From NCBI RefSeq assembly GCF_900105765.1, contig NZ_FNTX01000002.1:496001-560000 (forward strand): a DNA stretch of 64,000 nucleotides, in the 5' to 3' direction. Under the pieces are notes generated by a model, which worked only from the letters and a program-made list of their open reading frames with translations, ran no database searches and was not told the DNA's origin. Below, in pieces: positions 1 to 64,000 of the stretch. The number at the start of each line of letters is the position of its first letter. The first letter of the stretch is position 1. The DNA comes from Ruania alba. Its GTDB lineage: Bacteria; Actinomycetota; Actinomycetes; Actinomycetales; Beutenbergiaceae. Made by a program: the position numbers and the translations under genes.

Positions 1-171
1 GGTGTAGACCTCGTGCAGCCGGCTCTCGATCGCGACGGCCTTCATCCGCAGACCGGACAGCTCGGCGGTATCGGTGTCGATGGCCACGCCATAGACGTTC
101 AGCTGCGCGTCGGCCTGGCCGGACCAGTACCCGTCTCGGTTCCCGTCCGGAACCTGTGCCCCACCGCTCAT
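1..171 (-). CDS. Hypothetical protein, N-terminal part only (gene leaves the window)
   Basis: On the minus strand an ATG at 171 opens a frame of 57 codons that runs off the left edge without a stop. The start overlaps the stop of the neighbouring small gene in an ATGA arrangement, so the two are probably translationally coupled. The visible N-terminus is hydrophilic, with no signal peptide or membrane segment. I do not recognise the family. Next to a WXG100-like partner it could belong to an ESX-type or toxin-like pair, but this is only inference from context. Confidence 0.6.
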   Translation of the reverse strand, partial: MSGGAQVPDGNRDGYWSGQADAQLNVYGVAIDTDTAELSGLRMKAVAIESRLHEVYT

Positions 172-467
172 ACCGGTGTCGGCCCGCCGGTGAGCAGCGC
201 CTGCCGCACGTGGTCGAGCTCGGCCTCGTGAACGCGCGCGGCGGACGCGGCGAGGTCGATGTCGGCAGCGGCTGCCTCGATGGCGGCGGCGAGGTCACGC
301 ACCCGGCGGGTGTACGCCCGTGCCGCAGGAGACTGCCAGTGGGTGGGCTCCAGATTCGCGGTGGCCGTCGCTACCGTCCGCGCATCAGTGGCAGCGGCAG
401 ACAGCGTGATCGACGCGCTCAAGGTCATCGGCGCACCGCCGAGACGGAACGGGGCGGGTGGGTTCAT
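168..467 (-). CDS. Small WXG100-like protein (99 aa)
   Basis: The ATG at 467 is chosen because a perfect AAGGAGG stands 6 nt upstream on the minus strand; the longer open frame to 608 has no such signal. The product is 99 residues, alanine-rich and probably helical, with a W-Q-S-P-A-A-x-x-Y stretch near its middle. That resembles the W-x-x turn region of WXG100/ESX-type helical hairpins. Length and composition fit this fold, but the C-terminal YxxxD/E secretion motif is not clear. It overlaps the next gene by 4 bp. WXG100-like is a fold-level guess. Confidence 0.65.
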   Translation of the reverse strand: MNPPAPFRLGGAPMTLSASITLSAAATDARTVATATANLEPTHWQSPAARAYTRRVRDLAAAIEAAAADIDLAASAARVHEAELDHVRQALLTGGPTPV

Positions 468-597
468 TCGTGGCCTCCTTTTCTTCCGCTCGACGCTAAG
501 GACCGGGCCGGATCGCTGCGGCGGGGCGGCGGAGGGGCTGTGGACGGTGGCGCATCGGCTATCCGCTGGGGACAGCCCACCTGCGATCGGGGGCACA

Positions 598-1140
598 ATG
601 AAGCGCATGCATGAAGGGCCCGTGCTGAACGCGTTGGAGACCGAGCGGCTCCTGCTGCGGCCGCAACGCGCAGATGACGCCGCGGTCTACCACCAGCTGT
701 GGACCGAACGGGATCCGCGCGTGCCCGCCCACCGTCGGATCAGTCCCGAGGGCCACCCCTCCGTCGCCGAGGTCGCCGCGACGATCACCGACGGCAGGAC
801 CCCGGGCCTGCTGGGAGTCGAGCGGAAAGACACCGGCAGCGTGATCGGCTACTGCGGACTGATCGCCCACGGGCACGGTTCACCGGCCGAACCCGAGCTG
901 GCGTACGAGCTGCTGCGCGAGGCGCACGGCCGCGGGTACGCCACCGAGGCCGCTCGGGCTGTGGTGACATGGGCAGGTGAGGCGGGCTATCGCCGGCTGT
1001 GGGCAGGGGTGCGGGACTGGAACCTCGCCTCCCGCCGGGTCCTGCTCAAGCTCGGTTTCCGCGAGACGGACGAGGTGGAGCGCGATGACCGCCACGGCAA
1101 CAGCCTGCTCACCGTCCGAGACTTGTCAGGACTCCCGTGA
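598..1140 (+). CDS. GNAT family N-acetyltransferase (RimJ/RimL-like)
   Basis: A 180-residue protein starting E-T-E-R-L-L-L-R-P shortly after the ATG, the usual opening of RimJ/RimL-type GNAT acetyltransferases. Later it has the acetyl-CoA-binding stretch around G-R-G-Y-A-T-E-A-A and the N-x-A-S-x-R-V-L-x-K-L-G-F motif. It would transfer an acetyl group from acetyl-CoA to an amine; the substrate cannot be told. A second ATG at 607 is possible. The gene lies only 22 bp upstream of the original phosphatase start at 1163, so before the insertion at 1184 the order was GNAT, phosphatase, kinase-like gene in one tight operon. Confidence 0.85.
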   Translation: MKRMHEGPVLNALETERLLLRPQRADDAAVYHQLWTERDPRVPAHRRISPEGHPSVAEVAATITDGRTPGLLGVERKDTGSVIGYCGLIAHGHGSPAEPELAYELLREAHGRGYATEAARAVVTWAGEAGYRRLWAGVRDWNLASRRVLLKLGFRETDEVERDDRHGNSLLTVRDLSGLP

Positions 1141-1162
1141 TGTCAACCTGGAGGAAAAGCCC

Positions 1163-1195
1163 GTGTCGTATCGCTTGAGCGTGGTGTGCACCGGA
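1163..1195 (+). pseudogene. Stranded 5' end of the low-molecular-weight tyrosine phosphatase gene
   Basis: A good ribosome binding site (GGAGG at 1150-1154) precedes a GTG at 1163. The first 11 codons read V-S-Y-R-L-S-V-V-C-T-G, an excellent LMW-PTP N-terminus running into the P-loop. The next codon should be Asn of the C-T-G-N-I-C-R-S motif, but the phosphatase reading is lost here. It resumes at 2959-2970, where the same 12 bp are followed by the N-I-C-R-S codons. Joining 1195 to 2971 gives an uninterrupted phosphatase gene. I therefore read this as the original start, cut off by the insert carrying the reverse transcriptase. Confidence 0.8.
1184..1195 (+). repeat. Left copy of the 12-bp direct repeat (attL-like or target-site duplication)
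   Basis: GTGTGCACCGGA, identical to 2959-2970. It encodes the V-C-T-G residues just before the phosphatase catalytic loop in the stranded gene fragment. Confidence 0.8.
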
Positions 1196-1364
1196 GGTCG
1201 TGGTCTTCGGATACGATCGACGTGCCCAGCAGGGCTGGGGAGGCTTGGTGTCGGGCTGACGCGCGGGAACGCGCCTTGAGACTGCCCACCGATGGGATGC
1301 AGTCGCTGCGGAGCGTACTTTTCCCCCCGACCCAGCCGCCCCCCCACGTTGAACGGGAGGCCTG
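1196..1364 (+). ncRNA. Candidate structured RNA leader of the reverse transcriptase
   Basis: The region before the reverse transcriptase has no convincing protein but a run of hairpins. These are: 1191-1196 with 1205-1210 (6 bp, one G-U); 1225-1230 with 1234-1239 (6 bp, 3-nt loop); 1261-1265 with 1270-1274 (5 bp closed by a GGAA tetraloop, a GNRA type); 1285-1288 with 1293-1296, extended by 1280-1284 with 1300-1304 around a 3-nt bulge. An outer 7-bp stem pairs 1166-1172 in the host flank with 1210-1216 in the insert. C-rich runs follow at 1323-1328 and 1339-1345. Many defence reverse transcriptases use a non-coding RNA encoded directly upstream as template or partner. Position and structure fit that role; the RNA ends are unknown. 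Confidence 0.5.
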
Positions 1365-2906
1365 GTGTTCCGGATAACCGTAGCCGCGCTCGAAACCGAG
1401 TGTGCGAAGTTGATCCGGAAGCAAGAGCAGTACATGAGGCGGATGCGCGACGACGATGTGCGTCGGCTCCGCCGCACCGTACCAGGCAAGGCAGCCCTCC
1501 AGCGCCCGGCATACTGGACGCTTGATTCTGGCTTCAACCCCTACCATGTGCGCGCGCACGCCCCTGCGATCGTCCGGGCGGTGAACCTCGCACTGGTCAA
1601 CAAGGACTACAGACCGCGCCCGCCATACGCACACACCGTTCCGAAGCCGGACGGCGGAAAGAGAATAGTGTCGGTCTTCCAGATCGTCGACGCGGTCGTC
1701 TCGAAGACCATCTATTACTCTTTACTGGGCAAGAACGCCGCGCTGATGAGCGCCCGGTCCTACGCGTATCGACCGGACCTCTCGACTCACGACGCCATCC
1801 AATACGTCTCGAGCGAGTTCGGTACGGACGACCGAATTTACGTTGCTGAGTACGATTTCTCGGACTACTTCGGCTCGATCTCACACGATCACGTTTGGGA
1901 TCTGCTTTCGCGCGAGTTCCTTCTGTCGACACCAGCCGAGAGACAGGTCATCAAGGCATTCCTGCAGGCTCCGCTTCAGCACGGAGCGTACGACCCCCAG
2001 GCCCAAGAGATGCGCAGCGGTCGCGGCTTGCCACAGGGCACGTCGATATCTCTGTTCCTCGCAAATCTTGCCGCCTGGGACGTCGATCGCCAACTAGAAC
2101 GAATGGGTGTGAGTTTCGTCCGTTACGCAGACGACACCTTGATCTGGTCGAGGCGCTATGAAGAGATCAGTCAGGCGGCGAACATCTTGCACCGTGAAAG
2201 CAAGCAAATCGGCGCCAAGATCAATCTAAAGAAGTCGCACGGCATCCGCCTATTCGTTCCCACCGGGGAGCCGACGGAAATGACGCCGACCTCCGAAGTA
2301 AATTTCGTCGGCTACAGGTTTTCGCGCGGGCGCATCGGTCTGCGAGACGAGGTCGTCGTGCGTATGAAGTCCCGCATGCAGTACCTCGTCTGGTCCAACC
2401 TGCTCGAAGCGCTCCAAGCGATGACTTTCAACCCTGGACGTGTCAAAGATCCGATCGACCGCGACTACCAGGTCATGATCATGCAACTCCGCCGCTACCT
2501 GTACGGAAATTTGACCGAGGAACGAGTGCGTGAGTTCCAGCGAGGCGCAATTCGACGTATGCGCTACCCAGGCGTGATGTCGTACTTTCCGCTCGTTGAC
2601 GATGAGGAGCAATTGCGCGCTATCGATGGGTGGCTGTCCTCAATCGTGGCTCAGGCGCTCAAGCGCCGCGCAGATCTCCTTCGGTCTCTGGGGATTCGTA
2701 GCCTCCCAACACCGCACGGTCTGCGTGGCGATGCGTTAGTGCGTGCTCAGGGCAGCACTTCGGCAGGCGTCCCCGTGGACCTGACTATTCCCTCCGTGTC
2801 TCGCTTCGCGTCCGTGCTGAGGAAGGCAGCGAACATGTACGGAGCGAACGTCGTCGGACGCGGGACGGGTGTCGAGGAGTATCAGTACCAGATCTCGGGG
2901 ATGTGA
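1365..2906 (+). CDS. Reverse transcriptase, solitary, defence-type candidate
   Basis: A 513-residue RNA-directed DNA polymerase starting at GTG 1365, 4 nt behind a GGGAGG. Catalytic features are present: a K-P-D-G-G-K-R block near residue 92, the first aspartate in A-E-Y-D-F-S-D-Y-F (Asp164), G-L-P-Q-G-T-S near 221, and Y-A-D-D at 254-257. About 180 residues follow the polymerase core, with L-R-R-Y-L-Y-G-N and a helical, basic tail. There is no maturase-type or HNH endonuclease domain, so it is not an ordinary group II intron protein. At this length, with a structured leader, it best fits the UG/Abi or group-II-like defence reverse transcriptases (DRT types). I cannot assign the class by eye. 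G+C is clearly below the flanks. Confidence 0.9.
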   Translation: MFRITVAALETECAKLIRKQEQYMRRMRDDDVRRLRRTVPGKAALQRPAYWTLDSGFNPYHVRAHAPAIVRAVNLALVNKDYRPRPPYAHTVPKPDGGKRIVSVFQIVDAVVSKTIYYSLLGKNAALMSARSYAYRPDLSTHDAIQYVSSEFGTDDRIYVAEYDFSDYFGSISHDHVWDLLSREFLLSTPAERQVIKAFLQAPLQHGAYDPQAQEMRSGRGLPQGTSISLFLANLAAWDVDRQLERMGVSFVRYADDTLIWSRRYEEISQAANILHRESKQIGAKINLKKSHGIRLFVPTGEPTEMTPTSEVNFVGYRFSRGRIGLRDEVVVRMKSRMQYLVWSNLLEALQAMTFNPGRVKDPIDRDYQVMIMQLRRYLYGNLTEERVREFQRGAIRRMRYPGVMSYFPLVDDEEQLRAIDGWLSSIVAQALKRRADLLRSLGIRSLPTPHGLRGDALVRAQGSTSAGVPVDLTIPSVSRFASVLRKAANMYGANVVGRGTGVEEYQYQISGM

Positions 2907-2941
2907 CGCGGTGACATCGATCCGCGCAGCCAGCACTGGCT
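2907..2941 (+). other. Two small hairpins in the 52-nt tail behind the reverse transcriptase
   Basis: Directly after the stop, 2907-2911 pairs with 2922-2926 (5 bp, 10-nt loop), and 2928-2932 pairs with 2937-2941 (5 bp, GCAC loop). They may end the reverse transcriptase transcript or mark the 3' end of the element. The probable new GTG start of the phosphatase (2911) lies inside the first stem. No poly-T tract follows. Confidence 0.45.
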
Positions 2942-3426
2942 CGTACTCTGTGATGTGCGTGTGCACCGGAAACATCTGCCGTTCCCCGATGGGCGAAGCG
3001 GTACTCCGCGACGCCTTCGAGGCGGCGGGACTCGGTGACCGGGTGGAGGTGGTCTCGGCGGGAACGGGTGCCTGGCACCTCGGCAACGACGCCGACCACC
3101 GGACCCATCGCGTACTGACCGCGAACGGTCATCAGCTCGTGGGGCACCAGGCCACCCAGTTCGCGGCCGAGGACTTCGCCGCGCTGGACCTGGTGCTCGC
3201 CCTCGACGGCAGTCACGAACGCGCCCTGCGCCGGCTGGCCCCCGACGCCACGGCACGCGCCAAGATCCGGCTGCTGCGCAGCTTCGACCCGGACGCCCCG
3301 GAGGGTGCGGACGTGGCCGATCCCTACTATGGCGAGCACAGCGACTTCGAGACCGTGTACGAGCAGGTGAGTGCCGCCGTCGACGGCATCGTGCGGTACG
3401 TGCAGACGGAGCTGGCGGGGCGCTGA
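2911..3426 (+). CDS. Low-molecular-weight protein tyrosine phosphatase, restarted behind the insert
   Basis: The P-loop C-V-C-T-G-N-I-C-R-S sits at about residues 16-25 and the catalytic D-P-Y-Y near the C-terminus, so all LMW-PTP residues are there. Such enzymes dephosphorylate tyrosine-phosphorylated proteins, often in cell-envelope polysaccharide control. The start is uncertain. GTG 2911 gives 171 aa and follows the reverse transcriptase stop by 4 bp but has no ribosome binding site; GTG 2950 and ATG 2953 are alternatives. The authentic start with its ribosome binding site is stranded at 1163. The stop overlaps the next gene start by one base (TGATG), so it is coupled to the fructosamine-kinase-like gene. 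Confidence 0.88.
   Translation: MTSIRAASTGSYSVMCVCTGNICRSPMGEAVLRDAFEAAGLGDRVEVVSAGTGAWHLGNDADHRTHRVLTANGHQLVGHQATQFAAEDFAALDLVLALDGSHERALRRLAPDATARAKIRLLRSFDPDAPEGADVADPYYGEHSDFETVYEQVSAAVDGIVRYVQTELAGR
2959..2970 (+). repeat. Right copy of the 12-bp direct repeat
   Basis: GTGTGCACCGGA, identical to 1184-1195, here followed in frame by the N-I-C-R-S codons of the phosphatase. Confidence 0.8.
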
Positions 3427-4208
3427 TGAGGACCTGGCGCAAGACCGACTTTCCGCATCCGGACGCCGCCCTCGCCGAGGCCGATGGGTTGCGTTGGCTG
3501 GCCCAGCCCGACGGCGGAGCTCGCGTGGCGCAGGTGCGTCACGCTGAGCCGGGGCTGCTCGACCTGGAGCACGTGAGCACCGGCGGCGGGAGTGCCGCGA
3601 TGGCTCACGCGTTCGGCGCCGCCCTGGCCCGCACCCATGCGGCCGGGGCGCCCTCCTTCGGGTACGTCCCGGGGTCCACCGGCGGTTTCATGGCCGGGGC
3701 ACCGATGCCCGGCTCGGAGGCCGCGACGTGGGGTGAGTTCTACGCCGAGGCCCGGGTGCTGCCCTACGTGCGCAGGGCAGCGGAAGCCGGCGCGTTCCGT
3801 GACCCTGAGATTGCCGTGTTCGAGGCAGTGGCCGAGCGGCTGCGGTCGGGGGAGCTGGACCACGCACAACCTGGCCTGTTGCGCACCGGAGGGACCGCCG
3901 TCGCGCGACTGCACGGTGACCTGTGGAGCGGCAACGTGCTCTGGGGTGACGGCGATCCGGGTGAGGTGGTGCTCATCGACGCCACCGCGCACGGCGGGCA
4001 CGCCGAGACCGACCTGGCGATGCTGGACCTGTTCGGTACTCCGCACCTGGACGAAATCCTCGCGGGATACCAGGAGGTCTCCCCGCTGGCGGACGGCTGG
4101 CAGGAGCGGGTGGCGCTGCACCAGCTCAACCCGCTGCTGGTGCACACGGTGCTGTTCGGCGGCGGGTACGCCCAGGCCGCCCTCGCCGCCGCCGCCCGCT
4201 ACCGCTGA
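3426..4208 (+). CDS. Fructosamine kinase family protein (ketosamine-3-kinase-like)
   Basis: A 260-residue protein with the R-L-H-G-D-L-W-S-G-N-V-L-W catalytic block (about 158-170) and a later D-A-T metal site, as in fructosamine/ketosamine-3-kinases. These phosphorylate sugar adducts on protein amines so that the adducts fall off. The N-terminus begins close to the conserved R-K-T lysine region, so the glycine-rich loop of longer homologues is missing. Shorter actinobacterial members like this are common, so it is not necessarily truncated. It is coupled to the phosphatase by a one-base overlap. Confidence 0.85.
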   Translation: MRTWRKTDFPHPDAALAEADGLRWLAQPDGGARVAQVRHAEPGLLDLEHVSTGGGSAAMAHAFGAALARTHAAGAPSFGYVPGSTGGFMAGAPMPGSEAATWGEFYAEARVLPYVRRAAEAGAFRDPEIAVFEAVAERLRSGELDHAQPGLLRTGGTAVARLHGDLWSGNVLWGDGDPGEVVLIDATAHGGHAETDLAMLDLFGTPHLDEILAGYQEVSPLADGWQERVALHQLNPLLVHTVLFGGGYAQAALAAAARYR

Positions 4209-4236
4209 CCCACCCCGCACCTCTGACCCCCACTCC

Positions 4237-4310
4237 GCGAGTGCGGCCAATCTCGCTCACCTGGTGAGATATTCGCGAAATGGGCAGCACTCGATCCCCG
4301 GCGAGTGCGG
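4237..4310. promoter_or_regulatory. Palindromes and direct repeats in the gap before the hydrolase gene
   Basis: The 249-bp gap 4209-4457 holds a perfect 6+1+6 palindrome (CTCACC-T-GGTGAG, 4256-4268), an 8-bp palindrome TTCGCGAA (4272-4279), and a 10-bp direct repeat GCGAGTGCGG at 4237-4246 and 4301-4310. They look like operator or promoter elements for the gene at 4458. No regulator can be named. Confidence 0.4.
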
Positions 4311-4457
4311 GCGGGTGGTCATCGACGGACCATCACTCCGCTCCCGAGCACCTGTCGTGGCGGTCCGACCGACTTCGCCGCGGCACCGATGAGTTCGCAC
4401 CCGGTCCGTAGTCCATCGTGATGAAGAGTCCCGCAACGCCACCCGTGGAGGTTCATG

Positions 4458-5336
4458 ATGCATCCGACGACCGACTCGCCCCAGCCCCGTACTGTCGGCA
4501 CGGTCGAGGTGAACGGCGTGCGGCTCGGGATCGAGCAGTTCGGCAACCCGGCGGACCGGCTCGTCCTGTGCGCGGGCGGCACCACGATGCTCTCCTGGCC
4601 CGATGAGCTCTGCGCGGCTCTCGCACTCGGCGGTCGGCACGTGGTGCGCTACGACCTGCGCGACTCCGGCGCCTCGCTCACCTCGGACCCCGAGAGTCCG
4701 GCGTACACGCTGCGCGACCTCGCCGCAGACGCGGCGGCACTCGCCCGTGAGCTCGACCACCGGACGGCGCACCTAGCCGGTATCGGCGTCAGTGGGATGG
4801 TGGCCCAGGTCGCTGCGCTCGACCACCCGGACGCGTTCTGCGCACTCACTCTGGCCGGAACCCGATCCGTCGCCCCGGGACCGGTCGATGACGACCTGCC
4901 CGATCATGATGAGGCAACGATGGACCGGCTGTTCTCCGGCCCGATGCCCGACTGGTCCGATCGCGAGGCGGTGGCAGCGTTCGCTGCCAAGGGCGCTGAG
5001 ATCCTCGGCGACGACCCTGCCGCTGCCCGTGCCGTGGCCGGGCGCATCTGGGACCGCACGCCAGGCACGGCGCCGGCGGTGCACATGGCGAACCAGCTGG
5101 GCATGGTGTTCGCCGGCTTGGACTGCACCCCACGCTGGCGCGAGCGGCTGGCCGAGATCACGCTGCCGAGCCTCGTGGTGCACGGCCGCCGCGACCCGTT
5201 CTTCCCCGTGGGGAACGGCGAAGCGCTCGCCCGCGAGATCCCCGGTGCGCGCCTGCTCGTTCTCGACGGCGCTTCGACGGCGATCCCCAGCGCGTCAGCC
5301 GACGACGTCGCGACGGCGATGCTCGCCCTCTCGTAG
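4458..5336 (+). CDS. Alpha/beta hydrolase-fold protein with altered catalytic positions
   Basis: A 292-residue protein with the fold of RdmC/EstB-type alpha/beta hydrolases: G-N-P-A-D-R-L strand, D-L-R-D-S-G-A-S loop, and a late V-H-G-R-R-D-P-F-F-P strand that keeps the acid residue. The nucleophile elbow, usually G-A-S-M-G-G-M, reads G-I-G-V-S-G-M, so glycine stands at the serine position. The C-terminal stretch that should carry the catalytic histidine reads L-D-G-A-S-T-A-I-P-S. Serine and histidine therefore both seem lost. The second of two adjacent ATGs (4458) is chosen because it is 6 nt behind GGAGG. It may be a non-catalytic or binding protein. Confidence 0.8.
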   Translation: MHPTTDSPQPRTVGTVEVNGVRLGIEQFGNPADRLVLCAGGTTMLSWPDELCAALALGGRHVVRYDLRDSGASLTSDPESPAYTLRDLAADAAALARELDHRTAHLAGIGVSGMVAQVAALDHPDAFCALTLAGTRSVAPGPVDDDLPDHDEATMDRLFSGPMPDWSDREAVAAFAAKGAEILGDDPAAARAVAGRIWDRTPGTAPAVHMANQLGMVFAGLDCTPRWRERLAEITLPSLVVHGRRDPFFPVGNGEALAREIPGARLLVLDGASTAIPSASADDVATAMLALS

Positions 5337-5405
5337 CAGGGTGGCGGTGTGGGCGCGGCGTCGGCCAGGTTCGGGGGGTCGGGCAGGGTCTGGGATGATG
5401 TGATC

Positions 5406-6830
5406 ATGGAGCGCGTTCCCTTCGCCGAGTTGCCCGATATCGCCCTCGGCCCGTTGGACGGCCGCTACCGCGGAGCCGTGGCCCCGCTGGTGGATCACCT
5501 CTCCGAGGCGGCGCTGAACCGCGCCCGGCTGCACGTGGAGGTGGAGTGGCTGATCCACCTGACCACGAACCACATCCTGCCCGGCGCCCCGGGCCTGAGC
5601 GAGGCCGAGATCGCCTACCTGCGTGACGTCGTCGCCACCTTCGGTGCCGAGGAGATCGCCGAGCTCGCCACGATCGAGCGGGAGACCCTGCACGACGTGA
5701 AGGCGGTGGAGTACTTCCTGAAGCGGCGCCTGGCCTCCGCCCCGGACACCCTCGGCGAGACTGTCCTTCCGCAGGTCTCGGAGATCGTGCACATCTTCTG
5801 CACCAGCGAGGACATCAACAACCTGAGCTATGCGCTCACGGTGCGCGACGCCGTCACCGACGTATGGCTGCCCTCGGCACGCAGTGCCACCGACGCGGTG
5901 GCGGACCTGGCCCGCGAGCACGCCGATGTGCCGATGCTGGCCCGCACGCACGGACAGGCGGCCACCCCGGTGACCCTCGGCAAGGAGCTCGCGGTGCTCG
6001 CGCACCGGCTCCGCCGGCAGATCCGCCGGATCGAGGCGGCCGAGTACCTCGGCAAGATCAACGGCGCCACGGGCACCTACGGGGCGCACACGGTCTCGGT
6101 GCCGGATGCCGACTGGCAGCAGGTCGCCCGCGCGTTCGTGGAGCACCTGGGCCTCACCTGGAACCCGCTCACCACGCAGATCGAGAGCCATGACTGGCAG
6201 GCCGAGGTGTACGCGGACATGGCGCGCTTCAACCGGATCCTGCACAATCTCGCCACCGACGTGTGGACCTACATCTCACTCGGGTACTTCCGCCAGCGGC
6301 TCTCCGCCCAGGGATCCACCGGATCCTCGACGATGCCGCACAAGGTGAACCCGATCCGGTTCGAGAACGCCGAGGCGAACCTGGAGATCTCCTGCGCACT
6401 GCTGGACACGCTCTCGGCCACCCTGGTCACCTCCCGGCTGCAGCGCGACCTCACCGACTCCACCACCCAGCGCAACATCGGGGTAGCGTTCGGGCACTCG
6501 ATGCTCGCCCTGGACAACGTACGCCGCGGGCTCGCCGGGCTGGACGTGGACGCCGCGACCATGGCCGCCGACCTCGACGCCAACTGGGAGGTACTCGGCG
6601 AGGCCGTGCAGTCGGCCATGCGGGCCGCAGGGATCGCCGGCGCCCAGGGCATGGCCGACCCGTACGAGCGACTCAAGGAGCTCACCCGCGGGCGTCGCGT
6701 GGACGGGCCCGCGATGCGGGAGTTCATCTCCGGCCTGGGCCTGCCCGACGACGTCCAGGCTCGCCTGCTCGCCCTCTCCCCCGCCGACTATGTGGGCCTG
6801 GCTCCGCAGCTGGTGGCGCACCTGGACTGA
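5406..6830 (+). CDS. purB: Adenylosuccinate lyase
   Basis: A 474-residue member of the fumarase/aspartase superfamily. The signature S-S-T-M-P-H-K-V-N-P-I (about 310-320), the S-E-D-I-N-N-L-S-Y block and A-R-T-H-G-Q-A-A mark it as the longer PurB type found in gamma-proteobacteria and many actinomycetes. It removes fumarate from SAICAR and from adenylosuccinate in purine synthesis. ATG 5406 is the first reasonable start; there is no strong ribosome binding site. It stands alone and ends in a strong hairpin shared with the convergent transporter gene. Confidence 0.95.
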   Translation: MERVPFAELPDIALGPLDGRYRGAVAPLVDHLSEAALNRARLHVEVEWLIHLTTNHILPGAPGLSEAEIAYLRDVVATFGAEEIAELATIERETLHDVKAVEYFLKRRLASAPDTLGETVLPQVSEIVHIFCTSEDINNLSYALTVRDAVTDVWLPSARSATDAVADLAREHADVPMLARTHGQAATPVTLGKELAVLAHRLRRQIRRIEAAEYLGKINGATGTYGAHTVSVPDADWQQVARAFVEHLGLTWNPLTTQIESHDWQAEVYADMARFNRILHNLATDVWTYISLGYFRQRLSAQGSTGSSTMPHKVNPIRFENAEANLEISCALLDTLSATLVTSRLQRDLTDSTTQRNIGVAFGHSMLALDNVRRGLAGLDVDAATMAADLDANWEVLGEAVQSAMRAAGIAGAQGMADPYERLKELTRGRRVDGPAMREFISGLGLPDDVQARLLALSPADYVGLAPQLVAHLD

Positions 6831-6837
6831 ACGCACC

Positions 6838-6867
6838 GGTGCCCGGGCCGTACGCGGCCCGGGCACC
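6838..6867. terminator. Bidirectional terminator hairpin between purB and the SBP gene
   Basis: A perfect 13-bp inverted repeat, 6838-6850 with 6855-6867, around a TACG tetraloop, between two convergent stops. No T-tract, as is usual for high-G+C actinomycetes. Confidence 0.75.
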
Positions 6868-6879
6868 TGCGTCAGGGGA

Positions 6880-8535
6880 TCACTGAGCCGCGTCCCAGGC
6901 CTCCTGGTAGATCTCCACGTACCGGTCGCTGCCGTTGGCCACCAGCTCGTCCTGGAAGGCCTGCCATGCGGCGTCGTCGTCGATGTCACGCACCCCGGTG
7001 ACGAACTCGGCGCTGGCCTGCAGCACCAGCGACTCGACGTTGGTCTGGACCGTCGAGAGCTCGCTGGCGGCCTCGTCCGGGATCCAGAGGTTCCAGTACG
7101 GGAACGCGTTCTCGGGGCTGTTCTCGGCGTACGCCTGAGTCGCCTCGAAGAGGCGGCGCTCGTAGCCCGACAGGTCGTAGATGTCCTCGGGAACGACCTG
7201 CGACTGACGGAACTCCTGACTGCCGTAGTACTGGGCGAGCGGGCCCCAGGACGAGTTGCTGTTCTCGGTCTCGTCGGCGCCGCTCAACCGGTGCCGGACG
7301 TAGAGTGGCTCGAGATCCTCGTTCAACGCGACGTCACCCTCCTCGGCGTAGTCCCAGGCGACGCCCTCCTCACCCCACTCGGCACGCAGGTGGTTGTCGT
7401 AGTCGATCATCCAGTCGACCATCTGCACGAGCGTGGCCGCCTCCTCGTCGGTCGCGTTGTTCGTGATGACGAAGGTGGCACCGGCGGAGGAGGAGCTCAC
7501 CTCCGAGGCGGGCGAGCCATTCGGGCCGGTCAGCGGGGGCAGGGTGTCGTAGTTGGTGTCGCGGCCGTCCTCCTGGCCGACCGTGACGAAGACACCGGGG
7601 TGGCCGACGGTTGCGGCGCCGAGGATCGGGTCGCCGGCGACGTCACCGAGCGCGAGCAGCGCGTCCTGGTTCTGCGTGAACGCGGCCTCGTCCACAAGGC
7701 CCTCCTCGAACAGCGAGTTCACGTAGCGCAGGCCGTCACGCCACCCGTCCAGCGTCGGCTGGAGGGTCACATCTTCACCGTGCAACCCGAGCGAGCCCGG
7801 CACGGAGCCATCCACACTGGAGGTGGCCATGTAGACGAACGGGTTCATCAGGAACGGCAGCACCGAGTTCCCGCCGGGTGATCCGGACAGTGGCACCTCG
7901 TCGGCCTGACCGTTGCCGTTCGGGTCCTGCTCCTTGAAGGCGGTCAGCACGTCGCGCAGCTCCTCCGGCGTGGTCGGCCGCTCCAACCCGAGGCTCTCGA
8001 GCCATGCGGAGTTCAGCCACAGCTTCGAGGGGTAGGTGCAGTGGAAGCAGTCGTTCCACTGCGGCAGGCCCCAGACGGTCCCATCAGGTGCCGTGGCGAG
8101 CCGTTCCCACTCTGGGGTGTCGGCCCATGCGGACTGCAGGTTGGGCGCGTTCTCGTCGAGCAGGTCGTTCAGGGGCCGGACCAGCCCCTGGTCGCCGAAC
8201 TTGAGCAGCTCGGCCTGGGTGAACTGGTCCACCCAGGGGATCAGAAGGAACGCGTCGGGGTACTCACCGCTGGCGAGCGTGATCTGCCGTGACTCCGACG
8301 CCGCTGCGGCGTCCCACGTGGTCGTCTCGAATTGCAGGTCCACGCCGAACTCCTCCTCCAGCATGAGGGTGAAGGAGTTGGTGTTGAGGTCGCTGTCGGG
8401 GCCCTGCTGGCTGTAGATGGTGATGACGCCGTCATCGGTGGGCTCCTCCTCACCACCGGGTGCGCAGGCGCTGATCCCCAGTGCCAGTCCACCGACAGCG
8501 AGAACCGCCGCGGACCTGCGGTAGGTGCGTGTCAT
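6880..8535 (-). CDS. Extracellular sugar-binding lipoprotein of an LplA-type ABC importer
   Basis: A 551-residue solute-binding protein. The start at 8535 gives a classical lipoprotein signal (positively charged T-R-T-Y-R-R, hydrophobic core, I-S-A-C lipobox). The longer frame to 8592 adds only an implausible leader. Size and composition fit the large LplA-like binding proteins for oligosaccharides. It is the last gene of a three-gene operon (permease, permease, binding protein) and lies 61 bp behind the second permease. There is no ATPase gene nearby, so a shared MsiK-like ATPase is probably used. It diverges from the GH95 operon under the same LacI-type operators, so fucose-containing sugars are the likely ligand. 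Confidence 0.9.
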   Translation of the reverse strand: MTRTYRRSAAVLAVGGLALGISACAPGGEEEPTDDGVITIYSQQGPDSDLNTNSFTLMLEEEFGVDLQFETTTWDAAAASESRQITLASGEYPDAFLLIPWVDQFTQAELLKFGDQGLVRPLNDLLDENAPNLQSAWADTPEWERLATAPDGTVWGLPQWNDCFHCTYPSKLWLNSAWLESLGLERPTTPEELRDVLTAFKEQDPNGNGQADEVPLSGSPGGNSVLPFLMNPFVYMATSSVDGSVPGSLGLHGEDVTLQPTLDGWRDGLRYVNSLFEEGLVDEAAFTQNQDALLALGDVAGDPILGAATVGHPGVFVTVGQEDGRDTNYDTLPPLTGPNGSPASEVSSSSAGATFVITNNATDEEAATLVQMVDWMIDYDNHLRAEWGEEGVAWDYAEEGDVALNEDLEPLYVRHRLSGADETENSNSSWGPLAQYYGSQEFRQSQVVPEDIYDLSGYERRLFEATQAYAENSPENAFPYWNLWIPDEAASELSTVQTNVESLVLQASAEFVTGVRDIDDDAAWQAFQDELVANGSDRYVEIYQEAWDAAQ

Positions 8536-8596
8536 GTCATGCCTCTCTTCGTCGTGAGGTGGTGCCACCGTCTTCGGTGACGCGAGGTGCATCCGT

Positions 8597-9517
8597 TCAG
8601 CCCTTGACCGCGCCCAGCAGCAGGCCTCGGGTGAAGTAGCGGGCGACGAACGGATAGATGAGCATCATCGGGACCGTCGAGACCACGATGAGTGAGTACT
8701 TGAGCAGGGCCGCGAGCTGTTGCCGCTCGATCGCTGCGGTGACGTCGGCGCCGGCGTCGGTGTTGAGGATGAGGATGTTCCGCAGCACCAGCTGGAGCGG
8801 GTACAGGCTGTCGTCGCGCAGGTAGATGAGGGCGTCGAAGTAGGAGTTCCACTGCACGATCGCGTACATCAGCGCGATCACCGCCAGCATCGGGGCCGAG
8901 AGCGGGAGCACCACCTTCCACAGGATGCGCAGGTCGCTCGCGCCGTCGATCTCGCCCGCCTCGCGCAGCTCGTCCGGGATGGCGGTCCGGAAGTAGGTGA
9001 TGGCGAGGATCGCCGGCCACACCGCTACCGCCTTCGGGATGAGCAGCGCCCACCTGGTGTCCAGCATGCCGAGCGCCTGCACCACCAGATAGGTGGGAAT
9101 CAGCCCTCCGGCGAAGAGCATGGTGAAGACCACCGCACCCGTGAGCACCTTGCGCCCGGCGAAACCTGAATGGGAGAGCGGATAGGCGAGCATCACCGTC
9201 AGCGTCACACTGATCACGGTCCCCACGACGGTGTAGAAGAAGGAGTTCGCGAAGCCGGTGAGGATCGTCGGGTTGGAGAAGACCACCTCGTACCCGCGCA
9301 GCGTGAAGTCCACCGGCCACAGGAACACCCGGCCGGCGGAGACCGCCTCCGGGCTGCTGAACGAGCTGACCAGGATGTACCACAGGGGCAGCAGCACCAC
9401 CAGCAGGAACGTCGCGAGCAGGATGTAGACGCCCACCAGGAACACACGGTCGACGGGCGACTCCCGCACCCGCCTCCTGCGGGTGCGGCGAGCTCGCTGG
9501 GTCAGCACGGCGCTCAC
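8597..9517 (-). CDS. Sugar ABC transporter permease (YtcP/LplC-type)
   Basis: About 306 residues, with several hydrophobic helices and the E-A-G-E-I-D-G-A-S-D EAA-like loop by which MalG-type permeases dock to the ATPase. The upstream gene ends inside the start region (GTGGTGA). GTG 9517 gives a 4-bp overlap; GTG 9520 is equally possible. A GGAGG is at 9530-9526. The C-terminal L-L-G-A-V-K-G ending is typical of the second permease of LplBC-type systems. Confidence 0.92.
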   Translation of the reverse strand: MSAVLTQRARRTRRRRVRESPVDRVFLVGVYILLATFLLVVLLPLWYILVSSFSSPEAVSAGRVFLWPVDFTLRGYEVVFSNPTILTGFANSFFYTVVGTVISVTLTVMLAYPLSHSGFAGRKVLTGAVVFTMLFAGGLIPTYLVVQALGMLDTRWALLIPKAVAVWPAILAITYFRTAIPDELREAGEIDGASDLRILWKVVLPLSAPMLAVIALMYAIVQWNSYFDALIYLRDDSLYPLQLVLRNILILNTDAGADVTAAIERQQLAALLKYSLIVVSTVPMMLIYPFVARYFTRGLLLGAVKG

Positions 9518-10521
9518 CACAGCCCCCTCCCCGTCACGCGCTTGGCGACGATATTGACCCCGACCAGCAGCACGAGGTTGATCACCGAGTTGAAGAGCCC
9601 GATGGCGGTGGCCAGGCTGAAGTCGGCGTTCTGGATACCCACCTTGTAGGTGTAGGTGGCGATGATCTCGGACTGGGAGAGGTTCAGCGGGTTCTGCAGC
9701 AGGAAGGCCTTCTCGAAGCCGACCGCCATGATGCTGCCGACGGAGAGGATCAGGACGACGACGATCGTCGGGGTGATGCTCGGCAGGTCCACGTGCCAGA
9801 TCTTCTGTAGCCGGTTCGCACCGTCCACCTTCGCCGCCTCGTACAGGCCGGGGTCGACGCCCGCGAGCGCCGCCAGGTAGATGACGGCGGAGTAACCGGC
9901 CGTCTGCCAGACCTCGCTCCACACGTAGACGTGACGGAAGAAGTCGGGCTGAGCGAGATAGTCCGTGGCGGGCAGGCCGAAGAACCCGGTGAAGTCGCTC
10001 ACGAGTCCGATGCGGGGCGAAAGGATGAGGATCGCCATCGACACCACGATCACCGTGGAGATGAAGTAGGGCGCATAGGTGACCATCTGGACGGTCCGCT
10101 TGAAGAACCGGGCCCGGATCTCGTTCAGCGCGAGCGCGAGGATGATCGGGATCGGGAAGCTCGCGATCAGCGCGTACAGGCTCAGCAGGAAGGTGTTGCT
10201 GACCACCGTGGTGAACATCGGGTTGTCGAAGAACCGCTGGAAATACTCCAACCCCGCCCACGGCGAGCCCCAGATGCCTTGGACCACGTTGTAGTCCTTG
10301 AACGCGATGACAGCGTTGCCCATCGGCACGTACTGGAAGATCAGGAAGTAAGCCAGCGGCGGGATGACCAGCAGGTACAGCTGCCAGTGCCGGCGGATGG
10401 ACCGGCGAAGACGGCCACGACGGCCACCGGACCAGCGACGTGACGTCGGGGCCTCGCGGACGGCTGACGAGGGAACCGCCGGCGGCGCCGCGCTGGCGGT
10501 ACCCAGTCCGGTGTGCACCAC
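9514..10521 (-). CDS. Sugar ABC transporter permease (LplB-type)
   Basis: 335 residues: a long basic N-terminus of about 45 residues, then six predicted membrane helices. The loop Y-E-A-A-K-V-D-G-A-N-R is the canonical EAA motif. Start GTG 10521 has GAGGAG upstream. First gene of the importer operon. Its promoter at 10618-10647 carries the LacI-like box at the expected start of transcription. Confidence 0.92.
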   Translation of the reverse strand: MVHTGLGTASAAPPAVPSSAVREAPTSRRWSGGRRGRLRRSIRRHWQLYLLVIPPLAYFLIFQYVPMGNAVIAFKDYNVVQGIWGSPWAGLEYFQRFFDNPMFTTVVSNTFLLSLYALIASFPIPIILALALNEIRARFFKRTVQMVTYAPYFISTVIVVSMAILILSPRIGLVSDFTGFFGLPATDYLAQPDFFRHVYVWSEVWQTAGYSAVIYLAALAGVDPGLYEAAKVDGANRLQKIWHVDLPSITPTIVVVLILSVGSIMAVGFEKAFLLQNPLNLSQSEIIATYTYKVGIQNADFSLATAIGLFNSVINLVLLVGVNIVAKRVTGRGLW

Positions 10522-10599
10522 GGGTGGCTCCTCTCGAGCAGTCTCGAGGCGTGGTGCGCCCGCCTGCGCTGGGCTGCGTGAACCATGACCTCATCGTCC

Positions 10600-10647
10600 G
10601 GTGAATCGTTTGTCTGGATGCTAGCCACCGATCATCGAGGAGCGCAA
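10600..10647 (-). promoter_or_regulatory. Promoter and LacI-type operator of the sugar importer operon
   Basis: On the minus strand TTGCGC (10647-10642) and TAGCAT (10623-10618) are 18 bp apart. The box read as ACAAACGATTCACC on that strand (10613-10600) lies right at the expected transcription start. The same 14 bp recur before lacI (19062-19075). Confidence 0.65.
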
Positions 10648-10700
10648 CCCTCGAGCCGACAATCTCGTTCACATGCCTGAATAACAAGTCACAGAACGGC

Positions 10701-10757
10701 TTGCCAGAGGCCACTGAGAACCGGCTAGAGTGTCCGCAACTCGTTGAAACGATTCCC
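10701..10757 (+). promoter_or_regulatory. Promoter and LacI-type operator of the GH95 operon
   Basis: TTGCCA (10701-10706) and TAGAGT (10726-10731) are 19 bp apart. The related box TTGAAACGATTCCC (10744-10757) lies just downstream, where a repressor would block initiation. It shares the AAACGATTC core with the other two sites. Confidence 0.55.
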
Positions 10758-10818
10758 TGGGGTGACAGTGCCGTCGACGTTCTCCTTTGCTCACCCACCT
10801 TCCGAGGTGGCCTCGGAC

Positions 10819-13281
10819 ATGCATGTCCACGGGCTCTCGTTCAGCACCGCCGCTGCGGAATGGGTCGACGCCCTGCCTCTGGGCAATGGCCGCCTCGGCG
10901 CCATGGTCTACGGCGGCGCGGAGGAGGAACTGATCTGGCTCAGCGAAGGGACCGTGTGGTCGGGTCCACCGCGTCGCCCCAGCGAGCACCCGGTGACGGC
11001 GCAGCTAGCCCGGGCAGCGATCCGCTCGGCGCGCGCAGCGCTCACCTCGGGTGACCCTGTCGGGGCCGAGGAGGCCCTGCAGGCGCTGCAGTACTCGTAT
11101 CCGCAGGCGTTCCAGCCGCTCGCGCGGCTGCGCCGGGCGGTCGCCTCCGCGCACGAACCAGCACCCCGGGCCGAGGTCGTGCCCAAGCGGGACCACGCCA
11201 CCACCGCCGCCTCGCACCGCCGCGGACTCGACCTGCGCTCGGCGATCTCGTGGACGAGCGCCGCCTCACCAGCAGGTCCGGTCGCCCAGCGTGCCTTCAC
11301 CAGCGCTCCGGCCGATGCGCTGGTGCTCGAGGTCTCGGCCGGCGGCCGGCCGATCAGCTTCACGCTCGACTCCCCGCTGCGCACCGAGCGCAGCGGAACC
11401 GAGGGCACCGGGGCCTGGGCGATCCTGCGTGCCCCGGATGACGTGATTCCCGCCGTCCAGCGTGACCCGGACCCGATCCGCTGGGCTGAGGAACCACGCG
11501 GCGTCCAGGCGGCCGTGGCCCTGCACGCACTCAGCGGCGAGGTCCGCACTCGCACCACCCCGGACGGGGTGGTGCTGGAGGTGGCCGGCGACGCAACGCT
11601 GATCCTGGCCGTCCGCACCACCTTCACCCGGCTGGGCCAGGAGCCGACGGGCGATGTGGACGAGGCGCTCGCCGCCGCCCGCGCCGCGTGCAGCGAGGTG
11701 GCGGAGCAGTGTGCGGTTCGGGGCGTGGCGGCGGTGCGCGGTGCGCACGAACAGGCGCATCGCGAGCTCTACGACCGCACCGAGCTCCAGCTCGGCGCAC
11801 CAGCCGATCGGGCGACGGCTGGTGCGGGCGAACCCGCAGACACCAGCACCATCGGCGACACCGATGCCCTGCTCGCGGCCGTCCAGGACGGTGAGGGTGC
11901 CCACGCCGGCGCGGCACCGGAGCTGACCGCACTGCTGTTCCACCTCGGCCGGTACCTGCTGATCTGCAGCTCCCGCCCCGGGGGGACGCCGGCGAACCTG
12001 CAGGGCGTGTGGAACCAGCGCATGCAGCCACCGTGGAGCTCGACCTTCACGATGAACATCAACACCGAGATGAACTACTGGCTCGCCGAGACCACCGGGC
12101 TGGCCGAGTGCGCCGAGCCCCTGTTCGACCTGGTCGAGGCCCTGGCCGAACGCGGCCGCGAACCGGCCGAGCGGATCTACGGCTCCTCCGGGTGGGTGGC
12201 CCACCACGCCAGCGACATCTGGGCCTTCACCGACCCGATGGGCGACGGCACGCATGACCCCGCCTGGGCGTTCTGGCCGTTTGCCGGCGTGTGGCTCACC
12301 TCGCACCTGACCGACCGGCTCGCCTTCTCCCACGACGACGCAGCAGCCCAGCGCTTCTGGCCGACCCTGCGGGGTGCGGCACGCTTCGTGCTCGACTGGC
12401 TCGAGCCCCGCCCCGACGGCACCCTGGGCACCTCCCCCTCGACCTCGCCCGAGAACAGGTTCGTCGTCGAGGGCGGGCGCTCCTCCTCCGTCGCCTCCGA
12501 CTCCACCATGGATCTGGAACTGGCTCGCCAGTTGCTGCGCTCGATGCTGCGTCTGGCCGAGCAGTACGGCCTGCAGGACGAGGCGCTGCTGGACGAGGTG
12601 GCCCGCGCGCTCCCTCGGATCGCCCCGATCGGCACCGACTCCACCGGCCTGCTGCGCGAATGGGCCCAGGTGGAGCGGATGGTCGATCCACACCACCGCC
12701 ACATCGCCCACCTCGTCGGTATCCACCCCGCCGACCAGGCGCCGACGCCCGAGGTGGCCGCCGCAGCCAGCCGCAGCCTCGACGCCCGCGGCGACGAAGG
12801 CACCGGCTGGTCGCTGGCCTGGAAGATGGCGATGCGTGCACGCCTGCGTGAGCCGGAGGCGGTGGGCCGGCTGCTCGATCTGTTCGTGCGTCGTGCCGTG
12901 GAGGTCACCCCGAAACCCGGTGGCGGGCGCTGGCGTGGCGGTCTCTACCGGAACCTGTTCTCCGCGCACCCACCGTTCCAGATCGACGGGAACTTCGGAT
13001 TCGTGGCCGCGATCGCCGAGACGCTGCTGCAGTCGCACACCGGCACCCTCGACCTGCTGCCTGCACTCCCACCGGACCTGCCCGACGGCACCGTGCGGGG
13101 CCTGCGGGCCCGCACCGGGATCACCGTCGACCTGCACTGGTCGGCGGGAACGCTGCGCAACGCCACGCTCCGTTCCGACCACCCCCAGACCGTGACGGCG
13201 AGATACCGCACCAGCACATGGCAGCTCGACCTCCATCCGGACGAGCCGGTGCACCTGACCACCGAGGAGTCGCACTCATGA
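10819..13281 (+). CDS. Glycoside hydrolase family 95 (alpha-L-fucosidase type)
   Basis: 820 residues from ATG 10819, which follows GAGGTGG and begins just before W-V-D-A-L-P-L-G-N-G-R-L-G-A-M, the normal GH95 opening. The M-N-I-N-T-E-M-N-Y-W block (about 412-421) carries the paired asparagines that activate water in this family. S-P-E-N (about 546) and Q-I-D-G-N-F-G (about 720) are also conserved. GH95 enzymes are mostly 1,2-alpha-L-fucosidases, some alpha-galactosidases. There is no signal peptide, so it should act inside the cell on imported oligosaccharides. It leads a six-gene operon and overlaps the CoA-transferase gene by ATGA. An earlier TTG/GTG start is less likely. Confidence 0.92.
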   Translation: MHVHGLSFSTAAAEWVDALPLGNGRLGAMVYGGAEEELIWLSEGTVWSGPPRRPSEHPVTAQLARAAIRSARAALTSGDPVGAEEALQALQYSYPQAFQPLARLRRAVASAHEPAPRAEVVPKRDHATTAASHRRGLDLRSAISWTSAASPAGPVAQRAFTSAPADALVLEVSAGGRPISFTLDSPLRTERSGTEGTGAWAILRAPDDVIPAVQRDPDPIRWAEEPRGVQAAVALHALSGEVRTRTTPDGVVLEVAGDATLILAVRTTFTRLGQEPTGDVDEALAAARAACSEVAEQCAVRGVAAVRGAHEQAHRELYDRTELQLGAPADRATAGAGEPADTSTIGDTDALLAAVQDGEGAHAGAAPELTALLFHLGRYLLICSSRPGGTPANLQGVWNQRMQPPWSSTFTMNINTEMNYWLAETTGLAECAEPLFDLVEALAERGREPAERIYGSSGWVAHHASDIWAFTDPMGDGTHDPAWAFWPFAGVWLTSHLTDRLAFSHDDAAAQRFWPTLRGAARFVLDWLEPRPDGTLGTSPSTSPENRFVVEGGRSSSVASDSTMDLELARQLLRSMLRLAEQYGLQDEALLDEVARALPRIAPIGTDSTGLLREWAQVERMVDPHHRHIAHLVGIHPADQAPTPEVAAAASRSLDARGDEGTGWSLAWKMAMRARLREPEAVGRLLDLFVRRAVEVTPKPGGGRWRGGLYRNLFSAHPPFQIDGNFGFVAAIAETLLQSHTGTLDLLPALPPDLPDGTVRGLRARTGITVDLHWSAGTLRNATLRSDHPQTVTARYRTSTWQLDLHPDEPVHLTTEESHS

Positions 13282-14465
13282 CCGCATCCGCACCGATTCC
13301 GGACCCGCTCGAGGGCTTCCTCGTTCTTGACTTCAGCCAGTTCCTCGCCGGCCCCGTCGCCGCGCTGCGGCTGGCTGATCTCGGGGCACGGGTGATCAAG
13401 ATCGAGCGCCCCGGCCTCGGCGACATCGGCCGCGGCCTCGCGTTCGCCGGCGCGAAGGCCGGTGCGGACACCGTCTCCTTCCACGCGATGAACCGCGGCA
13501 AGGAGAGCCTGGCCGCGAACCTGAAGGACCCGGGCGACCTCGCTGTGGTCCGTGAGCTCGTGGACCGGGCGGACGTGGTCGTGGAGAACTTCCGGCCCGG
13601 TGTGATGGAGCGGCTCGGGCTCGACTACGAGACCGTCCGCGCGACCAACCCCGGCGTCGTCTACGGCTCGATCACCGGGTACGGCGAGGAGGGACCGTGG
13701 CGCGACCGCCCGGGCCAGGACCTGCTCGCCCAGTCGATCGCGGGCGTGCCCTGGCTGCAGGCCGACCCGGAGCCCAGCCCCATGGGCATCGCCATCGCCG
13801 ACCACCTGGCCTCCTGCCACCTGGCGCACGGCATCACTGCGCTGCTGCTGCGGCGGTTGCGCACCGGAATCGGCGGGCATGTGCGTACCTCCCTGCTGGA
13901 GGCGATGGTCGACATGCAGTTCGAGATGCTCTCGGTCCGCCTCACCGATCCAGCGGCGCTCACTGAACCTGTGCGCGGCCCGCACAGTGCGCACAGCTAC
14001 CTGCCGGCGCCCTACGGGGTGTACCCGACGGCGGACGGGTACCTCTCGATCGCGATGAACCCGGTACCGCGCGTGGGTGAGCTGCTGCAGATCCCCGAGC
14101 TGGTGGCGATGACCACCCCGCAGACCTGGTGGGAGGAGCGTTCCCGGATCGAAGGCCTCATCGCCGACCGGCTCCGCACCGACACCACCGCCGCGTGGCT
14201 GACGATCCTGGACGAGGCCGACATCTGGTGCGCGCCACTGCACACCGTGGACGAGCTGGTCGAGCATGAGGGCTTCCGCCGGATCGACATGGTGCAGACG
14301 CTGCACCGTACCGAGCCGGACGGCACCCGCACCGAGGTGACCACCACCCGCTCGCCACTGCGCATCGACGGCGTCCGCCCCCGTTCGGCGAGCGCCGCAC
14401 CCTCGCTCGGCCAGGACAGCGGGCGCCTGCGCAGCGAGCTGACGCCGGCGGAGCGGGCATCATGA
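13278..14465 (+). CDS. CaiB/BaiF family CoA-transferase
   Basis: 395 residues. The N-terminal D-F-S-Q-F-L-A-G-P, the A-R-V-I-K-I-E-R-P-G stretch and the V-V-E-N-F-R-P-G-V-M motif define class III CoA-transferases, which move CoA between carboxylic acids. The aspartate expected in the active site is present in the P-G-Q-D-L-L segment. ATGA overlaps join it to the genes before and after. In a fucoside operon it may activate a sugar-derived acid as a CoA thioester; that role is inferred from context. Confidence 0.9.
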   Translation: MTASAPIPDPLEGFLVLDFSQFLAGPVAALRLADLGARVIKIERPGLGDIGRGLAFAGAKAGADTVSFHAMNRGKESLAANLKDPGDLAVVRELVDRADVVVENFRPGVMERLGLDYETVRATNPGVVYGSITGYGEEGPWRDRPGQDLLAQSIAGVPWLQADPEPSPMGIAIADHLASCHLAHGITALLLRRLRTGIGGHVRTSLLEAMVDMQFEMLSVRLTDPAALTEPVRGPHSAHSYLPAPYGVYPTADGYLSIAMNPVPRVGELLQIPELVAMTTPQTWWEERSRIEGLIADRLRTDTTAAWLTILDEADIWCAPLHTVDELVEHEGFRRIDMVQTLHRTEPDGTRTEVTTTRSPLRIDGVRPRSASAAPSLGQDSGRLRSELTPAERAS

Positions 14466-15577
14466 CCCTCACCCTGCGAGGCATCACCTGGGACCATCCG
14501 CGCGGCTTCGACAGCATCGTTGCCGCCTCCCGCACCTACGCATCCGAGCATGACGTGGAGATCGTCTGGGAGAAGCGGTCGCTGCAGGCGTTCGCCGATC
14601 AGGGGCTGGAGTCCCTGACGGCGCAGTTCGACCTGCTCGTGATCGATCACCCGCACATCGCGCACGCTGCCCATGAGGGCCTGCTGGCCCCCCTTCCCGA
14701 CGGCGAAGGTCCCGCTGCATACGTGGGCCGCTCCTACGAGAGCTACCGGTGGCAGGGGGCGCAGTACGGCCTGGCCATCGATGCCGCCGCGCAGGTGGCG
14801 GCCTACCGGCCGGACCTGCTGCCCGAGCCGCCACGCACCTGGGCGGACGTGCTGGACCTGGCGAGGGACGCCGTCGTGCTCTGGCCGTACAAGCCGATCG
14901 ATGCGTTCGCCTCGACCTTCACGCTCACCTCGGGTGTGCAGGGCTACGACGGCGGACGGGGACGTTTCGGGGATCCGGACGCCTTCGCGCAGGCGTGGGA
15001 CGTGCTGGGCCGGTTGCGGGACCTCGTGCCCGCGGAGTGCAGTGCCGAGAACCCGATCGAGACCTCTGAACGGCTGGCCACGGGTGATCGGTGGTGCTAC
15101 GCGCCGCTGCTGTACGGCTACGTCACCTACGCCCGGCCCGGGTTCCGGCCGCACCGGCTCGCGTGGACGGACATCCCGGCGATCGAGGGGGAGCCGCGTG
15201 GTTCGATGCTCGGTGGCGCGGGCCTGTCGGTCTCGGCGCACGGCGTCCATCGTGACGAGGCGCTCGCCTTCGCCTGCTGGGCCGGGACGGGCGCGGTGCA
15301 GCGTGGGGTCTACGCCGAGGCGGGCGGCCAACCGGGTCACGTCGACGCGTGGGAGGACGTGGCGCTGGCGGAGCGGACCGGAGACTTCTTCGGCGGCACC
15401 CGCCGCACCCTGGAGCTGGCGAGCCTGCGACCGCCGCACCCCGGGTACATGGACGTGCAGAACGCGGCCTGTGCACGGGTGCACCGGGGACTGATGGAGC
15501 GCGAGGGTGCCGCCGCTGTGCTCGAGGACCTGGACCCGATGTTCGCCACCCTGGGAGTGACACATGCAGATCGTTGA
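14462..15577 (+). CDS. Solute-binding-protein-like protein without signal peptide
   Basis: 371 residues resembling family 1 extracellular solute-binding proteins: an early G-I-T-W-D-H-P-R-G strand, D-L-L-V-I-D-H-P-H, Y-G-L-A-I-D-A-A-A-Q-V-A-A-Y-R-P-D-L-L and a typical P-R-T-W-A-D-V-L-D-L-A segment. The ATG at 14462 overlaps the previous stop (ATGA), and the protein starts M-T-L-T-L-R with no signal peptide or lipobox. It should therefore stay in the cytoplasm. It lies between CoA-transferase and MaoC genes rather than with permeases. Possible roles are an intracellular sugar sensor or chaperone, or a repurposed enzyme. I do not know its function. Confidence 0.85.
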   Translation: MTLTLRGITWDHPRGFDSIVAASRTYASEHDVEIVWEKRSLQAFADQGLESLTAQFDLLVIDHPHIAHAAHEGLLAPLPDGEGPAAYVGRSYESYRWQGAQYGLAIDAAAQVAAYRPDLLPEPPRTWADVLDLARDAVVLWPYKPIDAFASTFTLTSGVQGYDGGRGRFGDPDAFAQAWDVLGRLRDLVPAECSAENPIETSERLATGDRWCYAPLLYGYVTYARPGFRPHRLAWTDIPAIEGEPRGSMLGGAGLSVSAHGVHRDEALAFACWAGTGAVQRGVYAEAGGQPGHVDAWEDVALAERTGDFFGGTRRTLELASLRPPHPGYMDVQNAACARVHRGLMEREGAAAVLEDLDPMFATLGVTHADR

Positions 15578-16019
15578 CAAGTTCGCCGAGGACTACGCCG
15601 TCGGCCAGGTGCGTCAGACTCTGGGGCGCACGATCACTGAGGCCGACGTGGTGCTGCACGCCGGCCAGTCCGGCGACTTCTTCCCGCACCACATGGACGA
15701 ACGTTGGTGCGTGGAGGAGGCGGGTCTGGGGGGCCGGATCGCGCACGGCACGCTGATCATCGCCGTGGCCGTGGGGATGACGGCCGGGGACGTGAATCCG
15801 CAGGCGATGAGCTACGGCTACGACAGGATCCGGTTCATCAAGCCCGTGCTGATCGGGGACACGATCACGGTGACGGCGGAGATCACCGCGATCTCCGATC
15901 ACCCCAGGCGTCCCGAGCTGGGCCGGGTGGACGAACTGGTCACGGTGACGAATCAGCGGGGCGATACGGTGCTGTCGTTGGTGCACCTGTACGTCGTGAC
16001 GAAGCGAGGAGAGTCGTGA
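15564..16019 (+). CDS. MaoC family dehydratase (hot-dog fold)
   Basis: 151 residues. D-x-x-x-H-A-G-x-S-G-D-F-F-P-H-H-M-D-E-R is the R-hydratase catalytic block (Asp and His present), followed by G-G-R-I-A-H-G-T-L. MaoC proteins hydrate or dehydrate enoyl-CoA thioesters. Next to a CoA-transferase in the same operon this fits CoA-linked breakdown of a sugar acid. It overlaps the previous gene by 14 bp and the next by 4 bp. Confidence 0.9.
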   Translation: MQIVDKFAEDYAVGQVRQTLGRTITEADVVLHAGQSGDFFPHHMDERWCVEEAGLGGRIAHGTLIIAVAVGMTAGDVNPQAMSYGYDRIRFIKPVLIGDTITVTAEITAISDHPRRPELGRVDELVTVTNQRGDTVLSLVHLYVVTKRGES

Positions 16020-16843
16020 TCGACGCCCATCTGCACGTGTGGGACCACCGGCGGTCCGGCTACGGCTGGCTGGACCAGGCGCCGGAGCTGCTGCGGCGCG
16101 ACCACCTCCCGTCCGAGGCACTGGACATGCTGGCCAAGCACGGGTTCGCCCGCGCGGTGCTCGTCCAGGCCGACGAGACCCTGACCGAGACCGAGTACCT
16201 GCTCGAGCTGGTGGCCACGGAGCCGCGCTTCGCCGGTGCGGTCGTCTACCTGCCGCTGGAGGCCCCAGACACGGTGGCCGAGCATCTGACCAGTCCGGCA
16301 GCAGGAGTGGTGGGCGTGCGCAACCTCACCCACGACCGGCCGGACCCGGACTGGATCCTGGGGGCGGAGCAGCGCCGCAGCATCGACCTGATCGGTGCCG
16401 CCGGGCTGCCGCTGGACGTGGTGGCGACGCTGCCTCGCCACCGGGAGAATCTCCTCACCCTTGCGCGGCAGCACCCCAGCCAGACGTTCGTGCTCGATCA
16501 CCTGGGCACTCCGGCGCTGGACGGGGGCGATGCCGCCGATCTGTGGCGGGAGCAGCTGGGTGAGATCGCGAGCTGCCCGAACACGGTGGCGAAGGTGTCC
16601 GGGATCTACGCCTCCGGCGGACCGGCGAGCGCGGACCAGATGCGCGCGGTGCTCGGCACTGCCGTGGAGCTGTTCGGGCCCGACCGGCTGATGGTGGGAA
16701 CCGACTGGCCGGTGTGCACGGCCTTCGGCGGCGCGGAGGCAACGCTGGCTGTGCTGCTGAGCGCCGTCGGCGAACTGGAGCCTGACCAGCAGACGGCCCT
16801 GCGCACCGGTACGGCGGCGCGGGTGTACGGGGTGCCGACGTGA
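16016..16843 (+). CDS. Amidohydrolase family protein (sugar-lactonase-like)
   Basis: 275 residues from GTG 16016 (GTGA overlap, ribosome binding site GAGGAGAG). The N-terminal I-D-A-H-L-H-V-W-D metal motif and the V-G-T-D-W-P-V-C motif near the end are typical of the COG3618 group, which includes L-fuconolactone and L-rhamnonolactone hydrolases. In this operon it would open the lactone made by the downstream oxidoreductase. The sugar is inferred from the GH95 gene. Confidence 0.88.
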   Translation: MIDAHLHVWDHRRSGYGWLDQAPELLRRDHLPSEALDMLAKHGFARAVLVQADETLTETEYLLELVATEPRFAGAVVYLPLEAPDTVAEHLTSPAAGVVGVRNLTHDRPDPDWILGAEQRRSIDLIGAAGLPLDVVATLPRHRENLLTLARQHPSQTFVLDHLGTPALDGGDAADLWREQLGEIASCPNTVAKVSGIYASGGPASADQMRAVLGTAVELFGPDRLMVGTDWPVCTAFGGAEATLAVLLSAVGELEPDQQTALRTGTAARVYGVPT

Positions 16844-17934
16844 GCGCTGCCCCGGACGGAGCCGGGCTCGAGCGCCACCCGGATCCGGCCTATCTCGCCG
16901 ATGCACCGGAGCGCACTTTGCCGATCGTGGTGATCGGCGCGGGCGGTATTGCCCGAGACGCCCATCTGCCGGCCTACCGCAAGGCGGGCATGCCGGTGGC
17001 GGCGCTGGTGGACCTCGATATCGAGCGCGCCCAGACCCTGGCGGCCGACTTCGGGATCGCCACCACTTACGACCGGCTGGAGGAGGCGGTCGCCGCCCAC
17101 GGAACCGGCGCGATCTACGACGTCGCCGTGATGCCGGACGCGTTCGGCGCGATCCTGCACGCGCTGCCAGACGGGGCGGCCGTGCAGCTGCAGAAGCCGC
17201 TCGGCTACACCTACGCGCAGGCACGTGAGCTGGTGACGATCGCCGAACGCAAGCAGCTCGTGGCCGCGGTGAACACCCAGTTGCGGTTCGCCCCGCACGT
17301 GGTGGCGGCCCGCCGGCTGATCGCCGAGGGCGCTATCGGAGAGCTGATCGACCTCGAGGTGCTCGTGCGGGTGGAGACACCGTGGGAGCTGTTCCCGAGC
17401 GTGTTCGGACTGGAGCGCATGGAGATGCCGATGCACTCGGTGCACTACGTGGACCTGGTGCGTTCCTTCGTAGGGGATCCCACCGGGGTCAGCGCAGTGA
17501 CGGTGCCGCACCCGCACAAGGAGCTGGCGAGTACGCGGACCGGGTACCTGCTGCACTACGCCGGCCGCCCGCTGCGGGTGACGATCAGTACCAACCACGA
17601 TCATTCGTTCGGGGCGTCGCACCAGGAGGCGGCAGTGCTGTGGCACGGCACCGAGGGTGCGATCCGTGCCGAGCTCGGGTTGCTGCTGGACTACCCGCGC
17701 GGTGGGGCCGACCTGCTGGAGATCACCACCGGTGAGGGGTGGCGGGAGATCGAGGTGGCCGGCTCCTGGTTCCCGGACGCCTTCATCGGCTCGATGGGGG
17801 CACTACAACGCCGTGCCACTGGGGAGTCGGCGACGCTGCCGACATCGGTGCGCGACGTGCTGCGGACCATGGCCGTGCTGGAGGCGGCGCACGAGGCCGG
17901 CCAGGCGGGTGGGCATCCACTGCCGGAGGGGTGA
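16840..17934 (+). CDS. Gfo/Idh/MocA family oxidoreductase
   Basis: 364 residues. The Rossmann motif I-G-A-G-G-I-A-R-D-A-H-L-P-A-Y is at about 30-44. The E-K-P position reads L-Q-K-P-L-G-Y-T, so glutamine stands where Glu usually is, and the catalytic lysine is kept. A late H-x-x-D/H pair (M-H-S-V-H-Y-V-D) fits the family. It would oxidise or reduce a sugar with NAD(P), probably feeding the lactonase next to it. GTG start overlaps the previous stop. Last gene of the operon; it faces lacI. Confidence 0.9.
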   Translation: MSAAPDGAGLERHPDPAYLADAPERTLPIVVIGAGGIARDAHLPAYRKAGMPVAALVDLDIERAQTLAADFGIATTYDRLEEAVAAHGTGAIYDVAVMPDAFGAILHALPDGAAVQLQKPLGYTYAQARELVTIAERKQLVAAVNTQLRFAPHVVAARRLIAEGAIGELIDLEVLVRVETPWELFPSVFGLERMEMPMHSVHYVDLVRSFVGDPTGVSAVTVPHPHKELASTRTGYLLHYAGRPLRVTISTNHDHSFGASHQEAAVLWHGTEGAIRAELGLLLDYPRGGADLLEITTGEGWREIEVAGSWFPDAFIGSMGALQRRATGESATLPTSVRDVLRTMAVLEAAHEAGQAGGHPLPEG

Positions 17935-18005
17935 GCAGGCGGCCACCCGCTCCCGGATGCCGGGCACGTCGCCGCGGGGCGTGACTGGCGAAGGCCGGCG
18001 AGTAC

Positions 18006-19027
18006 TCAGACCCCAGGGGCAGGCCCGGTGGACTCCCGCAGCACCAGCTCGGGGCCGGATCGTCCACCACGCGACTGACCGTCTCGACATGCTCGGCCCC
18101 GGCACCGTCGAGAAGCATGTCCACGGCTGTGGATCCGAGGGTCTCCATCGGCAGCCGGATCGTGGTCAGCGCCGGGGCGCAGGTGATGGCCGGCCAGATG
18201 TCGTGGATCGCCACCACCGAGAGCTCGCGCGGTACCGCGATCCCCATCTGCGCGGCCTCGGTGAGCGCCCCGATCCCGGCGTTCACGTTGCCGACCACGA
18301 GCGCCGTGGGGCGCGGGTCCCGGCTGAGCAGGATCCGAACGGCGTCACGAGCCGAGCGGTAGGTGTAGCCGAGGCTGGTGACGTGCTCGCGCGAGAGGGT
18401 CAGTGCGGCCTCGGTGAGCGCGTTCTCGACGCCCTGCTGACGGCGGGCACTGGTGTCGGAGGCCGGCACGCCCCCGACGTATCCGATCGAGGTGTGTCCG
18501 AGCTCGAGCAGGTGGTGGGCTGCGAGCGCACCGGCAGCCACGTCGTCGATCGCGATCGAGCGCACGCCCTCGACCGGTCCGGAGTTGATCATCACCGTCC
18601 GCTCGGGGTGCGAGAGGGCGCGGGAGACCAGTTCGGTGGGGGCGCTGTCATCCTTCTGCAGCAGCACGCCGTCGACCAGGCGCTCACTCAGCAGGCGGTT
18701 GAAACCGTCGCTACCCGGCTGCATCCGCGGGCTGGACGCGAGCAGCACCGAGTAGTGGTGATCCAGTGCCCGGGTCTCCACCCCGTTCACCAGGTCGGTG
18801 AAAGTGGCGTTGGTGACGTCCGGAACAACCAGCGCCAGCAAGTGGGTGCGGGCTCGGCGCAGCGACCGCCCGGCCGAGTTGGGTGCATAACGCAACAGCC
18901 GGGCGGACTCCACCACCCGCTCCCGGGTCTCCGGCCTGATCCGGATCGTGGGGTCAGAGTTCAGCACCCGGGAGACCACCGAGACCGACACGCCGGCGTG
19001 CGCAGCCACATCCCGTAACGTCACCAT
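18006..19027 (-). CDS. LacI family transcriptional regulator with an apparent frameshift near the 3' end
   Basis: N-terminal V-T-L-R-D-V-A-A-H-A-G-V-S-V-S-V-V-S-R-V-L helix-turn-helix (residues 2-22), hinge, then a periplasmic-binding-like ligand domain. As read, the frame goes wrong at a G4C2 run (18051-18056) and continues to 17783 with proline/arginine-rich nonsense overlapping the oxidoreductase gene. One extra base there restores the usual P-E-L-V-L-R-E-S-T ending and a stop at 18006, giving about 340 aa, the normal LacI length. The cause is either a sequencing error or a recent mutation. A LacI box lies 35-48 bp upstream, so it probably controls itself and the fucoside operons. TACGAT at 19038-19033 suggests near-leaderless transcription. 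Confidence 0.85.
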
Positions 19028-19061
19028 CCTCGCGATCGTAGTGCGGATGGCAGAGGTCCGC

Positions 19062-19075
19062 ACAAACGATTCACC
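19062..19075. promoter_or_regulatory. LacI-type operator before lacI
   Basis: ACAAACGATTCACC, identical over 14 bp to the site before the sugar importer (10600-10613, opposite orientation). It has the central CG usual for LacI-family operators. Confidence 0.65.
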
Positions 19076-19164
19076 ACCGGCGGGGCTCAGGTCCGCGTGT
19101 CAGCCCGCTCCGGTGCGACGAGCAGGTGGCGCACCTGGACTGAGCCGACGACTTGACCCGCCAC

Positions 19165-20778
19165 CTAGGCAAAGGTCGTGCCGGGGATCGCGGCGAGCAG
19201 TTCTCGGGTGTACTCCTGCTGCGGTGACGTGAAGATCTGGTCCGGTGTGCCGGACTCCACGATGCGGCCGCTCTGCATCACGTGCACCTCGTGGGAGATC
19301 ATGTTCACCACTGCCAGGTCGTGACTGATGAAGAGGTAGCTCAATCCCAGGTTGCGCTGGAGATCGACGAGAAGCTCCAGGATCTGGGCCTGCACCAGCA
19401 CGTCGAGAGCGGAGACCGCCTCGTCGAGTACGACCAGCTCCGGCTCCAGGGCGAGGGCCCGGGCGATGGCGACCCGCTGGCGTTGCCCACCGGAGAGTTG
19501 ATGCGGCAAGCTCTCGGCCAGGGAAGATGGCAGAGCGACCTGCTCCAGTAGCTCACGCACCCGAAGAAGGCGGGATCGTTTGTCACCGATCCGGTGCACC
19601 CGCAGGGGTTCTGCTATCGATTCCGCGATGGTGTACCGAGGGTCGAGCGAGGCGAACGGGTTCTGGAACACCGGCTGGACCTCGCGCCGCACTGCGAGGA
19701 GCTTCCGGCCGCGCAAGGTCGAGACGTCATGGCCGGCAATCCGAATCGTTCCTTCCGAGGCCGTCTCGAGACCGAGGAGCATCTTTGCGGTGGTCGACTT
19801 TCCCGACCCGGACTCACCAACGATCGCGACCGTGCGCCCGCGCGGGATGGTGAAACTGACGTCGCGCACCGCCCAGAACTCCGCACCGCGCGCGGCGCCA
19901 CGAAGTCGGTAGCGCCGGCCCACGTCGGCCACGCTGACCAGGGTGGCATCGGGGCCGGTGTCACCAGGAGCGTCCACGATCGGCACGGAGACCAGACTGG
20001 GCGCGGCAGCGACGAGCCGCTTGGTGTACGCGTGCTCCGGTTTCTCCAGGAGGTGCCGGGCCGGGCCGGCCTCCACCAGCTCACCACGGAACATCACCAG
20101 TACCCGGCTCGCCCGCTCAGCGGCAAGCGCCAGGTCGTGCGTGATGAGGATCATCGCCGTCCCCGTGCTCGCGGTCAGCTCTTCGATCGTGTCGAGGATG
20201 AGTCGTTGCACGGTGACGTCGAGTGCGCTGGTCGGCTCGTCCGCGATGAGCAGCCGCGGCTCGCATGCGAGGCCCATGGCGATGAGGGCACGCTGGCGCA
20301 TACCGCCGGAGAACTCGTGCGGGTATTGGTCGTAGCGTTGCTCAGGATCGGGGATGCCCACCATCTCGAGCAGTTCGACGGCGCGTCGCCGGCCGGCACT
20401 CCCGCGCCCCTTCCCATGCACCTCGAGCGCCTCGAGGATCTGCGCTCCCACGGTGTGCACCGGGTCGAGGTTCGACATCGGGTCCTGCGGGACGAGGCCG
20501 ATTCCCGCACCGCGAAGCGTGATGAGTTCACGCTCGGGCAGTTCGGTGAGCTCTCGCCCCTCGAACTGAATCGAGCCGCCGGAGATGCGGCCGTTTCCCG
20601 CCAGCAGGCGATTGATACTCGCTGCGACGGTGGATTTACCTGAGCCCGACTCGCCGACGATGGCGACAGTTTCGCCGGCGGCCACGTCGAACGTCACGCC
20701 CTTGACGGCCTCGAACGGTCCCGCAGGCGTGTCGAACGTGACGCGAAGGTCGCGCACGGAGAGCAAGGGATCGGTCAC
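19165..20778 (-). CDS. Peptide-type ABC transporter, fused DppD-DppF ATPase
   Basis: 537 residues with two complete nucleotide-binding domains. The first has Walker A G-E-S-G-S-G-K-S-T (about 36-44), signature F-S-G-G-M-R-Q and Walker B L-L-I-A-D-E-P. The second has another G-E-S-G-S-G-K-S-T, L-S-G-G-Q-R-Q and L-V-V-L-D-E-A. Each half has the oligopeptide-transporter C-terminal region. It powers the importer encoded upstream. GTG 20778 overlaps the previous stop by 4 bp. Last gene of the muropeptide operon. Confidence 0.95.
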   Translation of the reverse strand: MTDPLLSVRDLRVTFDTPAGPFEAVKGVTFDVAAGETVAIVGESGSGKSTVAASINRLLAGNGRISGGSIQFEGRELTELPERELITLRGAGIGLVPQDPMSNLDPVHTVGAQILEALEVHGKGRGSAGRRRAVELLEMVGIPDPEQRYDQYPHEFSGGMRQRALIAMGLACEPRLLIADEPTSALDVTVQRLILDTIEELTASTGTAMILITHDLALAAERASRVLVMFRGELVEAGPARHLLEKPEHAYTKRLVAAAPSLVSVPIVDAPGDTGPDATLVSVADVGRRYRLRGAARGAEFWAVRDVSFTIPRGRTVAIVGESGSGKSTTAKMLLGLETASEGTIRIAGHDVSTLRGRKLLAVRREVQPVFQNPFASLDPRYTIAESIAEPLRVHRIGDKRSRLLRVRELLEQVALPSSLAESLPHQLSGGQRQRVAIARALALEPELVVLDEAVSALDVLVQAQILELLVDLQRNLGLSYLFISHDLAVVNMISHEVHVMQSGRIVESGTPDQIFTSPQQEYTRELLAAIPGTTFA

Positions 20779-21914
20779 GGTCGGTCTCCCGTCGTCGTGG
20801 GGTGCAGCAGGGTGTCAGCGTGCGACATTGCCCCTCTCCAGAGCGTCTCGGACGGGACAAGACGGCCTCGGCCCGGTCCCGGTCGGCCGTGCAGACGGTT
20901 GGTGAGCAGGACGGTGAGAACCTCGGGGGCTCCCTCGGTCGCAGGTGCAGCCGCGATGAACGTGCCTGTGAACCCACCGTGTCCCAGAAAGAGACGATCC
21001 CGGCCCCGCCACGGCAACCACCGCACCAGCACTCCCTGGCCTTGGCCCGCATCGACGGTGGCCGCGAGGGAGTTGGCGGAACCGAGTCCGTACCGTTCCG
21101 GATCGGCCAGCGCGGCGGCGATTCGGAGCAGCCCGTCAGCGTCGGCGAACCACCCGGCATGGCCGGCCGCACCTCGGAAGGCGTGGAACGCGTTGCCGTC
21201 ACCGACAGCTCCGCGCACGGTCTCCGTGCGCCAGTGGAAGGCATCGGCGTCCGCGTCGACCGGGTATGGAACACCGCTGCGCACCATCTCACGTTCGATG
21301 GCGTCACCATCGGCCCCGGCCACGCTTGGCGACCCATCAGGCGGCGCACCGGCAGTCACCGATGACGCACCCAACGGATCGAGCAAGAGGTGCCGAACTG
21401 CGGCGGCGAACGGCATACTCGCCGTCCGCGCGATGACCGCACCCAGGGCCTGCATACCGAGGTCGGAGTAATGCCGCCCGGAGCCGGGCGCATATCGCGG
21501 CGGGGTCGACAACGACGTCGCCGCAGGGTCCTCCTCAACCCCGGGAACGAGGTAGAGCGGCCGCCATTCCACGAACCCCGCCCGGTGGCGCAACACCTCG
21601 TCCAGGGTCACATCTGCATGGCTACCCGCCCGGGTGCCGAGCACATGCCCCAGGGTGTCGGTCGCCGACAAGGCACCATCAACGAACAGTCTGCGCAACG
21701 TCAGGGTGGTCAGCACTTTGCTCACCGAGGCCAGGTCGTGCACATGGCTCTCGGTCAATGCCTCACCGGTGCGCAGGTCGGCTGTGCCACTGACCGCGAC
21801 GTGGCGCTCATTCCCTTCGAGCACTGCGAAGGAGGCACCCGGGGGCGCGTGGGCACCCGCACGCTCAGCGGTGACGGCGGCAGTCGCCGGGGCGAGGAGG
21901 TCGTCGCCGGTCAT
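20775..21914 (-). CDS. Serine hydrolase of the beta-lactamase/class C family
   Basis: 379 residues from ATG 21914 (ATGA overlap). S-V-S-K is the S-x-x-K nucleophile motif (about 67-70), Y-S-D-L-G the Y-x-N-like motif, and G-H-G-G-F-T-G the K/H-T-G equivalent. There is no signal peptide, so it should be cytoplasmic, unlike true penicillin-binding proteins. In this operon it could cut an amide or ester in imported muropeptides; that role is inferred. Confidence 0.88.
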   Translation of the reverse strand: MTGDDLLAPATAAVTAERAGAHAPPGASFAVLEGNERHVAVSGTADLRTGEALTESHVHDLASVSKVLTTLTLRRLFVDGALSATDTLGHVLGTRAGSHADVTLDEVLRHRAGFVEWRPLYLVPGVEEDPAATSLSTPPRYAPGSGRHYSDLGMQALGAVIARTASMPFAAAVRHLLLDPLGASSVTAGAPPDGSPSVAGADGDAIEREMVRSGVPYPVDADADAFHWRTETVRGAVGDGNAFHAFRGAAGHAGWFADADGLLRIAAALADPERYGLGSANSLAATVDAGQGQGVLVRWLPWRGRDRLFLGHGGFTGTFIAAAPATEGAPEVLTVLLTNRLHGRPGPGRGRLVPSETLWRGAMSHADTLLHPTTTGDRP

Positions 21915-22999
21915 GCAGGCTCCCGCACCAGGGCATCGATCCCGAGGCCAGCGGTCTCGGTCAGCACGATCTGGTCGGCCTCGTACCCGACCCCGCCCTC
22001 GACGGGCGACGTCTGCTGCCACGTGCCGGCGTCAAGGTCGTGCACGACCCCCGGGAGGGTGACGGCGAGGTGGGCAGCGGCTGAGATCCCTACCGCCGAC
22101 TCCAGCATGGACCCCACCAGCACACCCACGTCCGAGGCAGCAGCGAGCGACACCAACTCCCGGGCCGGCGTGATACCGCCACACTTGGCGAGCTTGATGT
22201 TCACGAGGTCCGCAGCGCCCAACCGTACGATCTCCCGCAGATCGCGGGCACCCCAGAGTGATTCGTCCGCAAGTACCGGTGTGGTGACGGCGGCGGTCAC
22301 CCAAGCGAGCGAATCAATATCGTCAGCCGGCGTGGGTTGCTCGACCAGTTCGACGTCGAGTCCGTCCTCCTCCCAGCCGCGAATGATCCTGATCGCGTCC
22401 TCAGCCGTCCAGCCCTGGTTCGCATCCACCCGCAGTTGCGCCGCACCGGCAGGGCCCGCCCGCAGTGCGCGCATGATGCGATCATCTCGCTCCGGGTCGA
22501 GGCCCAGCTTGATCTTCAGCGTGCCGAAACCCGCCTCCACATGCTGAGCCGCGTCGCGGAGCACTTCCTCGTCGTCGGCAACCGCGACGGTCATATCCGT
22601 GACAACGGCAGAACCAGACGTGGGGTCGAGCAGTCGGTGCAGCGGCATCTCGGCGGCCTGCGCGGCGAGATCCCACAGTGCGGAGTCAACGGCGGCCTTC
22701 GCGGCACTGTTCCGCACGACCGAGCGCGCAAGGGCCGCGCCCCACTCCGACGGGTCGTCCGCCGGTAGTCCCACGACGGCGGCCGCGATCGGGCCAGATA
22801 TCGCCGCCTCAGCGCCGGCGCTACTCTCGCCGGTGACCTGCCAGCTCAGCGCGGCTTCTCCCCAGCCGATGCGTCCATCCGCATCCGTCACACTGACCAC
22901 GAGCGTGTCCAGTGTTGTCACGGTGCGCTGGGCGGTCACGAACGGTCCACGCAGCGGCACGCTGAGGGGATGGGTGCGAAGCGTCGCGATCTCGGACAT
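21911..22999 (-). CDS. Dipeptide epimerase (L-Ala-D/L-Glu type), enolase superfamily
   Basis: 362 residues with all barrel motifs of the muconate-lactonizing/dipeptide-epimerase branch: K-I-K-L-G (base lysine), V-D-A-N-Q-G-W, V-E-Q-P and A-D-E-S for the metal, and N-I-K-L-A-K-C-G-G with the second lysine. It would turn L-Ala-D-Glu from peptidoglycan into L-Ala-L-Glu for ordinary peptidases. It begins 3 bp behind the anmK stop. Confidence 0.9.
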   Translation of the reverse strand: MSEIATLRTHPLSVPLRGPFVTAQRTVTTLDTLVVSVTDADGRIGWGEAALSWQVTGESSAGAEAAISGPIAAAVVGLPADDPSEWGAALARSVVRNSAAKAAVDSALWDLAAQAAEMPLHRLLDPTSGSAVVTDMTVAVADDEEVLRDAAQHVEAGFGTLKIKLGLDPERDDRIMRALRAGPAGAAQLRVDANQGWTAEDAIRIIRGWEEDGLDVELVEQPTPADDIDSLAWVTAAVTTPVLADESLWGARDLREIVRLGAADLVNIKLAKCGGITPARELVSLAAASDVGVLVGSMLESAVGISAAAHLAVTLPGVVHDLDAGTWQQTSPVEGGVGYEADQIVLTETAGLGIDALVREPA

Positions 23000-23002
23000 G
23001 CC

Positions 23003-24202
23003 CTACTCGCCTTCTTCGCGAGCGACCGTGCCGAGGCGGAGGAAGTCCGGCGCTGACTGCGGTTCCGGGAGACGCAGCGGTCCGGCACCGGGGGTGAGCG
23101 AGCCGAGGAGCCGGGGAGCCGAGGCACCAGTAGCGCTGGGAACGCTGGCCGGCACACCGTGCCAGGTGAGCCAACCGAGCAGGGCCATCAGCACGGCTTC
23201 CTTCTCGTCTGCGCCCAGACCGAGGACGTCGGTGGTCTGGACGGCGACCCCTGGCAATCCTGCCGCGAGGCCATCCATGAGGACGCGATTGTGGACACCC
23301 CCGCCGGAGACGAACAACTCGGTGAGCTGCTCGTGGTGGAGCGCGTCGGCGATGGTGCGCACCGTCAGGGCGGTCAGCGTGGCAACAAGGTCGGCTCCGT
23401 GGGTCGTCTGACCGGATCGGCCCACCATGTCCCGGACGTAGTCGAGGTGGAACAGTTCCTTCCCGGTGCTCTTGGGAGGCACCTGCGCGTAGTACGGCTC
23501 GCCCAGGAGCTCCTCGAGCAGCCTGGTGTCCACCTCACCGGTCGCGGCGATCGCACCGCCGGCATCGAACCCGGCCGGGTGCAAACGCTCGGCGTGGACG
23601 ACGGCATCGATGAGCGCATTGGCAGGTCCGATGTCCCAGGCGCGCGGGGGGCCGTCGCCGACTACCGTCACGTTCGAGATTCCGCCGAGATTCAACGCGG
23701 CCACGCGGCCACGCGGCCCGCCTGCTCGGGCTCGGCCAGCCAGTACGAGCGAGTCGAGAGTCGAGGCCAACGGGGCTCCCTGACCGCCCGCAGTGATGTC
23801 ACGGATGCGCACGTCGGACAGCACCGGTGCCCCGGTGCCCTCGGCGATCCAGGCGGGCTGTCCGATCTGCGCGGTCCCGAGCACCCTGGCGTCGTCGACC
23901 CAGTGATACACGGTCTGTCCGTGCGAGACGATGAGGTCGACCGGGCCTGCCTGGTCGATCGCGTCGGCCGCCGCCCGGGCGAACGCCTGCCCGATGCGGG
24001 TGTCGAGCCGCGTCACGTCCGCCAACGTGGTCGGTGCCGGTGGAAGCGCAGCGACCAGTTCGGCACGCAACTGCTCGTCGTACGGCGTCGCCCCGCGGGC
24101 AACGACGTCCGCACGTAGCCCACCGTCCTCGGGAGTGAACTCCACGACGGCACTGTCGATACCGTCGTGGGACGTCCCCGAGATCAGCCCGAGGATCCTC
24201 AT
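23003..24202 (-). CDS. anmK: Anhydro-N-acetylmuramic acid kinase
   Basis: 399 residues. [12 protein letters not shown] opens the protein (family usual G-T-S-M-D-G-I-D), followed by [10 protein letters not shown] and [10 protein letters not shown], both AnmK signatures. It opens and phosphorylates 1,6-anhydroMurNAc to MurNAc-6-phosphate, the substrate of MurQ next to it. ATGA overlap with murQ. Confidence 0.95.
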
Positions 24203-25110
24203 CGCGTCACCTCCGTCGCCAGGGCAGCACGCAGATGTCCGTCCGCAGCGTCGAGCGCTGTTCGAGCATCAGTCACGACCAGTCCGCGTCGCAGCGATAC
24301 GACGGCGACCGGTACGGAGTAGTCCGCCGCCTCCAGGGTCTCCCGGGCGGCCGAGTACGTGGCATCAGTGAGCTGCATGACCATCCGGGTGGCGCGCTCA
24401 CGCAACTTCTCGTTCGAGGCGCGCAACTCCACCATGAGGTTGCCGTACGTCTTGCCCAGCCTGACCATCGCGATGGTCGAGAACATGTTCAGGACGAGCT
24501 TCTGCGCAGTCCCAGCCTTCAGTCGGGTCGACCCGCTGATGAGCTCCGGACCGACGATCACTTCGATGGCGCGCTCGGCGATCTCGCTCAACGGCGTCTT
24601 CTCGTTACAGGAGAACCCGATCCCCAGAGCGCCCAACTGCCGAGCGCGCCGGACCGCGCCGATGACGAACGGGGTACGACCACTCGCCGCCACTCCGACG
24701 ACCGAGTCGAGCGGTCCCACGCCTGCCTCGTCGATCGCTGCAGCACCGCCCTGAGCATCATCCTCCGCGCCCTCGACGGCATCGACGATCGCCACGGGTC
24801 CACCTGCGATGATGCCGAGGACCCGATCGCGGGTGGAGAAGGTGGGTGGAATCTCCGAGGCATCGAGCACTCCGATCCTGCCCGGAGTGCCTGCCCCGAC
24901 GTAGATCAATCGCCCTCCGCCGAGCATCCGGTCAGTCATCGCCTCGATCGCCGGGACGATCTGGCCGAGCGCGTCATGCACGGCCTGTGGCACAGTCTGG
25001 TCGGCCTCGTTCATGAGCGTGGCGAGCTCGGCAACTCCGAGGGTGTCGATGCGGGAGTACCGCAGGTCGGCGGCCTCCGTGGTGAGCGGGTCGAGATTCA
25101 CGGTGGTCAT
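24199..25110 (-). CDS. murQ: N-acetylmuramic acid 6-phosphate etherase
   Basis: 303 residues with a SIS sugar-phosphate isomerase fold: [17 protein letters not shown] at about 70-86, [10 protein letters not shown], and [11 protein letters not shown]. It removes lactate from MurNAc-6-P to give GlcNAc-6-P. It is coupled by ATGA overlaps to the permease and to anmK. Confidence 0.96.
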
Positions 25111-25982
25111 CGTCCTTTGCGGTGGGGGTCAAGGGCATCACGCAAACCGTCGCCCAGCAGGTTGAGCCCGACGATCAGCACGATGAGCACCATGCCTGGC
25201 GACACCATCGTCCACGGGGCGGCCACCACCAGGGTCTGCGCGTCGAAGACCATCGAGCCGAGGGACGCGGCGGGCGGGGGCGTCCCGAATCCGAGGAAGC
25301 TGAGGGCGGCCTCGGTGAGCACGGCCCAGGAGAGCGACAGCGTGATCTGCACGATGAGGATCCCCGTGATGTTGGGCAGGATGTGCCTCGCCATGATGCC
25401 GACGGCGTTCATGCCGGTGGCGCGGGCAGCGCTGACGTAGTCCACCTCCCGCAGTGACAGGACTGGGCCACGGGTGACCCTGACGAAGATGGGCGTGTAG
25501 ACCACTGCGATGGCCACGGCGACGGTGAACCAGTTCCGGGTGAACACTGAGGCGAGTGTCAGGGCGAGCAGCAACGGTGGAAACGCGAACAGCACATTGG
25601 TGAGACCGCCGATGACGGTGTCCCCGACCCCGCGCAGGTAGCCGGACACGATGCCGCCGACACCACCAATCACGGTGGCGAAGCCGACGGCGATGAACGC
25701 CACGACAGCGGAGTTCGCCACGCCCGATGCGACTCGGGCGAAGACGTCTCGTCCGAACTGGTCGGTGCCGAACCAATGAGCTGCCGACGGTGCTTGGAGG
25801 CGTGCAGTCGGTTCTTGGGCCGCGGGGTCGCCCACGAGACCGAGCGCGGAAGCAACCGCGAGCGCCAGGAAGGCCGTCACGATGACAAGCCCGATGAGCC
25901 CGCTGGGAGTGTGCGCCAAGGCGCGCAGCGTGAGCCCGTTCGCCCGGGCGGGCGCTGTGGTGGTGGTGCTGGTGGCGCTCAT
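25107..25982 (-). CDS. Peptide-type ABC transporter permease (DppC-like)
   Basis: 291 residues: N-terminal membrane segment, the W-F-G-T-D-Q-F-G-R-D-V-F motif of DppC/OppC proteins, then five more membrane segments and an A-A-R-A-T-G-M-N docking loop. Second permease of the muropeptide importer; ATGA overlaps on both sides. Confidence 0.94.
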   Translation of the reverse strand: MSATSTTTTAPARANGLTLRALAHTPSGLIGLVIVTAFLALAVASALGLVGDPAAQEPTARLQAPSAAHWFGTDQFGRDVFARVASGVANSAVVAFIAVGFATVIGGVGGIVSGYLRGVGDTVIGGLTNVLFAFPPLLLALTLASVFTRNWFTVAVAIAVVYTPIFVRVTRGPVLSLREVDYVSAARATGMNAVGIMARHILPNITGILIVQITLSLSWAVLTEAALSFLGFGTPPPAASLGSMVFDAQTLVVAAPWTMVSPGMVLIVLIVGLNLLGDGLRDALDPHRKGR

Positions 25983-26941
25983 CCGGCACGCACTCTCGGG
26001 TCGATCCTGCGGTAGAGCAGATCCGTGAGCAGGTTCACGATCACGAACAGCAAGGCGATGACGAGTACGGTGCTCTGCACCACGGCGTACTCCTTCTGAT
26101 TGATACCGAGCAGCACCTGCCGACCGATCCCGGGCAACGAGAAGATCTGCTCGACGACGACGGCGCCGCCGAGCAGATAGCCGAACTGCATGCCGGTGAT
26201 GGTCACGATCGGCACGAGTGCGTTGCGCAGCACGTGGTCACGCCGCAGACGGCGCGGCGGTACACCCTTGGCGCGGGCAGTGCGAATGAAGTCCAGTCCT
26301 TGCACCTCAAGGACCGCGGTGCGGGTGGTGCGCATGATCGGAGCAGCGATGCCGAACCCCAGCACGAGGGATGGCATGAGCATCTGCTGCAGGTTCAGCA
26401 ACGGGTCCTCCCACAGACGCGCGAAGCCAAGCCCGTTCGGGTTGAAACCCCCCAGCTGCGCGGAGAGCGCGAGCAGCGTGGTGGCGAGTAGGAACGCCGG
26501 AACCCCGAGCCCTGCCAGACCCACCGCTTGTCCGAACCAGTCGCGCACGCCATGTGGACGTGCGGCAGCGAGCATACCCAGCGGCACACCGATCACGAAC
26601 GCGATGATGATCGACAGAACCGCCAACTCGATGGTGACCGGCAGCGCCATCGCCGTCATCTCGAGAACGGACTGCTGAGCGCGCGCCGAGAATCCGAGAT
26701 TCCCCGTGAAGATCGCGCCGAGCCAGGTGAAGAACTGCACGATGAGCGGCTGATCCAGCCCGTAGTAGACCTCGAGCGCGGCCCGCTGATCCGCAGACAG
26801 AGCCGCGGCTTCGAGACCGTAGGCGGCCGTGATCTGGTCTCCAGGAATGGCCCGAAGCATGAGGAAGACCGCAACGGCCACCCCGAAGAGGGTGAACACG
26901 GCGCCACCGACCTTGCGTAGCACCGGTGACCTGCCGATCAC
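25979..26941 (-). CDS. Peptide-type ABC transporter permease (DppB-like)
   Basis: 320 residues from GTG 26941, which overlaps the binding-protein stop (GTGA); the longer open frame upstream is a shadow of that gene. The first membrane helix is followed by R-A-I-P-G-D, then Y-Y-G-L-D-Q-P, both typical of DppB. R-T-A-R-A-K-G is the ATPase docking loop. Confidence 0.93.
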   Translation of the reverse strand: MIGRSPVLRKVGGAVFTLFGVAVAVFLMLRAIPGDQITAAYGLEAAALSADQRAALEVYYGLDQPLIVQFFTWLGAIFTGNLGFSARAQQSVLEMTAMALPVTIELAVLSIIIAFVIGVPLGMLAAARPHGVRDWFGQAVGLAGLGVPAFLLATTLLALSAQLGGFNPNGLGFARLWEDPLLNLQQMLMPSLVLGFGIAAPIMRTTRTAVLEVQGLDFIRTARAKGVPPRRLRRDHVLRNALVPIVTITGMQFGYLLGGAVVVEQIFSLPGIGRQVLLGINQKEYAVVQSTVLVIALLFVIVNLLTDLLYRRIDPRVRAG

Positions 26942-28476
26942 TGGATGGTCGTGTCGCGCAGGTACTGCAGCGAGTTGTTCGGCATCGGGGTGAACCCGGA
27001 CACTCCCTCGGCCGTGGCCGTGTAGTTGTAGCTGGTGAACATCCACACCCAGGCGGCCTGGTTCTCGAGCTCACGGGAAATCTCGTCATAGATCGCCACA
27101 CGTGCGTCTGGATCGAGTTCCGCCTGCCCCTGCGCGAAGAGGTCGTCGAGCGTGTCGGAGCTGTACCCGGCGACCGTGTTGAGATTGCCGTGACTGGGGA
27201 AGTACCGCCCGTACATGGCATCCGGGTCGGGTTGTCCGCCATTGAGTGCTACCGCGAGCTCGAAGTCTGCGGCGATCCAGCGGTCGACGTAGCTGCCGGA
27301 TTCCAGCGCCTCGATCTCGAGGGTGATGCCGACTTCGGCGAGCTGTGCCTGAATGTTCTCCGCTTCGGCGACGGCGGTCGCGTAGCCGTCCTGCATCACG
27401 ATCGCGGACAAGGTCAGACCGTCCTCGTACCCGGCAGCGGCGAGGTACTCCCGCGCGGTCGCAGGATCGCCCTCCGGGCACGGCCGGGCGCTGGGGTCGG
27501 ACCGGAACGCCGGGGAGGTGATCGGACCCGTCACTTCGCCCGCTCCGAGCGCGGCAGTGTCGAGCACCTCTTGCCGATCGATCGCGCAGGCAATGGCCAG
27601 TCGCACATCGCGATCATCGAGCGGAGCGGTCCGCGCGTTCATCTGAAGCACGTGGTACCCCAACTGGGGTGTCTCGGTGACTGTGACGGACCCACCAATG
27701 GTGTCAGCCACCAAGGGGTCGTCGAAGACCGACATATGCACGTTGCCCGCCTGCAGAGCGGACACGATCGCGGACTGGTCGGGGATGACGCGGAACTCGA
27801 CGGTGTCGAGCTCAGGCGCTCCGCGCCAGTAGTCGGGATTCGACGCGAGCACGAGGGACTCGTTAGGGGTCCGGGCATCGAGCGCGAACGGACCGGTGCC
27901 GACAGGCTCGCTCTCGAGCGCATCCAGGTCGACGTCGGACGGCAAGATCGCCAAAGTCACCGGTGCCAGCTTCGACGGCAGGCTGGCGTCGGGGGCGCTG
28001 AGGGTGAAGGTGACCGTGCGCTCGTCGGTGGCCTCGATGTTCTCCACCGAGGCAAGGTTCGCGGCGGAAACGGCCGCGGTTTCCTCGTCCATGATCGTCG
28101 TGTACGACGCCACAACATCCTCGGCATCGAACTCGGAACCATCGGTGAACGTCACATCATCCCGAAGGTGGAAGGTCACAGTCAGACCGTCCTCGCTCGT
28201 CTCCCACTCCTCAGCAAGCCCTGGAACAACGGCGAGATCGCTGTCGAACTCGGTCAGCGAGCCGTAGAGGTTTTGCAGCACATTGACCGCTTGAAACTGC
28301 GTCGCAGTCCACGGCACGAGCGTGTCCACATCGGTGGTCACACCGACGACGAGCTCCTGCGGCGCATCTTCGCCACCTCCGGGGGTATCACTTGACGAAC
28401 ATGCTGCGAGGGCGAGCGCGCCCGTGGCAGTCAGCGCAAGCACGCTGACAGCACGCGACCGTGGGTATCGAGACAT
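26938..28476 (-). CDS. Peptide/muropeptide-binding lipoprotein (DppA-like, SBP family 5)
   Basis: 512 residues, with a lipoprotein signal ending L-A-A-C at about 25. F-H-L-R-D-D-V-T-F-T-D-G-S-E-F is the family 5 signature and G-T-G-P-F a second family motif. ATG 28476 has GGAGG at the right distance. First gene of the eight-gene operon. The companion genes point to muropeptides or anhydro-muropeptides as ligand. Confidence 0.94.
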   Translation of the reverse strand: MSRYPRSRAVSVLALTATGALALAACSSSDTPGGGEDAPQELVVGVTTDVDTLVPWTATQFQAVNVLQNLYGSLTEFDSDLAVVPGLAEEWETSEDGLTVTFHLRDDVTFTDGSEFDAEDVVASYTTIMDEETAAVSAANLASVENIEATDERTVTFTLSAPDASLPSKLAPVTLAILPSDVDLDALESEPVGTGPFALDARTPNESLVLASNPDYWRGAPELDTVEFRVIPDQSAIVSALQAGNVHMSVFDDPLVADTIGGSVTVTETPQLGYHVLQMNARTAPLDDRDVRLAIACAIDRQEVLDTAALGAGEVTGPITSPAFRSDPSARPCPEGDPATAREYLAAAGYEDGLTLSAIVMQDGYATAVAEAENIQAQLAEVGITLEIEALESGSYVDRWIAADFELAVALNGGQPDPDAMYGRYFPSHGNLNTVAGYSSDTLDDLFAQGQAELDPDARVAIYDEISRELENQAAWVWMFTSYNYTATAEGVSGFTPMPNNSLQYLRDTTIQ

Positions 28477-28638
28477 GGGAGCGGCCTCCTGATCGGGTGA
28501 GGGTCACAGACAGTGCGCGAGCATCCGTCCATCTGCGCTTTGGTGAGTTATTAACCGTAAACCACAGCGGAAGGAAAATACTTGCGAATGCGTCAATTAC
28601 TTCCGAACTGTACGAGAGCGCCTACTCTGGACGTCACC
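28477..28638. promoter_or_regulatory. Divergent control region of the muropeptide operon and its regulator
   Basis: This 162-bp gap is much more A/T-rich than its surroundings. It holds the palindrome GTTA-T-TAAC at about 28549-28557 and a wider inverted repeat CGGAAG (28568-28573) with CTTCCG (28600-28605). Either could bind the MurR/RpiR protein encoded next door. Confidence 0.5.
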
Positions 28639-29559
28639 ATGGCTACCTCGAGCACACCAGCGCCTGCGGCCCAGGCCCTGATGGTCACGATCCGCAACGC
28701 GGTCGCCACGATGCCTCCTGCGGAGCGGCGTCTCGCTGACTGCCTCCTCACCGATCCCGAAGGATTCGCGCGACGCTCCATCAACGAGGTCGCCGATTGG
28801 GCGCACACCTCGACGACGACTGTTGTGCGCTTCTACAAGAGGATCGGGTACTCCCGCTACAAGGATCTTCGCCACGACCTCACGCAGGAGTCACTGCGCG
28901 CTCGCCTCGCTGTCCGCGAGATGCCCGCTGAGGCGAGCGACGTCGCCCGAGACGACACACTCGACCAGGTCGTCGCGAAGGTGGCCCGCGATGAGACCCT
29001 GTCGATCGGAGACACCGCGAAGGTTCTCGACGCCCAGACCCTCGCAGACGCTGTCGACATCCTCACGAACGCAGCGCGCATCGACATCTTCGGCATCGGC
29101 GGAAGCGCGGTGGTCGGTATCGACCTGCAGCGCAAGCTCAGCCGCATCGGACGCGCGGCGATCGACTGGCCTGATTCCCATACTGCCTGGACCGCAGCCG
29201 CAACCCTCGGCACGGACGCAGCTGCTCTCGCCATCTCACACTCCGGCGCGACGACAGACACGATCGAGTTCCTTCGGCTCGCACGCACGGGCGGCGCCGC
29301 GACCATCGCGATCACCAACGCCGAGCGCTCGCCGATCACCCAGGAGGCTGATGTCGTGCTCCGCACCGCCGCCCGAGAAACCACGTTCCGGTCCGGCGCT
29401 CTCGGCAGCAGAATCGCCCAGCTCATGGTCGTGGACTGCCTGTTCATCGGCGTCGTGCAAGCTGACTACGACTCGTCGGTCCAGGCGATCCGCACCACCT
29501 ACGACGCCGTCCAGTCCCGCGCGACCGTTCGCCGTGACTCGCTGAGGCCGTCGCCCTGA
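28639..29559 (+). CDS. MurR/RpiR family transcriptional regulator
   Basis: 306 residues from ATG 28639: N-terminal RpiR helix-turn-helix (S-I-N-E-V-A-D-W-A-H-T-S-T-T-T-V-V-R-F), then a SIS domain (I-D-I-F-G-I-G-G-S-A, I-S-H-S-G-A-T-T-D-T) for a phosphosugar. E. coli MurR senses MurNAc-6-P and represses murQ; the divergent position here says the same. No clear ribosome binding site; ATG 28681 is an alternative. Confidence 0.9.
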   Translation: MATSSTPAPAAQALMVTIRNAVATMPPAERRLADCLLTDPEGFARRSINEVADWAHTSTTTVVRFYKRIGYSRYKDLRHDLTQESLRARLAVREMPAEASDVARDDTLDQVVAKVARDETLSIGDTAKVLDAQTLADAVDILTNAARIDIFGIGGSAVVGIDLQRKLSRIGRAAIDWPDSHTAWTAAATLGTDAAALAISHSGATTDTIEFLRLARTGGAATIAITNAERSPITQEADVVLRTAARETTFRSGALGSRIAQLMVVDCLFIGVVQADYDSSVQAIRTTYDAVQSRATVRRDSLRPSP

Positions 29560-29614
29560 CGCTGGAGCTAATGAGCTGGTCCGGTGTCAGCGGCTAGACC
29601 TAGGCTGACTAGTC

Positions 29615-31693
29615 GTGCACGACTTTCCGCCGGAAGTACCCGCGTACCCCACCCGTCAGGCCGGCGCCACCACCACCGGTCAGTTCGGCGCTGCCCCGGG
29701 TAGAGCCCACCGCGACTACCCCGACACCCGGAGCCCTGCCCGGTTCCTGATCTGGCTGCTGCGCAAGCAGGCCTACGCGATGGTCGGGATGTTCCTCACC
29801 GGTACGCTGGTCTTCCTCCCTGGTGCGGTAGGCCCGTACTTCGTGGGTCGTGCCGTGGACGAGGGCATCGTGGCCGGGTCCTGGGACGCTCTGCTCACCT
29901 GGTCGCTGATCCTGCTCGGGGTGATCGCGGTGGGCGCCGCCCTCGGGGTGCTGATGCACACCTATGCGGTGCACGGCTGGGTGAGCGCGTTGTACCGCAC
30001 CACCAAGCTGGTCACCCGCAAGACGACCCAGATGGGTCATGTGCTCCCCCAGCGGTTGCCCACCGGCGAGATCCTCTCCGTCTCCTCCTCGGACTCGGAC
30101 AAGTACGGGGCGCTGAGCGAGGTGGTGGGCCGCGCGGCCGCCGCCTTCTTCGCCTACCTGGTGGTGGTGGGTCTGGTGCTAAGCACGTCGGTGCCATTGG
30201 GTCTGATCACCCTGGTGGCCGCACCGGTGCTGGTGTTCGTCGCCACTCCCCTGCTCCGCCCGCTGCACCGGCGGCAAGCCACTGAGCGCAGCCGTGCCTC
30301 CGAGCTGACCTCCCTGGCCACCGACATCGTCGCGGGCCTGCGGATCCTGCGCGGCATCGGCGGGGAGCGCACCTTCGGCGCGAACTACGCCAAGCAGTCC
30401 CAGCTGGTCCGTCATGCCGGAGTGGCGGCCGGGATCTGGCAGGCGGCGGTGGAGGCCGTCGGCACCCTGTTCTCCGGGTTGTTCCTGGTCACGCTGACCT
30501 GGCTCGGAGTCCGCATGGTCGCTGACGGCGAGCTCAGCGTGGGCCAGCTGATCAGCTTCTTCGGGTACGCGGTGTTCATGGTGGTGCCGATCTACACCTT
30601 CTTCGAACTGGTGCAGAAGTGGGTGCAGTCGCTGGTCTCGGCACGCAAGACCGTGGCCCTGCTCGAGCAGGAACCGCCGTGGGAGGAGCCGCACACACCC
30701 ACCGGCCTCCCGGCCGAAGCCCCGCTGCACGACGAGGCGTCCGGTTTCACCGCCCGCCCGGGCGAGCTGACCGTGGTGGTCTCCGCCCTGCCGGACGACA
30801 CCGCGGCCCTGGCGGACCGGCTCGGCCGCTACCTGGTCTCCGAGGCGGAGCCGGTGAGCACCGAGCTGGAGGAGGGCGTGAAGGGCAAGCGCGCCCGGCA
30901 GACCCGCGCCGAGCGGGAGGCCGCCCGCCGCGCCCAGGCCGAGAAGGATCAGGAGAAGGCCCGACGGCGGTGGGGCGTCACGGTCGGCGGGGTGGACCTC
31001 TCCCAGGCCACCCTGGCCGAGGTACGTCAGCGCATCCTGGTCTCCGACACAGCCAGCATGGTCTTCGGTGGCACGCTGCAGCAGGCGCTCGACCCGCACG
31101 GGCGTCTCACCCGCGCCGAGGCGGAGCAGGCGATGTACGTCGCCTCCGCGGAGGACGTCTTCGAGGCACTACCGAACGGATGGCAGGGGCACCTGGATGA
31201 GCGAGGCCGCGGGCTCTCCGGTGGGCAGCGGCAACGGCTGGTGCTTGCCCGGGCGATCGCCGCGGACCCGGACATCGCGGTACTCGTGGAACCGACCTCG
31301 GCGGTGGACGCGCACACCGAGGCCCGGATCGCCGAGCGGCTCAGTGCCCACCGGCGCGGACGCACCACGGTGATCATGACCGTCTCCCCGCTGGTGCTGC
31401 ACCATGCCGACCGGGTCGCTTTCCTCGACGGCGGCCGGCTGGCCGCCGAGGGCACGCACACCGAACTGCTCGAGTCCCATGCGGGGTATCGGCGGGTGGT
31501 GGTGCGGAGCATGGACGACGATCCGGTGGAGGACACGCCTCCCCCGCTGCCACCACCGGCGGACCCGAGCAGCGGCGACGCCGGCACGGAGACCGGCGAT
31601 CCACCCCTCGGTGACCCGCACGCGAACAGGACGGAACGGACCACCCCGACGGCCGTCGTCGGGCAGGAGGAGGTGCGCCATGACGGAGCGTGA
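29615..31693 (+). CDS. ABC exporter half, degenerate ATPase domain (partner A)
   Basis: 692 residues: six-helix exporter domain (about 45-340), then a nucleotide-binding domain. The Walker A region reads V-V-V-S-A-L-P-D-D-T-A-A-L, with no G-x-G-K-S/T. The Walker B acidic residue is replaced (V-L-V-E-P). The signature L-S-G-G-Q-R-Q-R is intact. A charged helix of about 40 residues (R-A-E-R-E-A-A-R-R-A) is inserted after the Walker A region. Such half-transporters work as heterodimers, and the partner follows with a 14-bp overlap. GTG start; TAGGCT at 29601-29606 suggests a leaderless message. The exported substrate is unknown. Confidence 0.92.
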   Translation: MHDFPPEVPAYPTRQAGATTTGQFGAAPGRAHRDYPDTRSPARFLIWLLRKQAYAMVGMFLTGTLVFLPGAVGPYFVGRAVDEGIVAGSWDALLTWSLILLGVIAVGAALGVLMHTYAVHGWVSALYRTTKLVTRKTTQMGHVLPQRLPTGEILSVSSSDSDKYGALSEVVGRAAAAFFAYLVVVGLVLSTSVPLGLITLVAAPVLVFVATPLLRPLHRRQATERSRASELTSLATDIVAGLRILRGIGGERTFGANYAKQSQLVRHAGVAAGIWQAAVEAVGTLFSGLFLVTLTWLGVRMVADGELSVGQLISFFGYAVFMVVPIYTFFELVQKWVQSLVSARKTVALLEQEPPWEEPHTPTGLPAEAPLHDEASGFTARPGELTVVVSALPDDTAALADRLGRYLVSEAEPVSTELEEGVKGKRARQTRAEREAARRAQAEKDQEKARRRWGVTVGGVDLSQATLAEVRQRILVSDTASMVFGGTLQQALDPHGRLTRAEAEQAMYVASAEDVFEALPNGWQGHLDERGRGLSGGQRQRLVLARAIAADPDIAVLVEPTSAVDAHTEARIAERLSAHRRGRTTVIMTVSPLVLHHADRVAFLDGGRLAAEGTHTELLESHAGYRRVVVRSMDDDPVEDTPPPLPPPADPSSGDAGTETGDPPLGDPHANRTERTTPTAVVGQEEVRHDGA

Positions 31694-33620
31694 GGCGCTC
31701 GACCGCGTGTACCTGCCCGGCTCCGCCGAGACGTGGCAACCACCCGCCGACGAACCAGCGATCCCGGACGCACTGCGCCCGCCGACGACGGGGACGCGGC
31801 GGGAACGGCTGCAGGCCTGGCGCGGGCGGCACCTGCTGCGCGAGCAGCGCGCCAAGGACACCTTCACCAACTCCCGCAATCCCGAGCGAGGACTACCCGT
31901 AGCCTCGAGCTCCGCCGTCGGGAACTTCCTGAAGAGCCTGCTCGGGAACCGGAAACCGATCGTGGTGGGCCTGCTCGTGCTGCACGCCCTGGCCGCGGTG
32001 GCCGGCCTGGCCGTGCCGCGGATCCTCGGCACCCTGGTGGACTCCGCCAGTGCTGGGGGTACCGCGGTCGACACGCTCAATGCCCTGGCGCTGGCCGTGG
32101 CGGCCGTGGTGGTGCTGCAGGCGCTGCTGACCTTCGCGGCGCGGTGGATCTCGGCGGTGTTCGGGCAGGACCTGCTCGCGGCAGCCCGCGAGTACGTGGT
32201 GCGCACAGTGCTGCGGCTACCGCTGAGCAAGGTGGAGGGAGCCAGCACCGGAGATCTGGTCACGCGGGTCACCCGGGACGTGGGGACGATGAGCGAGAGC
32301 GTCCGGTGGGCCCTGCCGCAAGCCGTGGTGGCGCTGGTGACGACGGTTCTCACCCTGGGTGCGATGGTGCTCAACTCGCCGCTGCTCTCCCTGCCCTTGC
32401 TGCTCTCGGTGCCGGCTCTGGCGATCGCGGTGACCCGCTACCTGAAGCGCGCTCCGGCCGGGTACATCACCGAGGGCAGCACCTACTCCGACATCAACAC
32501 CACGCTCACCGAGACCGTCGAGGGTGCGCGGACGGTGGAGGCACTCGGGCTGCAGGGGCGTCGTACCCGGCTGGGCGATGCGGACATCGAGGTGTCTGCG
32601 CAGGCCGAGCGGTACACGATGAGCCTGCGGAACCTGCTGTTCAGCGTGATCGACTTCGCCTACAACTCCCCGCTGGTGTGGACCCTGCTGCTCGGTGGGG
32701 TGGGGTATGCGAACGGGTGGGTGAGTCTCGGGCAGATCACCACCGCCGTGCTCTACATCCAGGCCGTGGTGGCGCCGCTGGACCAGCTGGTGGCGAACGT
32801 GGACCGGCTCCAGGTGGGGGTGGCCTCCACCACCCGTCTGCTCGGGATCGCAGAGGTTCCGCAGGATCGGGAGCCTGGGGAGGACACTCCCGACGGCGTG
32901 AAACTGACCGGTGTAGACCTGCGGTTCGCCTACCGCGAGGGGCACGACGTGCTGCACGGGGTGGACGTGGACCTGATCCCGGGGGAACGGCTCGCGATCG
33001 TGGGCCCGTCCGGATCGGGGAAGTCGACGCTGGGCCGGCTGCTCGCCGGCATCAACCGGCCGCGCACCGGTGCGGTGACGGTAGGTGGGGTGAACCTGGT
33101 GGATCTGCAGCTCGACGTGCTGCGCACCGAGGTAGCACTGGTCACTCAGGAGCATCACGTGTTCGTGGGCACCATCCGGGACAACATCGTGCTGGCCCGC
33201 GAGGACTCCCCGGACGCGGCGGTGATCGAGGCGCTGCAGGCGGTGGACGCATGGGGCTGGGTGAAGCGGCTCCCGGACGGGCTGGGCACGGTGGTCGGGT
33301 CCGGGAAGGTGAAGCTCACCCCCGCCCAGGCGCAGCAGATCGCGCTGGCCCGGCTGGTGGTGGCCGACCCGCACACCCTGGTGCTGGACGAGGCGACCAG
33401 TCTGATCGACCCACGCACCGCCCGGCACCTGGAGGGGTCGATGTCGGTGCTGCTCGAGGGTCGCGCGGTGGTGGCGATCGCGCACCGGCTGCACACCGCG
33501 CACGATGCGGACCGGATCGCGGTGGTGATCGACGGCCGGATCGCCGAGCTGGGCAGCCACGACGAGCTGGTCGACGCCGGCGGGGCGTACGCCGAGCTGT
33601 GGCAGGCCTGGACCAGCTGA
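31680..33620 (+). CDS. ABC exporter half, ATP-hydrolysing partner with degenerate signature (partner B)
   Basis: 646 residues; ATG 31680 follows AGGAGGAGG by 6 nt. A hydrophilic N-terminus of about 80 residues precedes the six-helix domain. The ATPase domain has intact Walker A G-P-S-G-S-G-K-S-T and Walker B L-V-L-D-E-A-T-S, but the signature reads L-T-P-A-Q-A-Q-Q instead of L-S-G-G-Q. Its ATP site would be completed by the intact signature of partner A, leaving one working and one dead site. Confidence 0.93.
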   Translation: MTEREALDRVYLPGSAETWQPPADEPAIPDALRPPTTGTRRERLQAWRGRHLLREQRAKDTFTNSRNPERGLPVASSSAVGNFLKSLLGNRKPIVVGLLVLHALAAVAGLAVPRILGTLVDSASAGGTAVDTLNALALAVAAVVVLQALLTFAARWISAVFGQDLLAAAREYVVRTVLRLPLSKVEGASTGDLVTRVTRDVGTMSESVRWALPQAVVALVTTVLTLGAMVLNSPLLSLPLLLSVPALAIAVTRYLKRAPAGYITEGSTYSDINTTLTETVEGARTVEALGLQGRRTRLGDADIEVSAQAERYTMSLRNLLFSVIDFAYNSPLVWTLLLGGVGYANGWVSLGQITTAVLYIQAVVAPLDQLVANVDRLQVGVASTTRLLGIAEVPQDREPGEDTPDGVKLTGVDLRFAYREGHDVLHGVDVDLIPGERLAIVGPSGSGKSTLGRLLAGINRPRTGAVTVGGVNLVDLQLDVLRTEVALVTQEHHVFVGTIRDNIVLAREDSPDAAVIEALQAVDAWGWVKRLPDGLGTVVGSGKVKLTPAQAQQIALARLVVADPHTLVLDEATSLIDPRTARHLEGSMSVLLEGRAVVAIAHRLHTAHDADRIAVVIDGRIAELGSHDELVDAGGAYAELWQAWTS

Positions 33621-33640
33621 CCACTCCCCCAGACCCAGCC

Positions 33641-33709
33641 TGATCGATTTATGATCGATTCGTCGCTTTTGCTTGTTCTGATCGATGCGACGTGTTTTCA
33701 TTCACGTCG
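33641..33709 (+). promoter_or_regulatory. Triple direct repeat and inverted repeat before the GH59-like gene
   Basis: TGATCGAT occurs at 33641-33648, 33652-33659 (11 bp later, about one helix turn) and 33679-33686. Then CGACGTG (33688-33694) pairs with CACGTCG (33703-33709) across an 8-bp T-rich loop. The A/T-rich stretch probably holds the promoter and binding sites for an unknown regulator. Confidence 0.5.
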
Positions 33710-33735
33710 TAGTCACGGAACAGCAAAGGAGCACC

Positions 33736-36700
33736 ATGCCCTCGACGTCGAGCGCGTCCGTCCCCCACTCAGGCAGCAGCCGCGGGCACCGGCCTTGGCC
33801 GACCACCGGGCGCTCATCGTCCTGGTCCGCCGCCCTGGCGGCCGTGCTGATCGGGTCCCTCGCCGGTACCACTGCGGTCACCGCGGCACCTGCGTCCGCC
33901 GAACCGTTGGAGACGGTCCGAGCCGCCGCCTACCTCGGCGCGAACGAGACCGCCGCCACCTCGTTGCCCGAGACCATCTCGGACGGCACCACCGACTACG
34001 CGGTCACCTGGGACATCGACGCCGACACGTTCGCCGTGCCATACAGCACCGTCGAGGTGGACGGAACGGCCGACGGCGAACCGGTCACCGCCGTCGTGGA
34101 GGTCCTCCCCCCGGCTGAGCACCCGTTGACCTACTTCGTCGATGCCGGCCACGACGGCGACGCCCAGAGCCAGTGGTGGTCCGCCGACAGCGTCGACTCC
34201 CCCGCCTACACCGCCGTCGAGACCCTGACCACGTTGCGCAACGAGGTCCCGGACCAGCGCTTCGCCGATGACGCGACCTGGGGCTACACCTACGACGAGC
34301 CCACCGACTACAAGCTCACCGTGCCCGGCGGCGACCCAGCCAGCGGCACTGACCTGTCGACCTTCGGCAAGTACGAGATCGGCGCCCGCACCAACAGCGA
34401 CCACATCGCCTACCGGCTCGAGTTGGACCCGGGCACCTACACACTGACCAGCGGGTTCTACGAGTTCTACGCCGCCGGGCAGGACAGGGACCGCCAGATC
34501 GACCCGACGCTGAGCTACCAGCTCGACGGCGCCGAGGAGTCACAGACCCTCGACCGGGTGGGCATGAGCACCGCCGCCAACACCCCCGAACCGATCCAGG
34601 ACACCAGCGTCTTCACGATCCCCGAGGGGGCAAGCGAACTCACCCTGACCTACCAGCAGAGCGGCGGCGAGCCACCGATGCTCAGCTGGTTCGCGATCAC
34701 CGAGGGCGATGCCGAGGAGATCCTCGAAAGCGCGCTCGACAACGGTCCGGACTACGTGGACGTCACCATCGACGCCACCGACATCGCCTCCGACAACGTC
34801 AACGGCCTCACCTTCAAGGGCTTCGGCACCCTGAGCGCGAACAGCACCAGCGCCGTCCTGCTCGACTACAAGGCCGCGCACCCCGAGGCCTACGCCGAGC
34901 TCATCCGGACCCTGTTCGGCGGCGAGCACCCGATCATGAACCACGTCAAGATCGAGATGGGCAACGACCGGAACAACTCCACCGGCCCGGACGTGGCCAC
35001 CATGCGCACCGAGGACGAGCCGGCGAACGTCACCCGCCACCCGGGCTTCCAGCTCGCCGCCGACGCGCTCACCGTCAACCCGGACCTGCAGGTCTCCATC
35101 CTGCGCTGGAACGCCCCCGCGTGGGTGGACGGCAACGACGACATCTATACCTGGTACAAGAACACGATCCTGGCCGCCTACCGTGAGTACGGCTACATGG
35201 TCGACTACGTCAACCCCGGCGTGAACGAGCACAGCGCCGATCTGGCCTGGACCGAGGAGTTCGCCGATCGGGTGAGCACCGACAGCACGGGCTACATCAG
35301 CGACGACCCGGCCCTGGCTGGGTTCCGCGACGGTGAGGCCGAGTTGTTCGGTCAGATCCAGACCGTGATCTCCGACGAGGTCGGCGTGGGCACCTTCGGC
35401 GACGAGATCATGGCTGATGCCGACCTGCGCGAGGCCGTGAATGTCGCGGCCTACCACTACAACCCGAACGACGACGGCAACGGCAACTTCACCCGGCTCG
35501 CGGACGAGTTCGACATGCAGGTGTGGAACAGCGAGGCGCAGGCCACCTTCTCCAACACCGCGTTCCGGCCGAACAACAACACCGCCGACCCGAGCGTTCC
35601 CGGCACCGGGATCGGCGGGCACATCAGCTCCCTGGAGATGGCCAACACCATCGTCAAGGGCTTCGTGAACTCCCGCCGGACCCACTTCATCTACCAGCCG
35701 GCGATCGGTTCGTTCTACGAGGGTGGCCAGTACTCCTTCAAGGATCTCGTCAGTGCTCGCGACCCGTGGTCCGGGTGGATGCACTACGACGGCGGCCTGG
35801 CCGTGCTGCAACACTTCTCCAGCTTCGCCGTGACCGGCTGGGAGAACGAGGACAACACGGCCGGCATCTGGCGGGCCGTACCCGAGGCGAGCAGTTCGGG
35901 AGCCACCGGCACCAACCCGGTGAACGGGCGCAACGGTGAGCCGAACTACCTCACCCTCGCCGCCCCGGACGGCTCAGACTTCTCCACGGTGATCGTCAAC
36001 GACTCCGAGGAGACCCTCACCTACCAGCTCAGCCCGCAAGGCTTCGGACTCGACGGCGCCCCGCTTGCCGTGTGGGAGACCCGTGCGGCCGAGGAAGGCG
36101 AGGCCTTCAACGCGAACTACAAGCAGCACGTCGGTGACGTCACTGCCGACGGCGGAGCGTACGTCGTCGAGGTGGCCCCCTTCTCCATGACCACCGTGAC
36201 GTCCCTGGACGTGACCGCTGACGAGGGCTGGACCGACCCGCTGCCGGTGGAGGGTGAGCGCACAGTTCTGAACACCGGCGACGGCGTGCTGTGGGCCGAC
36301 GAGTTCGACTACACCGACCGCACGGTTCCGCGACTGACCGCCGAAGGCGAGGTGGGCGACGCGACCGAATTGTTCGTCGAGTCCCGCGGTGGCGAGACCG
36401 GGCTCATCCCGCTGTACACCTGGGACCGCAACGGCGCCTTCGAGGCGTATCTCGACGGCGAGGAGTGGGTGCTGCGTCAACAGCTCGACTCCGAGGCGAC
36501 CGGTGTGGGTGGCGCCTGGAACGGCGGAGACCCGATCACCGCGATCGGCGACCGCCGGTGGACGAACTACCGCGCCACGGTCGATGTGCGCTTCGAGCGG
36601 GAGACGACCGACGGCAACTACGCCGCCATCGGTGCGCGCTCCAGTGGTGGCGACAACTCCCAGAGCCTGAACACGACCCCGTACGTGCTGCGGCTGGACC

Positions 36701-38853
36701 GCGACGGTGACTGGCAGCTGGTGCGGATGGGCTCGGTGACTGCCTCCGGTTCGATCGGCTCCGCCGAGGACGTGGGCGAGGCCTGGCACGAGCTGTCCCT
36801 GCAGGTGGCCGGTGACCAGATCACCGGCTGGATCGACGGCGAGCGGGTCGTCGACTGGACCGACCCCGACCCGATCGGCTCGGGCTGGGTCGATCTGGCC
36901 AGTGGGTTCCACCACACCCAGTTCGACAACCTCCGCATCGAGCAGGTCGAGTCCTATCTGCCCTACTACGGGGGGTACCTCGACAACCTCGAGATGACCG
37001 ATTTGAGCGACCCGCCGGCCACCCAGCTGGCCTACTCCGGCAGTTGGAACCACGCCGTCAGCGGCAGCATGTACGAGTACCAGCGCTCCACTTCCCGCAC
37101 GTCTGAGGCGGGTGCGAGCGTGGCGTACACCTTCACAGGGTCCGGACTGGACGTGCTGGGCGTCAACGACGGGTCGGCGCGCCTGAAGGTGCGCGTGGAC
37201 GGTGAGCTCGTCGAGCCCGCTGCCCGCACGCAGGCCAGTGGTCAGTTCGAGCAGTCGTACGTGCTGCGCGGGCTCGCCCACGGTGAGCACACCGTGAGCC
37301 TGGAGATCCTCTCCGGTTCGTTGAATGTGGATGCCATCGCAGTTCACGACGGCGTCCCTTCCGTCCCCGCGGACGTCACCGAACTGGCCGAGGTGCTGGC
37401 CGAGGCCGAGCAGATCGAGCGGACGGACGACTTCACCGACGCCGGCTGGGAGGCCCTGCAGAACACCATCGCCGCCGCACGGTCGGCGGTAGCCGACCCG
37501 GCCGGCTACGGTCTGGGCGCTGAGGGTGCCGCGCAGCTGGCGGATCGGCTGCGTGCCGGGTTCGCCCCACTGTGGGACCAGATCGTCTCGGTCTCCGACG
37601 TCCGGGTGGCCACCCTGGTGGACATGCAGCCAGAGCTGCCCGATACCGTGACCGTCGAGCTCACAGACGAGAGCACCCGTGAGATTGCGGTCGAGTGGCC
37701 CACGGACGTGGACGTCAGTGAGGCGTGGGCGAGCGTCACGGTGGCCGGCCAGTACGGGGGTACGACCATCCCCGCATACGTGGAGGTGATCCCCTCCGGT
37801 GTGGTGGCCTTCGCCGACATCAACGGCACCGAGGGCGGATCGCTGGGCTACACCTCACCGACGTATGAGGCGATCGCCGGAGCGGCCGAGCTGGTCAACC
37901 CCACCCCGGACCAGCCGTTCGACGGCAGCTGGGGCCACGCCGGGCAGAACGGTGCAGGTTCCGAGGAGGTGCACGTCAAGGGCATCGTGCCCGGTGACTA
38001 CAGCAAGTTGACCACCACCGGGATGTACACCTCGAACGCTGAGGGCTCCGAGCTGTCGTACACGTTCACCCTGCCTGCCGGGGAGTACGAGCTGGCGGCC
38101 GGGAGCCACTCGTGGTGGCCGGATTGGGCCCGTACCTCCGATGTGGTGCTCAGCTACGACGGCGAGGACCACCTGGTCGACTCGGTGACCCTGGACCAGG
38201 GGTCGCCCAGTGCCCTGCTGACCTACGCCGTCGAGCTCGAAGCGGATGGGCCACTGACGCTGACCCTGCGCAACACCAGCAGCCAGTCCCCGATGCTGAG
38301 CTGGGTGGGTGTGGCCCGCGCCGAGCCGACCCTGACCGGGCTCGAGGTGACCAGTCCGCCGGATCGGCTCACCTACGTCCAGGGTGAAGAACTCGACCTG
38401 ACCGGGATGGAGGTGAAGGCTGACTATTCCGACGGTTCGCAAGCCGCGGTCGATCACACCGACCTGACCGTGACCGGCTACGACCCGGACACCCTCGGCA
38501 CCCAGACCGTCCAACTCGCCTACACCGACGGCGAGACCGAGACCACGGCGACGTTCACGGTCGAGGTGGTGGCCGCCGTCACCGGGATTGAGATCACCTC
38601 CACACCGGACGACACGCGGTATCGCACCGGAGACGAGCTGGACCTGACCGGACTGGAGGTCCGGGTGGACCACGAGGACGGGACGAGCGTGATCGTCGGC
38701 CCGGACGACGTGCAGGTGTCCGGCTACGACGCGGACCGGCACCCGGGACCGCAGACCGTCACCGTTCACTACCAATCGGTCGCCGGATCCGGTGAAGACA
38801 CCTTCCGGATCCTGATGGCAGCCGCCGGGGGTGGACGCCCGGACTGGACCTGA
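33736..38853 (+). CDS. Secreted multidomain glycoside hydrolase, GH59-like (galactocerebrosidase-type)
   Basis: 1705 residues from ATG 33736 (AAAGGAG upstream; the ATG at 33685 has none). Signal peptide to about 55. Order: Ig-like module, binding-type module (about 120-330), TIM barrel with K-I-E-M-G-N-D-R-N-N, acid/base candidate N-E-H (Glu498) and nucleophile candidate W-N-S-E (Glu600), beta-sandwich, then a lectin-like domain (about 840-1070) with I-G-D-R-R-W-T-N-Y and Q-F-D-N-L-R-I-E, as in human GALC. Further on come a FIVAR-like helical segment (about 1220-1280), a second Ig-like plus binding-type pair, and two Big_3 domains. It should cut beta-galactosides outside the cell. No sortase signal. 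Confidence 0.88.
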   Translation: MPSTSSASVPHSGSSRGHRPWPTTGRSSSWSAALAAVLIGSLAGTTAVTAAPASAEPLETVRAAAYLGANETAATSLPETISDGTTDYAVTWDIDADTFAVPYSTVEVDGTADGEPVTAVVEVLPPAEHPLTYFVDAGHDGDAQSQWWSADSVDSPAYTAVETLTTLRNEVPDQRFADDATWGYTYDEPTDYKLTVPGGDPASGTDLSTFGKYEIGARTNSDHIAYRLELDPGTYTLTSGFYEFYAAGQDRDRQIDPTLSYQLDGAEESQTLDRVGMSTAANTPEPIQDTSVFTIPEGASELTLTYQQSGGEPPMLSWFAITEGDAEEILESALDNGPDYVDVTIDATDIASDNVNGLTFKGFGTLSANSTSAVLLDYKAAHPEAYAELIRTLFGGEHPIMNHVKIEMGNDRNNSTGPDVATMRTEDEPANVTRHPGFQLAADALTVNPDLQVSILRWNAPAWVDGNDDIYTWYKNTILAAYREYGYMVDYVNPGVNEHSADLAWTEEFADRVSTDSTGYISDDPALAGFRDGEAELFGQIQTVISDEVGVGTFGDEIMADADLREAVNVAAYHYNPNDDGNGNFTRLADEFDMQVWNSEAQATFSNTAFRPNNNTADPSVPGTGIGGHISSLEMANTIVKGFVNSRRTHFIYQPAIGSFYEGGQYSFKDLVSARDPWSGWMHYDGGLAVLQHFSSFAVTGWENEDNTAGIWRAVPEASSSGATGTNPVNGRNGEPNYLTLAAPDGSDFSTVIVNDSEETLTYQLSPQGFGLDGAPLAVWETRAAEEGEAFNANYKQHVGDVTADGGAYVVEVAPFSMTTVTSLDVTADEGWTDPLPVEGERTVLNTGDGVLWADEFDYTDRTVPRLTAEGEVGDATELFVESRGGETGLIPLYTWDRNGAFEAYLDGEEWVLRQQLDSEATGVGGAWNGGDPITAIGDRRWTNYRATVDVRFERETTDGNYAAIGARSSGGDNSQSLNTTPYVLRLDRDGDWQLVRMGSVTASGSIGSAEDVGEAWHELSLQVAGDQITGWIDGERVVDWTDPDPIGSGWVDLASGFHHTQFDNLRIEQVESYLPYYGGYLDNLEMTDLSDPPATQLAYSGSWNHAVSGSMYEYQRSTSRTSEAGASVAYTFTGSGLDVLGVNDGSARLKVRVDGELVEPAARTQASGQFEQSYVLRGLAHGEHTVSLEILSGSLNVDAIAVHDGVPSVPADVTELAEVLAEAEQIERTDDFTDAGWEALQNTIAAARSAVADPAGYGLGAEGAAQLADRLRAGFAPLWDQIVSVSDVRVATLVDMQPELPDTVTVELTDESTREIAVEWPTDVDVSEAWASVTVAGQYGGTTIPAYVEVIPSGVVAFADINGTEGGSLGYTSPTYEAIAGAAELVNPTPDQPFDGSWGHAGQNGAGSEEVHVKGIVPGDYSKLTTTGMYTSNAEGSELSYTFTLPAGEYELAAGSHSWWPDWARTSDVVLSYDGEDHLVDSVTLDQGSPSALLTYAVELEADGPLTLTLRNTSSQSPMLSWVGVARAEPTLTGLEVTSPPDRLTYVQGEELDLTGMEVKADYSDGSQAAVDHTDLTVTGYDPDTLGTQTVQLAYTDGETETTATFTVEVVAAVTGIEITSTPDDTRYRTGDELDLTGLEVRVDHEDGTSVIVGPDDVQVSGYDADRHPGPQTVTVHYQSVAGSGEDTFRILMAAAGGGRPDWT

Positions 38854-38867
38854 CACTCCACGGGCAC

Positions 38868-38920
38868 CACGGAGTACCGCCAGCCGGCTCGGGAGGGTCT
38901 TGGCTGGCGGTACTCCCGTG
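38868..38920. terminator. Bidirectional terminator between the GH59-like and ppx genes
   Basis: A perfect 15-bp inverted repeat, 38871-38885 with 38902-38916, extended by 3 bp past a one-base bulge, with a 16-nt loop, between convergent stops. Confidence 0.75.
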
Positions 38921-38925
38921 TCGTC

Positions 38926-39848
38926 TCAGAGGTGGTCGAGCCGGCGCAGCAGCGCTCCTTCGCGCAGTGCCCACGGGCAGATCTCGATGCGTTCCACCTC
39001 GAGCGCGCGGAGCGTCTCCACGGCCACCACAGCTCCGGCGACGATCTGGTAGGTCCGCTCCGGGGTGATCCCGGGCAGCTCCATCCGTTGCTCGGCCGGG
39101 ATCTTCGCCAACCGCGGCACCCAGTCCTCGAGCTGGCTGGTACTGAGCTGCCAGCGCTGGTCCGGCCCCATCCCGTCCACCGCCATCCCGGCGAGCCGGG
39201 CGAGGGACCGGAACGTCTTCGAGGTGGCCACCACATGGTCGGGGGCCGAGCGTGCGCTCACCCTGGCCACGAGTGGTTTGAGCTGGCCCCTGACGGCGGA
39301 GCGGAGCGCCTTGAGCTCCTTCTTCTTCGGGGATCGTTCTCCAGGTAGGCGCGGGTGAGGCGGCCGGCGCCGAGCGGGACCGACTCGGCCACGTCCGGGA
39401 TCTCGTCGATGCCGGCGGCGATCTCCAGCGATCCACCGCCGATGTCGAGAACGAGCAGGTGGCCGGCGCCCCACCCGAACCAGCGCCGGGCGGCGAGGAA
39501 GGTGAGCTCGGCCTCCTCGGCACCGGAGAGCACCTGCAGGTCACCATCCAGGCGGGAGCGGATCTCGTCCAGGATCTGCTCGCCGTTGGTGGCCTCGCGG
39601 ATCGCTGAGGTGACGATCACCAGCGTCTCGTCCACCTTGTGGGTGCGGGTGATCTCGGTGAGCGCATCGACGGCCTCGAGCAGTGCCTTGTGCCCCTCAC
39701 CGGAGATCTCACCGTCATCGGAGAGATAGCGCATCAGCCGCATCGAGACGCGCTCGTCCACCTCCGGGATCGGGCGGGCACCGCGCACGACGTCGAAGAC
39801 GAGCAGGTGGATGGTGTTCGAGCCGATGTCGAGAACGCCAAGTCGCAT
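38926..39848 (-). pseudogene. Ppx/GppA phosphatase family gene, frameshifted as read
   Basis: ATG 39848 opens L-G-V-L-D-I-G-S-N-T-I-H-L-L-V, the exopolyphosphatase/GppA phosphate-1 motif, followed by S-A-I-R-E-A-x-N and D-I-G-G-G-S-L-E. At a G4 run (39329-39332) the frame is lost after A-Y-L-E-N-D-P. The other frame carries the rest, P-K-K-K-E-L-K-A-L, to a normal stop at 38926. One extra base in the run restores a full gene of about 307 codons. Both halves are well preserved, so this is either a very recent mutation or a sequencing error. Confidence 0.85.
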
Positions 39849-39970
39849 CCGGTCATCGTACGGATGCCCGCGTCGGCGCGCCGGTCGATGGCCGCATCGG
39901 CCTGCGGGGCAGGTCGAGAGTACGCCGTGCTCCGGGCTTGGTGGCCTCGTGCCGAACACGGCGGGCATGC

Positions 39971-40039
39971 TTCCATCTGTATCGTAGGTGACCTTCTATT
40001 TGTATCGTAGACGGCCTTCTACTTGTAGCGTAGATTCCT
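39971..40039 (+). repeat. Three tandem 23-bp repeats before the DUF4143 ATPase gene
   Basis: Units at 39971-39993, 39994-40016 and 40017-40039 share TTCYAYYTGTAKCGTAG plus a variable tail. They end 31 bp before the ATPase start. The array is A/T-rich against its surroundings and looks like a multi-site operator or a small mobile repeat. Confidence 0.8.
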
Positions 40040-40070
40040 CGCGCCGAGTACGATTGCGCAGGTGACCTAC

Positions 40071-41315
40071 ATGCGCCGAACACTGGATACCGTCCTGGAC
40101 GACAGGATGACCTACGAGGCTGCGATCGCGATCGATGGCCCGAAAGGCGTCGGCAAGACCGCGACTGCAGTGCGGCGAGCGGCGAAGACGTGGCGAATCG
40201 ACAACGAGGCTGAGCGAGCGATCCTCCAAGCCGACCCCACGTTCCGCGATGCACCGTCCGGCACTCTGCTCATCGACGAGTGGCAGCACTACCCCGCCAT
40301 CTGGGACTCGGTGCGACGCCAGGTCGACGATGGAGCCAAACCTGGTCGATTTCTGCTGACAGGGAGCGCCACGCCGCTGCCCGGGTCTGGAACTCACTCC
40401 GGAGCAGGCAGGATCGCGTCGGTGCGGATGCGTCCGATGGCGCTGTATGAGCGCCGGCATGCCGAACCCACTGTGAGCCTGTCTGCGCTGCTCAGCGGCA
40501 CACCGGGTCAGATCACGGGAACGTCGGCCCTCTCAGCCGGGGACTACTACGAGGCCATCGTGAAGAGCGGTCTGCCCGGCATCTTCGAGCTTTCCGAGTC
40601 GCGTGCTGCTCGCCGCCTCGAGGACTACCTTCGGCGCGTCATCGACAGGGACATGGCAGAGCAGGGATACGCCGTCCGAAGGCCGGAGACCCTGCGACGC
40701 TGGATGTCCGCCTATGCCGCAGCCACATCGACGACGACGTCCTACGCCACCATGCTCGACACGACGACCGCCGGTGACGGCAGTCAGCCCGCACGCAGTA
40801 CGACCATTGCCTATCGGGATCGACTGAGTCAGCTCTGGCTACTCGATCCTGTTCCCGCTTGGCAGCCTCGCCTGAACAATCCATTCAAGTGGCTGCAGCA
40901 TGCCAGCAAGCACCAGCTCGCTGACCCCGCGCTTGCAGCCAGACTTCTCGGCCTGAACTCCACCGCATTGGGCTCGTCGCACGGCGCGGCCATGGCGGGC
41001 CCACTGTTCGAAGCGCTCGCCACGCTGACGGTACGTGTCGCCGCGGAGGCAGCCGATGCGAGAGTGGGGCATCTGCGAACGAAGAACGGAGACCACGAGG
41101 TCGACCTCGTGGTCGAAGGCTTCGATGGGGAGGTGATCGGTGTCGAGGTCAAGCTCGCAGCGCACATCGATGACAGGCAGGTGCGTCATCTGACCTGGCT
41201 CCGGGATCAGCTGGGCGACCGCGTGGTGGATCTCGTCGTGCTCTACTCCGGCACGGAGGCGTACCGCCGCCGCGATGGCATCGCCGTCGTTCCACTCGCA
41301 CTGCTGGGCGAGTGA
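40071..41315 (+). CDS. AAA ATPase with DUF4143 C-terminal domain
   Basis: 414 residues. Walker A G-P-K-G-V-G-K-T (about 24-31) and Walker B L-L-I-D-E-W-Q, then L-L-T-G-S-A-T-P and the DUF4143 region ending D-H-E-V-D-L-V-V-E...E-V-K-L, a nuclease-like (PD-(D/E)xK) arrangement. Function is largely unknown; many such genes are accessory and horizontally moved. ATG 40071 is preferred because AGGTG precedes it; GTG 40062 is possible. G+C is somewhat lower than in the neighbours. Confidence 0.85.
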   Translation: MRRTLDTVLDDRMTYEAAIAIDGPKGVGKTATAVRRAAKTWRIDNEAERAILQADPTFRDAPSGTLLIDEWQHYPAIWDSVRRQVDDGAKPGRFLLTGSATPLPGSGTHSGAGRIASVRMRPMALYERRHAEPTVSLSALLSGTPGQITGTSALSAGDYYEAIVKSGLPGIFELSESRAARRLEDYLRRVIDRDMAEQGYAVRRPETLRRWMSAYAAATSTTTSYATMLDTTTAGDGSQPARSTTIAYRDRLSQLWLLDPVPAWQPRLNNPFKWLQHASKHQLADPALAARLLGLNSTALGSSHGAAMAGPLFEALATLTVRVAAEAADARVGHLRTKNGDHEVDLVVEGFDGEVIGVEVKLAAHIDDRQVRHLTWLRDQLGDRVVDLVVLYSGTEAYRRRDGIAVVPLALLGE

Positions 41316-41422
41316 CCCCGGTTCGCCTAGAGATCCACAACCCGAAGCCAGCCTTTCGGCCGATGCGCACGGGCCGCCGTCGGGAGCATGCTCGAGGGAC
41401 CACCTACCCGCCGGAGCAACAG

Positions 41423-41878
41423 ATGCCCAGGACACCGTTCGTCCCACCACGCCCGATCGTGACCACCGCGTGGAAGGTGCACCGTGCGATTGCCCGCCGC
41501 GGGCCGGGCCGCGGTCTGTGGGAACCGGGGCAGCGCAACGCGTGGGGCGCTCTCTCCCTGACCACGCTCGGGCGCCGGTCCGGTCAGGAGCGCACCGTGA
41601 TCCTCGGCTACCTGCCCGACGGCGACCGCTGGCACACGCTGGCCATGAACGGCTGGGGCGAGGGTCACCCAGGCTGGTGGCTGAACCTGCGGGCCCGGCC
41701 ACAAGCCACGGTCACTCTGCCCGAGGGATCGACCCACGCCGTCCTCGCCCACCGCGCCGAGGGCGATGAGCACCAGCGGCTCTGGGGCGCATGGGTCGCA
41801 CTGGAGCCGGGGATCGTCCAGCTTGCTGCGGGCCGCCGCACACCCACGGAGGTCGTGGTCCTGGCTCCGGTGCGATGA
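41423..41878 (+). CDS. DUF385/deazaflavin-dependent nitroreductase family protein
   Basis: 151 residues from ATG 41423 behind GGAG. L-T-T-L-G-R-R-S-G-Q-E-R-T and W-W-L-N-L-R-A-R-P are typical of the F420-dependent split-barrel family (DUF385), with V-A-L-E-P near the end. Many members bind F420 and reduce quinones or nitro compounds; the substrate here is unknown. It is preceded by the ATPase and followed by the DegT promoter. Confidence 0.82.
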   Translation: MPRTPFVPPRPIVTTAWKVHRAIARRGPGRGLWEPGQRNAWGALSLTTLGRRSGQERTVILGYLPDGDRWHTLAMNGWGEGHPGWWLNLRARPQATVTLPEGSTHAVLAHRAEGDEHQRLWGAWVALEPGIVQLAAGRRTPTEVVVLAPVR

Positions 41879-41931
41879 CGAGACTCCCGCACTGACAGCG
41901 GTCCGTGCTCGTCCGGCGGGAACGACCGACG

Positions 41932-41972
41932 TTCGACAATTTCGGCCCGGCCCGTATTATCGTGAGTACACG
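41932..41972 (+). promoter_or_regulatory. Promoter of the aminotransferase-amidohydrolase operon
   Basis: TTCGAC (41932-41937) and TATTAT (41955-41960) are 17 bp apart, a good sigma-70-type promoter. CGTG-N4-CACG (41961-41972) overlaps the expected start of transcription and may be an operator. Confidence 0.6.
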
Positions 41973-41992
41973 GACGGAACAGAAAGGCCCTG

Positions 41993-43210
41993 ATGCTGGC
42001 GATCGACGGCGGCACTCCAGTGCGAGCCGACCCCCTCCCGTCACCCATGACGGCCGCCGGGCGAACCATCGGCGCCGAGGAAGAGCAGGCGGTGCTGCGG
42101 GTGCTGCGCAGCGGCATGCTCTCCGGCGTCTGGGGCACCGAAGTGGCCGCGCTCACCCGGGAGTTCGCCGAACTGATCGGCACCGAGCACGCGGTGGCGT
42201 GCAGCAGCGGCACGGCAGCCCTGCACCTGGCCGTCGCAGCGGTGGATCCCGCCCCCGGCGAGGAGATCATCGTCCCGCCGATCTCGGACATGGGCACCGT
42301 TTTCCCGGTGATCGCCCAGAATGCCGTGCCCGTGTTCGCGGACGTGGACCCGGCCACCGGCTGCCTGGACCCGGCGGCGGTGCAACGCGCGATCACCCCA
42401 CGCACCCGGGCGATCATCGCGGTGCACCTGTTCGGCAAGCCGGCACCCGTGCACGAGCTGCGCCGGATCGCCGACGACGCGGGGGTGCTGCTGATCGAGG
42501 ACTGCGCCCAGGCCTACCTGGCACCGGTAGGCGACCAGCTCGTGGGCAGTGTTGGTCATATCGGCTGCTTCAGCCTGCAGCAGTACAAACACATCACGGC
42601 CGGTGACGGCGGACTGGTCACCACCGACGACCCGGCACTCGCCCGGGCGATGCGTCTGTTCGCCGACAAGGGCTGGCCACGCGACACCGGTGAACGCACC
42701 TACCTCTCCTTCGCACTGAACTACCGGATGACCGAGTTGGTGGCCGCAGTAGCCCGCGCCCAGCTGCGCAAGCTCCCGGAGGTGGTGCACCGCCGTCGGG
42801 AGGGCGCGGCGCACCTGGCGGAACTGCTCGCCGGCTCCCCCGGCCCGGCCCTGCCCACCGATACCGGCGACCACGTCTACTGGTACCTCCCGCTGCTGCT
42901 GGAGGGCCTCGACGCCGCGGGCTTGCGGCGGTATGCCGCAGCCCTGACTGCTGAGGGCGTGCCCAGCCTGGCGGGCTATCTCGCGCGCCCGTTGTATGCC
43001 GAGCCGGCGGTGCGCGACTCGGCGGCCTACGGCGGCAGTGGCTTCCCCACGCGCGGGGTCGGCGACTACGCCGACGGGTTGTGCCCGGCCGCCGAGGAAC
43101 TCATCGAGCGCCGGCTGGTCGTCATCCCGTGGAACGAGAACTTCTCGGATGCCGATATCGGCGACATCGCCACCGCGATCACTCGGGTGCACCAGGAGGT
43201 GGCGCGGTGA
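41993..43210 (+). CDS. DegT/DnrJ/EryC1/StrS family aminotransferase
   Basis: 405 residues. C-S-S-G-T-A-A-L-H-L binds PLP phosphate, I-E-D-C-A-Q-A is the ring-binding aspartate segment, and the Q-Y-K-H-I-T-A-G-D-G-G lysine (about 199) forms the Schiff base. The family makes amino sugars or related amino-polyols. ATG 41993 has GAAAGG upstream. First gene of a three-gene operon with two amidohydrolases, not with nucleotide-sugar genes, so a cyclitol or amino-sugar degradation role is as likely as biosynthesis. Confidence 0.9.
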   Translation: MLAIDGGTPVRADPLPSPMTAAGRTIGAEEEQAVLRVLRSGMLSGVWGTEVAALTREFAELIGTEHAVACSSGTAALHLAVAAVDPAPGEEIIVPPISDMGTVFPVIAQNAVPVFADVDPATGCLDPAAVQRAITPRTRAIIAVHLFGKPAPVHELRRIADDAGVLLIEDCAQAYLAPVGDQLVGSVGHIGCFSLQQYKHITAGDGGLVTTDDPALARAMRLFADKGWPRDTGERTYLSFALNYRMTELVAAVARAQLRKLPEVVHRRREGAAHLAELLAGSPGPALPTDTGDHVYWYLPLLLEGLDAAGLRRYAAALTAEGVPSLAGYLARPLYAEPAVRDSAAYGGSGFPTRGVGDYADGLCPAAEELIERRLVVIPWNENFSDADIGDIATAITRVHQEVAR

Positions 43211-43914
43211 TCGCCGATTGTGATCTGTTGATCGGGCGGGAAATCATCTCGGGCATGCGGCAGTCGCCGGACCAGCTGGCCGACCGTCTCACCCAGGCGC
43301 CCATTGACGGCGGAGCGGTCGCCTCACTGCGTGCGTTGCAGTTCGACGTGCGCACCGGTAACGACGAGGCGGCGGTTGCCGCCCAGCGGTATGGCTGGTG
43401 GCCGGTGTACGGGATCGATCTGCGTGACCCGCTGGGGGCCGAGCAGGAGATGGATCGGGCCGCCGATCAGGGGGTGCGTCTGTTGCGGCTCGCGCCGGGC
43501 AGGCAGCAGATTGCTGGGACGGCGCCGCGGCTGCGGATTCTCGTGCGACGTGCCACGGAGCTGGGGATGACGCTGCTGGTGGAGGGCTCCACCGTCGATG
43601 TCGGTGCGGCCATGCTGGGCCTCGGTGCCTCGGTGGTGTTCCTGGACCAGCACTTCTACGACCTCGGGGAGTTCATCTTGCTGGCCCGGGACGAACCGGG
43701 GTTTCACCTGAGCACGCGGCTGCTCGGCAGTCCGGGAGCCTGGGAGTTGCTCCTCGAGCATGCCGGGCCGGAGCGGCTGCTGCTGGGGACCCGGGCGGGC
43801 TGGTTCGAGGAGTACGCGGTCCTGGACCAGCTCGAGGCCAGTCCGCTCACACCCGAGGAGCGTGAGTTGGTCGTAGGCGGGAACCTGCGCCGGCTGGCCG
43901 GGAGGTCGTCGTGA
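43207..43914 (+). CDS. Amidohydrolase-like protein lacking the N-terminal metal ligands
   Basis: 235 residues from GTG 43207 (GTGA overlap). The shape follows amidohydrolase-2 barrels (late L-L-L-G-T-R-A-G-W-F, and G-N-L-R-R-L ending), but the N-terminal H-x-H motif is replaced by C-D-L-L-I-G. The aspartate of the usual G-T-D is replaced by arginine. It probably cannot bind metal in the normal way and may pair with the intact neighbour. Confidence 0.75.
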   Translation: MIADCDLLIGREIISGMRQSPDQLADRLTQAPIDGGAVASLRALQFDVRTGNDEAAVAAQRYGWWPVYGIDLRDPLGAEQEMDRAADQGVRLLRLAPGRQQIAGTAPRLRILVRRATELGMTLLVEGSTVDVGAAMLGLGASVVFLDQHFYDLGEFILLARDEPGFHLSTRLLGSPGAWELLLEHAGPERLLLGTRAGWFEEYAVLDQLEASPLTPEERELVVGGNLRRLAGRSS

Positions 43915-44636
43915 TCGTGGACGTGCACGGCCATCTCGGACCGTGGTTCTTCTTCCCGTGCGAGGGCACCGCGGCGGAGAACCTGCGGGTGATGGACACC
44001 TACGGTATCGACGTCCAGCTGGTCTCCTCGGTCGAGGCGGTCACCTACGATCCAGTGGCCGGGAACGCGGCTCTGGCCCAGGCCATCAGTGACGAACCAC
44101 GGCTGCGGGGGCTGTTCGTGATCGACCCGCGCGATCTCGGCGCCGCCGAGCGGCAGCTCGACGATCTGCGCGAACTGTTCGTCGGCGCCAAGATCCACAC
44201 CCACTACTCGGCCACTCCGGCAGGGTCACCGGCGATGGCCGACGCCCTGCGCCTGTGCGCCGACGCCGGCCTACCCGCCCTGGTGCACACCTGGGGAACC
44301 GAGATCCTCGACCTCGCCGACACGGTTGCCTCCGTGCCGGGGGCACGAGCGATCGCCGGGCACATGGGCGGTCCGGCCTGGCGGTTGGCCCCGGAGGCTG
44401 TTGCACGCACCGACCGGCTCTGGCTCGAACCGTGCTACTCGCGGCCCGACGCCGGACGCGTGCGGTGGGTCCTGGACCGGATCGACCCGCGGCGAATGCT
44501 GTTCGGCACCGACGCCACCCTGATCGACCCGGCCCTCGCCTTCGGCGCGATGCGGGCGGCACGGCTGAGCGCCGACGAGGAACGCCTGGTGATGTCGGCG
44601 AACGCGATCGACCTGTTCGGTCTCGATCCGGGCTGA
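43911..44636 (+). CDS. Amidohydrolase family protein (amidohydrolase-2 type)
   Basis: 241 residues from GTG 43911 (GTGA overlap). V-D-V-H-G-H-L-G gives the H-x-H metal site, K-I-H-T-H-Y and G-H-M-G-G the middle ligands, and F-G-T-D-A-T the last aspartate: a complete set for hydrolysis or decarboxylation of small cyclic substrates. The partner upstream has lost these residues. Confidence 0.88.
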   Translation: MIVDVHGHLGPWFFFPCEGTAAENLRVMDTYGIDVQLVSSVEAVTYDPVAGNAALAQAISDEPRLRGLFVIDPRDLGAAERQLDDLRELFVGAKIHTHYSATPAGSPAMADALRLCADAGLPALVHTWGTEILDLADTVASVPGARAIAGHMGGPAWRLAPEAVARTDRLWLEPCYSRPDAGRVRWVLDRIDPRRMLFGTDATLIDPALAFGAMRAARLSADEERLVMSANAIDLFGLDPG

Positions 44637-44647
44637 AGCCCGGCAGT

Positions 44648-44707
44648 ATCGACGGGTCTGACGCACGCACTGCCCCATCTGGCAGCAGTGCGCTCAGGCC
44701 CGTCGAT
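44648..44707. terminator. Imperfect long hairpin between convergent genes
   Basis: Arms starting at 44648 and ending at 44707 pair over about 25 bp with a few mismatches around a short loop, just behind the amidohydrolase stop and the likely DUF2330 end. Confidence 0.6.
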
Positions 44708-44726
44708 TCTCTACGGTGCGACGTTC

Positions 44727-45849
44727 TCAACCTCGCGGGGGCAGGCTTCTCAGCACCCTCCCGCCGCCGTCGAGTAATCGCCGAGGCGAGGGCGAGCGCG
44801 CCGAAGGCGGCAATCCCCCCGATCGCCACGAGCACCGGCCCGGCCGGCAGCCCGAGGATCTCCCGCATCCGGGTCTCGTAGCGCACCGGCTGGTAGTCCG
44901 CGGCACCGGCAGCAGGACCAAAGGTGAAGTCAGAGACGATCTCACTACCCGGGTTGTAGAACCACTGGTCGAAGACGGTGAGATAGGCACCGTCGCCGGC
45001 GAGCGCCGCGAGGGTGGGATCGGAGACCTCACCCGGGTCGAGCGGGCCGGCAAAACTCAGTTCCCCGGTGATGGAGTCCCAGCTCGGGTCGGTGCGCTGC
45101 ACCTGCTGCTCGGCGATCACATAGGTGCGCACGAACTGGTCGGCGGTGGCCGCCGCCGAGATGCGCATCGGGTACAGCATCGTGGAGGAGTCGAACGTCA
45201 GGTGCAGCGGTTCGATGGCGCCGGAGAGACTCTCAGCCTCCGACGTCAACCGGACGGCCACGTAGTGCCAGCCCTCGGCCACGTACGGCAGCAGGGCCTC
45301 CGCCACCGCGTCCCCCATCACATAGTCGTGCTCGTCGAGCCAGTCGGCGAGGCCGTCAGCGTCGCTGGCCGAGAGCACACTCACCTCGAGCGGGCCGAGA
45401 TTGACGGTGGACATCACCTCCACCGGGCCGGATCCGGTGGCCCCGTCCGTTGCGCTGCCGGCACCGCCGCTGCTCTCGGGCCACCACGAGTACCGGACCT
45501 CAGTACGGGGCTCGATCATCTCCTCGAGACTGTCGAACACCGCGGGGTCGGCGAGCTGCACGTCGGCCGGGGCGGGGGTGGGAATCAGGAGAGCCGCGTC
45601 GTCGGCCTCGGTCAGCATGTCCAGCTGGAGCAGGATCTCCTCGGTGCTGCCGTCCCACGCGACCACCGCAACCTCACGGTTCACGGCCAGGTCATGCTCG
45701 TCGGATGCCAGAGCAGCGCCACAGGCGCAGGCCTGCGCCGGCTCCGGGACCAGCACCACGGCCCCGGTGAGCGCCAGGCTCGCAACTGCCAACGCGGCCA
45801 CGCGACGACGTAGCCGAGCAGCGCGCGCACGGAATCCGGGGGAAGTCAT
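44727..45849 (-). CDS. DUF2330 domain membrane-anchored protein, 3' end uncertain
   Basis: ATG 45849 gives a signal peptide ending in A-Q-A before C-A-C-G-A-A-L, the N-terminal cysteine motif of DUF2330 proteins. About 300 extracellular residues follow, then one C-terminal membrane helix (P-V-L-V-A-I-G-G-I-A-A-F) and an R-R-R-R stop-transfer. After that, the same frame runs without a stop to 44086, across the terminator and antisense to a whole gene. The other two frames stop near 44750 and 44727. I suspect a one-base error in the CGG-repeat stretch and place the end at 44727. Function unknown. Confidence 0.75.
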
Positions 45850-45986
45850 GACAGCAACGCTATGGGAGCCGATCGGCCCAACCCCGCGCTGTGTCCGTAT
45901 CGATATCGTTGCCTCACCGATCGTGATCGTTCCGTTGTCACACCTGCACAGATCCTGCACAGGCCGTTCCGGAACATCTACCGATC

Positions 45987-46008
45987 TATACCCTCCGGGG
46001 GTACTATA
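45987..46008 (+). promoter_or_regulatory. CsoR-type copper operator and core promoter
   Basis: TACCC (45989-45993), 5 bp, GGGTA (45999-46003) is the inverted repeat expected for CsoR. TACTAT (46002-46007) at its right edge could be the -10 box, so apo-CsoR would block initiation of csoR-copZ. Confidence 0.7.
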
Positions 46009-46063
46009 GGACTGAGGAACACGACGAGCGCGCCGGGCCGCGGCGGCACCGAAGGAGCAGGTC

Positions 46064-46378
46064 ATGACGGAACAGGTGATCGAAGTCGGCGAGGCGCCGC
46101 ACGGGTACGTCCCGGAGAAGGATGCCTACCTGAAGCGGCTCCGTCGAGTCGAGGGCCAGGTCCGCGGGATCGCACGGATGGTGGAGAACGACACGTACTG
46201 CATCGACGTACTCACCCAGATCTCCGCCGTCACCAAAGCGCTGCAGGCCGTTGGCGTGGGCCTGATGGAGGACCACCTCGCGCACTGCGTGGTCGATGCT
46301 GCCCGCCGCTCCCCCGAAGAGGGAGCGGAGAAGGTGGCCGAGGCCAGCGCCGCGATCGCGCGCCTCGTGCGCTCCTGA
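46064..46378 (+). CDS. csoR: Copper-sensing transcriptional repressor CsoR family
   Basis: 104 residues, all helical. R-R-V-E-G-Q-V-R-G-I-A-R-M is the family core, with the Cys-His-Cys copper triad in Y-C-I-D-V-L-T-Q-I and H-L-A-H-C-V. AAGGAG 5 nt upstream fixes ATG 46064. It binds the operator at 45987-46008 and lets go when loaded with Cu(I). It is followed by a copper chaperone; the P-type ATPase usually nearby is not in this window. Confidence 0.93.
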   Translation: MTEQVIEVGEAPHGYVPEKDAYLKRLRRVEGQVRGIARMVENDTYCIDVLTQISAVTKALQAVGVGLMEDHLAHCVVDAARRSPEEGAEKVAEASAAIARLVRS

Positions 46379-46396
46379 CCGGACGGAGAGATTCTC

Positions 46397-46624
46397 ATGG
46401 ACACACTGACCACCACGATCGAGGTCACCGGGATGACGTGCGGTCACTGCGTCGCGCAGGTCACCGAACAGGTACGCGCGGTCGAGGGGGTCAAGGACGT
46501 CAGCGTCGAGCTGCACGAGGGTGAGGCGTCTCCGGTCACTGTCATCTCGGACGCACCCGTGAACGAGCAGTCCCTGCGCGATGCCGTCGACGCGGCCGGC
46601 TACCAGGTCACCGCGATCCACTGA
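46397..46624 (+). CDS. copZ: Copper chaperone with heavy-metal-associated domain (CopZ-like)
   Basis: 75 residues, one HMA domain with G-M-T-C-G-H-C at about 12-18. It carries Cu(I) in the cytoplasm to an exporter or to CsoR. Ribosome binding site GGAGAG; 18 bp behind csoR in the same operon. Confidence 0.92.
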   Translation: MDTLTTTIEVTGMTCGHCVAQVTEQVRAVEGVKDVSVELHEGEASPVTVISDAPVNEQSLRDAVDAAGYQVTAIH

Positions 46625-46635
46625 CCGAGCACAGC

Positions 46636-46673
46636 ACGACGCCCGGGCAAGGAACTCCTCACCCGGGCGTCGT
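46636..46673. terminator. Bidirectional terminator between copZ and hsp20
   Basis: 12-bp inverted repeat, 46636-46647 with 46662-46673, 14-nt loop, between convergent stops. Confidence 0.7.
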
Positions 46674-46679
46674 CGTGCG

Positions 46680-47105
46680 TCAGGCCGCGTCGGTCTGACC
46701 CGACTCCACCTGCGGCGTTTCCTCCGCCGCCTGCACGGCGATCTTGCGCGGCTTGGCCCGCTCGGCCACCGGGATCCGCAGGGTCAGCACGCCATGGGCG
46801 TAGCTGGCGCTGATCTCGTCAGTACTCAGGCCGTCGCCGAGGGTGAGCTGACGGCGATAGGAACCGGACGGACGCTCCTGCGCCAGCCATCGACCACCCT
46901 CGGGCTGGGCCACGACGCGCTCGGCCTGCACGGTGAGGACGTTGCCGTCCACGTCCAGGTCGATCGAGTCCGGGGCCACGCCCGGCAGGTCCACGTCGAC
47001 GACGAACTCGTCGCCCGAGCGGTACAGGTCCATCGGCATCCAGCGCGGCCCGCGGGCGTTGCTGCGGCGGTCGAAGTCGCGGAAGGGGTCGAACATGAGA
47101 GTCAT
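46680..47105 (-). CDS. Small heat shock protein, Hsp20/alpha-crystallin family
   Basis: 141 residues from ATG 47105 (GGAGG, 5-nt spacer). D-P-F-R-D-F-D-R at the start, the alpha-crystallin core with V-D-V-D-L-P-G-V and the late Y-A-H-G-V-L-T-L-R-I-P motif. It holds unfolding proteins during stress. A HAIR element 103-123 bp upstream indicates control by HspR. Confidence 0.95.
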   Translation of the reverse strand: MTLMFDPFRDFDRRSNARGPRWMPMDLYRSGDEFVVDVDLPGVAPDSIDLDVDGNVLTVQAERVVAQPEGGRWLAQERPSGSYRRQLTLGDGLSTDEISASYAHGVLTLRIPVAERAKPRKIAVQAAEETPQVESGQTDAA

Positions 47106-47207
47106 CGCTTCCTCCAGTGATCGTGGTCGGTTGGCAGCCGGTTCCGCGCCTGCTGGCGCGTCCCGGTATGCCTGTCTCAACGCCGACGGCGTCCCCCCTG
47201 TTCCAAA

Positions 47208-47228
47208 GTTGAGTCACCTTCGCTCAAG
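47208..47228. promoter_or_regulatory. HAIR element (HspR operator)
   Basis: GTTGAGT-N7-GCTCAAG matches 12 of 14 arm positions of the actinobacterial HAIR consensus CTTGAGT-N7-ACTCAAG. It lies upstream of hsp20, in the divergent gap shared with the BNR-4 gene. Confidence 0.75.
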
Positions 47229-47303
47229 GCGAACGAGGAGGCTGGTGACCACCCCGTGGGAAGCGTTATCCACCCGCTCCGATCTTTGGCAGAATCGACG
47301 ACC

Positions 47304-48617
47304 ATGGTTGCGACGACGCCCACCCACGACATCCACACCTTCAACGACAATGGCGCCTGGTGCTGGTTCCAGGACGAGCGCGCCCTCATCGACCCCGCAA
47401 CGAACACGCTGATGATCGGCTCGGTGGCGGCCGCTGAGGGGCCGGGCGGCGACGAGCGATCGGGCAACATCGAGCTCGCCGTGACCGATCTTGCCTCCGG
47501 CAGCACCGAGATCGTCGTGCTGCACGAGCAGCTCGAGGTCGACGACCACAACGACCCTGCCCTGTGGATCCGCCCGGACGGTCGATACCTGGCGATGTAC
47601 ACCAAGCACAAGACCGACGACCAGCAGCGCTGGCGCATCTCCACCCGTCCGCACGACGCCACACAGTGGGGTCCCGAGCACACCTTCGACTGGACCGAGC
47701 TGACCGGCGGACGCGGCGCCACCTACTCGAACCTGCACTACCTGGCCGACGAGGACCGCCTGTATGCCTTCGTCCGGGCGATCAACGACGACCCCTCCAT
47801 CCTGATCTCCGACGACCACGGCGAGACCTTCCGCTACGGCGGCAAGCTGTTCACTCGCCCGAAGATCGGCTACGTCAACGGCTACACCCGATACGCCTCC
47901 AACGGGACCGATCGCATCGACCTCATCACCACCGATCATCACCCTCGCAACTACGACAACTCGATCTACCACGGCTATATCCGCGGTGGATCCCTGCACC
48001 GCAGTGAGGGCACCGTCGTGGACAGCTCAGTCCTGGATCCGGAGGCGCCGTCGCAGGTGGAGCTGACCACCGTGCTGGCCACGGGCACCGTGCTGACCGA
48101 CTCCCCGCTCACGCACGCCTGGACCACCGATATTCGCCAGGGGAAAGACAGCCAGTCCGGTCAGATCGCGGCGGTGCTCACCGCACGGGCGAACGACGAA
48201 CCGGAGAACAGCAACTTCTCCGACCACCGGTTCGTCTATGCCCGGCACGACGGCGCAGCCTGGCAGGTCTTCCCGCTCGCCAAGGCGGGGGCGAACCTGC
48301 TCCCGCACGAGGAGGACTACACCGGCCTGGCCTCGATCGACCCCTACGACCTGGACTCGCTCTACCTGTCCGCACCCATCGACCCGCGCGACGGGGCCGA
48401 GCTGGCACACCACGAGATCTTCCACGGGCGCACGTCCGACGGCGGAGCCACCTGGGAGTGGACGCCGATCACCGAGGACTCAGGCGCGGACAACCTGCGT
48501 CCGATCGTGGTGCCAGGCGATCCGACCACCCTCGCCGTCACCTGGTTCCGTGGCTCGATGACGGCGTCGCAGCACTATGACTGCCGGGTGGTCGGGATCG
48601 TCAGTCAGCGACCTTGA
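47304..48617 (+). CDS. BNR-4 repeat protein (polysaccharide lyase-like beta-propeller)
   Basis: 437 residues beginning soon with F-N-D-N-G-A-W-C-W-F-Q-D-E-R, the hallmark of the BNR-4 group related to PL24-type lyases. Repeated S-D-D-H-G-E-T-F / T-S-D-G-G-A-T-W Asp-box motifs give a propeller. No signal peptide, so probably cytoplasmic and acting on oligosaccharides. Substrate unknown. CAGAAT shortly before ATG 47304 suggests a leaderless transcript. The last 17 bp overlap the convergent putP end. Confidence 0.82.
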   Translation: MVATTPTHDIHTFNDNGAWCWFQDERALIDPATNTLMIGSVAAAEGPGGDERSGNIELAVTDLASGSTEIVVLHEQLEVDDHNDPALWIRPDGRYLAMYTKHKTDDQQRWRISTRPHDATQWGPEHTFDWTELTGGRGATYSNLHYLADEDRLYAFVRAINDDPSILISDDHGETFRYGGKLFTRPKIGYVNGYTRYASNGTDRIDLITTDHHPRNYDNSIYHGYIRGGSLHRSEGTVVDSSVLDPEAPSQVELTTVLATGTVLTDSPLTHAWTTDIRQGKDSQSGQIAAVLTARANDEPENSNFSDHRFVYARHDGAAWQVFPLAKAGANLLPHEEDYTGLASIDPYDLDSLYLSAPIDPRDGAELAHHEIFHGRTSDGGATWEWTPITEDSGADNLRPIVVPGDPTTLAVTWFRGSMTASQHYDCRVVGIVSQRP

Positions 48618-50094
48618 CGGTGAGCAGCTCGTCAGTCTCGGCGAACTCCCGATCGATGTTGTGGTTGCGCAGGTAGGTCGCGTTGCTCACCACGATGGCC
48701 ACGATCAGGCAGCCGAGGAAGCCGGGCAGGAGCTCGTAGATCCCGGTGCCCAGGAAGCCCCAGGTGAAGACGATGACGGCGCCGGTGGCCATCCCGGCGA
48801 GGGCACCCCAGTGGGTGAGGTTGCGCCAGAACAGGCTGAGCAGCACGATCGGCCCGAACGCCGATCCGAACCCGGCCCAGGCGAACGAGACAAGTCCGAG
48901 GATGGTGTTGTTCGGCACGATCGCCATCAGCGCCGCCACGACGGCCACGGCCAGGACGCAGGCGCGGCCCAGCACCGTCAGGTGCTTGGGCGAGGGCGCT
49001 GTCCGGCGGAACACCTTGTAGAGGTCTTCCACGAGGGCGGAGGAGCACACGACGAGCTGACTGGAGATCGTGCTCATGATGGCGGCGAGCACCGCGGCGA
49101 GCACGAAACCGGCCACGATCGGGTGCAGCAAGAGCTGAGCCATGACGAGCACCACGGTCTCGGGGTTGTCCAGACTGGTGCCCGTCTGCTCGAAGTAGGC
49201 CAGACCCACCAAACCGCAGATCACCGCGCCGATCATCGACAACCCCATCCAGGTCATCCCGATGCGGCGGGCCGAGGTCGCCGCCTGCGGGCTGGGCAGG
49301 GCCATGAACCGCACGATGATGTGAGGCTGTCCGAAGTATCCGAGACCCCAGGCGAGCGAGGAGATGACGCCGATGATGACGCCACCGGTGACGGCCGCCC
49401 CGCCGAAGATCTCCAGGTGCTGGGGACCGGCCTCGGCGAGTGCTGGGCCGATCTCGGCGAATCCTCCGAGGCTGACCACGGCGAGGGCCGGAACGACGAG
49501 CAGCGCCGTCATCATCATCAGGCCCTGAGCCACATCAGTCAGCGATGCACCCAGGAACCCGCCGAACAGCGTGTAGCTCAACGTCACCACGGCCACGAGC
49601 GCGAGACCGAGGTGGTAGTTCGAGCCAAAGGAGCTCTCGAAGAACACCCCTCCGGCCACCATGCCGGAATTGATGTAGAGGGTGAAGAACACCAGGATAA
49701 TCACGCTGGAGACGATGCGCAGCAGACGTGAGGAATCCTTCAGGCGGTTCTCCAGGAAGCTCGGGATCGTGATCGAGTTGTTCGAGACCTCCGTGTAGGC
49801 CCGCAGTCGCGGTGCGACGAACTTCCAGTTCAGGTACGCGCCAATGGTCAGGCCTACGGCGATCCAGGCGTCGATCAGGCCGGAGACATAGATGGCGCCC
49901 GGCAGACCCATGACGAGCCAGCCGGACATGTCCGATGCGCCGGCACTCAGCGCGGCCGCCCAAGGCGGCAGGTTGCGCCCGGCGAGCATGTAATCCTCGT
50001 GGTCCTTCGTGTTGCGTGCGGCGAAGACCCCGATGGCAATCATGCCGGCGAAATAGATGGTGAGTGCGATGTACAAATACGTCTGATCGGACAT
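48601..50094 (-). CDS. putP: Sodium/proline symporter
   Basis: 497 residues, a 13-helix SSS-family transporter. D-Y-M-L-A-G-R-N-L-P-P-W, G-A-S-D-M-S-G-W-L-V-M-G-L-P-G and L-N-W-K-F-V-A-P-R-L-R are PutP signatures. Start has AAAGGA 7 nt upstream. It lies 27 bp behind putA, so uptake and breakdown of proline are co-transcribed. Confidence 0.94.
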   Translation of the reverse strand: MSDQTYLYIALTIYFAGMIAIGVFAARNTKDHEDYMLAGRNLPPWAAALSAGASDMSGWLVMGLPGAIYVSGLIDAWIAVGLTIGAYLNWKFVAPRLRAYTEVSNNSITIPSFLENRLKDSSRLLRIVSSVIILVFFTLYINSGMVAGGVFFESSFGSNYHLGLALVAVVTLSYTLFGGFLGASLTDVAQGLMMMTALLVVPALAVVSLGGFAEIGPALAEAGPQHLEIFGGAAVTGGVIIGVISSLAWGLGYFGQPHIIVRFMALPSPQAATSARRIGMTWMGLSMIGAVICGLVGLAYFEQTGTSLDNPETVVLVMAQLLLHPIVAGFVLAAVLAAIMSTISSQLVVCSSALVEDLYKVFRRTAPSPKHLTVLGRACVLAVAVVAALMAIVPNNTILGLVSFAWAGFGSAFGPIVLLSLFWRNLTHWGALAGMATGAVIVFTWGFLGTGIYELLPGFLGCLIVAIVVSNATYLRNHNIDREFAETDELLTVKVAD

Positions 50095-50121
50095 CGTCGT
50101 CCTTTCTCGATTGTTGTGAGA

Positions 50122-53100
50122 CTACGCGCTCCGCGCAGTCACCGCCGGAATGTCGTAGCGACGGATGGTGCCGAAGCGATGAGCGGTGACGGATACCGCC
50201 TGCTCCTTCAGGAACGTCAGGAGCTCGATCCGACCCGCGGCGACGACCTCGTGGGTGTACAGCGCCACGGCTGGCGATCCCTGGGTGAGGGCAGCCAGCT
50301 CGGCGGCGGAACCGCCGATCAGGCGGACCCTCCCGCCTGTCTCGGCGAGGCGATGGGCTCGCGCGGCCCACGCTGCGCCGTCCTCGATGTGCAGGTCGGC
50401 GACGGTTGCCACGTAGTCAGCGAGCCGACGCGGCAGCGCACCGGCGACGCTGACCGTGAGAGCAGCGCCGGCTCGTGCCCCAGCTGCCACCACGCGGATC
50501 AGCGCCACGTCTCGTTCACCCTCGAAGCGCACAGTGACCTCGTCCGGGTGGTAGCGGAAGGCGTTGTGCTCACTGTCGAGCCCGGTGGCGTCGCGCACGA
50601 TGCCGAACTCGCCGGCCCAGGCCGCCTCGTCGGTGGCGAGAGCGCCCGCGAGCCAGTCACGATCGGCGCCCGGGAGGTCGTGGGCAGCGTGTATAGCGCG
50701 GCGGCTGACAGTGTCGTCGCTGTCGGTTGCCCCGGAGACGGACACCGGAGCGTCGGTCCAGGTGCCGAACCCGGTGAGGTAGTTCGGTCCTCCTGCCTTC
50801 GTGCCGGCGCCGACCGAGGCCTTCTTCCAGCCGCCGAACGGCTGGCGCTGCACGATCGCACCGGTGATGCCGCGGTTGACGTAGAGGTTGCCGGCCTCGA
50901 CGCTCGCCATCCAGGTGGCGATCTCTGCCTCATCGAGGGAGTGCAGGCCGCTGGTGAGGCCGTACTCGATGCGGTTGACCAGCTCGATGGCCTCGGTGAG
51001 CGTGTCCGCCGTCATGATGCCCAGGACCGGGCCGAAGTACTCGGTGAGATGGAACTGCGACCCCGGCCGGACGCCGTCACGGATCCCTGGGCGCCACAGC
51101 GTGCCGGCCTCGTCGAGCTGTTCCGGCTCCACGAGCCAGCTCTGCCCCGGCTCGAGCGTGGTGAGCGCGTCCAGCAGCTTTCCCTCGGCCGGGCCGATGA
51201 TCGGGCCGATCTGGGTCTGCTCGTCCCAGGGCTGCCCCACCGGCATCGACGTGACCGCATCGACGAGCTGGCGGCGGAACCGGTCGGACGTGGCCGCCGA
51301 TCCCACGAGGATGACCAGCGAGGCGGCCGAGCACTTCTGCCCGGCGTGGCCGAAAGCCGAGGTGGCGACGTCACGCGCGGCGAGGTCGAAGTCGGCGCTC
51401 GGGGTGACGATGAGAGCATTCTTGCCGCTCGTCTCCGCCAGCAACGGCAGGTCGGAGCGGATCTCGCGGAACCGCTCCGCAGTCTCATACCCACCGGTGA
51501 GGATCACCCGGTCGACCGACTCGTGGCCGATCAGCTGGGTGCCGAGCTCACCTTCGGAGAGCTGGACGTGGCGCAGCACCTCGCGCGGGACGCCCGCTTC
51601 CCACAGCGCCTCCACCATCACCGCACCCGAGCGCCGCGCCTGCGGGGCCGGTTTGATGATCACGGAGGATCCGGCCGCGAGCGCCGCCAGCGTGGAGCCG
51701 GCGGGAATGGCGACCGGGAAGTTCCATGGGGGCGTGACGACGGTCAGCCGGTCAGGGGTGAAGCTCGCCCCGTCCACGTGGTCCAGCTCGCGGCCACGCT
51801 CGGCGTAGTAGTGGGCGAAGTCGATGGCCTCGCTGACCTCAGGGTCGCCCTGGGCGAGCACCTTGCCGCACTCGGCGCCCATCACCTCGAGCAGGTCGGC
51901 ACGGCGGGCCTGCAGCACCTCGCCGGCGCGGTGCAGGATCTCGGCGCGGCGGTCCGCCCCGAGGTCTCGCCAGGCCCCATTGGCGGCGACGGCACCGTCG
52001 ATGACCTCCTGCAGCTGGGCAAGGGTGTCGATCTGGGACGCGTCGACGGTGTCGAGACCGAGCGTGCTGCCGGCCATCTGAGCGCGGATCCGATCCCCCC
52101 ACGCCCGGTTCGCCGCGATGGCGGGGTCGGTGTCCGGGGTGTTCTGGAAACCCTGCAGCCGTGCTGGTGGTTGCGGCCGGCTGCGGTCCTGGTTGCGGTG
52201 GGGCTCAGGGACCTCGGTGGGGATCGTGGCGATGGAGTCGAGGAAGCGCTGCTTCTCCCGGTCGAACAGGGCAGCGGTGTTCAGGTCGAACACGGCCGAC
52301 ATGAAGTTCTCGGTCGAGGCGCCCTCTTCGAGGCGGCGGACCAGATAGGCGATGGCGACGTCGAACTCGCTCGGGTGCACCACCGGGGTGTAGAGCAGCA
52401 GAGCGCCCACGTCCTCGCGGACCGCCGCCGCCTGAGCGGTGGCCATCCCGAGCAGCATCTCGAACTCGACACCGTCGGTGACGCCGCGGCGCTGGGCGAG
52501 CAGCCAGGCGAGGGCGATGTCGAAGAGGTTGTGCCCGGCCAGGCCGATGCGCACGGCTCGGATGCGCTCCGGGTGCAGGGCGTAGTCGAGCACGGCCTTG
52601 TAGGAGGAGTCCGATTCCTGCTTGCTGCCCCAGGTGGCCAGCGGCCAGCCATGGCTCTCCGCGTCCACGTGCTCCATCGGCAGGTTGGCACCCTTGACCA
52701 CGCGCACCTTGATCGGCGCACCGCCGCGAGCGACCCGCTCGGCGGCCCACTCCTGGAGCCGCATCATCACGCCAAGGGCGTCAGGCAGGTAGGCCTGCAG
52801 GACGATGCCGGCTTCGACGTCGTGAAACTCCTCGTTGTTGAGGAGGGTGGTGAACACGGCCTCGGTGAGGTCGAGGTCCTTGTACTCCTCCATGTCGAGG
52901 TTGATGAACTTCCCGCCCGACTCCTTGGCCTGCCGGAACAGCGGGCTGAGGGAGTCGACCGCGTGGGCGACGGCGTCGTCGAACGACCACGGGCTGTGCG
53001 GGGCGACCGTGGAGGAGACCTTGATGGAGACGTAGTCGACATCGTCGCGGGCGAGCAGCCGCGCGGTGCCGGCCACCCGACGGCTGGCTTCGGCGTCACC

Positions 53101-53568
53101 GAGGATCGCCTCGCCGAGGAGGTTGATGTTGAGGCGGATACCGCGGTCGGCATCGCGCAGCGTCTCGATGGAACGGCCGAGCTTCTGGTCGGTGGCATCG
53201 ACGATGAGGTGGCGCACCATGCGGCGCAGCACCGACCGCGCAGCCGGGACGACCACCCCGGGGAGCACCCGGCTGGCGAGACCACCGGCGCGGATCGCAG
53301 TGCGCAGGTGCCACGGGAGCAGGCGGGGCGTCAGCGGGACGAGCTCGCGCAGGGCCCGAGCAGCCACGGCGGTGTCCTCCGGGCGGATGACGCTGTCGAC
53401 GAAGCCGAGGGTGAACGCGAGACCGTTCTCGTCACGCAGGATGGCGGCGAGGCGCTGCGCGGCAGGATCGACGGGGTGATGCTGGCTGGCCTCCAGCCAT
53501 CGGCGCACCTGGGCGATGGCGTCCTGTGCGAGGGCGTCGTCGATCGCCACCGTCGGTTCCGTCGTCAC
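50122..53568 (-). CDS. putA: Bifunctional proline dehydrogenase/glutamate-semialdehyde dehydrogenase
   Basis: 1148 residues from GTG 53568 (GGAGAG upstream); the frame to 53643 is less likely. The PRODH barrel (about 60-460) has N-L-L-G-E-A-I-L-G and R-L-V/V-V-K-G-A-N segments. The aldehyde dehydrogenase domain (about 500-1000) has L-A-E-T-S-G-K-N-A and catalytic Cys in G-Q-K-C-S-A. A C-terminal domain of about 130 residues follows. No N-terminal ribbon-helix-helix, so it does not repress itself. It turns proline to glutamate. Divergent LysR gene across a dyad operator. Confidence 0.95.
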   Translation of the reverse strand: MTTEPTVAIDDALAQDAIAQVRRWLEASQHHPVDPAAQRLAAILRDENGLAFTLGFVDSVIRPEDTAVAARALRELVPLTPRLLPWHLRTAIRAGGLASRVLPGVVVPAARSVLRRMVRHLIVDATDQKLGRSIETLRDADRGIRLNINLLGEAILGDAEASRRVAGTARLLARDDVDYVSIKVSSTVAPHSPWSFDDAVAHAVDSLSPLFRQAKESGGKFINLDMEEYKDLDLTEAVFTTLLNNEEFHDVEAGIVLQAYLPDALGVMMRLQEWAAERVARGGAPIKVRVVKGANLPMEHVDAESHGWPLATWGSKQESDSSYKAVLDYALHPERIRAVRIGLAGHNLFDIALAWLLAQRRGVTDGVEFEMLLGMATAQAAAVREDVGALLLYTPVVHPSEFDVAIAYLVRRLEEGASTENFMSAVFDLNTAALFDREKQRFLDSIATIPTEVPEPHRNQDRSRPQPPARLQGFQNTPDTDPAIAANRAWGDRIRAQMAGSTLGLDTVDASQIDTLAQLQEVIDGAVAANGAWRDLGADRRAEILHRAGEVLQARRADLLEVMGAECGKVLAQGDPEVSEAIDFAHYYAERGRELDHVDGASFTPDRLTVVTPPWNFPVAIPAGSTLAALAAGSSVIIKPAPQARRSGAVMVEALWEAGVPREVLRHVQLSEGELGTQLIGHESVDRVILTGGYETAERFREIRSDLPLLAETSGKNALIVTPSADFDLAARDVATSAFGHAGQKCSAASLVILVGSAATSDRFRRQLVDAVTSMPVGQPWDEQTQIGPIIGPAEGKLLDALTTLEPGQSWLVEPEQLDEAGTLWRPGIRDGVRPGSQFHLTEYFGPVLGIMTADTLTEAIELVNRIEYGLTSGLHSLDEAEIATWMASVEAGNLYVNRGITGAIVQRQPFGGWKKASVGAGTKAGGPNYLTGFGTWTDAPVSVSGATDSDDTVSRRAIHAAHDLPGADRDWLAGALATDEAAWAGEFGIVRDATGLDSEHNAFRYHPDEVTVRFEGERDVALIRVVAAGARAGAALTVSVAGALPRRLADYVATVADLHIEDGAAWAARAHRLAETGGRVRLIGGSAAELAALTQGSPAVALYTHEVVAAGRIELLTFLKEQAVSVTAHRFGTIRRYDIPAVTARSA

Positions 53569-53679
53569 GCCCACCAGCTCTCCTCCACACGTCGTTCGGT
53601 GCGCTGACGCGATCGGCGGGGCCGGACGGGTCGAGCGCAGCATCGCCCAGTGTGGGGCTCATGACCTGTGATGAAAAGT

Positions 53680-53712
53680 GATAGTTTCAGAACAAATCTG
53701 TTCGTATCTATC
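53680..53712. promoter_or_regulatory. Nested dyad operator between putA and the LysR gene
   Basis: GATAG (53680-53684) and CTATC (53708-53712) flank GAACA-N4-TGTTC (53690-53703); both dyads share the same centre. It is the obvious LysR binding site, 13 bp before the regulator start. Confidence 0.7.
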
Positions 53713-53724
53713 GAAAGGTTTCCG

Positions 53725-54624
53725 GTGTGGGACTCCGGGCGGCTGCGTCTGCTGCGTGAGTTGCAGTTGCGAGGGACGGTCACCGCCGTGGCCGAGACGC
53801 TCAACTTCAGCATCTCGACGGTCTCGCACCAGCTCGCCCGACTGGAGCGCGAGGTGGGCGAACAACTGCTCGAACCGGACGGCCGCCGCGTGCGACTGAC
53901 TCCCCAGGGAAGGTTGGTCGCCGAGCACGCCGCGCGGATGTTGGATGCGGAAGAGGCGACCCGGGGTGCTCTGGAAGCGTTCGAGCCGGGGCCCGAGACG
54001 GTCCGGGTGGCGTCCCTGGAGACCGCAGCGCGAGCTCTCCTGCCGCGGGCTCTCGACGCGCTGGCGGTGTCCCGCCCGAATCTCCGGGTCGAAGTGGCCG
54101 TGGTGCCACCGGAGGAGGGCTTGTTCGAGCTGGAAGCGCGCCGGTTCGACCTGACGATCGCCGAGGAGTATCCGGGCTCGACGCGTCAGCTGCGACCCGG
54201 GCTCGACCGGGTCACGCTGGGGACAGACCCGGTGCGCCTGTGCGCGGCGGCCGCCACGACGGCTCAATCCCTGCGCGAGATGGCCGACGAACCCTGGGTG
54301 ATGGAACCGCCGGGCGCGATCGTGCGGGACTGGGGCATCCAGCAGTGCCGTGCCGCGGGGATCGAGCCGGACATTCGCTACGAGGCGACCGACCTCACCG
54401 TGCACATCCGGCTGATCTCGGCCGGTCACGCCGTCGGGATCCTGCCCGACCTGGTGTGGGCGGGCTATACCGCCGAGCTCGCACTGATCGACCTTCCCGG
54501 CAGCCCTCATCGGGAGCTGTTCACCTCGGCACGCCCTGTCTCCCGCAGCCGTCCCGCGGTACAGGCAGTCCACGAGGCCCTGGCGGGAGCGCTGCGCTCG
54601 CCCGTGGCGCACCCGGCACCCTGA
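53725..54624 (+). CDS. LysR family transcriptional regulator
   Basis: 299 residues from GTG 53725 (AAAGG upstream). Winged-helix N-terminus with T-A-V-A-E-T-L-N-F-S-I-S-T-V-S-H-Q-L-A-R-L-E, then a LysR substrate domain. Divergent from putA with a dyad between them, so it probably regulates proline use and itself. The longer frame to 53668 would run through the operator. Confidence 0.9.
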   Translation: MWDSGRLRLLRELQLRGTVTAVAETLNFSISTVSHQLARLEREVGEQLLEPDGRRVRLTPQGRLVAEHAARMLDAEEATRGALEAFEPGPETVRVASLETAARALLPRALDALAVSRPNLRVEVAVVPPEEGLFELEARRFDLTIAEEYPGSTRQLRPGLDRVTLGTDPVRLCAAAATTAQSLREMADEPWVMEPPGAIVRDWGIQQCRAAGIEPDIRYEATDLTVHIRLISAGHAVGILPDLVWAGYTAELALIDLPGSPHRELFTSARPVSRSRPAVQAVHEALAGALRSPVAHPAP

Positions 54625-54726
54625 TGCCCCGGCGCCAGCGACAGGGATGACACACCGAGCCCTGCGGCGGACAATGGCTTCATCCACGCCCGATGGTGCG
54701 GATGCTGCCGAGCCTCGGAGGCCAGC

Positions 54727-55188
54727 ATGAGGACACCCCATACCCGGCGCCACATCGCTCTCGTCGCGCACGACAGCATGAAGGTCGACCTGCTGCGATG
54801 GGCTGAGTACAACCGGGACACGCTCGCCGAGCATGTCCTGTACGCCACCGGCACCACCGGCACGATGCTCGAGTACGAGCTCGGCCTACCGGTACATCGG
54901 TTCCTCTCCGGCCCCGTCGGCGGGGATCAGCAGATCGGCGCGAAGATCGCGGAGGGGGAGATCACCATGCTGGTGTTCTTCTGGGACCCGTTGGAGGCTC
55001 AGCCGCACGATCCGGACGTGAAGGCGCTTTTGCGGATCGGCGCCGTGTGGAACGTGCCGATGGCCTGCAACGTGGCCTCGGCCGACTTGATGATCTCCTC
55101 GCCACTGCTGGACAGCGACTACGTGCACCAGCGCCCGGACCTGACCCCGCGCACCTGGGACGAGTCCTCGGAGCACTCGCCCGCCTGA
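54727..55188 (+). CDS. mgsA: Methylglyoxal synthase
   Basis: 153 residues. H-D-S-M-K near the start, [10 protein letters not shown] (phosphate), and [13 protein letters not shown] with the catalytic aspartates. It converts dihydroxyacetone phosphate to methylglyoxal, a bypass when sugar phosphates build up. CGGAGG precedes the ATG. It ends 4 bp from the convergent HTH gene. Confidence 0.93.
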
Positions 55189-55192
55189 CCGG

Positions 55193-55417
55193 TCAGCGCG
55201 AGCGCTTCTCGAACCGGGAACCGCCGTACTTCTTGTGCACCGCCTGCTTCGAGACGCCCAGCAACGTGGCGATCTCGGCCCAGGTGAGCCCCTGTGCACG
55301 GGCCCGGCGCACCAGCACGGCCTCACGCCGATCTGCTTCCTGACGCAGTCGGACCAGCGCATCCAGACCTCGGTACAGATCGCCGTCGTCGTCGGCTGCC
55401 TGGGCGAGCGCGCTCAT
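55193..55417 (-). CDS. Small helix-turn-helix protein (74 aa)
   Basis: ATG 55417 follows AGGAGG by 8 nt; the ATG at 55441 does not. C-terminal A-Q-G-L-T-W-A-E-I-A-T-L-L-G-V-S-K-Q-A-V-H is a helix-turn-helix like that of sigma region 4 and small actinobacterial regulators. A long palindrome just upstream (55442-55490) with an internal TTGACG-N17-TAGGTT promoter suggests it represses itself. Targets unknown. Confidence 0.82.
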   Translation of the reverse strand: MSALAQAADDDGDLYRGLDALVRLRQEADRREAVLVRRARAQGLTWAEIATLLGVSKQAVHKKYGGSRFEKRSR

Positions 55418-55441
55418 CGAGACCACCTCCTCATCGACCAT

Positions 55442-55490
55442 GGCGTCAACCTACATTGACTGCGGCTCGCCGTCAATGCTAGTTGACGCC
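55442..55490. promoter_or_regulatory. Large palindrome and promoter before the small HTH gene
   Basis: Arms 55442-55460 and 55472-55490 match at 16 of 19 positions around an 11-bp spacer; each holds two GTCAA/TTGAC half-sites. On the minus strand TTGACG and TAGGTT are 17 bp apart inside it. Confidence 0.7.
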
Positions 55491-55512
55491 GAGGCGCCGG
55501 CCCACCCACTCA

Positions 55513-55570
55513 CCGGGGGTGAAGTTGACGCCGGTTATCGGCACATCATCGACGTCAACGTCACCCCCGG
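55513..55570. repeat. 58-bp palindromic repeat, copy 1
   Basis: Arms 55513-55535 and 55548-55570 (23 bp, two mismatches and one G-T) around a 12-nt loop. It differs from the copy at 60889-60946 at five positions. It lies behind the stop of the permease gene (55603), where it can serve as terminator. Confidence 0.8.
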
Positions 55571-55602
55571 CGGTGCTGGGGTCGGTGCTGGCCGGGCAGG
55601 CC

Positions 55603-56493
55603 TCAGCCCTTCACAGCCCCCGCCGTCAGGCCCTGCACGATCCACTTGCTCGCCAGCGCGAACATCACCATGGTCGGCAGGATCGTCAGCACCGCCGCCG
55701 CCGACATCGACCCCCAGTCGATGTTGAACGTGGAGATGAAGCCGTTCAGCGCCGCCGGCACGGTGCGGTTCGACTCCGAGTGCATCAACACCACGGAGAG
55801 GAACAGCTCGTTCCAGGAGTTCACGAAGTTGAAGATGAACGCCGCAATGATGCCCGGCGTCATCACCGGAACGATCACCCGGAACAGTGCCCCCAGCCGG
55901 GAGCAGCCGTCGATCATCGCCGCCTCCTCGAGGGCGTCCGGAACATTCTGGAAGAACCCGCGCAGCATGATCGTGGAGAACGGGATGCTGATCGCCACGT
56001 ACACCAGCACCAGGCCGAACTTCCGGTCCACCAGCCCGATATCGGACATCATCGAGTACAGCGGTCCCAGTGCGATGAACGCGGGGATCATCTGGGTGAG
56101 CAGGAACGCGATCAGCACCGCACCCTTGGAGCGGAAGTGGAACCGTGCCAGCACGTAGGCGCTGAGCAGCGCGATCAGCGTGGCGGTGGCCCCAGCGGTG
56201 GTGGCGACGATCGCCGAGTTCCCCAGGAACACCCCGAAGTTGCTCTGCTCGAACAGGCTCCGGTAGTTGTCCAGGGAGGGCTCGCCCGGCCAGTACTCCA
56301 ACGGGAACCGGCTGATCGTCCCCGGCGCCTTGAAGGACGTGATGGCGATCCAGTACAGCGGGAACAGGGTGATCAGCAGCCACAGCCCGAGCCCGGCCAC
56401 ACGCAGCACACTGCCGACCGTGACGCGCCGCTGCTCCGGCCTGGCGACGCCGGACCCGGTGGCCGTTGGCGCGGAGGTGAGGGTCGCCGTCAT
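55603..56493 (-). CDS. Sugar ABC transporter permease (MalG-type)
   Basis: 296 residues from ATG 56493 (ATGA overlap with the other permease). Basic N-terminus, six helices, docking loop E-E-A-A-M-I-D-G-C, ending A-V-K-G. Last gene of the operon; no ATPase gene follows. Confidence 0.93.
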   Translation of the reverse strand: MTATLTSAPTATGSGVARPEQRRVTVGSVLRVAGLGLWLLITLFPLYWIAITSFKAPGTISRFPLEYWPGEPSLDNYRSLFEQSNFGVFLGNSAIVATTAGATATLIALLSAYVLARFHFRSKGAVLIAFLLTQMIPAFIALGPLYSMMSDIGLVDRKFGLVLVYVAISIPFSTIMLRGFFQNVPDALEEAAMIDGCSRLGALFRVIVPVMTPGIIAAFIFNFVNSWNELFLSVVLMHSESNRTVPAALNGFISTFNIDWGSMSAAAVLTILPTMVMFALASKWIVQGLTAGAVKG

Positions 56494-57446
56494 GACTGGT
56501 CCGCCTTCCGGATGGCCAGTAGATAGAAGGCACAGAAGACGAGCAGGAAGCCCACCACGCACAGCCCGATCGCGCTGGCCAGGCCGTAGTTGCCCTGCTG
56601 GGTGTAGTTGATCATCCAGGTGGTGATGATGTGCGTGCGATTCGCGGGCCCACCCCCGGTCATCGCATAGATGATGTCCGGGAAGTTGAAGATCCAGATG
56701 ATCCGCAGCAGCACGGTGAGCAGCAGGGTCATCGCGATCGTCGGGATGATGATCGAGAAGAGCGTGCGGGCCTTGCCCGCACCGTCGATGCTGGCGGCCT
56801 CGAGCATCTCGTCCGGCACGGACTGCAGCGCGGCCAGGATCATGATCGCGAAGAACGTCACGCCGTACCAGATGTTCGCCACGATCACCGCGATCATCGC
56901 CAGGGTGGGGTCGGCGAGCCACGGGATCGGGGCGTCGATCACACCCAGCTTGCCGAGCAGGTCGTTCACCACGCCGAACTCGGCGTTGAACATCCACCGG
57001 AACAGCATCCCGATGAGGAACCCCGAGACGGCCCACGGGAAGAACACCAGCGCCTGGTAGAGCCCGCGGAACCGGAACCGCTTGCGCAGAGCCAGCGCCA
57101 GGCCGAACCCGATGAGGAACTGCGGCACCAGGGAGCCGATCACCCACAGCACGGAGTTGCGCAGCACGGTGGGGAACACCGGGTCAGACAGGATGGTCCG
57201 GAAGTTGTCCAGGCCCACGAAGGGCGTGGAGGTCAGGTCCCAGAGGTTCCAGTCGTGGAACGCCATCGTCGCGCCGCGGAGCATCGGGTAGTAGGTGAAC
57301 CAGCCCACGAAGACGATCGCCGGGGCCAGGAAGGCGAGGATCGTCAGCGCGTGCCGGGCCCGGAACGGCACCTGGCGGCGGCTCCCCGGAGCCCCGCCGC
57401 CCGTTGCGGCGGGGCCCCGTTGAGAGGTGGTGGTCACGCCGGTCAC
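56490..57446 (-). CDS. Sugar ABC transporter permease (MalF-type)
   Basis: 318 residues from GTG 57446 (GTGA overlap with the binding-protein stop); the frame upstream is a shadow. Six helices, with E-A-A-S-I-D-G-A-G as docking loop and the T-G-G-G-P-A-N segment usual for MalF-like permeases. Confidence 0.93.
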   Translation of the reverse strand: MTGVTTTSQRGPAATGGGAPGSRRQVPFRARHALTILAFLAPAIVFVGWFTYYPMLRGATMAFHDWNLWDLTSTPFVGLDNFRTILSDPVFPTVLRNSVLWVIGSLVPQFLIGFGLALALRKRFRFRGLYQALVFFPWAVSGFLIGMLFRWMFNAEFGVVNDLLGKLGVIDAPIPWLADPTLAMIAVIVANIWYGVTFFAIMILAALQSVPDEMLEAASIDGAGKARTLFSIIIPTIAMTLLLTVLLRIIWIFNFPDIIYAMTGGGPANRTHIITTWMINYTQQGNYGLASAIGLCVVGFLLVFCAFYLLAIRKADQS

Positions 57447-58750
57447 TCCGAGGCGTACTTCTCGGTCCAGAACTCGTCCCAGGAGGTGAGCAGCTCTTCG
57501 TGTGTCATCTCCCCGAGCAGCACGCTCTGGATCTCCTGGTCCGACTTCTGGATCCACTCGGTCCACCAGCTCACGTCACGCGGCTGCGTGACGTTGACGT
57601 AGGTGTCCGGGTTCTCGGTCATGGTCACGTAGCTGGTCCACGGGCCCTCGGAGTAGAACGGGTCGTCCGCGGCGGACGCGATCGGCGGCACCAGGCTGTT
57701 CGCCTGCGCGAACTCGGTGGCCGGCCCTTCCGAGGCCAGGAACTGCACCAGGGCCAGCGCCTCCTCGTGGTGCTCGCTGAACTCCGTCACGCCCCAGCCG
57801 GCCACCGCCAGCGGTTGAGCCGCGCGCCCGGTCGGGCCCACCAGCAACGGCGCCGTGCCCCACTGGTCCTCGCTGAGGGTGTCCGACCCCTGGATGGTGG
57901 CGATCACCTCGGGGTCCTGCAGCAGGAAGGCGGTGGAGCCGTTGTTGAAACCCTCCACCATCTCGGGGTAGCCCCAGGAGACCGCGGACGGCGGTGACGC
58001 CTCCTCGAAGAGCGCGAAGTAGGTCTCCAGCGCGTCCCGGGCCTCCGGGGCAGCAAAGATCGTGGAGCCGTCGTTCATCAGGAAGGCGTTCTCGGTGTCG
58101 AGTTCGTCGATCACGTACGCCTCGATCGCGGCGACCACATTGCTGTTGGCGTTCTGACCGCCGCGGAAGGCGTACCCGTAGGTGTTGCTGGACGGGTCCT
58201 GGATCGCCGACGCCTGTTCGAGCAGGTCCTCCCAGCTGGACGGCGGCCCGTCGAACCCGGCCTCGTCCACCAGATCGCTGCGATAGAAGAGGGACAGACC
58301 GTAGAACCCGTACGGGAGGAAGTAGCTCGCGCCGTCGCCTTCTGCCACCGTGCGCGCATTGTCGGTGAGATCGTCCCACCCGTCCCAGGACTCCAGCTCA
58401 CCGCTCATGTCATAGAGCCAGCCGTTGTTGGAGAACGGGCCCACGGTGATGTCCCGGACCTCGAGCACGTCCACGCCGGAGCCGGACTGCAGCATCTGCT
58501 GGATGGTCTGGTCCGCCTGCTCGGTGGGCGGAGAGACGAGCTCGACCTGGATATCGGGGTTCTCCGCCTCGAAGTCGTCGAGCAGACCGCGGATCAGCGT
58601 GGTGCGGTCCGGGTTCGTCAGGGACTCCACCATCTGCAGGGTCACTTGGCCGTCGGAGTCACCGGAGTCGTCGGAGCCTCCCGAGCAGGCCGCCAGGGCA
58701 AGCATGGAAAGCCCAGCTGTCGCGGCGACGGCGGAACGCAGGTATCTCAT
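57443..58750 (-). CDS. Extracellular sugar-binding lipoprotein (SBP family 1)
   Basis: 435 residues; lipoprotein signal ending L-A-A-C at about 22. ATG 58750 has AAGGAG upstream and overlaps the aminotransferase stop (ATGA). P-Y-G-F-Y-G-L-S-L-F-Y and S-W-E-D-L-L-E are typical family 1 segments. The ligand is unknown; the leading aminotransferase hints at an amino-sugar or amino-acid-like compound. Confidence 0.92.
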   Translation of the reverse strand: MRYLRSAVAATAGLSMLALAACSGGSDDSGDSDGQVTLQMVESLTNPDRTTLIRGLLDDFEAENPDIQVELVSPPTEQADQTIQQMLQSGSGVDVLEVRDITVGPFSNNGWLYDMSGELESWDGWDDLTDNARTVAEGDGASYFLPYGFYGLSLFYRSDLVDEAGFDGPPSSWEDLLEQASAIQDPSSNTYGYAFRGGQNANSNVVAAIEAYVIDELDTENAFLMNDGSTIFAAPEARDALETYFALFEEASPPSAVSWGYPEMVEGFNNGSTAFLLQDPEVIATIQGSDTLSEDQWGTAPLLVGPTGRAAQPLAVAGWGVTEFSEHHEEALALVQFLASEGPATEFAQANSLVPPIASAADDPFYSEGPWTSYVTMTENPDTYVNVTQPRDVSWWTEWIQKSDQEIQSVLLGEMTHEELLTSWDEFWTEKYASE

Positions 58751-60033
58751 GAGTCCTCTCCTTCGAGGGTGTGGGGGTCGAAATGGGACGGGTTGTGGGC
58801 GGGCGTGGGCAGCGAGGCTGCCCCGCACGCCTCGAGCACGAGGGGGAGCGCTCGCTCGACAAAGCGGTGGAAGTCGGCTTCTTCGTTGTACAGGTGCGCC
58901 GAGAGACGCAGGTAGGGCCGTGACCGGAAGGTGGTGAACGCAGCCTCCACACCGGCCTCGGAGAAGAGCACGTCGCGCAGACCGTCGGCCGCCTCCCGAC
59001 TTTCGGCGAGGCTGTCCGGCATCCGTACCAGCCGCATTGACGGCACTGGGGCGGTGAGGTCGACCACGGGTTCCTCCTCGAGGTACGGCGCGATCGCCTC
59101 CCCGATGATCGCGGCGCCGCGGTCGACGAGCTCGGCCATCGTCTCGCGGGCGGCCGCCCATCGGTACTCCCGCTCCACCCAGGCGATCGCACGGGGTGCG
59201 GCGAGGTAGCTGGTGGCGTCCAGCGTGCCCTGGGTGTCGAAGCGTGCCGGGAACGGCTCCGCCGCCCCCCAGGAGTCGATCAGCGGCCACAGTTCGTCCC
59301 GGTCGTCGGCGGCGCTCACCAGCACGGCCGCGCCACGGGGGGCGCACGGCCACTTGTGCAGGTTGCCGAACCACCAGTCGGGCTGCCCACAGCGGGCAGG
59401 TGCCTCGATCAGGCCGGGGGCATGGGCGCCGTCGACGAGCACCCGCACCCCGGACCGGTGCGCCTGCGCGGTGATCTGCGCCACCGGGAAGCGACGTGCG
59501 GTGGGTGAGGTGATCTGGTCCACCACGATGAGCCGGGCGCGGTCGGTCGTGGCTGCGGCGAACCGGGCGAGCACTTCCTCGTCCCCGGCCAGCAGCGGGA
59601 TCTCGACCGTGCGCACGTGCGCACCGAAGCGGCGGGCCAGGCGATGCGCGCCCATCGTGATGGCTCCGTAGCCATGGTCGGTCACGAGGATCTCGTCGCC
59701 GGCAGCGAGGCGAAGGCTGTTGTAGACGACGGTCGCAGCGGCCGAGGCGTTCGGCACGAATGCCAGGTCCTCGGCGCGGGCGCCGATGAAGGGGGCGATC
59801 TCGCCGCGCGCTGCAGCCACGTGTTCCGGCACGCTCGGGAACCAGCCGACCGGGTTGCGGTCTGCTGCGGCGCGCAGCGAGTCCTGGTACTGCACGACTT
59901 CGCTGGGGACCGCACCGAACGAGCCGTGGTTGAGGTGCACCACGGCCGGGTCGAGCGGCCAGGCATCCCGCGCCCGATCATGGTGGCGCAGGCGCACGGC
60001 GGCGACGCCCGCCTGGCGCACCGACTGCTGCAT
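58747..60033 (-). CDS. Class V aminotransferase (isopenicillin-N-epimerase-like)
   Basis: 428 residues. V-H-L-N-H-G-S-F-G-A-V-P opens the fold, V-D-G-A-H-A-P-G is the PLP aspartate segment, and G-N-L-H-K-W the Schiff-base lysine. The family includes epimerases, desulfurases and lyases, so the reaction is open. ATG 60033 follows GGGAG; ATG 60054 lacks a ribosome binding site. First gene of the minus-strand operon, divergent from a GntR gene. Confidence 0.88.
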   Translation of the reverse strand: MQQSVRQAGVAAVRLRHHDRARDAWPLDPAVVHLNHGSFGAVPSEVVQYQDSLRAAADRNPVGWFPSVPEHVAAARGEIAPFIGARAEDLAFVPNASAAATVVYNSLRLAAGDEILVTDHGYGAITMGAHRLARRFGAHVRTVEIPLLAGDEEVLARFAAATTDRARLIVVDQITSPTARRFPVAQITAQAHRSGVRVLVDGAHAPGLIEAPARCGQPDWWFGNLHKWPCAPRGAAVLVSAADDRDELWPLIDSWGAAEPFPARFDTQGTLDATSYLAAPRAIAWVEREYRWAAARETMAELVDRGAAIIGEAIAPYLEEEPVVDLTAPVPSMRLVRMPDSLAESREAADGLRDVLFSEAGVEAAFTTFRSRPYLRLSAHLYNEEADFHRFVERALPLVLEACGAASLPTPAHNPSHFDPHTLEGEDS

Positions 60034-60118
60034 CACTCGTCTCCCGACCCTCATGTTGTCCGATGACTATCGCTGTAGTGGCCCATCGATCCGGGTCATC
60101 ACACCACTTTTCGCATCA

Positions 60119-60131
60119 GTTGTCGAACAAC
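60119..60131. promoter_or_regulatory. GntR/FadR-type operator
   Basis: GTTGT-CGA-ACAAC is a perfect 5+3+5 inverted repeat of the GT-N3-AC form that FadR-branch GntR proteins bind, in the divergent gap between the aminotransferase and the GntR gene. Confidence 0.65.
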
Positions 60132-60174
60132 TCTCATGGCATCCTGGGGTGAACGAAAGAGGAAGGGGCACCGT

Positions 60175-60870
60175 ATGCGTGCACTCGAGACGGCACTGGA
60201 CGGGCTCCGGACGCTGATCGCCGGCGGGGACCTGCAGCCGCAGGAACGCCTGCCCAGCGAGTCCGAGCTCTGCGAGCGGTTCGGGGTCTCCCGCGGGTCG
60301 CTCCGCGAGGCGATCCGGATGCTCTCCGCGCTCGGGGTGCTCGACACCCGGCACGGCTCGGGCACCTACGTCGGCGATCTGCGCGCCGCCCCGATCCTGG
60401 ACAACCTCTCGCTCACCGTGGGGCTGCTGCCGCTGGACTCGCTCCTGGAACTGACCGAGCTACGCCGAGCCCTCGAGTCGCACGCGGCGTCACTGGCGGC
60501 GGCGCGGATCGACGATGCCACGCTGGCCGAGCTCGGCGGGCTGCTCGACCAGCTCGAGGCCACCACCGACGACGCGGAACAGTCCCGCCTCGATCACGAG
60601 TTCCACATGCGCATCGTGGAGGTCGGCGCGAACGCGGCCTTCGCTGCGATGGTGGCGGTGCTGCGGTCCCGCTCTCGTGCCTACCGCCTGTTCACCACCG
60701 AGGACGGTGCCGCGGTGAAACAACTCTCCGACGCCGGGCACCGCGCGATCTGGCACGGCCTGCGGACCAGGGACCCCCTCGCGGCCTCCGCCGCTGCGGC
60801 CGCTCACGTCGCGCAGACCGAGGCCTGGTTGCGCAAGCACCGGCCCCCCGCCGTCGTGAATCATCCGTGA
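60175..60870 (+). CDS. GntR family regulator, FadR branch (FCD domain)
   Basis: 231 residues from ATG 60175 behind GGAAGGGG. Winged helix with L-P-S-E-S-E-L-C-E-R-F-G-V-S-R-G-S-L-R-E-A, then an FCD all-helical domain with metal-type residues (D-H-E-F-H, H near the end). It probably controls the divergent transporter operon in response to a carboxylated ligand. Confidence 0.92.
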   Translation: MRALETALDGLRTLIAGGDLQPQERLPSESELCERFGVSRGSLREAIRMLSALGVLDTRHGSGTYVGDLRAAPILDNLSLTVGLLPLDSLLELTELRRALESHAASLAAARIDDATLAELGGLLDQLEATTDDAEQSRLDHEFHMRIVEVGANAAFAAMVAVLRSRSRAYRLFTTEDGAAVKQLSDAGHRAIWHGLRTRDPLAASAAAAAHVAQTEAWLRKHRPPAVVNHP

Positions 60871-60888
60871 ACACCGACAGCATGCTCG

Positions 60889-60946
60889 CCGGGGGTGAGG
60901 TTGACGTCGGTTATCGGCGCATCACCGACGTCAACCTCACCCCCGG
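60889..60946. repeat. 58-bp palindromic repeat, copy 2 (perfect arms)
   Basis: Arms 60889-60911 and 60924-60946 pair perfectly over 23 bp around a 12-nt loop, 18 bp behind the GntR stop. Near-identical to 55513-55570. Confidence 0.85.
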
Positions 60947-61015
60947 TGGGAGGGGGAGCGGTCCAGGCCGGCAGGGACGCGCCCCACTCGAGCTCGACCG
61001 CGCCACACTAGGGGC

Positions 61016-61816
61016 ATGGACATTGCACAGGCCCCCGCGCCGAGCGCCCGGGCGTGGTCCCGGAGGCTGACCGCCGAGATCTGGATCGTGCTCGGCCTCA
61101 GCCTGGGCAAGTCCGCCGTCTACGCCGTGGTGGCCATCATCGCCGCCCTCACTCGCGGCCCGCTCGGTGAGCAGACCACGGCGCTGAACACCTCCCAGTC
61201 GCCACGGCCGTACCTGGACCTCACCTACCAGGTGCTCTCGGTGTCGTTCGCGCTGGTCCCGGTGGCCCTGGTGCTGTACCTGCTCAGCGATTCCGGCCGC
61301 AGCGCGTTCCGGCGGATCGGGCTCGACCTGCGCCGTCCGGTCCGCGATCTCGGCTGGGGACTCGGGCTCGGCGCCCTGATCGGGATCCCCGGGCTCGGGC
61401 TGTACCTGGCCGGCCGCGCCCTCGGGATCACCGTGGCCGTGCAGGCCTCCGGGCTCGACCCGTACTGGTGGACGGTGCCGGTGCTGCTCCTGGCCGCGCT
61501 GAAGAACGCCCTCGTGGAGGAGGTGATCGTGGTCGGCTACCTGATCGAACGCCTCGGCGAGAAGCGCTGGGGGATCCCTGCGATCGTGGCCGCCTCGGCG
61601 CTCCTGCGCGGCGCCTATCACCTCTATCAGGGCTGGGGTCCGTTCGCTGCGAACGCGATCATGGGGGTGATCTTCGCGCTGTTCTACCTCTCCCGGTTCG
61701 GCCGACGGCGGGTGATGCCGCTGGTGGTGGCCCATACCGCGCTCGACGTGGCCGCCTTCGTGGGCTATCAGTACCTGCCGGAGGAGTGGCTGATGGCGCT
61801 CGGCGTGGACGTCTGA
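61016..61816 (+). CDS. CPBP family intramembrane protease
   Basis: 266 residues with about seven membrane helices. The motifs E-E-V-I-V-V-G-Y (about 171-178), H-L-Y-Q-G-W and A-H-T-A-L-D match the CPBP (Abi/CAAX-like) family, although the Arg usually behind E-E is missing. Possible roles are prenyl-protein processing or bacteriocin self-protection; nothing nearby decides. Confidence 0.88.
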   Translation: MDIAQAPAPSARAWSRRLTAEIWIVLGLSLGKSAVYAVVAIIAALTRGPLGEQTTALNTSQSPRPYLDLTYQVLSVSFALVPVALVLYLLSDSGRSAFRRIGLDLRRPVRDLGWGLGLGALIGIPGLGLYLAGRALGITVAVQASGLDPYWWTVPVLLLAALKNALVEEVIVVGYLIERLGEKRWGIPAIVAASALLRGAYHLYQGWGPFAANAIMGVIFALFYLSRFGRRRVMPLVVAHTALDVAAFVGYQYLPEEWLMALGVDV

Positions 61817-62002
61817 GGGCCACATCTGAGGACGCCGCCTGACCCACCTTCGGATGATCGACATACCACCGGCGATGGTTCATCTGCCGACGCTGTGTCA
61901 GACAAGCGACCAGGGATGGTGAGGCCCGTCACACAGCACACCACGGCCCGGGGAGCGGAAATGAGCCAGGGAGTGACGCACCCCTCACCTACCATCGAGA
62001 CC

Positions 62003-64000
62003 ATGGCTGGCCAGACCTCTGACACGCCGGCGCCGCCCCACGGCCCGGTGCGCTCGGTCTCGCTGCTGGATGTGCCACTCACCCGGGTGCGCCGACCGGT
62101 GGACCTGGTGCTGATGCTCGCCACGCTCGCCACGATCGTGGTGGTGCTCGCGCTCTCCGTGTACGCCTACGGCACCACCACCGGCGTCACCCGGGACGTG
62201 CAATCGGTGTTCTCCCAGGTGGTGCGCAACGTCCTGCTGGTGCCGGTGAACGCGATCGAGGGCTTCCTCACCCTGATCCTGCCGATGGTGGTGATCGTGA
62301 ACCAGATCGTTCGCCGCCAGCCCCGCAACATCCTGGACGCGCTCGCTGCCGCGTTCGCGGCAGTGCTGGCGACGGCGGGGGCCAGCTGGCTGCTGGAGTC
62401 GTACGCACCCGAGGAGGTGCTGAGGGCGCTGCGCCTGTTCGACTCAGGCGAGTGGGTGATGACGGTGACGCCGATGGTGGCCGGCCTGGCCGCCTTCCTC
62501 ACCGCGATCGGAACGCGGTCCCGACGGCGTCTGGTGGCGATCTCCTGGAACCTGCTGTGGATCGTGCTGGTGGTCTCGGTCATCGCCGGTGAGTCGACGC
62601 TGGTGGGTGCCCTGGTCTCGGTGCTCCTGGGCCGCGCGGTCGGGCTCGGCATGCGCTACGCCTCCGGGGTGCGCAGCGAGCGTGCCCATGGGCACACCCT
62701 GGTGGAAGGGATCCGCCGAGCCGGGGTGGACGCCGTGAGTGTGATCCGGATCGGCGACACCACGGATTCGGCCGCGCTGCCGCGGGAGACGGTCACCATC
62801 GCCACCCCGATCGGCTACGTCCCCGAGGCGCTCACGGCCAATCGCGCGGCCGCCGCCCGAGTCGCAGCAGCCGAGGCGGCCGCTCGCGAGTCCGAGACGG
62901 CCAACCCAGCAGACTCGGACGGCACCGCAGCTCCCGTGGAGCCGGCGGCAGCGACGCCACTCTCCGGCACGGTTGCCCCCGGTACGGCGAACGATCCACC
63001 CGTCGTGCCCGACCATGTCCAGGACTCGGCCACCGTCGCCACCGAGCGCGAGGGCGCGAACCGGGTCTACGCCGTCACCGACACCTCAGGCGTGCGATGG
63101 GACGCGGTCGTGCTGGACGCCGACCGGCAGGTGATCGGCTGGATGAACGCCGTGATCGCCACCCTCGCCCGCCGGGGACTGGATCGTCGCGCCACCGTCT
63201 CGCTGCGCCAGTCCGCTGAGCGTGCCTCCTTGATGTACTACGCGGCCGCGGCAGCAGGCGTGAACTGCCCCCGCCTGCAGGGGATCGCCGAGGCCGGCGC
63301 CTCGGTGCTGCTGCTCGGTGAGCACGTGCCGGGCGCCCGCCAGCTCTCCGACGTGGACACCGACGTCATCACCGATGAGGTGATGTTGAACGCCTGGGAG
63401 CAGCTCGGGCGGGCGCACCGCGCCGGCCTGGCGCACCGCAACATCTCCGCCGACACCGTTCACGTGGTCACCAGCGGGGAGAACGCCGGTGAGGTGTGGC
63501 TGAACGGGTGGGAAGAGGGCGAGATCGCCTCCGGCTCGCTGGCGCGACGGGTGGACCTCGCCCAGCTGCTCACCCTGTTCACCCTCCGGGTGGGCGCGCG
63601 GCGAGCGGTGGCCGCCGCCTCACGGGCCCTCTCGATCACCCGCCTGGGTGAGATCGCCCCGTTGCTGCAGCCGATCGCGTTGCCGGCACAGACCCGCGCG
63701 GAGGCTCGCGCTGCGAAGGAGCAGATGGCCGAGCTGCGCGCCCACCTGGTGGAGTTCATCCCCACCACCGGCGAGGTGCAGCCGATCCAGCTGGCCCGCT
63801 TCACCGCCCGGACCGTGATCACGCTCACCGTGGCGGTGGTGGCCGGGTGGGTGGTGCTCACGACGCTGAACTTCGAGCAGATCGCCGACGTGGTGGCCGA
63901 CGCCAACCCGGCGTGGATGATCGTCGCCTTCGGTCTCGGTCTGCTCACCTACCTGGGCTCGGCGATGGGACTGGTGGCACTCTCGCCCGACCGGCTCGGC
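62003..64000 (+). CDS. Membrane protein with pseudokinase-like domain and UPF0104/LPG-synthase-type helices (truncated by window)
   Basis: An open frame of 666 codons from ATG 62003 runs off the right edge. The N-terminal third has about five membrane helices. After an alanine-rich linker (about 270-335) comes a domain with A-H-R-A-G-L-A-H-R-N-I-S-A-D-T-V, matching the catalytic loop of Bud32/Ser-Thr kinases but with H-R-N instead of H-R-D. New membrane helices begin near residue 605 (T-L-T-V-A-V-V-A-G-W-V-V), as in lysylphosphatidylglycerol-synthase-type (UPF0104) proteins. The kinase part is probably inactive. Weak GAG before the start. Confidence 0.8.
   Translation, partial: MAGQTSDTPAPPHGPVRSVSLLDVPLTRVRRPVDLVLMLATLATIVVVLALSVYAYGTTTGVTRDVQSVFSQVVRNVLLVPVNAIEGFLTLILPMVVIVNQIVRRQPRNILDALAAAFAAVLATAGASWLLESYAPEEVLRALRLFDSGEWVMTVTPMVAGLAAFLTAIGTRSRRRLVAISWNLLWIVLVVSVIAGESTLVGALVSVLLGRAVGLGMRYASGVRSERAHGHTLVEGIRRAGVDAVSVIRIGDTTDSAALPRETVTIATPIGYVPEALTANRAAAARVAAAEAAARESETANPADSDGTAAPVEPAAATPLSGTVAPGTANDPPVVPDHVQDSATVATEREGANRVYAVTDTSGVRWDAVVLDADRQVIGWMNAVIATLARRGLDRRATVSLRQSAERASLMYYAAAAAGVNCPRLQGIAEAGASVLLLGEHVPGARQLSDVDTDVITDEVMLNAWEQLGRAHRAGLAHRNISADTVHVVTSGENAGEVWLNGWEEGEIASGSLARRVDLAQLLTLFTLRVGARRAVAAASRALSITRLGEIAPLLQPIALPAQTRAEARAAKEQMAELRAHLVEFIPTTGEVQPIQLARFTARTVITLTVAVVAGWVVLTTLNFEQIADVVADANPAWMIVAFGLGLLTYLGSAMGLVALSPDRLG

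Follow-up and report, generated by a model that had tools for sequence, protein, structure and literature searches.

In the window (the whole stretch of 64,000 nucleotides of Ruania alba DNA that was analysed), the gene of a tyrosine phosphatase, LMW-PTP (PTP below), is interrupted by a small insert with a reverse transcriptase (RT) of the DRT9 (UG28) type. The insertion into this gene beside a GNAT acetyltransferase gene, put forward in the original prediction, is confirmed by an empty site found in a congener. We consider it probable that a DRT9 passenger cassette was inserted as a discrete unit at the P-loop codons of PTP by recombination of a site-specific type, with an exchange of the 5' end of the gene. 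A two-component defence system would seem to have travelled in an integrative unit of very small size with the target gene left readable, and the LMW-PTP P-loop is a candidate site at which actinobacterial elements may attach.

Organisation of the locus

The features of the locus are compiled in Table 1. According to the listing of open reading frames (ORFs), the RT is the sole ORF of more than 200 aa in the insert. The GC content of the insert (0.606) is lower than that of the GNAT (0.708), PTP (0.711) and kinase (0.731) genes, and equally low values were found in 2 of 623 segments of the size of the insert. The stop codon of the RT is separated by 4 nt from the GTG of the re-started PTP, of which the first 48 nt lie within the insert; because of this short distance, the re-started gene is probably translated in coupling with DRT9 and presumably expressed. 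A ribosome-binding site before the GTG at position 1163 was judged by eye.

Table 1. Features of the interrupted LMW-PTP locus (positions in the window)
Feature	Position	Strand	Basis
GNAT acetyltransferase gene, left neighbour	607..1140	+	Pfam Acetyltransf_3, E 3.7e-25
Native LMW-PTP 5' end, displaced; GTG and 10 codons (VSYRLSVVCTG)	1163..1195	+	Starts in congeners
12-bp core GTGTGCACCGGA, left copy; attL-like left junction	1184..1195	+	Exact repeat
Inserted cassette, 1763 bp: left arm, ncRNA region, RT gene, right arm	1196..2958	+	Empty site in G002
Possible -10 box TACGAT of an ncRNA promoter, 16 bp inside the left junction	1212..1217	+	By eye
Putative DRT9 ncRNA region, start uncertain	1219..1364	+	Motif and position as in relatives
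DRT9 (UG28) reverse transcriptase, 513 aa, YADD, C-terminal YQY	1365..2906	+	PADLOC Drt9
Re-started LMW-PTP gene, 171 aa, GTG start	2911..3426	+	Pfam LMWPc, E 5e-43
Replacement PTP codons (SYSVMC), insert-supplied	2941..2958	+	PTP profile score, mismatch to congeners
12-bp core, right copy; attR-like right junction	2959..2970	+	Exact repeat
Fructosamine-kinase family gene, right neighbour	3426..4208	+	Pfam Fructosamin_kin, E 4e-30

The native start and the empty site

Seven genomes of the same genus (G001–G007) were compared. A close PTP, with 75–79% amino acid identity, is present in G001, G002, G004 and G006, the four genomes covered by the locus comparison, and weaker PTP matches (41–45% at best) were obtained in G003, G005 and G007. 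All four close PTPs have one uninterrupted start, M(T/G)YRISVVCTGNICRSP, which, reading M(T/G)YRISVVCTG, resembles the left remnant in the window, SYRLSVVCTG. The run of 11 phosphatase codons with a GTG start that the original prediction had read at this place is confirmed, and in none of the four congeners with a close PTP does the gene begin like the one at position 2911, all of them starting as at 1163.

The empty site was found in G002 (locus L010), where the GNAT, PTP and fructosamine-kinase genes stand in this order and PTP has a single start (ATG ACC TAC CGA ATC AGC GTG GTG TGC ACC GGG AAC ATC). G002 is the sole one of the four congeners with a match to the GNAT neighbour (76% amino acid identity), this match being absent from the stretches examined of G001, G004 and G006; the kinase gene adjoins PTP in all four, with 75–84% amino acid identity. 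Over the 21 nt before the core, the left copy matches the four congeners in 13–14 positions and the right copy in 4–6. Nucleotide identity to G002 is 0.33 over the six codons preceding the right core and 0.92 in the core itself, then 0.85 over the next 20 codons and 0.85–0.86 over the next 50. Judged by this comparison of sequences, the left remnant is the displaced native start of the LMW-PTP gene and the right start, SYSVMCVCTG, is not the native one.

The 12-bp core and the replacement 5' end

The exact repeat noticed in the original prediction holds for the whole 4.83-Mb genome, in which the 12-mer GTGTGCACCGGA occurs twice, at the two junctions of the insert, and its control pattern written backwards does not occur at all; no second element bearing the same core was found. 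The core is identical to the corresponding sequence of the four congeners in 10–11 of 12 positions. The longest exact repeat between the flanks in the window is 12 nt, compared with 10 or fewer in 20 shuffles, and a generic alignment score of flank versus flank is ordinary for the window (z 0.9). The corresponding 11-mer is single in 28 of 29 PTP loci of relatives, with one mismatch allowed and flanks of up to 1.5 kb; among these loci, L031 was unmatched by the search pattern and L037 had only about 30 nt upstream. The positions of both junctions and the uniqueness of the core are shown by these data, and the direct-repeat cores at both junctions match the empty site. Since congener-like identity jumps at the core, both exchanges appear to lie in or beside the 12 bp.

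The right copy is followed by a complete PTP, in agreement with the original prediction (Table 1). On a PTP profile built from 29 relative PTP sequences, the hexapeptide of the right arm reaches a score attained by 0.064% of random hexapeptides from the window, and a comparable value (0.12%) was obtained for the native codons on the left. Because its codons fit the profile, the right arm is very probably descended from a PTP gene, and some of its PTP likeness could stem from selection after the insertion. These scores, together with the poor match of the 21 nt to congeners, bear out the earlier view of a diverged 5' end: as read from its codons, the insert supplies a replacement for the 5' end of PTP. 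The codons replaced are those which we take to form beta strand 1.

A right arm of this kind might also have come from illegitimate or homology-assisted recombination with a donor DRT9 lying beside another PTP, through long homology on the right and microhomology on the left. The resemblance of the arm to a real foreign PTP start speaks for such a donor, as does the uneven downstream identity to G002, which is 0.69 in codons 100–130 versus 0.79–0.84 for the other three congeners. Homologous replacement, however, fits poorly because congener-like sequence resumes directly at the right core and continues over the next 50 codons, and an LMW-PTP motif was found near the RT in none of the 85 other entries listed (see below). 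We therefore regard this explanation as improbable.

The reverse transcriptase and its upstream region

The RT matched the PADLOC Drt9 model (PDLC03766) with an E value of 2e-176, residues 7–501 of 513 being aligned to positions 7–483 of 488 in the profile; the next-best PADLOC model gave 9.5e-33. The match to the solved chain 9ioa had an E value of 5.9e-102. The catalytic motif YADD is invariant in all six aligned sequences, and YQY is located near the C-terminus, aligned one residue off its relatives. By these homologies, the RT of the insert is shown to be a DRT9 (UG28) defence reverse transcriptase, and by analogy with its relatives we infer an antiphage role for DRT9 at this locus. In Pfam, RVT_1 alone was matched (E up to 0.001), with neither a maturase nor an endonuclease domain. 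The sequence does not fit a group II intron or a target-primed retroelement, the group II maturase model giving 133 bits, below its cut-off of 300, and Rfam giving no intron RNA (see below). With the Drt9 profile at E ≤1e-60, matches were obtained in 4 of 396 sampled genomes of the order, 1 of 394 of the class and 1 of 396 of the phylum, the genome under study being included each time; DRT9 is rare near this lineage.

DRT9 is described as an RT with an upstream non-coding RNA (ncRNA), a U-rich stretch of which templates the synthesis of poly-dA, primed by C-terminal tyrosines of the protein (PMC12483538); the system is also treated in an EMBO J paper (PMC12489045). In the window, a U-tract motif, GCGTACTTTT, is found at 1313–1322, and relatives carry GCACATTTT or CTTACTTTTA at the matching place, with TAGAAT- or TATCAT-like boxes seen by eye near the position of the TACGAT of the window. 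A covariance model built from nine actinobacterial relatives, with the window excluded, did not recover the ncRNA: its match in place had 0.8 bits (E 3.5), and 21 other matches within 5 kb ranked higher. No Rfam match was obtained in 900–3500 up to E 1, and the fold of 1217–1364 is not unusually stable (z -1.21). From its position and motif, a DRT9-type ncRNA upstream of the RT is likely. The statement in the original prediction that the insert carries no recombinase, only an RT and structured RNA, thus stands for the RT and for the recombinase, of which none was seen; the structured RNA is plausible.

Homologous reverse transcriptases at other sites

Homologues of the window RT were collected as 85 other entries, comprising 79 loci from the best 80 of 96 matches, the best 2 of 12 matches from a second alignment query and four entries from further searches; L045 and L066 are a duplicate pair. 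These entries are homologues of the RT, the test with the Drt9 profile having covered the genomes of the order sample alone. For 78 of the 85, the frame of the RT could be located, and the flank is shorter than 1 kb on one side in 16. Single-protein scans of genome and viral contigs gave no confirmed relative, the relatives having been found with alignment queries. A tblastn search with the RT gave matches in two plasmids at an E limit of 1e-30 and none in phages at an E limit of 1e-20, and blastn of 1150–2990 against plasmids and phages gave no match.

The P-loop motif of LMW-PTP was found in none of the 85 other entries among the matches listed, so the insertion in the window could be a one-off; the recurrence of this RT at LMW-PTP that the original prediction envisaged does not emerge, which counts against a family of such insertions and not against this locus. 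Two viral matches were also inspected. L141, with an LMW-PTP P-loop, was by eye the contig of a tailed phage that passes into a PTP gene and was set aside, and L159, in which PTP does not continue over the 501 nt examined, was taken as a chance match.

Strong flanking repeats within 500 bp (z >14) were detected in 5 of 74 listed entries whose flanks were long enough, the window being counted in the 74: L070, L072, L078, L090 and L051. The repeat of L051 was rejected as a junction, as it seems to reflect an unrelated gene present twice. At a reach of 4.5 kb, direct repeats were found in 13 of 79 listed entries whose RT had been located; these 13 do not include the window, its 12-bp repeat being too short for this search. 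The repeats of L057 (54 bp) and L082 (73 bp) overlap a tRNA-Gly gene. In L070 (P. sanctipauli), the RT lies within an integron-like array of repeats, which from their features we take to be probable integron attC sites. In L078, the RT unit is located at the 3' end of a thioredoxin/DsbA-like gene, and the end of this gene is repeated across the unit (45 of 49 bp); the right copy may tentatively be taken for the native gene end, with two discriminating positions for this and one against. Recombinase-like ORFs were encountered in 5 of 86 listed entries by a crude motif scan. With settings as different as tRNA-Gly genes, an integron-like array and a gene end, the RT looks like the cargo of several platforms.

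These settings bear on an insertion for which the RT itself would be responsible, target-primed or by way of cDNA, in which the 12 bp would be a target-site duplication and the PTP-like end an accident. The insert has no long ORF besides the RT, and the length of the repeat is compatible with such a duplication; nevertheless, the homologues sit elsewhere in seemingly ordinary recombination platforms, the PTP-like right end is not predicted, and DRT9 as published in PMC12483538 makes protein-primed poly-dA. We consider an insertion of this kind highly improbable. An unrecognised self-moving or target-primed retroelement, which the original prediction had proposed as one option, is not supported, given the identity of the RT as DRT9 and its homologues in the integron-like array, at tRNA-Gly and at the gene end, and the other option, a defence cassette moved by recombination, is supported. 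We know of no mobility function of DRT9.

Mode of insertion

By analogy with dusA-specific genomic islands, the geometry at PTP points to site-specific recombination of a circular cassette with the P-loop codons. The cassette would consist of a short upstream ncRNA and one RT, and its target would be the codons of the catalytic P-loop of LMW-PTP. A presumed circular form (attP-like) would recombine with the chromosome (attB-like) inside the shared 12-bp core, one arm of attP encoding a stand-in for the first strand of LMW-PTP; in this way PTP would keep its reading frame complete downstream of the RT, and its native first 11 codons would be stranded at the left. No circular form of the cassette was found. 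The RT would be passenger cargo, expected from its homologues to make poly-dA from its ncRNA upon phage infection.

As no recombinase was seen in the cassette, a site-specific recombinase presumably acted in trans or has been lost since. In the genome, PF00589 has two matches, both XerD/XerC-like. The first exceeds the cut-off for tyrosine recombinases in general and apart from that agrees best with XerD, the second agrees best with XerC, and neither reaches the cut-off for XerD or XerC. No match to PF07508 was obtained in the genome.

The main rival to the passenger cassette is a larger, integrase-bearing island at the PTP P-loop that has decayed to DRT9 between its att sites. The geometry resembles that of dusA islands, and homologous RTs in L057 and L082 are located in larger repeat-flanked stretches at tRNA-Gly. 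Such a decay would, however, have left little DNA, the possible -10 box being separated from the left core by 16 bp and the right core from the RT stop by 52 bp, with no long ORF (>200 aa) other than the RT, in a genome with the recombinase matches given above. A decayed island appears rather unlikely to us.

The passenger cassette may also be extended to a general proposal, in our opinion a long shot: that DRT9 units form a class of mobile defence cassettes, minimal in size (about 1.8 kb) and recombinase-free, whose arms mimic the ends of conserved host genes (the LMW-PTP start here, the gene end in L078) and which are inserted without damage to the gene by recombinases borrowed from elsewhere or, as the most daring version, with the aid of the cDNA of the RT itself.

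Comparison with known systems

DRT9 and integration at gene ends are both already known. A recombinase-free minimal DRT9 at LMW-PTP with replacement of the 5' end was not met in the literature searched, in which subscription journals were mostly outside reach. Nothing was found there on DRT9 together with genomic islands, and little is in print on the spread of DRT9; a broad search for DRT9 with mobility terms had no DRT9 among the matches listed. In the papers listed on integrons and cassettes, defence-associated RTs were mentioned once each, and a search for LMW-PTP with integrase, judged by titles and the beginnings of abstracts, yielded nothing relevant.

SenDRT9 and PsaDRT9 (DRT9/UG28) share with the window an RT matched over almost its full length, the YADD motif and a short upstream region with a U-tract motif; two tyrosines spaced by one residue also stand near the C-terminus, in the window with the offset in the alignment given above. 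Unlike them, the unit of the window lies inside a gene between att-like repeats, and its ncRNA region, with U4 followed by C6, was missed by the model from nine relatives.

The dusA-specific genomic islands, as described in PMC4482086, replace the 5' end of their gene and supply a new first beta strand. The window resembles them in the insertion into the 5' end of a conserved gene, the element-derived replacement, the displacement of the native 5' end to the far side and the short direct repeats, which in dusA islands are reported as semi-conserved (PMC4482086). It differs from the islands so described in its target, LMW-PTP, its 12-bp core, its insert of 1763 bp and the lack of any integrase gene seen. 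With the defence-gene cassettes of integrons, on our reading of L070, the window has in common that one DRT9 unit by itself would make up a movable cassette; in contrast to them, it shows no array, and the homology at its junctions is PTP coding sequence.

Sequence around the reverse transcriptase in the window

Directly 3' of the putative template U4 in the putative DRT9 ncRNA region, the window carries a run of six C residues (UUUUCCCCCC), and the C runs at the matching place are shorter in two loci with homologous reverse transcriptases (RTs), L055 and L060. On the other side of the RT gene, a fructosamine-kinase gene comes immediately after LMW-PTP, an order also found in four congeners, and this pair could form a protein-deglycation operon. 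A tailed-phage-like contig, L141, continues into the start of an LMW-PTP gene and may represent a prophage edge near PTP.

Coordinates of features in the window and at other loci
Locus	Coordinates	Feature
Window	1319-1328	C6 and putative template U4
Window	2911-4208	LMW-PTP and fructosamine-kinase genes
L078 (Wohlfahrtiimonas populi)	4173-6532	RT unit at 3' end of thioredoxin/DsbA-like gene
L070 (Photobacterium sanctipauli)	64-3510	RT unit and attC-like repeats
L141	10893-11222	Phage-like contig into LMW-PTP start

Settings of homologous reverse transcriptases

In W. populi, 49 bp of the thioredoxin/DsbA-like gene end recur after the RT (45/49 identical), and the positions that discriminate which copy is native are split 2 versus 1. 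Homologous RTs of Mycolicibacterium porcinum (L057) and Pseudomonas sediminis (L082) lie in stretches bounded by direct repeats of 54 and 73 bp, respectively, overlapping in each case a tRNA-Gly(CCC) gene. The RT unit of Flavobacterium silvaticum (L090) is embedded in an array whose related repeats measure roughly 60-150 bp and have ends that appeared inverted by eye. In P. sanctipauli, attC-like repeats are present on both sides of the RT unit and a 92-bp repeat copy (98% identical) occurs further on; this unit looks like an integron cassette.
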